From: Alphaproteobacteria bacterium
GTDB lineage: Bacteria; Pseudomonadota; Alphaproteobacteria; JAPYRI01
Reading direction: 5' to 3'
Assembly (NCBI GenBank): GCA_029941135.1
Contig: JAPYRI010000019.1
Coordinates: forward strand, 1 to 39,350
Length of the DNA: 39,350 bases
Below are positions 1-39,350 of this stretch, in pieces. The notes beneath the pieces were generated by a model, which had not been told where the DNA came from, made no database searches, and saw only the letters and a program-made list of their open reading frames with translations. How positions within the stretch are numbered: the first letter of the stretch is position 1; every line of letters starts with the position of its first letter. The translations under genes were made by a program, and so were the position numbers.

Positions 1-501
1 CCGGTAGTCACCCACGCCCAACACGGACAGCAACTGACAATGTCCGCCCGACACCAGCAATAGTAAATAGGGAAATGGCACGCGGTCGGTCAGCCGGATG
101 GTGAGCGCGTGGGCCTCCAAGTGATTAACAGCGATAAATGGCAATTGGCGCGCGGCAGCGATGGCTTTGCCGGTGACCATACCAACCATCACACCGCCAA
201 CAAGTCCCGGCCCGCTGGTTGCGGCAACTGCCGCTAACTTACCGAAATCCGTTCCTGCTTCGGCGACAGCGCGGGCTATCAGGCCATCCAAATGATCCAC
301 ATGCGCGCGTGCGGCGATTTCGGGCACAACTCCGCCATAGGGCCGATGCATTTCCACTTGCGAGAGCACCAGGTTGGACAGCACAGCGCCATCAGCGGCG
401 ACGACCGCTGCCGCGGTTTCATCACAACTGGTTTCGATCCCCAAGACCAGGGCATGATCTTCGAGGCCATTTGCTTCAGAATGACGGGAGGTTGTGGTCA
501 A
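1..501 (-). CDS. tsaD: TsaD, tRNA N6-threonylcarbamoyladenosine transferase (partial, N-terminal 167 residues)
   Basis: This is the catalytic subunit that transfers the threonylcarbamoyl group to A37 of ANN-decoding tRNAs (t6A). Translating the minus strand from a TTG at 501 gives a protein with the ASKHA-fold start [15 protein letters not shown], the conserved [13 protein letters not shown] stretch and the metal-binding NHLEAH motif, followed by [12 protein letters not shown]. These are signature TsaD/Gcp motifs. The TTG start is chosen because AAGGA lies about 8 nt upstream and the family motif begins about 20 residues in. An in-frame ATG does not occur early enough. The gene runs off the left edge, so about half of the usual 340-350 residues is missing. 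It is divergent from hemC, an arrangement common in alphaproteobacteria. The 70-nt intergenic region is AT-rich, but I see no convincing promoter pair in it. Confidence 0.93.
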
Positions 502-571
502 CGGGGCTTCCTTTGAGCGGTTAGGGGCTATAACAAGGTGTCATCATTAATAGCTATTATCATCTAAAATT

Positions 572-1507
572 ATGAACCGGCAACACATCACAAAAATTGG
601 TACGCGGGGCAGTCCACTCGCCCTTGCCCAAGCCAATCAAGTGCGGGCGCTGCTGATCACCGCCCACAGTACTTTGGATGAGCCCAGCGTAGAGCTCGTC
701 GTTATGAGCACTAAAGGTGATCGGGTGCTCGACCGTCCGCTTGCCGAGCTTGGCGGTAAGGGCTTGTTCACGGAGGAGATCGAAGCGGCGCTCTTGGATG
801 GCCGGATCGACCTGGCGGTGCACTCCATGAAAGACATGCCGACTGAGCTGCCTCCCGGTCTGGTGATCGAGTGTGTTCTCGAACGTGAAGACCCGCGCGA
901 TGGGTATATTAGCGATAAGGCGGTGCATTTTCGCGATTTGCCGACCGGCGCGGTGGTCGGCACTGCGTCCTTGCGGCGGCAAGCGCAATTGCTGAACATC
1001 CGCCCTGACCTGCAAGTTGTGAGCTTCAGGGGTAACGTGCAAACACGGCTCAAAAAACTGGCCGAAGGACAGGTCGACGCGACCTTCCTCGCCCTAGCCG
1101 GCATGCGGCGATTGGGGATGGAAGATCGTTTAACCAGTGTCATCGACACGACTGAAATGCTGCCCGCCGTGGCCCAAGGGGTGATCGGCATTGAATGCCG
1201 CGACGACGACGAACGGGTCGCCGATTTGCTGAGGCCCCTCAATCACGGACCTACCGCCGTCACTATGGCCGCGGAGCGGGCGTTCCTGGTGGCACTGGAT
1301 GGTTCATGCCGCACCCCCATTGCGGGACTTGCCGAGCGGGTTGGCGACCGGCTCCACTTCCGCGGTCAAGTTCTTTCGCCCGATGGTCGCCAGTGTTTCG
1401 ACGCAACGCGGGACGGGTTGGCGGTCGATGGGTCAGCCCTGGGCCGGGACGCGGGCGAGGAACTTAAGCGCCGCGCCGGTCCGAATATATTTAAATCCCT
1501 AAACTGA
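572..1507 (+). CDS. hemC: Porphobilinogen deaminase (hydroxymethylbilane synthase)
   Basis: It polymerises four porphobilinogens into hydroxymethylbilane in cytoplasmic tetrapyrrole synthesis. The 311-residue product is full length for the family. It opens with [14 protein letters not shown], has HSMKDMP near residue 84, the [11 protein letters not shown] substrate loop near residue 130 and [10 protein letters not shown] near 151. Cys246 in [10 protein letters not shown] is the expected attachment site of the dipyrromethane cofactor. No clear Shine-Dalgarno precedes the ATG (the leader is AT-rich), so the message may be leaderless or weakly initiated. It is the first gene of a run with hemD (12-nt gap), a Mic60-like gene and hemY, all on the same strand. 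Confidence 0.97.
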
Positions 1508-1519
1508 CAGGGGCGTTTT

Positions 1520-2242
1520 ATGCGGCTGATGATTACCCGGCCCAAGCAAGATGCGGCTCCCTTGGCGGCCCGTTTAGTGGCACTGGGTCATGAGGTGCTA
1601 GAGGAGCCATTACTCGAAATCATGTTTCGCCAGAACGTCCAAGTGCCGTTGGCGGGCGCCGCGGCCCTGCTCGCGACCAGTGCCAATGGCGTCCGCGCGC
1701 TCGCGCGTGCGACCGACCGGCGGGACTTGCCGCTCTTTGCCGTGGGTGACGCAACCGCGCGCACGGCCCGCACCGCAGGTTATGATCAAGTCTTCAGTGC
1801 CGCCGGGGATGTGCTATCCCTTGCCGACATAGTTGCCGACAATCTGATCCCGGCGGCGGGCCACTTGGTGCATGCAGCGGGCACGCGCGTTACGGGAGAC
1901 TTGCAGGAAATGCTGTTTGCGCAGGGATTTCGCGTTCAGCGGGTAACCCTCTATGAGGCCCGCACCTCTCTGCGCTTTACGCCAATCGGCAATCAGGCCC
2001 TGCAAACCGGTCAGGTCGACGGGGTTCTGTTTTATTCGCCCCACACCGCCCGCACTTTTGTTAACTTATGCACTGATGCGGGCATCGGTTCCGCGTGCCG
2101 TGATATGGTAGCCTACTGTTTAAGCCCTGCGGTTGCTCAAACGGCAACCCAGCGACCCGACGACCTGACTTGGCACCGAGTATGCGAAGCGACTCACCCA
2201 GACGAAGGGTCGCTCATCGAACTTTTGGAGACACCATCATGA
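1520..2242 (+). CDS. hemD: Uroporphyrinogen-III synthase
   Basis: It cyclises hydroxymethylbilane with D-ring inversion to give uroporphyrinogen III, the step after HemC. HemD proteins diverge strongly, but the 240-residue length, the start MRLMITRPKQDAAPLA, the segment LLATSANGVRALARA near residues 49-63, and the second-lobe pattern VLFYSPHTARTF near 170 are characteristic. Position directly after hemC is strong supporting evidence. The ATG is preceded by AGGGG about 8 nt upstream. The stop codon overlaps the next start in an ATGA arrangement (2239-2242), which implies translational coupling to the Mic60-like gene. Confidence 0.92.
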   Translation: MRLMITRPKQDAAPLAARLVALGHEVLEEPLLEIMFRQNVQVPLAGAAALLATSANGVRALARATDRRDLPLFAVGDATARTARTAGYDQVFSAAGDVLSLADIVADNLIPAAGHLVHAAGTRVTGDLQEMLFAQGFRVQRVTLYEARTSLRFTPIGNQALQTGQVDGVLFYSPHTARTFVNLCTDAGIGSACRDMVAYCLSPAVAQTATQRPDDLTWHRVCEATHPDEGSLIELLETPS

Positions 2243-3411
2243 CTGAGGGCGATCGCTCAGGCCCAAGTTCAGTGGACACTCTTTCGTCGGCGACAACAAA
2301 TATGTCTTCTGATGTTGCCGAGGACGCGAACACCGCATCCAAAGCCGGCTCCAAGAAGAAACGGTCCGGCACCCGGGCAGTGATATTTTCTGTTGTGCTG
2401 CTTGGGGTTGCGGCGGCCGCCTGGTCGATCCTGGGTAAACGGGTTCAGCCCGACCTGCCGGGGTTGGAGCCGGGCGTCCGTGATCGGGTCACTGACCGCA
2501 TTGCGGGTGGATTGGCCAAGCAGCCGGTCGCGCCGTCAATTGTCTCTTCCCCATCTACCCCGGCGGCAATTACCGCTTTGGAAGACCGGATACAGGCATT
2601 GGAGCGGGCTCGTTCGGCGGGCGAATCAGGTGACGGCGTCAGTTCGAAAGCGCTCAATGATCTGGAAGTCCGGGTAGCAGAATTGGAGCAATTGGTCTCA
2701 AATTTACCAACGGATTTTCCCGCCGGCATCGGCGGGCAATTAGATCCCAATCTTGAAAACCACTTATCCAGTCGGCCCAGTGATCTGGAACAACGGGTCG
2801 CGCAGGCGGAACGGCGGGGAGCGGGGGTCCAAATCGCACTAGCTTTTGCCCTCGGGCAATTGCGTGCAGGGGTCGTTGATGCCCGGTCCTATGGTTCTGA
2901 ATTGGATCGGGTGTCGGCGCTTAGCGCCAGGGTGGCCGAGCCTTTCCAAAGCGGATCACCAGGGGCACGTATGGTCCAGGCAATTGACCAATTGCGGGCC
3001 AGCAGTTCCACCGGGGTGCCCACGTTGGCCGAGTTGCAGGAAAGTTTGAATCGCGCAGCGGCGGACATTTTGCGGGCGGCCGCGCTAAACCCAGACAGCG
3101 ATTGGACCGACAGCCTGCGCGCTCGATTGTCGTCGGTGGTGCGGGTGAGGCGCACCGGCGAACTGGAAGGCACCGATCCGGAAGCCCGGCTTGCGCGCGC
3201 CGAAGCGCGTCTGAAAGAAGGCAATTTGGCTGCGGCATACGCCGAACTGATCGCCCTCGAAGGGCCCGTTCAATCGGCCGCGTCCGGGTGGCTGGCGGCC
3301 GCCGAGGCGCGAATCAAAGCGCTCAGGGGGCTGGACGCTTTAGACACGGCCATCGCCGATGTGCTGGCGGCGACCAACCGCCTAAGTGCGGCGAACGGCG
3401 AGGGCGGCTGA
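2239..3411 (+). CDS. Mic60/mitofilin-like inner-membrane protein (COG4223)
   Basis: The 390-residue product has a charged, Ser/Thr-rich cytoplasmic N-terminus, one transmembrane segment at about residues 46-63, a predicted coiled-coil region (about residues 110-160, heptad-like EDRIQALERAR and LEVRVAELEQLV), and a helical C-terminal part with the mitofilin-like pattern RTGELEGTDPEARLARAEARL then LAAAYAELIALEGP. In alphaproteobacteria such proteins are the bacterial relatives of mitochondrial Mic60, implicated in shaping intracytoplasmic membranes and envelope contacts. That role is family knowledge, not shown here. The open frame extends upstream to 2170 inside hemD, but the ATG at 2239 in the ATGA overlap is the natural start. 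hemY follows after 1 nt. Confidence 0.85.
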   Translation: MTEGDRSGPSSVDTLSSATTNMSSDVAEDANTASKAGSKKKRSGTRAVIFSVVLLGVAAAAWSILGKRVQPDLPGLEPGVRDRVTDRIAGGLAKQPVAPSIVSSPSTPAAITALEDRIQALERARSAGESGDGVSSKALNDLEVRVAELEQLVSNLPTDFPAGIGGQLDPNLENHLSSRPSDLEQRVAQAERRGAGVQIALAFALGQLRAGVVDARSYGSELDRVSALSARVAEPFQSGSPGARMVQAIDQLRASSSTGVPTLAELQESLNRAAADILRAAALNPDSDWTDSLRARLSSVVRVRRTGELEGTDPEARLARAEARLKEGNLAAAYAELIALEGPVQSAASGWLAAAEARIKALRGLDALDTAIADVLAATNRLSAANGEGG

Positions 3412-3412
3412 G

Positions 3413-4801
3413 ATGAAGGTCTTGCGCACTCTCCTGTGGCTGGGGATCGCCGTGGTCGTAGCGGTGTCGGCGGCCTGGCTCGCGGACAATCCGGAGGCCG
3501 TGGTTTTGAACTGGGGTGGCTACCGGATCGAAACCTCGGCGGCGGTGACGGTTGGACTGGCGGTTCTCTTCCTATTGCTGCTGACCGGGGTCGCCAAATT
3601 TTGGCGCTGGCTCGGACGCGGCACGCCGGCACTGCGGGAAAGCCGCCGCCGCAAAGGATATCGGGTCCTCACCAGAGGGTTGGTTGCGGTCGCGGCTGGG
3701 GAGGGTGACGAAGCCAACCGCCACGCTAAACGGGCAAAGTCACTGATCAAAGAAGACCAGCCGCTGACCTTGGTGTTGCTTGCCCAAGCGGCGCAATTGA
3801 GCGGCGACAGTGCGGCGGCGCAAAAGTACTTCAACCGGATGCTGGACAATCCGGAAACCGAGTTTTTGGGTTTGCGCGGTTTGATTATGGACGCGAGCCG
3901 TAAGGGCGATACCGGCACGGCCTTAATTCTCGCCCGCCGGGCCGAGGCGCTGCGGCCCCATGCCCCGTGGATAAACAGCACATTGTTTGAACTTCAAACC
4001 CAGAGCGGACTGTGGGCGGATGCCCACAAAACCATCGAGCGTTCGGGCCGCAAAAGGCAAGTGCCGCCACCCCTGGTCAAGCGCCGTAAAGCGCTGGTTC
4101 TCTTTCAGAAAGCCCGGCAAGAGGCGGCGGCTGGGGATGCCGTCACGGCCACCGATGCCGCATTGCGAGCCGTCGGCTTGGCGCCGGATTTCCCCCCGGC
4201 GGCGGCATTGGCGGCTCGCTTGGTGGCGTCCGGGCGGCCCCGCAAGGCGACACGGATCATCGAGCGTGCGTGGCGGACCATGCCGCACCCCGATCTTGCT
4301 GAAGCCTATGTCGAGCTTTCCGAAAATGACCCGCCCGCCCGGCGCTTGAAGCGGGTCACCCGCCTTGCCGGGATGAACCCGGGCCATGGGGAAAGTCGGC
4401 TGGCGGTCGCCGAGCAAGCATTGGATGCGGGTTTGTGGGGGGTTGCCTGGAACAATCTTAAACCTCTGGTCGACGGGGTGAATGGCAGCACGGCCCATCC
4501 TGGCGCGCGGGCGTGCCGCTTGATGGCCCGCTACCAGCAGGGGAAAAATGGCGACCAAACGGCGGCCGCTGAGTGGGAGGCACGGGCTCAGAAAGCCGAT
4601 GATGGCCTGGTTTGGCGGTGCACGCAATGCGGTCACACCGGGCCCGAATGGCTGGCGTTATGTCCCGGTTGCGAAGGGTTTGACACCGCCCGCTGGCAGG
4701 GTGTGGTAGACCTCGTGACCTCCTCATCCCCATTGTCGGCAACATCCCCTGGGCCGCCGTTTATTATCGATCCGTCGGAACAATCCGCATCCCATGGATG
4801 A
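3413..4801 (+). CDS. hemY: HemY-type TPR membrane protein with C-terminal zinc ribbon
   Basis: HemY_N-domain protein of 462 residues, implicated by gene context in late haem synthesis; its biochemical role is not settled. Two transmembrane helices occur near residues 5-23 and 43-62, with the HemY hallmark ADNPEAVVLNWGGYRIETS between them. A long TPR-like helical region follows (about 90-390). The C-terminus has a rubredoxin-like knuckle pair: Cys403-x2-Cys406 and Cys417-x2-Cys420, followed by a FDTARW motif. This layout resembles LapB/YciM (anchor, TPRs, rubredoxin tail). The ATG at 3413 is chosen because HemY motifs begin there; the longer frame from 3386 lies inside the upstream gene. The stop overlaps the next gene by 8 nt. 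Confidence 0.9.
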   Translation: MKVLRTLLWLGIAVVVAVSAAWLADNPEAVVLNWGGYRIETSAAVTVGLAVLFLLLLTGVAKFWRWLGRGTPALRESRRRKGYRVLTRGLVAVAAGEGDEANRHAKRAKSLIKEDQPLTLVLLAQAAQLSGDSAAAQKYFNRMLDNPETEFLGLRGLIMDASRKGDTGTALILARRAEALRPHAPWINSTLFELQTQSGLWADAHKTIERSGRKRQVPPPLVKRRKALVLFQKARQEAAAGDAVTATDAALRAVGLAPDFPPAAALAARLVASGRPRKATRIIERAWRTMPHPDLAEAYVELSENDPPARRLKRVTRLAGMNPGHGESRLAVAEQALDAGLWGVAWNNLKPLVDGVNGSTAHPGARACRLMARYQQGKNGDQTAAAEWEARAQKADDGLVWRCTQCGHTGPEWLALCPGCEGFDTARWQGVVDLVTSSSPLSATSPGPPFIIDPSEQSASHG

Positions 4802-5261
4802 TGCATTACTCGCGCGCGCGATTACGTTGTCGCGGGAGAAGATGAGGACCGTCGCGGGCGGACCTTTTGGCGCCGTGGTCGCGCGTGATGGGCAAGTGAT
4901 TGCTGAAGGTTGGAACATGGTCGCATCTGAAAATGACCCCACGGCCCATGCCGAAATCGTTGCGCTGCGCCGGGCTGCGCGTAAGCTCGGCACTTTCGAT
5001 TTGTCGGGGTGCACTCTGTACGCGTCCACCGAACCTTGCCCCATGTGCTATGGCGCCGCCCATTGGGCGCGGATCGAGCGCATTGTTTATGCCAATGATC
5101 GCCAAGCGGCGGCTGAGGCCGGATTTGACGATGCGCTGCTGCACGAACAGATGGCACTGCCGGCCCATGCGCGCGCTATTGAGATGGTCCACACACCCCA
5201 TGAGGATGCATTGGCGGTAATCGCTGAGTGGCGGACAAAGCCGGACAAAGTATCTTATTGA
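4794..5261 (+). CDS. guaD: Guanine deaminase-like nucleoside/base deaminase
   Basis: Cytidine-deaminase-fold enzyme of 155 residues. Zinc ligands are His52 in AHAE (catalytic Glu54) and Cys82/Cys85 in EPCPMC. The spacing, the segments GGPFGAVV and GFDDALLHEQM, and the end WRTKPDKVSY closely parallel Bacillus-type guanine deaminase (about 156 residues, ending in a similar Tyr). This suggests hydrolysis of guanine to xanthine rather than tRNA A34 deamination. TadA would be the main alternative, but TadA lacks this C-terminal tail. The start ATG overlaps the end of hemY by 8 nt, so the genes are probably co-transcribed although functionally unrelated. A gap of 104 nt follows before acoA. Confidence 0.85.
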   Translation: MDDALLARAITLSREKMRTVAGGPFGAVVARDGQVIAEGWNMVASENDPTAHAEIVALRRAARKLGTFDLSGCTLYASTEPCPMCYGAAHWARIERIVYANDRQAAAEAGFDDALLHEQMALPAHARAIEMVHTPHEDALAVIAEWRTKPDKVSY

Positions 5262-5365
5262 GCCGATCATATTATCCAAAAGCCGCCACCGCTTGCAGTT
5301 GACGGCGGCGCGGCCTAGTCTGTCCGGCCATTTTATACACGCGCTTTAAAGAGGGAGAAAGCACC

Positions 5366-6331
5366 GTGCAACTCAGTCGCGAAGAACTACTCAAGGCCTA
5401 TCGGGACATGCGGTTGATCCGCGATTTCGAGGAGCGCCTGCATGTGGAATCTGCCGCCGGCAGCATTCCCGGGTTTGTCCATCTCAGTGCGGGCGAGGAA
5501 GCGTCCGCCGTGGGGGTCTGTATGGAGCTCCGCAAAACCGATTGTATTGCCGCGACCCACCGGGGACACGGCCATGCTCTGGCCAAGGGCTGCGATGTGA
5601 CCAGCATGATGAAAGAGATATTTGGCCGCCGTGACGGCATGTGTGGTGGCAAAGGTGGATCCATGCATATCGCCGACCTGGACCAGGGAATGATGGGGGC
5701 GAACGGCATAGTCGGAGGCGGCCCGCCGCTCGTCTGTGGTGCAGCATTGACCGCAAAAACTCTCAAAACCGGGGGGGTCGCGGTAGCGTTCTTTGGCGAC
5801 GGTGCATCGAACCAAGGGACGGTCGCTGAGGCCATGAACCTCGCCTGCGTGTGGGAGTTACCGGTTATCTTTTGCCTGGAAGACAACGGCTACGGCGAAG
5901 CCACCGCGACCTCATTTGCCTTCAGGGGTGATCAATTGAAACGCGCCGAGGGCTATGGCATGCCGGCCGTGCGCGTGAACGGCCACGATCTATTTGAAGT
6001 CAACGAAGCCATGCGCGAAGCGGTTGAACGGGGACGTAATGGCGACGGCCCCAGCTTCATACAGTGCATGACGCATCGCTACTATGGTCATTTCGAGGGC
6101 GATTCCACGGCCTATCGCGCAGAAGGCGAGATCGCGAAAGTGATCGAGGAAATGGACTGCATGATGTTGTTCCGGAAACGGGTGACCGAAGCCAGCCTGT
6201 TGGAACCCGAACAAATGGACGAGATCGATGCCGAGATTGCCGGTATCATCGAGCAAGCCGTTGTCGACGCCAAAGCGTCACCTCCGCCCAGTGCGGCCGA
6301 CCTCCTTACCGACGTCTACGTGTCTTACTGA
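5366..6331 (+). CDS. acoA: Acetoin/2-oxo acid dehydrogenase E1 alpha subunit (TPP-dependent)
   Basis: It is the decarboxylating E1 alpha chain of a multienzyme complex. The 321-residue product shows THRGHGHALAKG near residue 64, GGKGGSMH near 95, and the thiamine diphosphate motif GDGASNQG starting at residue 144 and closing with LEDNGYG near 171. These are family features of AcoA/PdhA. I prefer AcoA because the partner E2 downstream is of the AcoC type. The start is GTG at 5366, with GAGGGAG about 9 nt upstream. The 77-nt gap to acoB contains a small GC hairpin (GGGCGG / CCGCCC) without a T-run, which might modulate E1 subunit ratio or mRNA stability but is not a terminator. Confidence 0.93.
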   Translation: MQLSREELLKAYRDMRLIRDFEERLHVESAAGSIPGFVHLSAGEEASAVGVCMELRKTDCIAATHRGHGHALAKGCDVTSMMKEIFGRRDGMCGGKGGSMHIADLDQGMMGANGIVGGGPPLVCGAALTAKTLKTGGVAVAFFGDGASNQGTVAEAMNLACVWELPVIFCLEDNGYGEATATSFAFRGDQLKRAEGYGMPAVRVNGHDLFEVNEAMREAVERGRNGDGPSFIQCMTHRYYGHFEGDSTAYRAEGEIAKVIEEMDCMMLFRKRVTEASLLEPEQMDEIDAEIAGIIEQAVVDAKASPPPSAADLLTDVYVSY

Positions 6332-6408
6332 TCGCGGGCTTGAGGGCGGCGATCCCGCCCGCCGGTCGTTCGGTATCAATTCAGCTTTAAGATTGGGGAG
6401 AATTAGCA

Positions 6409-7422
6409 ATGTCTATTAAGTCGTACAGAGAAGCGGTCAATGAAGCCATAGTCCAGGAAATGCGTCGGGACGAAACCGTTATCATCATGGGCGAGGATGT
6501 GAAAGGCGGCATGGGCGGCTCGGCCGGGGTCGATGAAGCTTGGGGCGGCGTGCTGGGTGTAACCAAGGGCTTGGTTGCTGAATTTGGTCACGATCGGGTA
6601 TTAGATACGCCGATTACCGAAAGCGGATTTATCGGCGCCGCCGCTGGCGCTGCTGCGACCGGCCTGCGACCGGTGGCCGAATTGATGTTTGCTGACTTTG
6701 TCGGCGTTTGCTTTGATCAGATATTCAATCAGGCGGGTAAGTTCCGCTACATGTTCGGTGGCAAGGCGGTGACGCCCTTAACCATTCGCACCATGTATGG
6801 CGCCGGGATGCGGGCGGCCAGTCAGCATAGCCAATGCCTCTATCCCATTTTTACCCACATGCCCGGGCTCAAGGTCGTGTTGCCGTCGTCGGCGTATGAG
6901 GCCAAGGGCCTGCTCATCCAGGCAATCCGCGACGATGACCCGGTGGTGTTTTTCGAGCACAAAATGCTTTACGACACCACAGAAGAAGTACCGGACGAGC
7001 CCTATACCATTCCCTTCGGCGAAGCCAATGTGACCCGCGAAGGTGATGACGTGACCATTGTTGCATTTGGCCGCATGGTCCGTTTCGCTAACAAAGTGGC
7101 CGATAAACTGGAAGCCGAGGGCATTGGCTGCACGGTGGTAGACCCCCGCACCACGTCGCCACTGGACGGAGACACGATCATCGAATGCGTCGAAGATACC
7201 GGCCGCCTGGTGGTGGTGGACGAGGCCAGTCCGCGCTGCAATATGGCAACTGATATTTCTGCGTTGGTGTCGGCGAACGCGTTTCGCGCCTTAAAAGCGC
7301 CAATTAAAATGGTCACGCCGCCGCACACACCGGTGCCGTTCGCACCCGAAATTGAAGATCTCTACGTGCCCAGTCCCGAGAAAATTGAAGCCGCGGTCCG
7401 CGAAGTGGTGGGATACTCTTGA
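6409..7422 (+). CDS. acoB: Acetoin/2-oxo acid dehydrogenase E1 beta subunit
   Basis: It pairs with the E1 alpha subunit to form the TPP-binding heterotetramer. The 337-residue product begins with SYREAVNEAI, has IIMGEDV near residue 25, and the conserved DTPITESGFIGAAAGAA segment whose Glu is expected to contact the thiamine ring. C-terminal transketolase-like elements VDPRTTSPLDGDTI and VVVDEASPRC are present. The ATG is preceded by GGGGAG at a good distance. The stop codon shares bases with the acoC start (TGATG, 7420-7424), indicating translational coupling. Confidence 0.94.
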   Translation: MSIKSYREAVNEAIVQEMRRDETVIIMGEDVKGGMGGSAGVDEAWGGVLGVTKGLVAEFGHDRVLDTPITESGFIGAAAGAAATGLRPVAELMFADFVGVCFDQIFNQAGKFRYMFGGKAVTPLTIRTMYGAGMRAASQHSQCLYPIFTHMPGLKVVLPSSAYEAKGLLIQAIRDDDPVVFFEHKMLYDTTEEVPDEPYTIPFGEANVTREGDDVTIVAFGRMVRFANKVADKLEAEGIGCTVVDPRTTSPLDGDTIIECVEDTGRLVVVDEASPRCNMATDISALVSANAFRALKAPIKMVTPPHTPVPFAPEIEDLYVPSPEKIEAAVREVVGYS

Positions 7423-8573
7423 TGTCAGAGGGCATTATCGTTGTCCCCATGCCGAAATGGGGCCTGTCCATGACCGAAGGCACCATTGTTGAGTGGATGG
7501 TGGAGGAAGGCGACGAAATTTCGGCGGGCGAAGAGATCGTCGAAATTGAAACCTCCAAAATAACCAACGTCTACGAAGCTGCGGTGAGCGGGAAGTTGCG
7601 GCGAATCACCATGGCCGAAGGGGATACCGCCCCCATCGGCGCGATGATGGGCATTGTTGCCGACGACAGCGTATCCGACGACGAGATTGATGCTTTTATT
7701 GAAGAGTTCGAAAAAGAATTCGCCGTTCTGGTCGCCGCCATGGAGGCGGAAGCGGCGCTTGAGCCCGAGATTGTCGAGGCCGGCGGGCGCAGCATGCGGT
7801 ATCTGCGCATGGGCCCTGTGGTTGCTGAAGGTGAGGAAGAAAAAAGCGAGGGCGATCCGGTGCTGTTGCTGCATGGCTTTGGCGGCGACCTCAACAACTG
7901 GATGTTCAATCAGCCGGCGTTGGCCGAGAATCATATTGTGTATGCGCTCGACCTGCCCGGACATGGCGGCTCCAGTAAAGATGTGGGCGCGGGCGATATT
8001 GCGACAATGTCAGACGCGGTGATTGCGTTCATGGACGCGCTCGGATTGCAGAAAGTCCACTTGGCCGGTCATTCCATGGGCGGTGCGGTGGCGCTCGACG
8101 TGGCGCTGAAGCACGGCGATCGGATTGGCTCGGTGTCGCTCGTGTGTTCGGCAGGCTTGGGCGCTGAGATCAATGGCGATTATCTGTCGGGCTTTGTGAA
8201 TGCAGCCAAACGCAAAGACTTAAAACTCGTGGCCCAGCAATTGTTCGCCGATGAAAGTTTGGTGACCCGCGACCTGTTGGATGACCTGCTGAAGTTTAAG
8301 CGCATCGATGGCGTGCAAGACGCGCTGCAAACCATGCTTAAAGGCATGTTCGACGGCGGCAATCAGGCGCTGGTGCTGGCCGACCGGATTAGCGAGTTGG
8401 GCATGCCGGTGCAAGCCATTTGGGGCGCTGAGGATCGGATCGTGCCGGTGGCGCACGCGGAGGCAATTCCTAAAGCGCAGCGTCACGTATTGGACGGCGC
8501 GGGTCACATGGTGCACTTGGAAAAAGCCGCCGACGTCAATCGCTTGCTAGGTGAGATTATTTCCAGCAGTTGA
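7422..8573 (+). CDS. acoC: AcoC-type E2: lipoyl domain fused to alpha/beta-hydrolase
   Basis: The 383-residue product joins a lipoyl domain (residues about 5-82, lipoylation Lys46 in ETSKITN) to an alpha/beta-hydrolase domain (about 145-383). The hydrolase domain has an oxyanion-hole motif HGFGGD near 151, a nucleophile elbow GHSMGG with Ser218, and a C-terminal GAGHMVHLEK His. This architecture is the hallmark of acetoin dehydrogenase E2 (AcoC). Classical E2s have a peripheral-subunit-binding domain and CAT domain, both absent here. An acidic linker (about 83-140) separates the domains. The true start is the ATG at 7422; a TTG three bases earlier is inside acoB. The 3' end overlaps the convergent M48 protease gene by 27 nt. 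No dihydrolipoamide dehydrogenase or AcoR regulator lies in the window. Confidence 0.92.
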   Translation: MSEGIIVVPMPKWGLSMTEGTIVEWMVEEGDEISAGEEIVEIETSKITNVYEAAVSGKLRRITMAEGDTAPIGAMMGIVADDSVSDDEIDAFIEEFEKEFAVLVAAMEAEAALEPEIVEAGGRSMRYLRMGPVVAEGEEEKSEGDPVLLLHGFGGDLNNWMFNQPALAENHIVYALDLPGHGGSSKDVGAGDIATMSDAVIAFMDALGLQKVHLAGHSMGGAVALDVALKHGDRIGSVSLVCSAGLGAEINGDYLSGFVNAAKRKDLKLVAQQLFADESLVTRDLLDDLLKFKRIDGVQDALQTMLKGMFDGGNQALVLADRISELGMPVQAIWGAEDRIVPVAHAEAIPKAQRHVLDGAGHMVHLEKAADVNRLLGEIISSS

Positions 8574-9695
8574 GGCCGTCACTTCGGGCTCTGACGGCTC
8601 GGGTTGATCACAGATATTTTTGAGCGCCCGCCATTCGGCGTCGGTCAGTAAAGGCCGGGTGCTGACCTGGCTATGTGCGCGGGCGGTCGCGATGCGTTCA
8701 TCATAGGGCGGATGGGTACTGAGGATATTTCCCAGATTTCCCAAAAAGAGAGACCCCTCTTTTTCCTGAACTTTTTGCAAGCGCACGAACGTGTCCGCCA
8801 ATTTGCCCGGGTCGGCGCCGGCAGCGGCCAGTAATTCAAGCGCAATACGATCGGCCGTGCGCTCATCATCGCGCGAATAGGATGACTCCACAGCCTGAAT
8901 GCCGAGCGACGCCAAAAACTCGGTCAAGGTCGAGCTTCCCCCCACCAACATGGTCAGAAACAACGAAAATCCGGTCGAGCGTATGGACGCTTCGGTCGGA
9001 TGGCGCTCGGCAATGTGGCCCATCTCATGGGCGAGCACCCCGGCCAGCTCGTTCGGCGTTTCCATTACGTCAATCAATTTGCCGAACACCACGATCCGGC
9101 CGCCGGGCAGGGCGAAGGCATTGGTCAGCGGGCCATTGATGACCTTTACACTGGACGCGAGGATTTCCCCTTCGCGGCTAGATTCTAGATTGGAGACCAG
9201 TTTTATGAGGGCAACGGATCCGGTCGTATTGGTGCATGCCGTACCAAGCGTCGATACCATGCGCTCGATTGACGCACCTATGGTGTCGCGCCAGCTGTCG
9301 GGAACTGCGCGCGCCAGAGGCGCGGCCAGCAAGGGCACAGTCATGACGACAGTGACGATAAAAGCGAGCACCATAGCGGCCACGGTCCAGGGATGCTCCC
9401 ACCAGCGTGAGCTGTAGCCCCGTCGGTGCCTGAGGTGAGGCGCGCGGGCTAGCACCGCGCTGCCAAACACCGGATTCGCGACAATCAGCCGGGCATCGGG
9501 CGCGGCAGGCGTATTGAGTTCCACCGTTTGCCCGGATTTGATTTTGCGGACGGCGCGCAGGCCGGTGAACGCCCAAACGACGACGCTATCTACTGTTGAT
9601 CCACTGAAGGTGAGCGACTTCGTGTCGAAGCTGACCTGGACCTCATGTTTCCGGGCCGACAGGCCGTCATAAAAGATGCCGGGATAAGAGGACAT
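8547..9695 (-). CDS. M48-family membrane metalloprotease
   Basis: A 382-residue zinc peptidase. An N-terminal beta-rich domain (residues 1-90, starting SSYPGIFYDGLSARKHEV) precedes one hydrophobic segment near 104-128 and the M48 catalytic domain. The zinc motif HEMGH spans residues 223-227, and the third ligand is probably Glu278 in DDERTADR. The end of the catalytic domain has STHPPYDERI, typical of M48 proteases. Such enzymes are generally envelope quality-control proteases. The gene lies immediately downstream (16-nt gap) of the two DUF898 frames, so the three probably form one operon. Its 3' end overlaps convergent acoC. The ribosome-binding site before the ATG is weak. Confidence 0.9.
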   Translation of the reverse strand: MSSYPGIFYDGLSARKHEVQVSFDTKSLTFSGSTVDSVVVWAFTGLRAVRKIKSGQTVELNTPAAPDARLIVANPVFGSAVLARAPHLRHRRGYSSRWWEHPWTVAAMVLAFIVTVVMTVPLLAAPLARAVPDSWRDTIGASIERMVSTLGTACTNTTGSVALIKLVSNLESSREGEILASSVKVINGPLTNAFALPGGRIVVFGKLIDVMETPNELAGVLAHEMGHIAERHPTEASIRSTGFSLFLTMLVGGSSTLTEFLASLGIQAVESSYSRDDERTADRIALELLAAAGADPGKLADTFVRLQKVQEKEGSLFLGNLGNILSTHPPYDERIATARAHSQVSTRPLLTDAEWRALKNICDQPEPSEPEVTASTAGNNLT

Positions 9696-9711
9696 TCAAA
9701 TGAACCGCCGC

Positions 9712-10074
9712 TTAAAAGTTGCCGATGTCGAACGCGTCAGCCAGTCCTTCACCCAGTTTGTCGCGCTCTTCCGTGCTTTGGCGGATGGCGTCGAAATCAG
9801 CGCTGCCATGCACTTTTATATATTTACAGAAAAACCGAAACTTGCGGGTTTGCACAATCGGCAGCCCAAATCCGAGCGTGAGCCCGATTATGAAGTAATT
9901 TCCGATAATCAATTTGAAAAGGCTCAAGTAGTCACAATTGAATTCGAATTCCATTTCCTCGTATTTTGTGCACTTAGCCATATAGGCGAATTCGCCAATT
10001 CGATACCAAATCAAGATAAAAGGAATCGCAAGAGGGATTAGAACAAGGGCAATCTGCCATAAGCTTGGACTCAT
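9712..10074 (-). CDS. C-terminal part of a split DUF898 (YjgN-like) membrane protein
   Basis: The 120-residue frame starts at an ATG whose bases overlap the stop of the upstream frame (ATGA, 10071-10074). It carries one hydrophobic helix near residues 6-24, then WYRIGEFAYMAKCTKYEEMEF, a second helix with LTLGFGLPIVQTRK, and the typical DUF898 ending DLDAI-like (DFDAI), GEGLADAFDIG. These features are the last third of a normal single-chain YjgN/DUF898 protein, so this is either a split subunit or the product of a frameshift. Composition here is more AT-rich than in neighbours. A longer frame to 10143 exists but lacks a sensible start. See the upstream frame for the alternative reading. Confidence 0.7.
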   Translation of the reverse strand: MSPSLWQIALVLIPLAIPFILIWYRIGEFAYMAKCTKYEEMEFEFNCDYLSLFKLIIGNYFIIGLTLGFGLPIVQTRKFRFFCKYIKVHGSADFDAIRQSTEERDKLGEGLADAFDIGNF

Positions 10075-10772
10075 GTTATTGCCTTCCCGATTAGCAATAT
10101 TGCCCAAACCAATACGAGATATATTCCCAAGCCAATTATCCAAGCTTGAGCAAAGCGTCGATAAAGTGGGCCTGGGGTGCCCTCGAATTTAAAACGACGG
10201 TCACCGAAAATGGTGTTGTTCATTTCGTACTTGGCCAGGTGAATTCGCTGCCAGGGATAAGACCAGCCGAGGGTTAATATAAGCAGGAACCAAAAGCCGA
10301 GAGTCATGAGGCCGTAGACCCAAGCCTCTCCCGTTTGCGCTGCCCGAACACCTCGCCACACCGTGCGGCTGAGGCGGTATCGCCGAGCACGGTACTGAGC
10401 GATACCAAAAAGAAACAAGACAAATCCGAAAAAAAGGAATTGAGGAGCGTTCGTTGGCCCAAATGTGCTCTCAAAAACTGAGTTCACAATCGCCAGAGGA
10501 AATAAGACAACAAACAGAACCAGTAGAAAGCCGAGGAACAGCTCCTTGCCGACCCCGGTGTATTCCAGCGGATCGCCCTGAAATAGGGTGTGCCGCCACA
10601 GGTGACGGCGCACGTCGGTTTTGGCCCAAAATCGATAGAGAGTGAGGGTCAATATATTAAGGAGTGCGTTTTTGACGGTAAGCGGAACAATGCCGCCGGG
10701 CCTGCCGCTGTAAGTGAAGCCCTGGTCCTGATCGGTTGGCCGCGTTTCGGCTGCCTCGGTGTACTGATCCAC
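10071..10772 (-). CDS. N-terminal part of a split DUF898 (YjgN-like) membrane protein
   Basis: The 233-residue frame starts at GTG with AGGAGG seven bases upstream, a strong ribosome-binding site. It contains the DUF898 repeats: NALLNILTLTLYRFWAKTDVRRHLW near residue 35, GVGKELFLGF, YRARRYRLSRTVWRG near 127, and a second TLGWSYPWQRIHL unit near 168, with about five hydrophobic helices. It stops just after a helix (LVWAILLIG) that would normally continue into the third repeat. That third repeat is found in the -1 frame in the overlapping downstream gene. Together they would make about 350 residues, the usual family length. Function of the family is unknown; many members sit beside M48 proteases, as here. 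Confidence 0.8.
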   Translation of the reverse strand: MDQYTEAAETRPTDQDQGFTYSGRPGGIVPLTVKNALLNILTLTLYRFWAKTDVRRHLWRHTLFQGDPLEYTGVGKELFLGFLLVLFVVLFPLAIVNSVFESTFGPTNAPQFLFFGFVLFLFGIAQYRARRYRLSRTVWRGVRAAQTGEAWVYGLMTLGFWFLLILTLGWSYPWQRIHLAKYEMNNTIFGDRRFKFEGTPGPLYRRFAQAWIIGLGIYLVLVWAILLIGKAIT

Positions 10773-10885
10773 TTTTAAACCTCCTGATCCCCGAGCTTCT
10801 GGATGAGTATGCAGGCAACCGGTAGTTTAATAAAGAGTGGCTAAATGATCTTAAATTTGATGGCGTCGACGACCGTCGCCAGTGC

Positions 10886-10914
10886 TTGCAAAAAAATGGG
10901 CGCGGCCCTACCTT
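10886..10914 (+). promoter_or_regulatory. Candidate sigma70 promoter of the tRNA-Thr gene
   Basis: TTGCAA at 10886-10891 and TACCTT at 10909-10914 are separated by exactly 17 nt and lie 10 nt upstream of the tRNA 5' end. A start near 10921 would give a very short leader, as is usual for a single tRNA gene. Only the sequence match and position support this. Confidence 0.45.
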
Positions 10915-10924
10915 TCGCCCCATC

Positions 10925-10999
<75 letters not shown>

Positions 11000-11007
11000 T
11001 TAATAAC

Positions 11008-11045
11008 AAGGGCTTAGACAGAAATGTCTAGGCCCTTCGTTGTTT
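11008..11045 (+). terminator. Hairpin terminator downstream of tRNA-Thr
   Basis: A 13-bp stem (11008-11020 with 11025-11037, one G-T pair) closes on a GAAA tetraloop and is followed by a T-rich tail (TTGTTT). It begins 8 nt after the CCA end. The shape and position fit an intrinsic terminator of the tRNA transcript, although the T-run is interrupted. Confidence 0.7.
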
Positions 11046-11066
11046 CCGTAAGCACACCGTAAGCAC
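11046..11066. repeat. Tandem direct repeat beside the tRNA 3' end (possible att arm remnant)
   Basis: CCGTAAGCAC occurs at 11046-11055 and again at 11057-11066, an 11-bp period. Short tandem direct repeats just after a tRNA 3' end are often integrase arm-type binding sites of integrative elements. No integrase gene and no second copy of the tRNA 3' end was found in the window, so the attachment-site idea is inference. The rest of 11067-11257 holds no gene I can support. Confidence 0.4.
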
Positions 11067-11257
11067 GCGGAACGGGAAAATGGTGCAGTCGGGCGTGGTC
11101 TTTGCCGACTCCGCCCTCTGCCCGGTTAATCCTTCCCCGGTTCACAATTTCTTGTTCTTCGCCCGGCGCCGTGGAGTCCGGCCCCGAGATTGTGATATCG
11201 TGTGCGTTCTGCGTTTCTGGGGGCCCAGACACAACCATAAAGTAGGGGAGTGGATAT

Positions 11258-11947
11258 ATGAAAAAGATCTTAATCGTTGGGGGTGGAATACTGGTTGGGC
11301 TGCTCACAGCGGGGGTGGCGACGATTTATCTATCCCTGGGAAGCATGCTCACTGACATGATCGAGACCAATGGCACCGATATCCTCGGGACAGCGGTTAC
11401 CGTCGAGAGTGTGCAGGTAAAGCCATTCGATGGATATGTGTCGGTTCAAGGATTTAAAATCAAAAATCCTAGAGGTTTTATGGCCGAAAGTATTTTCAGC
11501 CTGGCCGAGTTAACCGTGCTGGTCGATATTCATACCCTGGGCAGTGATTTGATCACAGTTCAAAAATTGAGTTTGATAGAGCCCAGAATCTATTACGAAA
11601 TAGAGTCGCCATCGGGGAATAACCTCGCCAGATTGGCACGCAACATCGATGCCTACAGAAAACGGCAAGGAGGGGGTGCAGAAGCAGATAATGATGATTT
11701 AGCACCTGTTGCGGACGCCGCAGCTGCGCCGTCAAGCGAAAACTCGGAAGCCAAGTTATTGATTTCAAATTTCGAAATGCTGGGGGCCGAATTGCTCTCA
11801 GGAACTAATGTGCGCAGCAGTCAGGTTCTGCAGAAATTTCCTGATTTTCGCATGGAAAATATTGGTGCCGACACAAACGGCGCGACCCCGGCGGAAGTAG
11901 CCGGTTATATTCTCGGGATCATATCCAAACGCATGACAGGCTATTGA
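11258..11947 (+). CDS. AsmA-like membrane-anchored periplasmic protein (short form)
   Basis: The 229-residue product starts with a signal-anchor helix (KKILIVGGGILVGLLTAGVATIY). The following 90 residues resemble the N-terminal repeat of AsmA/DUF748-type proteins: VTVESVQVKPFDGYVSVQGF, then KNPRGFMAESIFSLAELTV, VDIHTLGSDLITVQKL and PRIYYEIE. After a low-complexity Ala/Asp/Glu linker (about 135-165) comes a small second unit ending GATPAEVAGYILGIISKRM. Full AsmA proteins are 500 residues or more, so this is a short relative rather than a truncation, as the C-terminal unit looks intact. The ATG has GGGGAG upstream. AsmA-like proteins act in envelope lipid transfer; the role here is unknown. It is the first gene after the tRNA and its repeats. 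Confidence 0.65.
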   Translation: MKKILIVGGGILVGLLTAGVATIYLSLGSMLTDMIETNGTDILGTAVTVESVQVKPFDGYVSVQGFKIKNPRGFMAESIFSLAELTVLVDIHTLGSDLITVQKLSLIEPRIYYEIESPSGNNLARLARNIDAYRKRQGGGAEADNDDLAPVADAAAAPSSENSEAKLLISNFEMLGAELLSGTNVRSSQVLQKFPDFRMENIGADTNGATPAEVAGYILGIISKRMTGY

Positions 11948-12063
11948 TATCAGGCGTCGGGGAACATCGATTTGGACTTGGGTCAGGCCGGGGCTCTAAG
12001 GTAGTCTTTGGCCATTCATGAAGGCAAAAATATTGCCGACAGCGGGCGAAGATCGCGGATGGG

Positions 12064-12678
12064 GTGCGAGTGCGTAAACTGACGGTTGTTTTTGGCAAGA
12101 GTCTGAAGTGGCGGCGTTTATCGTCGGCGTTGGGTTTGCTCACTTTACTGATCGTCTTGGGGGCGTGGCCGGCCCATGCCGAATATCAATATCCCAAATA
12201 TGGCCCCTGGTGGCTGTCCGAAGTTAAAGTCGGCGCCCTCCTCAACGATGTAGGTGCTTTTGGCCGCTCGGAAGAAGACACGAATGTAGTCATAAACGGC
12301 GAAGCTCTTTTCAATCTGAAAGGGCGGATATGGGAAAAGATTTGGTCCCCACGTCCGCATCTTGGGTTTTCGGCCAATACCGGCGGTGAAACCAGTCAAG
12401 GCTATGCCGGAATGACTTGGGACTTTAACGTCATCGGCAATGGATTTGGCCGCTGGAGCATGGGGGCCGCCGTGCACGATGGGGAAAAGCGGACAAACAA
12501 ATTGGGCGAAAAGGAGCTCGGATCGCGCGTCCTATTCCGATTTGCCCTTGAATTTGGTGTCCGCCTCACGGAGCATCACAACGTGTCTATTATCCTCGAT
12601 CACATATCCAATGGTGATCTGAAAGACGAGAACGAGGGTTTGGATAATTTCGGTGTCCGTTATGGCTACCGCTTCTGA
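12064..12678 (+). CDS. PagL-like lipid A 3-O-deacylase / acyloxyacyl hydrolase family
   Basis: An outer-membrane beta-barrel enzyme predicted to remove an acyl chain from lipid A. The 204-residue product has a signal peptide (hydrophobic 21-34, cleavage after AHA near residue 38). Its barrel-like strands end with the family signature LDHISNGDL...NEGLDNFGVRYGYRF, where His180 and Ser182 match the PagL catalytic pair and a following Glu (189 or 191) may complete it. The terminal Phe is the usual outer-membrane signal. The start is GTG at 12064, or GTG at 12070, which is equally plausible. Its neighbours do not make lipopolysaccharide, so specificity is inferred from family motifs only. Confidence 0.8.
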   Translation: MRVRKLTVVFGKSLKWRRLSSALGLLTLLIVLGAWPAHAEYQYPKYGPWWLSEVKVGALLNDVGAFGRSEEDTNVVINGEALFNLKGRIWEKIWSPRPHLGFSANTGGETSQGYAGMTWDFNVIGNGFGRWSMGAAVHDGEKRTNKLGEKELGSRVLFRFALEFGVRLTEHHNVSIILDHISNGDLKDENEGLDNFGVRYGYRF

Positions 12679-12750
12679 AAACAAATTATTTGGGAACGTC
12701 ACGGGTTCGTTCGCGCCGGCGCACGGGCCAGCCGATCAGGAGGATCAACA

Positions 12751-13383
12751 ATGAAATTGTATGACTGGGAAATTGCCCCCAATCCCCGCCGCGTGCGGAT
12801 TTTTTTAAGGGAAAAAGGGATCGATCTCGAGATCGAGGAAGTGAGCGGGCCCGGGCTTGCTCTGTCTTCAGAATACTTGGCGAACAATCCCCATGGCCTG
12901 GTGCCCGCGCTAGAATTGGACGATGGCACTGTCATTGGCGAAGCCATGGCCATTTGCCGGTATTTTGAAACTGAACAACCTGATCCACTGCTCATGGGAA
13001 CCGACGCCAAAGACAAAGGCTTGGTCGAGATGTGGGAGCGCAAAGCAGATCTGGAAGGCTTGCACGCGGCGTCGGAAGTTTTTCGCAATGTGGCGCCGGA
13101 TTTTAAAGATCGCGGATTGCCGGGTCAGCGTGGTGATGCCATTCCTCAGTTGCCGCAACTGGTCGAGCGCGGGAAAGCGCGGGTCGCGCGTTTTTACATA
13201 AAAATTGATAAACAACTGGGCGAAAACACTTTTCTGGCCGGTGAACGCTTTACGGTTGCCGATATAACGGCTTTTTGCACCCTCGATTTCTGTAAATGGG
13301 TCGAACTCGATATCCCAGCAGAATGTACGAACGTGCAGCGCTGGTACGATTTAGTTGCCAAGCGGCAGAGCATCACCGGTTAG
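12751..13383 (+). CDS. Glutathione S-transferase family protein
   Basis: Soluble 210-residue protein with an N-terminal thioredoxin-like domain (KLYDWEIAPNPRRVRIFLREKG; cis-Pro region GLVPALELDDG; the GEAMAICRYFE segment that contacts glutathione) and a helical C-terminal domain with FLAGERFTVADITAFCTLDF. This is the classical GST pattern. Substrate cannot be assigned. The ATG is preceded by AGGAGG six to seven bases upstream, an unusually strong site. The stop at 13381-13383 lies only 2 nt from the stop of the convergent EF-hand gene. Confidence 0.92.
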   Translation: MKLYDWEIAPNPRRVRIFLREKGIDLEIEEVSGPGLALSSEYLANNPHGLVPALELDDGTVIGEAMAICRYFETEQPDPLLMGTDAKDKGLVEMWERKADLEGLHAASEVFRNVAPDFKDRGLPGQRGDAIPQLPQLVERGKARVARFYIKIDKQLGENTFLAGERFTVADITAFCTLDFCKWVELDIPAECTNVQRWYDLVAKRQSITG

Positions 13384-13385
13384 AT

Positions 13386-13865
13386 TTACCGGTGGCCACC
13401 GCGGCCACCGCCACCTCCGAAACCGTGGCGCATGCGTTCGCCCTGGCTGATGTATCCATCTTTGTCTCGATCATTGCGCTTGAATCGGCTTTGACCACGA
13501 CTGTTGTACTCGTCCCACGACAGAGATTTGTTGCCATCCCGGTCAATGTCATCGAAGTGGCGGCCGACCCGCTTTTCAATTCTGTCCCGCGACATGCGCT
13601 TCATAATCTTATCGGTTTTCCGGGACACGAATACATCCCGTGACACGCCCCCATCGCCGTCTTCGTCCAACTTGGAGAAAGCTTTGCGGCGTTGCGCGTC
13701 GGCTTCCGCGCGGCTGATGCGGCCATCATCATCGGTGTCCGCAGCTTTCAACATCGAGTGCGGCCCCTTGTGCGGCGGCGGTTGGTCTTGGGCACTTGCA
13801 GGGGTGGCAATCCACAGGGCAGTCATCAGCGCCACTGCTGAAATGCCTGGGGTCCCAATTTTCAT
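13386..13865 (-). CDS. Periplasmic EF-hand calcium-binding protein
   Basis: The 159-residue product has a signal peptide (residues 1-25, ending TPASAQ). It then has several EF-hand-like loops: DTDDDGRISRAE near residue 43, DEDGDGGVSRDVF near 67, DIDRDGNKSLSWDEY near 106 and DRDKDGYISQGE near 133. A Gly/Arg/His-rich tail (FGGGGGRGGHR) ends the protein. The ATG at 13865 is chosen because a signal peptide starts there and GAAAGGA lies upstream; the longer frame has no such support. It is downstream of the sigma/anti-sigma pair, separated by 85 nt, which suggests it may be a target or sensor of that system. Confidence 0.88.
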   Translation of the reverse strand: MKIGTPGISAVALMTALWIATPASAQDQPPPHKGPHSMLKAADTDDDGRISRAEADAQRRKAFSKLDEDGDGGVSRDVFVSRKTDKIMKRMSRDRIEKRVGRHFDDIDRDGNKSLSWDEYNSRGQSRFKRNDRDKDGYISQGERMRHGFGGGGGRGGHR

Positions 13866-13950
13866 TGTCTTGTTCCTTTCGCGAATATTCGATCTCGGCA
13901 AGAATTGAACGGCGGATCCTCTCCGGTTCCGGCGACGAAATCTGCGCGCC

Positions 13951-14529
13951 TTACATGTTGCCCACAACGAAGCTCGCCATTTCGATCCCGGCGGGATCAA
14001 ATCCAATGTCCCAAGTGAACTCAACATCGCTTGCGTAACCGATCACAAGTTCATCGTCGGTAAAATCAAAATCGGTTTCCCAAACGATCTCGATTTCGAC
14101 CACTTTGTCGATTGCCGGATGGTCTTGGGCAGGTGGCTGGCTGACCACGCCTAGCGCGATACCGATGAGCACCACGCTGGCCAGTGCTGCGGCCGGTCGC
14201 CAAGCTGGCTCCCATGACCACAGATCAGCGAGCCATTCCGTCAAAGTCGGCTTGATTACCGGGACCATGACCGTCGAAGGAGGCACCGCCGCAATCACCT
14301 TTTGTGTGAGATCAGCGGAAATGCCTACCGCCGGCAGGGCATCGAGCACGGTATCGAGCTGCGCAGCGGACCTCATTCGGGCGTCGGGGTACTCTGAGGC
14401 AATGGCGACTAACTCAACGCGCTCTTCGGCGGGCCAGCGGGCAGGCTCGGCACCATAGGCGGCCAACACTTGGACGAGACGTTCCAAACTGGCTTTAGGT
14501 GCTGAGTGGTATTCGGGGTTTTTCGTCAT
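13951..14529 (-). CDS. Probable membrane anti-sigma factor / sigma-associated hypothetical
   Basis: The 192-residue product overlaps the sigma factor stop in a TGATG arrangement (14527-14531), a hallmark of sigma/anti-sigma pairs. The N-terminal about 115 residues are soluble and helical (LERLVQVLAAYGAEPARWPAEER). A single transmembrane helix follows at about 118-135 (WRPAAALASVVLIGIALGVV), then a short acidic periplasmic tail rich in Asp/Glu (ETDFDFTDDE). No His/Cys zinc motif of the ZAS class is present, so recognition as an anti-sigma factor rests on context and topology. The acidic tail could bind cations, matching the EF-hand neighbour, but this is inference. Confidence 0.65.
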   Translation of the reverse strand: MTKNPEYHSAPKASLERLVQVLAAYGAEPARWPAEERVELVAIASEYPDARMRSAAQLDTVLDALPAVGISADLTQKVIAAVPPSTVMVPVIKPTLTEWLADLWSWEPAWRPAAALASVVLIGIALGVVSQPPAQDHPAIDKVVEIEIVWETDFDFTDDELVIGYASDVEFTWDIGFDPAGIEMASFVVGNM

Positions 14530-15089
14530 CACACTTCTCCCAACAAATCCGGCAAACTGTCTTGCAGGATTTCTCGCAATTTGCGGCGGCCCCGTGTGAG
14601 CAGGGATTCCAAGGCTTCAACGGTTATTTCCAACACTTCGGCAGCTTCGATATTGCCCAATTCCTGATGGTAGCAAAGGGTAATCGCGGCGCGTTGGCGC
14701 TCCGGTAGCCGAGCCATGGCAGCAGCGACAACCACACTTACATCCTGATGGTGTAGCTCGTCTTCCGCACTGCAGGCCGGGTCTGCGCGCTCGGGCAATT
14801 CGTCCATCAGCACCTCGCGGCGTTTCCGCAGGCTATCGATGCACAGGTTATGGGCGATGCGGTGTAACCAGGCACCGACTTTAACGCCCCTCGGCTCCCA
14901 ACGTGCGGCGTGGGTCCAAAGGCGCGTAAAGGTTTCCTGGGCGACATCCTGCGCGGTCTCCCGGTCTCCGAGCAACCGCGTCCCATAGGCGACGATCTGG
15001 CCCAGGTAGCGGTCGACAAAAATTCGGCAAGCAGCCTGATCCCCGGCGGCAACCTGCGTCATCAGCGTATGTTCGCTGTCGTCCCGCAC
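14529..15089 (-). CDS. ECF-family RNA polymerase sigma factor
   Basis: The 186-residue product has sigma region 2 (AYGTRLLGDRETAQDVAQETFTRLW, with the conserved D-x-x-Q-E-x-F core) and region 4 (ARLPERQRAAITLCYHQELGNIEAAEVL, a helix-turn-helix). No C-terminal extension is present. I chose the GTG at 15089, with GAGGGGA six bases upstream, over the longer frame from GTG 15110. The gene is coupled to the downstream membrane protein by TGATG and then to an EF-hand gene. The upstream 224 nt (15090-15313) hold no gene I can support and no clear promoter. Confidence 0.93.
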   Translation of the reverse strand: MRDDSEHTLMTQVAAGDQAACRIFVDRYLGQIVAYGTRLLGDRETAQDVAQETFTRLWTHAARWEPRGVKVGAWLHRIAHNLCIDSLRKRREVLMDELPERADPACSAEDELHHQDVSVVVAAAMARLPERQRAAITLCYHQELGNIEAAEVLEITVEALESLLTRGRRKLREILQDSLPDLLGEV

Positions 15090-15313
15090 TGGAACTCCCC
15101 TCATAAGCACATTTTCAATAGGTCCAATAGTACTTAACGGCGCAGCGATTGAAATCCGGCGCGATTTCGACCGGATTGCGTAAAAAAATGGCGGGCGGCC
15201 GATTTATAGGGGAGAACAAGCCACCCGCCACTGAGGGGACAAAAATGAACAGCTGTGCAAACTGCTCCCTGATTGAACGGGCATGGGTCTTGTTTCCGGC
15301 GTTCAGCACAGAA

Positions 15314-16261
15314 TTAATCCGCGTTGCGTGTGAGATCCGTGTGCATGATCCGAATAATTATGGGTGCTTTCAGCATGCCATTGCCCCAATGGGGGTCTAA
15401 ATCCATGAGGATTTTCTCCTCGACCATTTGATTTGCCGATTTGCCGTTGTTAATACCTGCACTAACTCGCTCTTTCACGGTCACCAGCATATCCCGATAA
15501 GCCATCAGTTCTTCACGTTTCGACATCGGGCCGTGCCCGGGAATAATTTTGGTTTGATCATCGGCGAGGGCAAGCACGCGATCCACCGCCCGCAGCATTC
15601 CTGCGACCGAGCCCCCGCTCGACACATCGACGAACGGGTATATCCCATTGAAATAAGTGTCGCCCATATGAATGACATTGGAACCTTGGAAATGGACGAT
15701 GCTGTCACCATCCGTATGGGCATTTTCAACGTGAAATACCCGCACGCTTTCGCCGTTCAAATGAAACGTAAGGGTGTCGCTAAAGGTAATCTCGGGCAGT
15801 CCGACGTCCGGCTCCGGTAAAATTTCCAGGCCAAACGGTTCAAGTACTTGTCCCGCCACCAGGCGTTGGCGGGCGTTATCATGGGCGACCAATGGTATCC
15901 CCCGTTTCCCGAGGTTGCGGTTGCCGCCCGCGTGATCATAGTGCCAATGGGTGTTGATGACGTATTGGATGGGCTTATCGCTCAAGGTTTGAACGGCGGT
16001 AATGATCCGCTCAGTCAGTGGGGCGAACTGATCATCCACCATGAACACGCCATCACCGCCGACGCTAACGCCAATGTTTCCTCCCTGTCCGACCAGCATG
16101 GATACCGGCCCACGGGCGGGGACGATCTCGATTTTGGTGGTCGAAAAATCCATTCCCAATGTCTCGGTTATATCCTTCGCATCATCCGCCGCGATGAGCC
16201 AGAAGGCCGCGGCAACGACCAAAGGCAGCGAGATGGGCCGGGAAGGAAAGCGCGGGTTCAT
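15314..16261 (-). CDS. Exported metallo-beta-lactamase-fold hydrolase
   Basis: The 315-residue product has an N-terminal hydrophobic signal segment (residues 9-25). Its MBL metal motif is HWHYDH at His105/His107/Asp109/His110. Further ligands are probably His in FHVENAHTDGD and in IIPGHGPM, completing a two-metal site. This resembles cyclase/subclass-B-like periplasmic MBL hydrolases often annotated as SoxH/quinoprotein relay-like proteins. The actual substrate is unknown and a resistance role should not be assumed. The ATG at 16261 has GGAG five to six bases upstream, so it is preferred over the TTG at 16279. A 50-nt gap separates it from the upstream glutamate synthase-like gene. Confidence 0.87.
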   Translation of the reverse strand: MNPRFPSRPISLPLVVAAAFWLIAADDAKDITETLGMDFSTTKIEIVPARGPVSMLVGQGGNIGVSVGGDGVFMVDDQFAPLTERIITAVQTLSDKPIQYVINTHWHYDHAGGNRNLGKRGIPLVAHDNARQRLVAGQVLEPFGLEILPEPDVGLPEITFSDTLTFHLNGESVRVFHVENAHTDGDSIVHFQGSNVIHMGDTYFNGIYPFVDVSSGGSVAGMLRAVDRVLALADDQTKIIPGHGPMSKREELMAYRDMLVTVKERVSAGINNGKSANQMVEEKILMDLDPHWGNGMLKAPIIIRIMHTDLTRNAD

Positions 16262-16311
16262 AATGTCTCCGGAGTACAAATCGAACAGTAGTCAGGGGCT
16301 GGGGGCCCAAG

Positions 16312-17805
16312 CTAGCTTGGTGGATACAGCATGTTCAAGCCGGTGGACCGGCCGTCGGCGAGCGTAATGCGACAATGATTGCGGCGCAATGCTCTAGGTT
16401 CGGCAGCCCCACATGAATGCGCTATGGTGCCCACTTCATGTTCCATGTTGGCCACGTAATGAAATACCCGTTCGGCCTTATCGATGGGATCGAGACCCCG
16501 TTGGAGCCTAGGGTTGTGAGTGGTAACGCCTGTCGGGCAGGTGTTTTTATTGCATTGAAGCGCTTGAATGCAGCCGAGTGCGAACATAAAGCCGCGTGCG
16601 GAGGTGACAAAATTCGCGCCCACACATAACGCCCAGCCCACTTCCCACGGAGAGATCAATTTGCCGGATGCAATCACTTTGATGCGCTCGCGCAAGCCGT
16701 GCTCGGCGAGGATATCGACCACGAGCGGCAGGCTCTCGTGCAAGGTCAGGCCGACGCAGTCGATCAAGCTCATGGGGGCTGCGCCGGAGCCGCCGTCGCC
16801 GCCATCCACAGTTATAAAGTCGGGCGCGTGTTCAGCTCCACGCGCGGTGATTTCGCGGCACAAATCGTGCAACCAATCGCCATCGCTGAACACCGCTTTA
16901 AAGCCGGTAGGTTTGCCGGTGATCCCCCGCACTCGATCAACAAAATCGAGCAGTTCGGCAACGTTACTAATTTCCGGATGGCGATTGGGGCTGATCGACT
17001 CCTGCCCAGCGGGGATGCCCCTGATGCGGGCGATCTCGGGGGTCACTTTAATCGCAGGCAGAATACCCCCCTTTCCAGGCTTGGCGCCTTGGCTCAATTT
17101 AATCTCGAACATACGCACTTGTTTGAGGGCAGCCACCTGCTTGAGCGCTTCGTCATCGAGCATGGGGTCATTTTTGCGCACCCCATATTTTGCCGTCCCA
17201 ATCTGAAACATCAAGTCCGCGCCGCCTTCCAGGTGCCACGGCGATACACCACCTTCGCCGGTGTTCAGCCAGCATCCGGCCTTACACGCGCCGTTTGACA
17301 ATGCAAGCACGGCTGGTTTTGAAATGGCGCCATAACTCATCGCCGAGATGTTGAAAAAACGGCGGGCCTCATAGGGTTTGCGCGCAAAGGGTCCGATGGT
17401 CATGGGAGCTGAGGCCGACGTGTCTTCGGCGAGGGTTGGAAATGCGGTATTTACGAAAATTATTGTGCCGGGGGCGTTCAAGTTCCGGGTCGAGCCGAAC
17501 CCGACCGTATTGTCGAGATTTTTGGCGGCCCGGTAGACCCATCCCCGCTGCTCGCGGTTGAACGGCATTTCTTCGCGGTCCATGGCGAAGAAGTACTGGC
17601 GCAAGAGGATGCCCAACCGTTCGAGCCAGTAGCGCAGCCTGCCGATCACCGGATAGTTACGCCGGATCGAATGCCGGGTTTGGGTGACGTCAACTATGTA
17701 AAGCACAACAATTGCAAAAAAGCCGACGCCGACGGCGACCACAAAGAGAGCGGCGAGCACAAACAAAGTGTTGAGGACGAATGATGGGATGAGGTCGGGG
17801 ATCAT
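16312..17805 (-). CDS. FMN-binding glutamate synthase-like protein (GltB2 domain, membrane-anchored)
   Basis: The 497-residue product has a hydrophobic N-terminal helix (VLNTLFVLAALFVVAVGVGFFAIVV) followed by the central FMN/iron-sulfur domain of glutamate synthase. Diagnostic segments are AMSYGAISKPAVLALSNGA, GEGGVSPWHLEGGAD, KPGKGGILPAIKVTPEIA, TVDGGDGGSGAAP and the cysteine motif CNKNTCPTGVTTHNP. The glutaminase domain of full GltB is absent, so ammonia-dependent or other FMN chemistry is possible; the family function is unproven. The weak GGA upstream of the ATG is compatible with translation. It lies 34 nt after a crotonase gene on the same strand. Confidence 0.9.
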   Translation of the reverse strand: MIPDLIPSFVLNTLFVLAALFVVAVGVGFFAIVVLYIVDVTQTRHSIRRNYPVIGRLRYWLERLGILLRQYFFAMDREEMPFNREQRGWVYRAAKNLDNTVGFGSTRNLNAPGTIIFVNTAFPTLAEDTSASAPMTIGPFARKPYEARRFFNISAMSYGAISKPAVLALSNGACKAGCWLNTGEGGVSPWHLEGGADLMFQIGTAKYGVRKNDPMLDDEALKQVAALKQVRMFEIKLSQGAKPGKGGILPAIKVTPEIARIRGIPAGQESISPNRHPEISNVAELLDFVDRVRGITGKPTGFKAVFSDGDWLHDLCREITARGAEHAPDFITVDGGDGGSGAAPMSLIDCVGLTLHESLPLVVDILAEHGLRERIKVIASGKLISPWEVGWALCVGANFVTSARGFMFALGCIQALQCNKNTCPTGVTTHNPRLQRGLDPIDKAERVFHYVANMEHEVGTIAHSCGAAEPRALRRNHCRITLADGRSTGLNMLYPPS

Positions 17806-17839
17806 AATGAGTGTAATTCCAAGGTTTCTGGCATGCGCT

Positions 17840-18748
17840 TTAGTCGTCTGTAAGACGACCTTGGTCGTCGCGAATTTCAGGCCCGTTGACCCGGGCGCGG
17901 CCGTCGCCGAACCCTGAGTCGCGTTCGGTCATTGCGGTTTTAAGACCTTTCTCTTTAACCGCCGCTCGAAATTTGAGGGTGCCAGGGGCGAGATGCGCAC
18001 GGGCGTCATTTTCCGCTGCCATACGTTGCAAAGTGCGTGCGCCCATTAACTCAAGCCCTATGTTGATGATCCGTTTGTTCGCCGACAGTAGGTCCGGGTC
18101 AACTTTCGCCAAGCGATCCATGAGGCCTTCGCATTCGGCTGCCAAATAGTCGGCAGGAACCGATTTCAACACCAAACCGATTTGCGCCGCCTCGGCGCCC
18201 GTCACTGTATCGCCGGTGAGGGTGAGGCGTTTGGCCCATTGAGGCCCGACATTGTAGAGCCACATATTATTTGGCAAAGCGCCCAGGTCGCGCGCCGGTG
18301 GAAAGCCGATGGTGGCATCATCGGCGGCGATGATCATGTCGCATAACATGGCGATGTCGGTACCGCCGGCGAGGCAGTGACCGTGGACCTGGGCGACAAC
18401 CGGTTTGTGCATGTCAAACAATACCATCCTGAGACGCTGGCTTTTTTCCAGCCGCCACATGTCATCGTCGATCGTCGGTTGGTCATATATGCCACCGCCG
18501 CGGCGCTCCTTGCCGTCATGGCTAGAGGCGGGAGGGCGCGGAGTGAGGTCGTAACCGGCGCAAAAGGATTTGCCGGCACCCTTCAGCAACACGCCGTGCA
18601 CGGCTTTGTCGTCATCCGCTTCCCATAAGGCGTGGTGGAGCTCGGCGAGCAGTTCAGGCGACAGCGCGTTGCGCTTTTCCGGCCGGTTGAGAGTAATGCG
18701 GGCGCGGCCTTTTTCGACTTCATAAACAATATATTGGTATTCGCTCAC
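17840..18748 (-). CDS. Enoyl-CoA hydratase/isomerase family protein (crotonase fold)
   Basis: The 302-residue protein begins SEYQYIVYEVEKGRARITLNRPEKRNALS. It has the CoA-binding/oxyanion motif GKSFCAGYDL near residue 60 and a second oxyanion segment HGHCLAGGTDIAMLCD. The position usually occupied by the first catalytic Glu of hydratases is Asp here (GTDIAM). The second half has FPPARDLGALPNNMWLYNVG instead of the typical LPE motif, so classical hydratase activity is doubtful. The GTG at 18748 with GGGGAGAG upstream is the likely start; the open frame to 18919 lacks crotonase sequence. It precedes the glutamate synthase-like gene. Confidence 0.85.
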   Translation of the reverse strand: MSEYQYIVYEVEKGRARITLNRPEKRNALSPELLAELHHALWEADDDKAVHGVLLKGAGKSFCAGYDLTPRPPASSHDGKERRGGGIYDQPTIDDDMWRLEKSQRLRMVLFDMHKPVVAQVHGHCLAGGTDIAMLCDMIIAADDATIGFPPARDLGALPNNMWLYNVGPQWAKRLTLTGDTVTGAEAAQIGLVLKSVPADYLAAECEGLMDRLAKVDPDLLSANKRIINIGLELMGARTLQRMAAENDARAHLAPGTLKFRAAVKEKGLKTAMTERDSGFGDGRARVNGPEIRDDQGRLTDD

Positions 18749-19062
18749 GGCTCTCTCCCCTACGGCGTTTCCTAAATACAAGTGATTCGGCTCAAACTGG
18801 CGCATCGAGTGTAATCGACCCGGGCGGGCGGTTTCCAGCAGGGTGCCCGCGTCTGTGCGAGTGGTCTGCGGGGTCAGAGCGCCAAATTGCTGGAATTCTC
18901 CCGAAATTGTGATCAACAATTAGGGTTGCGGTGTACTTGAGTCCAAAATCCGACCTTTCAATTGTACATTTTAAGGTACAATAGCGTTTCTTGAGACTGC
19001 GGTGTAATCCGCAAAAGTACGCTATGAAATTAGATCATGTTAGGGGCCGCCGGAGAGTGCAT
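18749..19062. promoter_or_regulatory. Divergent intergenic region with two ATTGT/ACAAT inverted repeats
   Basis: This 314-nt stretch between divergent genes holds no gene. It contains ATTGT-GATCA-ACAAT at 18906-18920 and a larger inverted repeat, ATTGTAC (18961-18967) with GTACAAT (18976-18982), 8-nt spacer. Both share ATTGT/ACAAT ends. They could be operator sites or a hairpin for either flanking gene. I see no convincing -35/-10 pair. Confidence 0.4.
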
Positions 19063-19641
19063 ATGAGAAGCGTCACATATTTGATTGTAGCCATTGGCTT
19101 AGTGCTTGGAACGGGGTCTGCTTGGTCCGAACAGAAAGTGGGAGCGACAACGGATGGCTTGGCCGTCAAGCAGGCAACTGATTTACGCATCCAAGCGGTC
19201 ATGCTTGCCCGATCCGGAGATTTCATTACCGCCGACGAAATGTTTAGTCATTCAATCGAACTCGCACTGTCGGTAGACGACCCGCGAATCCGGGACTGGA
19301 CATTGTTGTTCATTGCCACAGCGCAAGCCCGTGCCGGGAGCGTCTATGCCGGCATTGAAACGGCTAACAGCATCGAAACTTCGGCTTATCAGCATTGGGC
19401 TTTGGGGACGATTGCCCCCATTCAAGCGGCGAGTGGGGATTTGACCGGGGCGTTGGAAACCGTAGATACGATCCCTGTTGGCTATACCCGTGCCCGTGCC
19501 TATGGTGGAATAGCGGTTCAACAAGCGCACCTCGGAGATTCGATGCAAGCGGGTATGATTGCTGATATAATTTCCGCACCTGATGTCAAGTTTCATGCCT
19601 ACGTGGCGATCACTCGCGCCATGGCCGGCCCCCAGCAGTAA
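19063..19641 (+). CDS. Small exported protein with TPR-like helical repeats
   Basis: The 192-residue product has a signal peptide (residues 1-20, RSVTYLIVAIGLVLGTGSAWS). It then has alpha-helical repeats of about 30 residues with TPR-like Ala/Gly spacing: AVMLARSGDFITADEMFSHSIELA, FIATAQARAGSVYAGIETANSI, IAPIQAASGDLTGALETVDTI and IAVQQAHLGDSMQAGMIADII. No catalytic motif is visible and I do not recognise the family. The ATG at 19063 is chosen for its signal peptide and the GGAG upstream; the open frame continues upstream to 18991. Likely a periplasmic or lipid-surface protein-interaction protein. It lies downstream of the inverted-repeat region. Confidence 0.65.
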   Translation: MRSVTYLIVAIGLVLGTGSAWSEQKVGATTDGLAVKQATDLRIQAVMLARSGDFITADEMFSHSIELALSVDDPRIRDWTLLFIATAQARAGSVYAGIETANSIETSAYQHWALGTIAPIQAASGDLTGALETVDTIPVGYTRARAYGGIAVQQAHLGDSMQAGMIADIISAPDVKFHAYVAITRAMAGPQQ

Positions 19642-19771
19642 TCGACACCTGTCTGGGTCTCAGATTTGACAAAGCATGCGATTGCCGATTAAGTCCTGTC
19701 GGCCTTTTCATTGCGAATAGCTCGCGCAATACATTCCACCAAATATTGAGCAAAACATTGGGAGAATACTC

Positions 19772-20728
19772 ATGGCTGCAGAAGAAATTGAGGGATCGGG
19801 TTTGGACGCCAGCACGGCGGCCTTGCTGAAGAACATTGCCGATCAGAACGGACCGGCGCTACATGAATTGCCGCCGGAAACCTGCCGCGAAGTGTTTGGT
19901 GGCTTGGTGAAGGCCTTGCAGGGCGAAACTTTACCGATTCATGCGACCCAAGACATTGAAATTCCTGGCCCCGGGGGGGCGATCCCCGCGCGCGTTTACA
20001 CGCCGCGCGATATCGGCGGCGAGAAACTGCCGGTTTTAGTCCTCTACCATGGCGGCGGCTGGGTGATTGGCGATATCGAAAGCCACGACAACATGTCGCG
20101 CTATTTCGCCAACAATGCTGATGTGATTGTGGTCAATGTTGGCTACCGCTTGGCGCCTGAGCACAAATTTCCTGCGGGTCACGATGATTGCATTGCGGCC
20201 GCCGAATGGGTTCATGCAAATGCCGAAAGTATTGGCGGCGACGCTTCGAAAATCGCGGTGACCGGCGACAGTGCCGGCGGGAATATGGCGGCAGTGGTGG
20301 CCCAGGCCGCCAAAGGCAAGATCGCTTTTCAATTATTGATCTACCCGGTGACCGATTTGTCGTCGGACCACTATCCGTCGCGCGCGAAATTTGGCGGCGG
20401 CGACTATTTCCTGAGCGCGGCCGATATGGCGTACTTTGGCGACCTTACGCTGACCGATGCGAGGGATGTCTTGGATCCAAAAATGTCGCCCATGCTGACC
20501 GAAGATTTGTCGGGACTTGCGCCGGCACTCACGGTGACCGCCGGATTTGACATGTTGTGTGACGAGGGTGCGGCCTATGCGGAACGCTTGCGGGATGCGG
20601 GTGTGCCATCCGAATATAAGTGCTATGAGGGCACGATCCACGGCTTCACCTCGTTCCCGGGGGCGTTGGCGGCGGCTGTGGATGCGCTTGCTTTCATGGC
20701 CGGCCGACTGAAAACCGCCCTGGCGTAA
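19772..20728 (+). CDS. Alpha/beta-hydrolase, HSL-type esterase/lipase
   Basis: Cytoplasmic 318-residue carboxylesterase of the hormone-sensitive-lipase family. The oxyanion-hole motif HGGGW is at residues 93-97 and the nucleophile elbow GDSAGG at 165-170 (Ser167). The acid Asp is expected in AGFDMLCDEG and the His in GTIHGF near the end. NVGYRLAPEHKFPAG is another family signature. There is no signal peptide. The ATG follows GGGAGAA at a good distance. A strong terminator lies 36 nt after the stop, so this gene ends its own transcript. Confidence 0.93.
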   Translation: MAAEEIEGSGLDASTAALLKNIADQNGPALHELPPETCREVFGGLVKALQGETLPIHATQDIEIPGPGGAIPARVYTPRDIGGEKLPVLVLYHGGGWVIGDIESHDNMSRYFANNADVIVVNVGYRLAPEHKFPAGHDDCIAAAEWVHANAESIGGDASKIAVTGDSAGGNMAAVVAQAAKGKIAFQLLIYPVTDLSSDHYPSRAKFGGGDYFLSAADMAYFGDLTLTDARDVLDPKMSPMLTEDLSGLAPALTVTAGFDMLCDEGAAYAERLRDAGVPSEYKCYEGTIHGFTSFPGALAAAVDALAFMAGRLKTALA

Positions 20729-20764
20729 AGTCCAATGAGCGCCAGACTCTGATAAACCTTATGC

Positions 20765-20804
20765 AAAGCGCCAGCGCGGGTACCCGTGCTGGCGCTTTTC
20801 TTTT
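20765..20804 (+). terminator. Strong intrinsic terminator after the esterase gene
   Basis: AAAGCGCCAGC (20765-20775) pairs with GCTGGCGCTTT (20788-20798) and the interior CGGGT/ACCCG continues the palindrome with one wobble pair. A T-rich tail (TTTTCTTTT) follows. This is a textbook rho-independent terminator for the esterase transcript and insulates the decayed Sel1 gene downstream. Confidence 0.88.
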
Positions 20805-20834
20805 GCCCGAGCGCACAGCGGCGTAGGTTGCGGC

Positions 20835-21831
20835 ATGGTATTTTTCCGAACCATAGGACGCCAGTCTCGACGACTTGCAGCCCTGGTATTGGGGCTGGCT
20901 GTGTTGTGGCTCAATACGGCGATCGCCCAGCAGGACACGCAAGAACGGTACGCGCTCGCCGGCGACGTGTTCGCCCAGCATAATTTAGGCATGGCTTATG
21001 CGGAAGGTCGAAGCGTGCCGCAGAATTACACTGAGGCCGCGCGTTGGTACCGCATGTCGGCGCGCCAGGGTTATCCTTATTCGCAGTATGAGCTCGGGTA
21101 TTTATATGAGACCGGAAAAGGAATTTCGCGCTCCCCGCACACCGCGACTCAATGGTACCGAAAGGCCGCGGAACAGGGATACGCGTCGGCTCAGTACCAG
21201 TTAGGCTATCCTATTACAGTGGGCAGGGTGTTTTCCAGGATATGGCCGCCGCCGCCGCACAAGGCCATGCCGCGGGCCAATTCAATTTGGTGATCATGTA
21301 TTATGCCGGCTCAGGCGTTCCTAGGGACTTTGATAAGGCGCTCATGTGGTTGGAAAAAGCTGCAAAACAAGGTCACAGTCCGGCGCTTTATTCCATCGGC
21401 GACATGTATGCCACCGGCGAAGGCGTCGGGCGAGACGACAAAAAGGCCTTTCGCTGGTTTCAAAAAGCTGCCGACCAAGGCAGCGCGCGGGCTTAATACC
21501 GGCTCGGACTTATGTACGATCATGGGCCGGCACGCGCCAGAACTTTGCCAGGGCCCTTCAATGGTATCGCCTGGCGGCGGAGCAAGGAGACCCTAAAGCA
21601 CATGTGAATTTGGGAGTTCTGTTCGCCGAGGGAAAAGGCGTGCTGCAGGATTATGTGGAGGGCCACAAGTGGTTCAACCTAGCGGCCGCGGGCGGCGATC
21701 CTCGTGCCGCCCAGAAGAGACGGGTGATTACAAGTTTGATGGCCCCGGCTCAGGTCGCCGAAGCTCAAAAGATGGCGCGTGAATGGAAAGCGAGCGCGCC
21801 CGGGGGTCGGATAGGGTCAAGCCCCCCTTAG
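20835..21831 (+). pseudogene. Sel1-repeat exported protein, disrupted
   Basis: Three overlapping frames together encode one Sel1-repeat protein. Frame one (20835-21210) has a signal peptide ending near AIAQQ and repeats such as AQHNLGMAYAEGRSVPQNY and SQYELGYLYETGKG. Near 21207-21212 the reading shifts by a 1-nt loss: GY in one frame continues as YYSGQGVFQD in the next. Frame two ends at a TAA (21494-21496) where the repeats predict a Gln codon (SARA-stop-YRLGLMYDHG). A second 1-nt loss near 21524 moves to frame three, which continues GTRQNFARALQWYRLAAEQG and AHVNLGVLFAEGKGVLQDY to 21831. One repeat also lacks about seven residues in frame (QDMAAAAAQGHA). About seven repeats are recognisable. 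Sequencing error could explain single shifts but hardly all lesions. Confidence 0.88.
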
Positions 21832-21858
21832 CGGCACTCTGTACTTAATCGAGATCGC

Positions 21859-22692
21859 TTAATCAACCGACGCCACGCCTAAGAGGTTGCCAAACTCGGC
21901 CGCACGCTTTTGTTGGCGCGCGGTTATGGCCTCCATCATGTCAGGCCCGCTCAGCATGCCCGCTTGCCAGGTGGCCATATAGCGCAGGCTGTCATCGACC
22001 GAATGGTCGCGGGTGTAATTAAGCATTTCCTTAGTGCCGGTGATCGCCAGCGGCGCTTTGGCGGCGATATCGCGGGCGATGGACATCACACCGTTGATCA
22101 TATCCTCAGGGCTGTCATAAACCGCGTTTACCAAGCCCACGTTTTTGGCTTCTTCTGCTTCCAGGCGGCGACCGGTGTAGGCAAGTTCGCGCATCAGCCC
22201 CGCCGGGATCAGGTGAGGCAAGCGCTGCAAGGTGCCGACGTCGGCGGTCATGCCGATGTTAATCTCCATGATGCTGAAAAATGCGTCTTGCGTGCAGTAG
22301 CGCATATCGGTGGTGGAGATCAAATCGACCCCGCCACCGATACAGCCGCCCTGGATAGCGGCGAGCACGGGAACGGAGAGGCGTTCCAAAGGGCTGAAGC
22401 ATTCCTGAAACTCAAACACCATGCGGCGCAAGAGCTCGCGTTGGGTGGCGCCATCGGCATCGCTGTTAGGTTGAAGGTTATCGAACACAGCCAAATCCAT
22501 GCCGGCAGTAAAATGCTTGCCGGTCGACGACAGCACCACCACGCGCACTTCGGGATTATGGTTCAGCATGCCTGCTACTTGCTTGATCTCGCGCCAAAAC
22601 GTGCGCGTCATGGTGTTCAATTCTTTCGGCCGATTGAGCACCACATGGGCGACGCCATCACTGATGTCCAAGTCTAAGGTTTCGTAGGTCAT
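21859..22692 (-). CDS. Crotonase-family enzyme, probable delta(3,5)-delta(2,4)-dienoyl-CoA isomerase
   Basis: The 277-residue product has the crotonase core: LNRPKELNTM, GKHFTAGMDL near residue 58 and GGCIGGGVDLISTTDMRYC near 115. Three acidic residues, Asp123, Glu143 and Asp151 (in GGVDL, IMEIN and TADVGTLQRLP), have the same 20- and 8-residue spacing as the catalytic Asp176/Glu196/Asp204 of rat ECH1. That makes dienoyl-CoA isomerase, which shifts double bases of conjugatable dienes during breakdown of unsaturated fatty acids, the best call. Generic enoyl-CoA hydratase is the alternative. The gene is convergent with the Sel1 pseudogene and divergent from the MaoC gene. Confidence 0.88.
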   Translation of the reverse strand: MTYETLDLDISDGVAHVVLNRPKELNTMTRTFWREIKQVAGMLNHNPEVRVVVLSSTGKHFTAGMDLAVFDNLQPNSDADGATQRELLRRMVFEFQECFSPLERLSVPVLAAIQGGCIGGGVDLISTTDMRYCTQDAFFSIMEINIGMTADVGTLQRLPHLIPAGLMRELAYTGRRLEAEEAKNVGLVNAVYDSPEDMINGVMSIARDIAAKAPLAITGTKEMLNYTRDHSVDDSLRYMATWQAGMLSGPDMMEAITARQQKRAAEFGNLLGVASVD

Positions 22693-22816
22693 GGATTGGG
22701 GCCTCGTTAGTTAGGATTGGTCCCTATATACCACGGCCAGCCTAATGGGAGCGCGGCCTTTCTTTCCCGGCAAGACCGGGTAAACTGGGTTTATTGATCC
22801 ATCCAGGGAGGTTCCC

Positions 22817-23674
22817 GTGACCATCGTCTATGAAGAATTTAAGGCGCTGCAGATGCCCGACGCCGAACAGATCATCACCAACCGCGAAGTTATGCATTAT
22901 GCGTTAAGCATTGGCATGGGCGAAGATCCCATGGACAAACAAGAACTCGCCTACGTGTTCGAAAAGGGTCTCAAAACCATTCCGACCATTACAACTGCGA
23001 TTGCCTGGGAAGACAGCTGGATTTTTAAGACCGGGCTCAATCCCAACATGGTGGTTCATGGCGAGCAGTGGCTGACCATGCACCGGCCGTTCCCAGCGGA
23101 CGTGCACGTGCTTGCGACCAACCGGATCGTTGATATCTTCGATAAGGGCGCCGACAAAGGGGCGGTCGTGCTGATGGAGCGCGAACTGACCGACAAAGCC
23201 TCGGGCGATAAGATTGCGACTCTACTGATGACCATTATGGCGCGTGGCGATGGCGGCTTTGGTGGTCCGAAAGGGTCCGGTCCCGCCCCCCACCCGGTGC
23301 CGGACACAACCCCCGATGCGGTGTTCGACTACGAATCCAGCCTCCGGCAAGCGCTTTATTATCGCTTAAATGGGGATCGCAACCCGCTACACGCAGACCC
23401 GGATTTTGCAGCCGCAGGTGGGTTCGAGCGCCCCATCCTCCACGGCTTGTGCAGTTATGGCATTGCCTGCCGGGCGGTATTAGCGACTTTCTGCGATTAT
23501 GATCACACCAAGCTCACCGGCTTCGATGTGCGATTTTCCGCGCCGGTTATTCCCGGCGAGACTTTGCGCACCGAAATGTGGCGGGACGGCGACGTGGTTT
23601 CATTTCGCATGCGGGCCGTCGAGCGCGATATCATTGTTTTGAAAAATGGCAAAGCGGCGATCGGTGGGTTCTGA
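22817..23674 (+). CDS. MaoC-family (R)-specific enoyl-CoA hydratase 2-like protein
   Basis: Double-hotdog protein of 285 residues, as in the hydratase-2 part of peroxisomal multifunctional enzyme type 2. The N-terminal hotdog (about 1-145) holds VMHYALSIGMG and WLTMHRPFPAD. The C-terminal hotdog carries the hydratase 2 motif YRLNGDRNPLHADPDFA with catalytic Asp187 and His192, followed by ERPILHGLCSYGIA. It hydrates trans-2-enoyl-CoA to the (R)-3-hydroxyacyl-CoA. The start is GTG with GGGAGG seven bases upstream. Its neighbours (dienoyl isomerase, SCP2, FadB/A) fit fatty acid or sterol-side-chain metabolism. Confidence 0.92.
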   Translation: MTIVYEEFKALQMPDAEQIITNREVMHYALSIGMGEDPMDKQELAYVFEKGLKTIPTITTAIAWEDSWIFKTGLNPNMVVHGEQWLTMHRPFPADVHVLATNRIVDIFDKGADKGAVVLMERELTDKASGDKIATLLMTIMARGDGGFGGPKGSGPAPHPVPDTTPDAVFDYESSLRQALYYRLNGDRNPLHADPDFAAAGGFERPILHGLCSYGIACRAVLATFCDYDHTKLTGFDVRFSAPVIPGETLRTEMWRDGDVVSFRMRAVERDIIVLKNGKAAIGGF

Positions 23675-23683
23675 TAATGTAAA

Positions 23684-23760
23684 TCGGGGACAGTATACTA
23701 TTTATTGACAACGGCCATAGATGCTGCTCCGCAAATTGCCAAAGCATAAATAGTATACTG
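23684..23760. repeat. REP/MITE-like element: perfect 15-bp inverted repeat
   Basis: CAGTATACTATTTAT at 23691-23705 is repeated in perfect inversion at 23746-23760, with a 40-nt spacer. The left arm is preceded by TCGGGGA, giving GGGGACAGTATACT. From memory, motifs of the form GGGGACAGTATACT occur at ends of elements linked to REP-associated tyrosine transposases (RAYTs). No transposase is in the window. The element fills most of the gap between the convergent MaoC and SCP2 genes and could also act as a bidirectional terminator. Confidence 0.65.
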
Positions 23761-23782
23761 CGCTCGGTTAAGCTGCCGGAAA

Positions 23783-24082
23783 TTACCCGAGCACGGTGCC
23801 AAGTTTCATGGCAATGCTCATGTCGCCGGCGACTTTCAATTTGCCCGACATAAACGCCGCCGTTGGATCCAAATCACCCGTCGCCATTTTCTCAAAATTT
23901 TCCATGGACATGGAGATGGTGCACTGGGCATCGGCGTCTTCATTAGACACAGAATTTGGGGACGAAGCGCCATCGACGAAAATTTTTCCGTCGGCGCCAA
24001 AATCAAACTTCACAGTGGAGCCGAGCCCGGAGTCTTCCCCCACGCTTTTGCGCATTCCTTCGGTTAATGTTTCAAGACTCAT
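23783..24082 (-). CDS. SCP2 sterol-carrier domain protein
   Basis: A 99-residue single-domain SCP2 protein. The pattern VKFDFGADGKIFVDG, DAQCTISMSMENFEKMATGDLDPTAAFMSGKLKVAGDMSIAMKL is diagnostic of the domain, which forms a hydrophobic tunnel for fatty acyl chains or sterols. The ATG is preceded by AAGGA. It is the last gene of the minus-strand beta-oxidation operon (44 nt after the FadB/J-like gene), so it may deliver or shield acyl-CoA substrates. Confidence 0.93.
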   Translation of the reverse strand: MSLETLTEGMRKSVGEDSGLGSTVKFDFGADGKIFVDGASSPNSVSNEDADAQCTISMSMENFEKMATGDLDPTAAFMSGKLKVAGDMSIAMKLGTVLG

Positions 24083-24126
24083 TTTTGATCCTTCCTATGG
24101 TTAAGTTTAAGTGTGGCTGCGGATGT

Positions 24127-26265
24127 TCACGCCGCGACGTAAAAGGTCTCGTTCTTTGCCGCCATGTCGCGCAGCAGCTTGGGGGGGCTGAACCGGGGGC
24201 CGTATTTTTGCGCCAGCCGGTCGCATTCCTCAACGAAAGTGCCAACGCCAATGGTATCGATCATGGACAGCACTCCGCCAGTGTAAGGGGCGAACCCCCA
24301 GCCGAAGATGGAGCCGATGTCCGCGTCAATGACATCGGTTACCACGTTCTCTTCCACGCAGCGGGCGGTCTCCACCGCTTGAATGTAAAGGAAGCGCTTC
24401 CTGAGATCATCGAGGTCGGTCTCTTCGACTGACGGAGCAAAATGTTCACCGAGATCCGGCCACAATCGCTTCTTTGCGTCGGTTGGGTAATCGTAAAAAC
24501 CTTTGCCGTCTTTCTTGCCCGCGCGCGACAGCTTCTCGACGAACAAGTCGATCACTTCGTCGCTCGGTCCAGCCTGATACTTGTCTCCCAGATCCTTGCG
24601 GGTTTGGGTCATGACATGGTGCATTAATCCAAGGCTCACTTCGTCGGCCAGCGCCAAGGGTCCCACCGGCATGCCGGCGGCTTTGCCGACGTTCTCGATC
24701 ACTGCCGGCACCACGCCGTCTTTCAACATGGCGATGCCTTCATTGACGTAAGTTGCGAACACCCGGCTGGTATAGAAGCCCCGGCTATCGTTGACCACAA
24801 TCGGTGTTTTTTTGATCTTGCCCACGTAGTCGAGGGTCTTGGCGAGGGTTTCATCCGAGGTCTGCTCGCCCATAATAATTTCGACTAAGGGCATTTTATC
24901 GACCGGCGAAAAGTAGTGAACGCCGATGAAATTGGCCGGACGCGATGAAGCTTTGGCAAGGCCGGTGATCGGCAAGGTTGAGGTATTAGAGCCGAACACG
25001 GCGGTATCTGGAATGACGGCTTCGGCCTTTGCGGTCACGTCAGCCTTAATGCCGCGATCTTCAAACACAGCTTCGATGATCAGGTCGCACCCTTCCAGGT
25101 CGGCATAATCAACGCTCGGTTTGATGAGACCGAGCAGTTTTTCTTTCTTCTCTTCGGTCGACTTTTTGCGTTTGATCGCTTTGTCGAGCAAGGCCTCCGA
25201 ATAGGCTTTGCCTTTCTCGGCATCCTTCAAGGTGCGGTCGATCAAAACCACTTCAATGCCAACCTTGGCCGACACGTAAGCCACACCCGCGCCCATCATG
25301 CCGGCGCCAAGGACGCCAATTTTTTTCGGGTCTGATTTGGCGATACCTTCCGGCCGACGCATCAATTTGTCGGCTTTGCCTTTATTGATGAACAAGCTAC
25401 GCACCATGTTGCTCGCGGTCGGGTCCAGAATGAGCGACGTAAAATAACGCGCCTCGATGCGCAACCCCGCGTCGATGGGCACGATCAACCCTTCGAACAC
25501 GCACGACAGGATCGCTTGAATGGCCGGGTAGTTGTTGCCGGCGCGCGCATGCGCCATGGCGTTACCGGCGATCATAACCTGGGCGCCTTGGGGCGTGTTG
25601 GGCCCGCCACCGGGGATTTTGAATTTCTTGCCGTCCCACGGTTGCACCGGGTTTGGCTCTTCCATCAGCCAGCGTTTGGCTTCACCCAGCAGCTCTTCCG
25701 TCGGCACGACTTTATCAACCAAACCTTTTTGCAGTGCTTTCTGAGGGGGCAAGCCAGTGCCTTCCAGCATCAACTCCAAGGCACCCTGAATGCCGATGAG
25801 GCGCGGCAAGCGCTGGGTGCCGCCGCCGCCCGGCAACAAGCCCACTTTTACTTCCGGCAAGCCAATTTGCGCGCGCGGATTATCCGCCGCGACCCGGTAG
25901 TTGCAGCCGAGGCAGATCTCGAAGCCGCCGCCAAGGGCGGTGCCATTGATTGCCGCCGCGAAAGGTTTGTCGCTTTCTTCCATGCGCCGCATCAGGCCCT
26001 GCATGGCTTGCACACCTTCCATGATGGTCTGCGCGTCCTTGGGTCCCTGAGTCATGCCGAGGATCATCTCCAAGTCGGCGCCGGCAATGAACGAGTCTTT
26101 TCCTGAGGTGACGATGACGCCCTTGACGTTCTCATCACTAATGGCTTTATCGATGGCGTCCGAGAACGCCTTGGTTGACGCGTCGCTGAGCACATTCATC
26201 GAGCGCCCCGGCATGTCCCAGGTGATGGTCGCAATGTTGTCGCTGTCCAGTTCGTAATTGATCAT
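24127..26265 (-). CDS. Bifunctional enoyl-CoA hydratase / 3-hydroxyacyl-CoA dehydrogenase (FadB/FadJ-like)
   Basis: The 712-residue multifunctional beta-oxidation protein has an N-terminal crotonase domain (1-190) with catalytic Glu116 (GGGFEICLG) and Glu138 (GLPEVKVG). A linker follows, then the NAD-binding 3-hydroxyacyl-CoA dehydrogenase domain from about residue 313 ([17 protein letters not shown], GxGxxG at 320-325) with [13 protein letters not shown] and the catalytic His in [19 protein letters not shown]. The C-terminal HAD repeats include [10 protein letters not shown] and [10 protein letters not shown]. It catalyses hydration and oxidation of enoyl-CoA to 3-ketoacyl-CoA, feeding the adjacent thiolase (30-nt gap). 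The ATG has GGGAAA upstream. Confidence 0.96.
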
Positions 26266-26295
26266 TTCAAATTTCCCGTTTGGTGACAGCGGCGC

Positions 26296-27504
26296 TTAAA
26301 CGCGCTCGATAATGGTGGCCGTGCCCATGCCGGCGCCGACGCAAAGCGTGATCAATGCCGTCGACAGATTCCGGCGCTCCAACTCATCCAGCACGGTGCC
26401 GAGGATCATGGCGCCGGTGGCGCCGAGGGGATGGCCCATGGCAATGGCGCCGCCGTTCACGTTGATTTTATCGTGGGGGATGTCGAACGCCTCCATGAAC
26501 CGCAGCACAACCGCGGCAAAAGCTTCATTCAGTTCCCACAAATCGATATCGTCGGCCGTCATACCGGCACGCTTTAAGGCTTTCTCGGCGGCCGCTGCCG
26601 GACCGGTTAGCATGATGCAGGGCTCGGAACCAATACTCGCAAACGAACGAATACGCGCACGCGGGGTGAGGTTTGCCTTGTTGCCGGCCTCTTCGTTGCC
26701 GACCAGAACCGCGGCGGCGCCATCGACGATACCGCTTGAGTTGCCCGCGTGGTGAACGTGGATCATCTTCTCAACTTCCGGATACCGCAGTTGCGCAACC
26801 GCGTCGAAGCCGAACTGTTCGCCCTGCACCTCAAATGCAGGGTTCAATGCCGCCAGCGACTGCATGGTCGCGTCCGGGCGCATGTGCTCGTCGTGGTCCA
26901 AAATAGTGAGCCCATTGATGTCATTCACCGGCACGATCGATTTTTTGAAGTAGCCGTTTTCCTTGGCGTGTTGAGCGCGCTTTTGGCTTTCGATCGCGTA
27001 GGCGTCCACGTCATCGCGGGAATAGCCCCACTTGGTGGCAATCAAATCGGCACCAATGCCTTGCGGTGCAAAATAGGTTTTGAACGCAACTTCCGGGTCC
27101 ACCGGCCACGCGCCACCGCTCGACATCATCGGCACCCGGCTCATGCTTTCAACGCCGCCGCCGATGGCCATGTCCGACTGGCCCGACATGACCTGCGCTG
27201 CCGCCATGTTGGTGGCCTCAAGCCCTGACGCGCAAAAGCGGTTGATCTGAACGCCGGCTGTCGTATCGGCATACCCCGCATCCAGCACCGCGACGCGCGC
27301 GATGTCCGAGCCCTGTTCGCCCACTGGCTCAACGCAGCCCAACACCACATCTTCGACCAGCGACGTGTCGAGGTCGTTACGGTCGCGAATTTGTTGGAGC
27401 ACGGTTTTGGCAAGATAAATAGGAGTTACTTCATGGAGGCTGCCATCTTTTTTACCGCGACCACGGGGGGTGCGCACGGTGTCGTATATAAAAGCATCAG
27501 TCAT
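26296..27504 (-). CDS. Acetyl-CoA C-acyltransferase (thiolase, FadA-type)
   Basis: The 402-residue degradative thiolase cleaves 3-ketoacyl-CoA. The active-site Cys91 is in [12 protein letters not shown], the catalytic His in [15 protein letters not shown], and the second Cys in [14 protein letters not shown] near the C-terminus. Full length for the family. The ATG at 27504 is chosen because the conserved start [18 protein letters not shown] follows it and GAGGGAGAG lies upstream. The longer frame to 27597 would add a non-homologous leader. It forms a functional pair with the FadB/J-like gene downstream. Confidence 0.96.
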
Positions 27505-27580
27505 TTGGGTCTCTCCCTCGTCTAGAGCCGGGTGGGCGTGGAGCAATCCCAGAAACCCGGCAAATTTAAATTTTAAACGA

Positions 27581-28723
27581 TCAAATGGTGCGGCCAATCA
27601 GTTCTTTCATGATCTCGGATGTGCCGGCGTAAATACGCTGGACGCGTGCACCCGCCCACATGCGCGATATGGGGTACTCACTCATATAACCATAGCCACC
27701 AAACAACTGCAGGCATTCGTCCATCACTTCAAACTCCATTTCACTGGTCCAGAGCTTGACCATGGCGCCGGTGGTGACATCAAGATTGCCCTCCAGGAGC
27801 AATTCGATGCACCGGTCAACGAACATGCGCCCGGCGGTCACTTTGGTCTTAACTTCGGCAAGCTTGAAACGGGTATTCTGGAAATCGGCGATCGCGCGAC
27901 CGAAAGCTTTCCGTTCTTTTACATACTCCGCCGTAATCCTTAAAGCGGCCTCGGCAGCCGCCACAGCTTGAACGCCAACTAAAAGACGCTCTTGGGGCAA
28001 TTGTTCCATCAGTTGAATGAAGCCTTGACCTGATTCTGCGCCCAGCAGATTGCTGGTTGGCACCCGCACATCGTCGAAGAACAACTCGGACGTGTCTTGC
28101 GCGTGGCACCCGACCTTCTCCAAATTGCGGCCGCGCTTGAAGCCGTCCGCGTCGTCGGTTTCAACGACAATGAGGCTGGTGCCCTTGGCCCCCATTTCCG
28201 GGTCAGTCTTGGCGACTACGATAATGAGGTTGGCGTTTTGTCCGTTGGTGATGAAAGTTTTTTGGCCGTTGATCACGTAATGATTGCCGTCCTTGACGGC
28301 GGTCATTTTGATGCCCTGAAGGTCGCTGCCGGTGCCTGGTTCGGTCATTGCAATGGCGCCGATCAGTTCGCCGGTGGCCATTTTGGGCAGCCAGTTTTGC
28401 TTTTGATCCTCGGAACCGTAGTTCTCGATATAAGGAGCAACAATATCGTTATGCAGTCCCCACCCCGGTCCCTCAATTAAGGCGTCCGCCATTTCTTCAA
28501 CGAGAATGGTTGTATGAAGGAAACTGCCGCCTGCGCCGCCATACTCTTCCGGTTGGCTCATGCACAACAGACCGGCTTCACCGGCTTTATACCAGATTTC
28601 CTTGGGCACTATACCGTCGGCAAGCCACTGATCAACGTGGGGGACGCATTCCCGGTCGAGAAACTTGCGTACGTGAGTGCGAAAAATATCGTGGCCTTCG
28701 TCGAAAGGTAGTGACCGTATCAT
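27581..28723 (-). CDS. Acyl-CoA dehydrogenase, LCAD-like
   Basis: FAD enzyme of 380 residues that introduces the 2,3-double bond of acyl-CoA. It has [17 protein letters not shown] near residue 121 (substrate/FAD region), [12 protein letters not shown] near 150, and the C-terminal [40 protein letters not shown]. The usual C-terminal catalytic Glu of MCAD (YEGT) is Ala here. Instead, Glu245 in LPQERLLVG matches the base position of long-chain/isovaleryl dehydrogenases. I start at the ATG at 28723, with GGGAG upstream, one codon after a TTG. It lies in the MerR-led operon. Confidence 0.94.
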
Positions 28724-28774
28724 CAAGTAAGCTCCCAGCTTTGTGACCGTTATAATTTTTGAATTAATTTCCAG

Positions 28775-30565
28775 CTAAAATGCGTCAGCGTCGAGCGCCA
28801 TCACTGTATCGGCGCCGCTTTCGATCTTTTTCAAAAGCGCGCCGGTGTCCGGCAACATGCGCTCCATAAAGAAGCGCGCCGTGGCGACTTTGTTCTCATA
28901 GAACGCTATGTCTTCCGCTTCATTGGCAATTTTGGCGACCGCCACTTTTGCCATCTGGGCCCACATATAGCCGGTCGCGGCCAACCCGAACAGGGTCATG
29001 TAGTCGTATGAGCCAGCCCCAGCATTGTCCGGTTTTTGCATGGCGTTTTGCATAAACCATAGTGTCGCCTGCTGCAGATGGTCGATTGCTTCGGCTACGG
29101 GCGTCGTAAACTCGGACATCTGGCTATCGTCTTTGTGGGCGTCGACAAATCCACCCACTTCGGCAAAGAAAGCGCGGATGGCGCGGCCACCGTTGGCGGC
29201 CAATTTGCGGCCCACCAAGTCGAGTGACTGTATACCGTTGGTGCCCTCGTATAATTGGGCAATGCGGGCATCGCGGACGAACTGCTCCATACCCCATTCG
29301 TGAATGTAGCCATGCCCGCCAAAGCATTGAACGCCTAAATTGCAGCTATCGAAGCCGTAATCGGTCAAAAAGCCCTTGATCACCGGTGTCGTGAGTGCGA
29401 CCCAGTCGTCGGCTGCCTCGCGCGCCGCTTCGTCCGGGTGACGCAATTGTATGTCGAGTTTTAAGGCAGTCCACAATGCGAACGCGCGCGCGCCTTCATT
29501 GAACGCGCGCATGGTCATCAGCATGCGGCGTACATCCGGGTGGACAATGATCGGATCGGCGGCTTGGTCGGGCTCCTTTGCCCCCGTCAGTGACCGGCCG
29601 GAACGCCGGTCCTTGGCATATTCAACCGCGTTCTGATAGGCGATCTCGGACAGGGCCAAGCCTTGCAGGCCGACCCCCAAGCGCGCCGAATTCATCATGG
29701 TGAACATGCCGAACAAACCTTTGTTCTCTGCCCCCACCAGATAGCCAAACGCGTCTTCATAGTTGAGTACGCAAGTGGCCGAGCCTTTTATGCCCATCTT
29801 GTGTTCTATGGAGCCACAGGTAACCCCGTTGCGCGCGCCCAGGCTCCCGTCATCGTTGACCATAAACTTGGGCACAACGAATAAGCTGATTCCTTTGGAG
29901 CCCTCGGGCGCGTCAATGATGCGTGCCAGCACCAAATGAATGATGTTCTCGGTCATGTCGTGATCGCCGGCGGAAATGAAGATTTTAGTACCGGTGATTT
30001 TATAGCTGCCGTCGTCTTGCGGGGCGGCCTTGGTCCGCAGCAGTCCCAGATCGGTTCCGCACTGGGACTCGGTCAGATTCATGGTCCCGGTCCATTTGCC
30101 GCTAATTAAATTTGGCAGATAAATCGACTTGAGTTCTTCGCTGCCATGGGCGTGAAGAGCGTGAATGGCGCCATGGGTAAGACCGGAATACATGCTGAAA
30201 GATTGATTGGATGCGCTCATCATTTCGGCAAAAGCGGTTCCCAAGAAGGCGGGTAATTCCTGACCGCCATATTCGGCGGGGGATGTAAGGCCGTTCCAAC
30301 CGCCATCGGTGTATGTTTTGTAGGCTTCCTTAAACCCCGCCGGAGTCGTCACTTCGCCGTCTTTAAACGTGCAACCTTCCAGATCGCCCGACTGATTAAT
30401 TGGATGAATAACTCCTTCACATAGCTTCGCACCTTCTTCCAAAATCGCATCCACTGTGTCTGGCGTTGCATCTTCAAAGCCCGGCAGGTTGCTGTAATTT
30501 TCGACTTCAAGAAGTTCGTGCAGAACAAATCGAATGTCACGGAGCGGTGCTTGGTAGCTTGGCAT
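28775..30565 (-). CDS. FadE-type acyl-CoA dehydrogenase with C-terminal extension
   Basis: Large 596-residue acyl-CoA dehydrogenase of the class with an added C-terminal helical domain (about residues 465-596). The N-terminus [21 protein letters not shown] is typical of alphaproteobacterial FadE-like proteins. [17 protein letters not shown] near 162 and [14 protein letters not shown] near 191 form the FAD/substrate site. Glu440 in [13 protein letters not shown] is the likely catalytic base, at the MCAD-type position. The ATG at 30565 follows AGGAT; the upstream frame to 30613 lacks homologous sequence. It is the first enzyme gene after merR (81-nt gap) and is paired with an LCAD-type enzyme, suggesting two chain-length specificities. 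Confidence 0.95.
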
Positions 30566-30646
30566 GGATTGTGATCCTGAATCTGTGAAAGTGCCAATGT
30601 TTGCCGCAGGCAAGCTGTTTTGATGCCAGAGCGGTTATTTTATTTT

Positions 30647-31105
30647 TTACTCGGCGGCCGCCTCGGGGTGTTCTAAATACTCAGGGTCAGTCCCGGCAGG
30701 CATGGGCATTTCGAACTTGATCGGCCCACTGTTCGCTTGAAGAAAAACTTCGATTTTGCGGCTGTCGTTACGAAGTTCAAAAATGACTTGATCCAAATCC
30801 TGCTTTTGCCGCTCGAGGATCGCGATGCGGCGTTGAACTTTTTCCAAAACCGCACTGGCCTGCCCCACCTGGCCATCGTCAAGATCATACAAGTCGAGCA
30901 TTTCGCCGATTTCGGCCAGAGAAAAACCCACGCGCTTGCCGCGCAGTATGAGGTAAAGACGCCCCCGATCGCGGAAGGTATAAATTCGGTTTTGTCCCGC
31001 GCGGGCAGGGTTCAGTAGTCCCCGGTCTTCGTAATAGCGAATAGCCCGGGGGGTGACGTCAAATTCCGACGCCAATTGCGATATTGTGTAGGTATGGTCA
31101 GGCAT
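30647..31105 (-). CDS. MerR-family transcriptional regulator (LiuR-like)
   Basis: The 152-residue regulator starts with the winged-helix DNA-binding domain YTISQLASEFDVTPRAIRYYEDRGLLNPARAGQNRIYTF, then the MerR wing and a dimerisation coiled coil (ASAVLEKVQRRIAILERQKQDLDQVIFELR, about 82-112). There are no metal-binding cysteines, so metal sensing is unlikely. Sequence and context resemble LiuR-type regulators of branched-chain amino acid and fatty acid degradation. The gene heads a minus-strand operon of beta-oxidation genes. Its promoter contains a LiuR-type palindrome inside a normal 17-bp spacer, which suggests repression rather than MerR-style activation. Confidence 0.9.
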   Translation of the reverse strand: MPDHTYTISQLASEFDVTPRAIRYYEDRGLLNPARAGQNRIYTFRDRGRLYLILRGKRVGFSLAEIGEMLDLYDLDDGQVGQASAVLEKVQRRIAILERQKQDLDQVIFELRNDSRKIEVFLQANSGPIKFEMPMPAGTDPEYLEHPEAAAE

Positions 31106-31141
31106 GTACCGGCACCCCTATCCCAGTTGAAAAGGTGCGCA

Positions 31142-31170
31142 TGTATAGTTTACGTTTACGTCAACGTCAA
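31142..31170 (-). promoter_or_regulatory. Promoter with embedded LiuR-type operator for the merR/beta-oxidation operon
   Basis: On the minus strand, TTGACG (31165-31170) and TATACA (31142-31147) form a -35/-10 pair with a 17-nt spacer, 37 nt upstream of the merR ATG. The plus-strand reading 31155-31170 is TTTACGTCAACGTCAA, an imperfect palindrome of TTTACGT and ACGTCAA half sites, matching my memory of LiuR motifs. A further TTTACGT half site lies at 31149-31155. Binding there would cover the -35 and spacer. Confidence 0.78.
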
Positions 31171-31228
31171 TCATTTTTACAGGACACGGACTTTTATTTT
31201 CCCATGATCGGAAATGACTCTTTGCTCG

Positions 31229-31262
31229 TAGCGTAAATTGAGCTTTAGTAGTGATTACGCTA
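31229..31262. repeat. 8-bp inverted repeat upstream of the TauE-type gene
   Basis: TAGCGTAA (31229-31236) and TTACGCTA (31255-31262) are perfect inverted repeats with an 18-nt spacer, 51 nt before the TauE start. It could be an operator or a leader hairpin for the sulfur module. Nothing else supports it. Confidence 0.35.
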
Positions 31263-31313
31263 GGAACTCTGCGGTTGCTAGAAATTCACTGAGTATTAAT
31301 GTAGAACCCGTCC

Positions 31314-32231
31314 ATGCAGATATATCTGCCAATTGCCGAGCTTTCCGTAAATGTATTTCTCCTTCTAGGATTGGGCGGAGCCGTCGGCTTGCTGTCCGGC
31401 ATGTTCGGGGTTGGCGGCGGCTTTTTGATGACGCCTCTGCTGATTTTTTCTGGCATTCCCCCTATTGTCGCGGTGGCTACGGAAGCTAATCAAATCGTCG
31501 CCTCCTCGGTTTCGGGCGTGCTCGCCCATTGGCGACGCGACGCGGTTGATGTTAAAATGGGGCTGGTGCTGGTATTTGGCGGCTCAATTGGAGCTGGCGT
31601 GGGGGTCACCCTTTTTCGGTATTTACGCGATCTAGGCCACGTGGACCTGCTTATTTCCGGGGCTTATGTTCTGTTTTTGGGTACGATTGGCTCGTTAATG
31701 CTGGCGGAAAGTCTGAAAGCGGTCATCCGCCGACGCAGGGGCACGGTTAAACGGCGCAAATTGCATCAGCACATGTGGGTGCATGGGCTTCCGTTCAAAA
31801 TGCGATTTCGCAAATCGAAACTATACATTAGTGCCATATTGCCCATGGGGATTGGCTTCCTGGTCGGCGTTTTGGCGGCGATTATGGGGGTTGGCGGCGG
31901 GTTCATTATGGTTCCAGCCATGATTTACTTGCTTGGTATGCCAACGGGCGTGGTCGTCGGCACGTCCCTGTTTCAGATAATTTTCGTCACCGCGATTGTC
32001 ACCATGCTGCATGCTGTCAACACTCAGGCGGTTGACGTCATGCTGGCGCTCATTCTTTTGTCTGGCGCCGTTGTCGGGGCCCAGGTGGGGGCAAAGTTGA
32101 GCGGCAAAATTCGCGGGGAAGAATTGCGCACTTTGCTGGCGCTGATGGTTATCGGGGTCTGTGCGCGTATGGCATATGGCTTGGTCGCCACGCCCGAAGA
32201 TCCGTTCTCGGTCGTACCGGCGCTGGGCTAG
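31314..32231 (+). CDS. TauE/SafE-family (DUF81) membrane transporter
   Basis: Inner-membrane protein of 305 residues with about eight hydrophobic helices. The two TauE repeats are visible as GLLSGMFGVGGGFLMTPLLIF near residue 25 and GVLAAIMGVGGGFIMVPAMIY near 190, each with the diagnostic G-x-G-G-G-F. Members export sulfite, sulfoacetate or related organosulfur anions; this one cannot be assigned a substrate. A basic cytoplasmic loop (RRRRGTVKRRK) divides the halves. No good ribosome-binding site precedes the ATG, so the start is less certain. The TIGR02186 gene follows after 12 nt. Confidence 0.92.
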   Translation: MQIYLPIAELSVNVFLLLGLGGAVGLLSGMFGVGGGFLMTPLLIFSGIPPIVAVATEANQIVASSVSGVLAHWRRDAVDVKMGLVLVFGGSIGAGVGVTLFRYLRDLGHVDLLISGAYVLFLGTIGSLMLAESLKAVIRRRRGTVKRRKLHQHMWVHGLPFKMRFRKSKLYISAILPMGIGFLVGVLAAIMGVGGGFIMVPAMIYLLGMPTGVVVGTSLFQIIFVTAIVTMLHAVNTQAVDVMLALILLSGAVVGAQVGAKLSGKIRGEELRTLLALMVIGVCARMAYGLVATPEDPFSVVPALG

Positions 32232-32243
32232 GGGCGGCTTAAT

Positions 32244-33062
32244 ATGCAAACGTCTCGTTCTTGGATATTTTCAGCGGCCCGGAGAGGCACGGTAGGCTTA
32301 AGTACCGTCCTCATATTTTTGTCGATTGCTGAGCGGGCCGGGGCGGCGGAACCACTGGTAACCGATATTTCCGAACGCTTAATCTCCATATCATCGGATT
32401 TCACCGGAACTGAGCTTTTGTTGTTCGGTGCGCTAGGCGAAGTAGCAGAAGGTGAGCGCGGCGACGTGGTTGTTGTGGTAAGGGGACCGACACAGCGCAT
32501 GATGGTGCGCAAAAAGAAAAGGCGCGCCGGTATTTGGGTGAATACTCAAGCGGTAACCTTTGAAGACGTGCCTGGGTTTTATGCCATTTCCGCGTCCGGA
32601 CGCCTGGAAGATATTGCCCCTCTAAGTTTGCTGGCCCGGCATCAGATCGGGCTTGATCATCTGCGCTTTAAACCAACGCCGGATTCTCGCACCGTTGTGC
32701 TGGCGAGCCCGGAAAGATTACAAGGTTATCGCGAGGCGATGGTCCGCACTTTGAAGCGAGAGGGATTGTTTAGCGAAGAAGTGGACAGTATTAGGTTCAT
32801 GAGCGACACCCTGTTCAGGACGAGAATTGCCTTTCCCGCGAAAGTGCCAGTTGGCAATTATCGCGCTGAAGTGTACCTGATCCGGAATGGTCAGGTAGTC
32901 CCTGGCGGCGCCCAGTCTTCGCCTATATTTGTTGATAAGGTAGGTATTGGCCGCGCGATCTTTAATTTCGCGCACCGCCAGCCGGAGATTTACGGCGTGG
33001 TCGCTGTTTTGCTGGCATTATTCGCCGGGTGGGTCGCGGCGACCGTGTTTCGTAAGTTATAA
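32244..33062 (+). CDS. TIGR02186-family periplasmic protein
   Basis: Uncharacterised family of 272 residues. It has a signal peptide (residues about 14-34, with AERAGAAE at the cleavage zone), a mostly beta extracytoplasmic domain (LVTDISERLISISSDFTGTELLLFGAL, VVVVRGPTQRMMVRKKKR, WVNTQAVTFEDVPGFYAISAS), and a C-terminal helix (VVAVLLALFAGWVAATVF) that anchors it to the membrane. I recognise it as TIGR02186, often next to TauE-type transporters in alphaproteobacteria. No catalytic motif or cysteine pair is visible. It is cotranscribed with TauE (12-nt gap) and the CcdA-like gene (55-nt gap). Function unknown. Confidence 0.85.
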   Translation: MQTSRSWIFSAARRGTVGLSTVLIFLSIAERAGAAEPLVTDISERLISISSDFTGTELLLFGALGEVAEGERGDVVVVVRGPTQRMMVRKKKRRAGIWVNTQAVTFEDVPGFYAISASGRLEDIAPLSLLARHQIGLDHLRFKPTPDSRTVVLASPERLQGYREAMVRTLKREGLFSEEVDSIRFMSDTLFRTRIAFPAKVPVGNYRAEVYLIRNGQVVPGGAQSSPIFVDKVGIGRAIFNFAHRQPEIYGVVAVLLALFAGWVAATVFRKL

Positions 33063-33117
33063 TCAGCGGCACCGGGCTAGGCGTCCGCATACATTCGCAA
33101 AATGGAGTTGCCAAACA

Positions 33118-33864
33118 TTGGCTGGACTTGAGGTGTCCTATTTGGCGGCCGCCGGCGGTGGCATCGCGAGTTTTCTATCGCCCTGCGTGCTGCCCTTGGT
33201 ACCGGCATATTTGTGTTTCGTAACCGGGTCCACATTGGACGAGCTTGCTGGCTCCGACGATCAAGAGGCCAGTGTCACCACTGCCCATGCGGTTTCAGCC
33301 TCGCTTTCTTTTGTGCTTGGATTCTCGACCGTATTTGTCGCCTTGGGCGCATCCGCCTCGGCGGTAAGTGCCGGTTTGCGGGAGAATCAAACCCTACTGG
33401 CACAGGCCGCCGGCCTCATTATTATTGCGCTCGGCTTGCACTATGTTGGACTGTTCAGGATCGGCCTGCTGAACCGGGAAATTCGCTTCAATCCGGCGAC
33501 CAAATTACCGGGCTGGTTCGGCGCTTATGTGATCGGCGTCGCTTTTGCCTTTGGCTGGACCCCTTGTATTGGACCCATTCTCGGCACCATTCTGGCCATC
33601 GCGGCCACCCGCGATACCCTTGGTTTTGGCATTTCATTGCTGGCCGTATATTCTTTGGGCCTTGGCGTGCCGTTTGTTGTTGCAGCGATGAGTATCCGCT
33701 CATTCACCGGATTTTTTCAAGGATTCCGCCGCCACTTACGCACGGTCGAGATGGTGGCCGGCGTGCTTCTCATCGGCACCGGGGTTATGTTTGTGACCGG
33801 CTCTTTTCAGGAGCTCGGCTATCTCATGCAGGCATGGTTCCCGGATCTCGAAAACATCGGTTGA
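33118..33864 (+). CDS. ccdA: CcdA-type cytochrome c biogenesis / thiol-disulfide transporter
   Basis: Six-helix inner-membrane protein of 248 residues that passes electrons from cytoplasmic thioredoxin to periplasmic thiols. The two redox cysteines are Cys23 (FLSPCVLPLVPAYLCF) and Cys150 (FGWTPCIGPILG), each in the conserved xPC context. The TTG at 33118 is the proposed start, with GGAG about 10 nt upstream. It gives the expected N-terminus AGLEVSYLAAAGGGIASF, and a GTG at 33133 is the alternative. The open frame continues upstream inside the previous gene but is not homologous. No cytochrome c or TlpA/CcmG partner gene is in the window. Confidence 0.92.
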   Translation: MAGLEVSYLAAAGGGIASFLSPCVLPLVPAYLCFVTGSTLDELAGSDDQEASVTTAHAVSASLSFVLGFSTVFVALGASASAVSAGLRENQTLLAQAAGLIIIALGLHYVGLFRIGLLNREIRFNPATKLPGWFGAYVIGVAFAFGWTPCIGPILGTILAIAATRDTLGFGISLLAVYSLGLGVPFVVAAMSIRSFTGFFQGFRRHLRTVEMVAGVLLIGTGVMFVTGSFQELGYLMQAWFPDLENIG

Positions 33865-33919
33865 GATCAATCTTGGTCTAGACCCCGTGGCGGTCCCCGG
33901 TCGTATGCCGGTCAACCGT

Positions 33920-34444
33920 TTAGAGCGGTGAGGGTCGGACCGGGTTTTTGCCGTCCCAGCCCTTAGCGGCGTTCTCTATCTCCAGGAACAGGTCTATAAA
34001 GACGCTGTCGTTGGTCCAGAACTCGGTGAAATGACCGATCGAATCGACAGTGTCGAAATACACCAGATCGGCGCCGCCGACAGTGGCCTCGAACGCGGCT
34101 TCATGACCCAATTCACGAAACTTAGCGCATTCGGCGGCATAGTCCTCGGGCATGAGGCCAAAGTGATGGACGCCAATGCGGCCCGCGTCTAAAAATTCCT
34201 TGTAAACGGAGGGCTCGTCATTGTTCTGCAAGATGAGTTCGATTTGCACGTCACCGGTGTTGCCGAGGGCGAGGGTCAGATCCACGTTGGATGGCCCCCC
34301 GCGATATTTCTGTTCGCCGAGGACGAAATTTTCAAACTTAAAAAACGGGCCGACGTGTAGGACATCGACCCAGTATTTGAGGGCGGCATCCAAATCCCGG
34401 ACGACGTAGGCGAGTTGGCGCATGGTGCCTAATGGTTGACTCAT
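33920..34444 (-). CDS. VOC-superfamily (glyoxalase/epimerase-like) protein
   Basis: Single-chain vicinal-oxygen-chelate protein of 174 residues. It has paired beta-alpha-beta-beta-beta units: MRQLAYVVRDLDAALKYWVDVLHVGPFF, DVQIELILQNND, GVHHFGLMPEDY and VYFDT...IGHFTEFWTND. Potential metal ligands are Glu in QIELI, the His pair in GVHHFG, and Glu in HFTEFW. It may be methylmalonyl-CoA epimerase-like, a glyoxalase or a dioxygenase; the substrate cannot be decided. The ATG has GGGGAG at good spacing. It converges on ccdA, with a 55-nt gap that shows no clear terminator. Confidence 0.87.
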   Translation of the reverse strand: MSQPLGTMRQLAYVVRDLDAALKYWVDVLHVGPFFKFENFVLGEQKYRGGPSNVDLTLALGNTGDVQIELILQNNDEPSVYKEFLDAGRIGVHHFGLMPEDYAAECAKFRELGHEAAFEATVGGADLVYFDTVDSIGHFTEFWTNDSVFIDLFLEIENAAKGWDGKNPVRPSPL

Positions 34445-34534
34445 AGTTTCTGTCTCCCCAATTAGCTTCGATTTGTTATGTGGCGCGCAGTCTAGCGGTT
34501 CAGGTGCGCGCGGAAAAGAGGATGATATTCAACT

Positions 34535-34891
34535 CTAATGTTGCTTGGGCTCGCAAGGATAGGCTTGCTTTAGGGCCCGGCCGGCGAGCGCAAACGACAC
34601 TTGGTGCAAGATCTCTTCGTGCGCGCGCATGTATTCGAGCGTGATTTTCGCGAGGTTTTTGGGGTCCATTTCTCCGGGTGGGCATATGGCGCCCCCTAGT
34701 TTCAGAGATTCGGCGACCCCGGTCACATAGCCATCACAGAAAGTCCAGTCCGCACGGCTTGCATCCAATTCGCACTGGGCCATCACCCGGTGGCCCCGAA
34801 GCCAATCCGCAGAGGCGGGCGTGCTGTCTGCGGTTAAGTTCAATATTGCGATGAAAGCCGCAAAGACGGCCCCTCTCTCCCATTTTCTCAT
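34535..34891 (-). CDS. Rap1a/Tai-like secreted protein
   Basis: The 118-residue product has a signal peptide (residues 7-28, ending PASADW). The mature domain has the Rap1a/Tai pattern: QCELDASRADWTFCDGYVTGVAESL near residue 39, AICPPGEMDPKNLAKITLEYMRAHEEILHQ near 68, and AYPCEP at the end. Four cysteines at conserved places (CEL, CDG, ICP, PCE) probably form two disulfides. In Serratia, Rap proteins are immunity proteins against type VI effectors, but many relatives are orphan secreted proteins with no effector, as here: no T6SS gene is in the window. The gap to the upstream PaaG-like gene (187 nt) holds no recognised gene. Confidence 0.8.
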   Translation of the reverse strand: MRKWERGAVFAAFIAILNLTADSTPASADWLRGHRVMAQCELDASRADWTFCDGYVTGVAESLKLGGAICPPGEMDPKNLAKITLEYMRAHEEILHQVSFALAGRALKQAYPCEPKQH

Positions 34892-35078
34892 AAGGAATTG
34901 CCTTGATGTTGTAACGTTTCGGGTGCCAATTTCGGCTTCAATCGGGATACCTTAACGGAATTCCATCAATTGTGAGGGTTTTTCCACCGGTGTGACGAAG
35001 GCCGGGTCGATGTAAATTGCGCCCCAGGCGCGGGTGTCTTATGAATTGGGTTCAGATTTTATGCCGAGGGAGCGCCGA

Positions 35079-35858
35079 ATGAATTTTGATACCATTTTGT
35101 TAGATGTCGCCGATGGGGTTGCCGCCCTGACCTTAAACCGGCCTGAAACCTTGAACGCGTTGAACCGGCAGTTAATCGAAGATATGACGGCGGCATTGGA
35201 TAAAATTGAGGCCGACGAGGATATCCGATGCCTGCTGATCACCGGCGCCGGACGCGGTTTTTGTTCGGGCGCCGATCTGGCGGACCCGAGCGGATCGGGC
35301 GGTGACCTGGGTGACATGCTGGACGACATGTACAATCCGTTTGGCGAGCGATTGCGTCAGCTGAAGGTGCCGATTGTGGCGGCAGTCAATGGTCCGTGTG
35401 CGGGCGCAGGCATGAGCATTGCGATGGCTGCCGATATCATTATTGCCGGTAAATCCGCCTCGTTCCTGCAAGCTTTCAGCAACATAGGCCTGGTGCCGGA
35501 CGTGGGAGCAACTTATTACCTGCCGCGATTGGTGGGCGGCGCCCGGGCCGCCGGTATGATGCTGCTGGGTGAGAAGCTGCCCGCCGACAAAGCTCATGAA
35601 TGGGGCCTAGTGTGGGAAGTGGTCGAGGACAATCGTTTGCTGGAAGCGGCCGAGAAAGTTGCCAAAAAGCTTGGCCGTGGACCGACAGTCGGTCTCAACC
35701 TAATCCGCGGATTGCTTGATGCCAGTGAGGGCAACAGTTTTGCGGCGCAGATGGAGATAGAAGCTCGGGCCCAGTCAGAGGCGGGCGCGACTGACGATTT
35801 CAAGGAAGGCGTCAAAGCCTTCCTTGAAAAGCGCCCGGCCGAGTTTTCAGGCCGTTAG
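35079..35858 (+). CDS. paaG: PaaG-like enoyl-CoA hydratase/isomerase
   Basis: Crotonase-fold protein of 259 residues. Features are LTLNRPETLNALN, AGRGFCSGADLADP near residue 60, VNGPCAGAGMSIAMAADIIIAGKSASFLQAFSNIGLVPDVGATYYLPRLVG around 105-155 and LEKRPAEFSGR at the end. The GCAGAGMS and VPD-containing segments match 2-(1,2-epoxy-1,2-dihydrophenyl)acetyl-CoA isomerase PaaG, with Asp of PDVG acting as base. The ATG at 35079 with GAGGGAG upstream is chosen over the longer frame from 35034. Its neighbour is PaaI-like, but the ring epoxidase (paaABCDE) is absent, so it may work in general acyl-CoA metabolism. Confidence 0.88.
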   Translation: MNFDTILLDVADGVAALTLNRPETLNALNRQLIEDMTAALDKIEADEDIRCLLITGAGRGFCSGADLADPSGSGGDLGDMLDDMYNPFGERLRQLKVPIVAAVNGPCAGAGMSIAMAADIIIAGKSASFLQAFSNIGLVPDVGATYYLPRLVGGARAAGMMLLGEKLPADKAHEWGLVWEVVEDNRLLEAAEKVAKKLGRGPTVGLNLIRGLLDASEGNSFAAQMEIEARAQSEAGATDDFKEGVKAFLEKRPAEFSGR

Positions 35859-35873
35859 CTACAGGATAAATAA

Positions 35874-36323
35874 GTGATCCCATCAGACAGCACCGCCCGT
35901 GCGTTGGCCGAAGCGGCAACCGCCCGCATGCTTGAAGCCGATGAGGCGTCTCGAGCCATGGGGATGAATTTGGTCACGGTCGATCGGGATCATGCGGTCT
36001 TTGACATGCGGGTGCGGGAAGACATGCTCAACGGCCTCAATACCTGTCACGGAGGCATTGTGTTTTCGCTCGCCGATACGGTTTGTGCGATGGTGGCCAA
36101 TTCACGCAATCAAAAGTCCGTTCTGCAAAGTGCCACAGTCACCCTCACGGCACCGGTTCACAAAGACGACATTCTGACCGCGACTGGGCATCGAAGTGCC
36201 GGGGAAGGACGGGTCGCAGTGATCGACGTGACGGTCACCAATCAGAAAGACGAGACAGTGGCGCTTTTTCGCGGGAGCACATATGAAATACGCGGTACCC
36301 ATGTGGATCAAGCTGGGGATTGA
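35874..36323 (+). CDS. paaI: PaaI-like hotdog thioesterase
   Basis: Hotdog-fold acyl-CoA thioesterase of 149 residues. The signature is MLNGLNTCHGGIVFSLADTVCAMVANS (residues 51-77, with Asn53, His59 and catalytic Asp68). VTLTAPVHKDDILTATGHRSAGEGRVAVIDVTVTN completes the family pattern. In phenylacetate catabolism it releases CoA from stalled ring-hydroxylated thioesters; here it may be a general housekeeping thioesterase. The start is GTG with AGGA eight bases upstream. It follows the PaaG-like gene by 15 nt, so both are likely cotranscribed. Confidence 0.88.
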   Translation: MIPSDSTARALAEAATARMLEADEASRAMGMNLVTVDRDHAVFDMRVREDMLNGLNTCHGGIVFSLADTVCAMVANSRNQKSVLQSATVTLTAPVHKDDILTATGHRSAGEGRVAVIDVTVTNQKDETVALFRGSTYEIRGTHVDQAGD

Positions 36324-36412
36324 TTTTCTGCTGATATTTCGTATTAGAAGGCCGGAATTGTAGTGGTCGCGGGGGGTAACCCCCAGCGCCGAGGGAAAAA
36401 GGAGTGAGCCAA

Positions 36413-37735
36413 ATGAGTCTTTCCGTTGCCGTTGTGGGCAGTGGGCCTGGCGGATTGTATGCCGTCGAAGCGCTGACCAAAAATCTGCCGGATTGCCGGA
36501 TTGATATTATCGACCGTCTGCCGTCGCCCTATGGCCTGGTGCGGTTCGGCGTCGCTCCTGATCATCAGACCACCAAGAACGTGTCACGGGTTTTCGATAA
36601 GCAGATGGTGAAGGACAATGTCCGCTACCTGGGTAATGTCGAGTTGGGGCGCGACATCAGCTACGACGAGCTGAAGGACATGTATGATGCGGTCGTGCTG
36701 GCGTTCGGCACTCCCATCGGGCGGCGACTTGGGTTGCCCGGCGAGGACGCGGAAGGGGTCTACAATTCGGATGCGATCGTCGCTTGGTACAGTGGCCACC
36801 CAGATTTCGAAAACCTCAATCCCGACCTCACCGGCAAAGCTGCGATCATCATCGGCATCGGCAATGTGGCGCTTGATGTCGCCCGTTTGTTTGCGCGCAC
36901 CGAGGCCGAGCTTGCCGATACTGACACCACCGATTTTGCTTTGGATGCGATCAAAAACGCGCATTTCGACGATATTTATATCGTTGGCCGGCGGGGTCCC
37001 ATCGAAGGAACCTTCACCCGCGCAGAATTGGGTGAATTGGGTGAGTTGGAGCGCGGCGTGGCCTTGGTGCATGAAGAACAATTGCCGGAAGAAGTCGAGG
37101 CTGAAATGGACCCGCGAGATCTGCGCGAGAAAGTCGCCAATCTGAAAGTTCTGCGCTCCTACATCGGCAACGACCCCAACGCAAATCCGGTTAAGGTGCA
37201 TTTCGAATTTTACGCGTCTCCAAAAGAGTTTTTAACTGAAACCCGGGACGGCAAGGAACATGTGGTAGGGGTCCGCGTCGAGCGCACCAAAGTTGAAAAC
37301 GGACGCGCTGTCGGAACCGGAGAGGAGTTCGACATTGCGGCTGACGTGGTGGTTCCGAGTGTTGGATATCAGGCCGAGCCCAGCACCGGGGCACCCTTGG
37401 ACGAATGGGGGTCGACTGTTGAGAATACCGACGGCCGGGTCGAACCTGGGGTTTATGCGGTTGGCTGGGCCAAGCGTGGACCCACCGGCACCATCGCCTT
37501 GAATCGCAAAGACAGCCATGGCGTGGTCAATCTTCTCCTCGAAGATATAACGGCCGATCCCGCCAAATCGGGAAGCGCAGGTGTGGATAGATTACTCGCC
37601 GATCGTGGCGTGCGGGTCGTGTCTTATTATCAATGGCAGAAGATCGACCAAGCCGAAGTGGTCGCGGCCAATCCGCCCGCCCCGCGCAAAAAGTTCACGT
37701 CAATCGAGGCGATGCTCGACGCCTTAGACCGTTAG
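36413..37735 (+). CDS. Ferredoxin/adrenodoxin-NADP+ reductase (FprA-type)
   Basis: Flavoprotein of 440 residues that transfers electrons between NADPH and ferredoxin. It has an FAD motif GSGPGG at residues 9-14, PSPYGLVRFGVAPDHQTTK near 37-55, an NADP-binding region IIIGIGNVALDVARLFAR with GIGNVA at 148-153, GRRGPIEGTFTRAEL near 195 and a C-terminal signature GWAKRGPTGTIALNRKDSHGVV. These are typical of the adrenodoxin-reductase/FprA class. The ATG at 36413, eight bases after AAGGAG, is a better start than the GTG at 36404. It overlaps the convergent barrel gene by 4 nt. No ferredoxin or P450 partner is nearby. Confidence 0.94.
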   Translation: MSLSVAVVGSGPGGLYAVEALTKNLPDCRIDIIDRLPSPYGLVRFGVAPDHQTTKNVSRVFDKQMVKDNVRYLGNVELGRDISYDELKDMYDAVVLAFGTPIGRRLGLPGEDAEGVYNSDAIVAWYSGHPDFENLNPDLTGKAAIIIGIGNVALDVARLFARTEAELADTDTTDFALDAIKNAHFDDIYIVGRRGPIEGTFTRAELGELGELERGVALVHEEQLPEEVEAEMDPRDLREKVANLKVLRSYIGNDPNANPVKVHFEFYASPKEFLTETRDGKEHVVGVRVERTKVENGRAVGTGEEFDIAADVVVPSVGYQAEPSTGAPLDEWGSTVENTDGRVEPGVYAVGWAKRGPTGTIALNRKDSHGVVNLLLEDITADPAKSGSAGVDRLLADRGVRVVSYYQWQKIDQAEVVAANPPAPRKKFTSIEAMLDALDR

Positions 37736-39350
37736 AAGAAGCGCGCGATCCGCAGCTGTATGAAGTCGTCGGCGCGGGCCGGATATAAGGGATCTTTGGC
37801 TGGGATGCTGTCGAAGAATCGGACGTCCAAGGACAGTTTCCAGCTTTGACCTAAACGCCGGCTCGCCTCGACGCTGGCCATGCGACCATCGCTGTCCAAA
37901 TCAATGATGACGCCGGCCAGAATATTCAGGTCCTGTATGTCGTTTGCAGTCCATCGACCGCCCACGAATACATCATTTTCGAACGGGGTTGGCGCTCTGT
38001 CATTGCGATTGTCATACAAATATTCGCCGACAATCCCCAAATCAGCAGCGGTATTGAACACGCTGAAGAAACTATATTCGAAGCCACTGGCGGAGGCGTA
38101 GTAAGTTTTGCCTTGGCCCTCCCGCCGCAAGCCTTCAAACTTCAACAGCCAAGCTTCGTGGGTCCACTGGATGTCCAGCGACGATTGATGGATCTGATCG
38201 TAGAACGGGACCAGGAGTGGGCCCGCATTGTCAAACTCGAGAATAAAGCGCGGGTCGCGGCTGGTGCCGTAGAAGTGCGCTACCCCCAAGTCCCACTCGT
38301 CGAAACTCTGAGACCAACGCACGGCGTAATCCACATGCTTGTCGCCCGCACCGGATTCATATCTCTCAAAATTGTTGGAGATGCGGCCGCCATTGGTCAC
38401 ACGGGTGGTAGCGCTGCCAAAGGTGCGTGGGCGAAAACCGGGCAACACATAGGCTTCAAACACCCCCCATTTGCTCAAATACGTCGCATTGACCATCAAT
38501 TGACCGAGCTTGTCTTCGAGGTCCGGGTCTTCCACTTGGTCGGTCTGATTAATAATATCGATCAGGTGCACAGCTTCGGTCACGCCCCAGAACACTTTGT
38601 CTATTCCGGCTTTGAACTCGAAGTCACCAAAGGCACCAACCCAGCGCATCTCGCGAATATCGAAATGAGTGCGCTCATGATCGTTGTCATCCCAGCGGAA
38701 GAAAGGCACGAAGGTGAAGCTCTGCCGGTCGTTATTCCAGTACCTCTCGACCTTTACTTCGGCAGACATTGAATGATCGGTTTGGCCAAAATTGGGCGTT
38801 CGTCCGTCATAAAAAAAGCCTCGGCCTTCAAGTTCCACGTTGCCTGAAAACTCAACCAGACTGGCCAACGATCTCAAACGGTCGAGAGCTTCGGGTTTCT
38901 CTATCGGACGCGCTGGGGGCGGCGGCGCGCGAGTGACTTCGGCAACGGCGGCGGCAACGGTTGCCGATGATACCTGCGGTGCGGGCTCAATCACCAGCTC
39001 ACCCATTGGCTGCTCTGGCAAGAAAACAGCACCCGACGTATCCTCGGCTATTATTGTCCGTGGTCCTGGTTGCAAGGGCGGGAACAAGGGTGCAACCGCG
39101 GGCGCTCTCGCCATCTGCGACGCAGGCGCTGCCACAATGCCGTTCCGTGCCGTTTGGAACGCCGCCCGGCTGGTCCGGCTTAGATCGAGGACAAACAGCC
39201 AGGGGTAGCCATCGTCGGGGTCGAGCATGAAATCGTTCAGCACCAGTGCGGGTCCAGCTAGGTCGAGCACGACCCGATGATTGCTGGCATCTGAGCTGCC
39301 GTTCCGAATGCCTTTGATCACACCTTGGCCGCGCTTGTGCAAGGAAGGCG
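37732..39350 (-). CDS. AMIN-like domain plus outer-membrane beta-barrel-like protein (partial, N-terminus off window)
   Basis: The frame is open from 39350 and has no convincing start or signal peptide in the window, so the 5' end is missing. The first about 60 residues (IKGIRNGSSDASNHRVVLDLAGPALVLNDFMLDPDDGYPWLFVLDLSR) resemble an AMIN domain, known for peptidoglycan or envelope targeting. A Pro/Ala-rich linker follows. From about residue 160 to the end the sequence has alternating aromatic/polar strands (NVELEGRGFFYDG, FTFVPFFRWDDND, FKAGIDKVFWGVTEAVHL, FEAYVLPGFRPRTFG, GLRREGQGKTYY) and ends IQLRIARFF, a terminal-Phe outer-membrane signal. I do not recognise the family. A porin or export barrel is the best guess; the combination is unusual. 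It overlaps the convergent reductase gene by 4 nt. Confidence 0.7.
   Translation of the reverse strand, partial: PSLHKRGQGVIKGIRNGSSDASNHRVVLDLAGPALVLNDFMLDPDDGYPWLFVLDLSRTSRAAFQTARNGIVAAPASQMARAPAVAPLFPPLQPGPRTIIAEDTSGAVFLPEQPMGELVIEPAPQVSSATVAAAVAEVTRAPPPPARPIEKPEALDRLRSLASLVEFSGNVELEGRGFFYDGRTPNFGQTDHSMSAEVKVERYWNNDRQSFTFVPFFRWDDNDHERTHFDIREMRWVGAFGDFEFKAGIDKVFWGVTEAVHLIDIINQTDQVEDPDLEDKLGQLMVNATYLSKWGVFEAYVLPGFRPRTFGSATTRVTNGGRISNNFERYESGAGDKHVDYAVRWSQSFDEWDLGVAHFYGTSRDPRFILEFDNAGPLLVPFYDQIHQSSLDIQWTHEAWLLKFEGLRREGQGKTYYASASGFEYSFFSVFNTAADLGIVGEYLYDNRNDRAPTPFENDVFVGGRWTANDIQDLNILAGVIIDLDSDGRMASVEASRRLGQSWKLSLDVRFFDSIPAKDPLYPARADDFIQLRIARFF

Follow-up and report, generated by a model that had tools for sequence, protein, structure and literature searches.

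A probable miniature of a TIR-type RAYT transposon between two convergent genes of an alphaproteobacterial genome

The palindrome between the MaoC-like gene and the SCP2-family gene of the window is very probably a miniature (MITE), which arose when a TIR-type RAYT transposon (TIRYT or 'TIRtron') lost its internal part. The window is the whole stretch of 39,350 nucleotides that was analysed, and it is contig C19 of a 3.02-Mb genome in 178 contigs. The element is regarded as a non-autonomous TIRYT derivative because of its inverted ends, the dispersed copies, the RAYT homology, the co-occurrence of miniatures with RAYT genes, and the empty orthologous sites of two miniatures of other genomes. 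This kind of element has already been described, and the window copy is a real relic of mobile DNA. The coordinates of the features are listed in Table 1.

Table 1. Features of the window element, its neighbouring genes, and the related elements of the same genome.
Feature	Coordinates	Strand	Basis
Whole miniature: outer flank TAAATC, TIRs, interior, decayed right TIR	23680..23771	.	Inverted repeat; C20 homology over 80 bp, E=5e-13; further genome copies
Left TIR, GGGGACAGTATACTATTTAT, fits the TIRYT motif GGGGWSAS	23686..23705	+	Same end type on RAYT transposons of many genomes; motif from PMC3733652
Right TIR, perfect over its inner 15 nt but decayed further out, CTGCGCTC in place of CTGTCCCC	23746..23765	-	
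Kept RAYT leader, -35-like TTGACA (23705-23710) to GATGCTG	23705..23726	+	Matches to the C127 RAYT leader and to C20
Upstream gene, MaoC-like dehydratase / MFE-2 hydratase	22817..23674	+	Pfam PF01575, PF22622
Downstream convergent gene, SCP2 sterol-carrier family	23783..24082	-	Pfam PF02036; position by tblastn
Related element	C20:~20-106		
Related element	C58:12843-12896		
Related element	C3:46209-46262		
Related element	C2:35250-35279		
Related element	C2:59143-59198		
Related element	C37:~5044-5281		

The perfect 15-nt inverted repeat with a 40-nt spacer, which had been proposed in the initial annotation, was reproduced: CAGTATACTATTTAT lies at 23691-23705, and its complement arm at 23746-23760. 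The window has no other perfect pair of at least 15 nt with a spacer of at most 100 nt, and one such pair was seen among 300 dinucleotide-shuffled versions (0.003 per window). The arms can be extended imperfectly to 24 nt (83%; 23682-23705 / 23746-23769), and the outermost TAAATC on the left pairs with TTAACC read inward from the right, which gives an element of 92 bases. The left end is GGGGACAGTATACT (23686-23699), and its GGGGACAG (23686-23693) carries the GGGGWSAS motif; the right end is decayed. The single-stranded DNA fold of the element was better than that of shuffled sequences (z -2.7, 3/200). The element takes up most of the 108-bp gap between the two genes, whose convergent arrangement was also confirmed. 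At its right edge, a small hairpin is possible between GCTCGG, which adjoins the decayed TIR, and CCGAGC, at the end of the SCP2 gene (23762-23793). The genome also contains a second MaoC-like paralogue with 48% identity (G000:C106:1677-2528).

A search for RAYT genes revealed one intact gene in the genome (C127:826-1488). The earlier statement that no RAYT is nearby is therefore true of the window's contig, but not of the genome. The protein of 221 aa has a Y1_Tnp domain (Pfam, 43 bits) with NHVH and YVELNP motifs; it is related to NCBIfam NF047646 REP_Tyr_transpos (70.3 bits, E=1.5e-19, under the curated cut-off of 80 bits) and, weakly, to the solved TnpArep structure 4er8 (E=0.002). The intact element spans C127:~766-1514, and the gene is flanked by inverted ends of the same type as the window copy (CGGGGACAG...CTGTCCACG); it opens with AAAACCGGGGACAG and closes with CTGTCCACGGTTTT. 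The genome holds a cognate Y1 transposase (HUH and Tyr) within the same TIRs.

The window copy consists of the left end of the transposon and a part of the RAYT leader, joined straight to the right end. The C127 leader runs on as GTTTATTGACACC...GATGTTG, and the window copy reads ATTTATTGACAAC...GATGCTG at the same place. Comparison of the window interior with this leader in register showed 16 of 24 identical positions (0/20000 shuffles as good), whereas a free local alignment was modest (176/5000 shuffles as good). The kinship of the interior to the RAYT is carried by the in-register test and by the match to the C20 copy, which is 33 nt long (0/5000 shuffles as good). No -10 in register with the TTGACA of the retained leader remains in the window copy. 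As in a MITE, the ends are common with those of the autonomous element, and the window copy has no coding sequence.

Pattern and BLAST searches of the whole genome, with reversed-pattern controls of zero, found about seven related dispersed copies of 20 to ~235 bp, so the element is not single-copy, and the condition of one copy without related elements, by which the initial annotation would have been refuted, does not hold; the number is a lower bound because the genome is fragmented. The copies have differing neighbours and unrelated flanks. The C58 and C3 copies are perfect 54-bp palindromes, in each of which private variants of one arm recur in the other (GGTGACAG; GAGGACAGCATAC). At C2:35250 there is nothing but a palindrome, and the smallest C2 copy is the 20-bp palindrome GTGGACAGTATACTGTCCCC. 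The largest copy, on C37 (~235 bp), carries RAYT coding sequence with its middle deleted: it aligns over ~120 bp with the 3' end of the RAYT element, including C-terminal coding sequence, and its other side resembles, by eye, the start of the N-terminal coding sequence. This intermediate retains coding sequence that the window copy lacks. Together, the ~740-bp RAYT element and the copies of ~235, ~90, 54, and 20 bp form a graded series within one genome, from the full element to the bare palindrome. The proposal of the initial annotation that the element is RAYT-linked, non-autonomous, and multi-copy is supported by these copies and the C127 gene.

The palindrome might also be read as a plain bidirectional terminator that serves both convergent genes and has no mobile past. 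Its position is convergent, the fold of either strand is better than that of shuffled sequences (z about -2.5), and the C58 and C3 copies likewise lie between convergent reading frames. However, the two C2 copies are located between co-directional frames and the C37 copy between divergent ones. The element has no U-tract, its loop is 40 nt, and its stem is A+T-rich, whereas an intrinsic terminator has a G+C stem followed by a T run; no intrinsic-terminator site was detected in 23500-24000. Moreover, the element shows RAYT homology and has sequence-specific relatives at other sites of the genome. This explanation is very unlikely, and a terminator was rejected as the origin of the palindrome on the zero matches in that interval. 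The suggestion that the element could terminate both transcripts likewise found no support, although the modelled hairpin would nonetheless form in both of them.

A canonical REP or REPIN, namely the GTAG-footed hairpin pair that RAYTs of subclass 2.2/2.5 mobilise, is also palindromic and RAYT-linked, and a convergent-gene position is common for REPs (PMC3733652). Neither end of the window element has a GTAG or GTGG foot, however, and the genome contains about seven copies rather than hundreds. The C127 RAYT has subclass 2.1-like motifs (NHVH, Y-ELNP), and this group was reported without REPs (PMC6006769). Identification as a REP or REPIN sensu stricto was rejected because of the missing foot, the low copy number, and the membership in the TIR type, and this reading is highly improbable. 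Of the label 'REPIN/MITE' given initially, MITE is retained in the sense of an internal-deletion miniature, whereas REPIN is not.

TIR-type RAYT transposons, from which the window miniature most probably derives, were also found in other genomes. When species genomes were scanned with the RAYT protein, 80 loci were obtained, whose best segments were 52-76% identical; they belong to Alpha-, Gamma-, Zeta-, and Deltaproteobacteria, Nitrospirae, Acidobacteria, and others. Ends of the GGGGACA...TGTCCCC type are present at most of the loci inspected, in many phyla, which bears out the initial reading of GGGGACAG as a RAYT-associated transposon end, as on the C127 element. The core after GGGGACA varies by locus (GTATAC, CAATAC, CCATAC, GTTTAC), and is usually equal at both ends. 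The exact 14-mer GGGGACAGTATACT occurred in only one other genome among the nearest 58 relatives, and it was not found in the literature searched. The nearest RAYT (76%) belongs to genome G058, which has at least 7 miniatures of 45-105 bp; one side of its miniature L156 resembles, by eye, a RAYT 3' end. In G384 (C43, ~45.6-46.4 kb; L195), a RAYT gene is bracketed by two complete 44-bp miniatures, whose outer flanks differ, instead of by simple ends.

Paired miniatures were detected in 7 of 385 class members, with up to 16 per genome, and the reversed-pattern control gave 0 in all 385. The pattern required exact ends at both sides, and for this reason the genome of the window is not among the seven. 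RAYT genes (E<=1e-15) were present in 36 of the 385 class members, including five of the seven; the two miniature genomes without a RAYT match are 77% and 70% complete. The RAYT was more frequent in the miniature genomes than in the rest (5/7 vs 31/378; Fisher p=1e-4, uncorrected for kinship).

Empty sites show that the family inserts, though for two miniatures of other genomes and not for the window copy. One miniature of G384, located right after a stop codon between convergent genes, has no counterpart at the orthologous spacer of G212 or of G414. The orthologous site of a G306 miniature is empty in the congener G415; both comparisons lie within one genus, and the empty sites have diverged. 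A search for the orthologous MaoC/SCP2 spacer in the 385 class members, where the order is represented by the window's genome only, gave no empty site for the window copy. Among 29 relative loci checked, an SCP2 gene was near MaoC in L256 only, ~1 kb apart. These data also bear on a third explanation, by which the palindrome is a protein-binding site (e.g. of a regulator) that is merely common to the RAYT element, and no product of transposition. The minimal 20-bp C2 copy is of binding-site size. Against this reading, the C20 and window copies have transposon interior in common, the C37 copy shares coding sequence, and congeners have empty sites where related copies would lie. Such a site is extremely doubtful as the source of the family.

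The outer flanks of the miniatures were compared for 28 short elements of six genomes. Over 6, 8, and 10 nt outside GGGG, the two ends matched better within an element than between siblings (0/20000 permutations each). The base adjoining GGGG matched in 100% within elements vs 61% between siblings, and the excess match extends ~7 nt outside GGGG. The outer ~7 nt are element-specific yet inversely matched at both ends in miniatures of G384, G306, G253, G079, and G058 (L172-L212, L135, L155-L168). The flanks of short elements also match better than those of full-length ones (p=0.007, for two sets of different origin). These flanks, which are matched between ends but variable between siblings, are possibly a new point. 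It is conceivable, though rather unlikely, that insertion or upkeep copies one flank or arm onto the other through template switching or hairpin-primed copying. For inverted repeats generally, template switching is known to homogenise the arms (PMC8604942), and it would explain the matched flanks. The alternatives are flank copying upon insertion or palindromic targets; the latter are not favoured because the empty sites show no palindrome, though those sites have diverged.

A direct duplication of the end and flank just outside the element was counted in 13 of 41 short elements (a count without control). These duplications, tandem copies of the outer flank plus GGGGACA in units of ~12-19 bp, lie just outside the left or right end of RAYT elements and miniatures (L056, L065, L066, L076, L111, L112, L159, L167, L209, and others). 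Such short tandem duplications are possibly a signature of insertion or slippage.

As in the Y1/HUH family, the transposase would recognise the ends as single-stranded hairpins. By action in trans, the RAYT may once have moved the window copy into the short gap where the two convergent genes meet, an insertion between genes as related copies elsewhere have made. With GGGGACAG lost from its right terminus, the copy now appears to be fixed and in decay. Judged from its right end, which reads CTGCGCTC and not CTGTCCCC, it is probably immobile and no longer a RAYT substrate. A local effect, if any, would come solely from the hairpin in both read-through transcripts.

TIR-type RAYTs are widespread, but few studies have dealt with their repeats and mechanism. 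The size series in one genome shows how deletion can turn a RAYT transposon into a REP-like palindrome, and the end-coupled outer flanks provide a testable handle on the insertion or arm upkeep of such elements. If the flank copying is true, RAYT miniatures would be self-perfecting palindromes that record how TIR-type RAYTs insert.

RAYT-like genes with TIRs of the motif GGGGWSAS were named 'TIRYT/TIRtron' by Di Nocera et al. in 2013 (PMC3733652), and most TIRYT-type genes were assigned to TnpA_Y1 subclass 2.1, without REPs, by Quentin et al. in 2018 (PMC6006769). The GGGGACAG end and the NHVH/Y-ELNP motifs fit this type. The TIRYT/TIRtron, like the present system, combines a RAYT-like Y1 transposase inside GGGGWSAS TIRs with TIR repeats scattered over the same genome; the TIR repeats described there are single, dimeric, or grouped, whereas those here are deletion products that keep coding ends or leader, in a genome that was not treated in that study. 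The members of subclass 2.1 (Bertels group 1) have the HUH motif NHVH, WQ, Y-ELNP, about 220-240 aa, and low copy number, like the C127 RAYT, which is placed there by motif only; the authors saw no REP-like repeats near such genes. The REPIN and GTAG REP (PMC3116915, PMC2817692) are also non-autonomous, palindromic, RAYT-linked, and often near gene 3' ends, whereas the window family lacks the GTAG foot, has a low copy number, and ends in transposon TIRs. The bacterial MITEs Nezha and RUP (named in PMC3733652) are likewise non-coding, TIR-bounded, degenerated-IS-like, and moved in trans; whereas the parent here is an HUH/Y1 RAYT, and no target duplication is evident.
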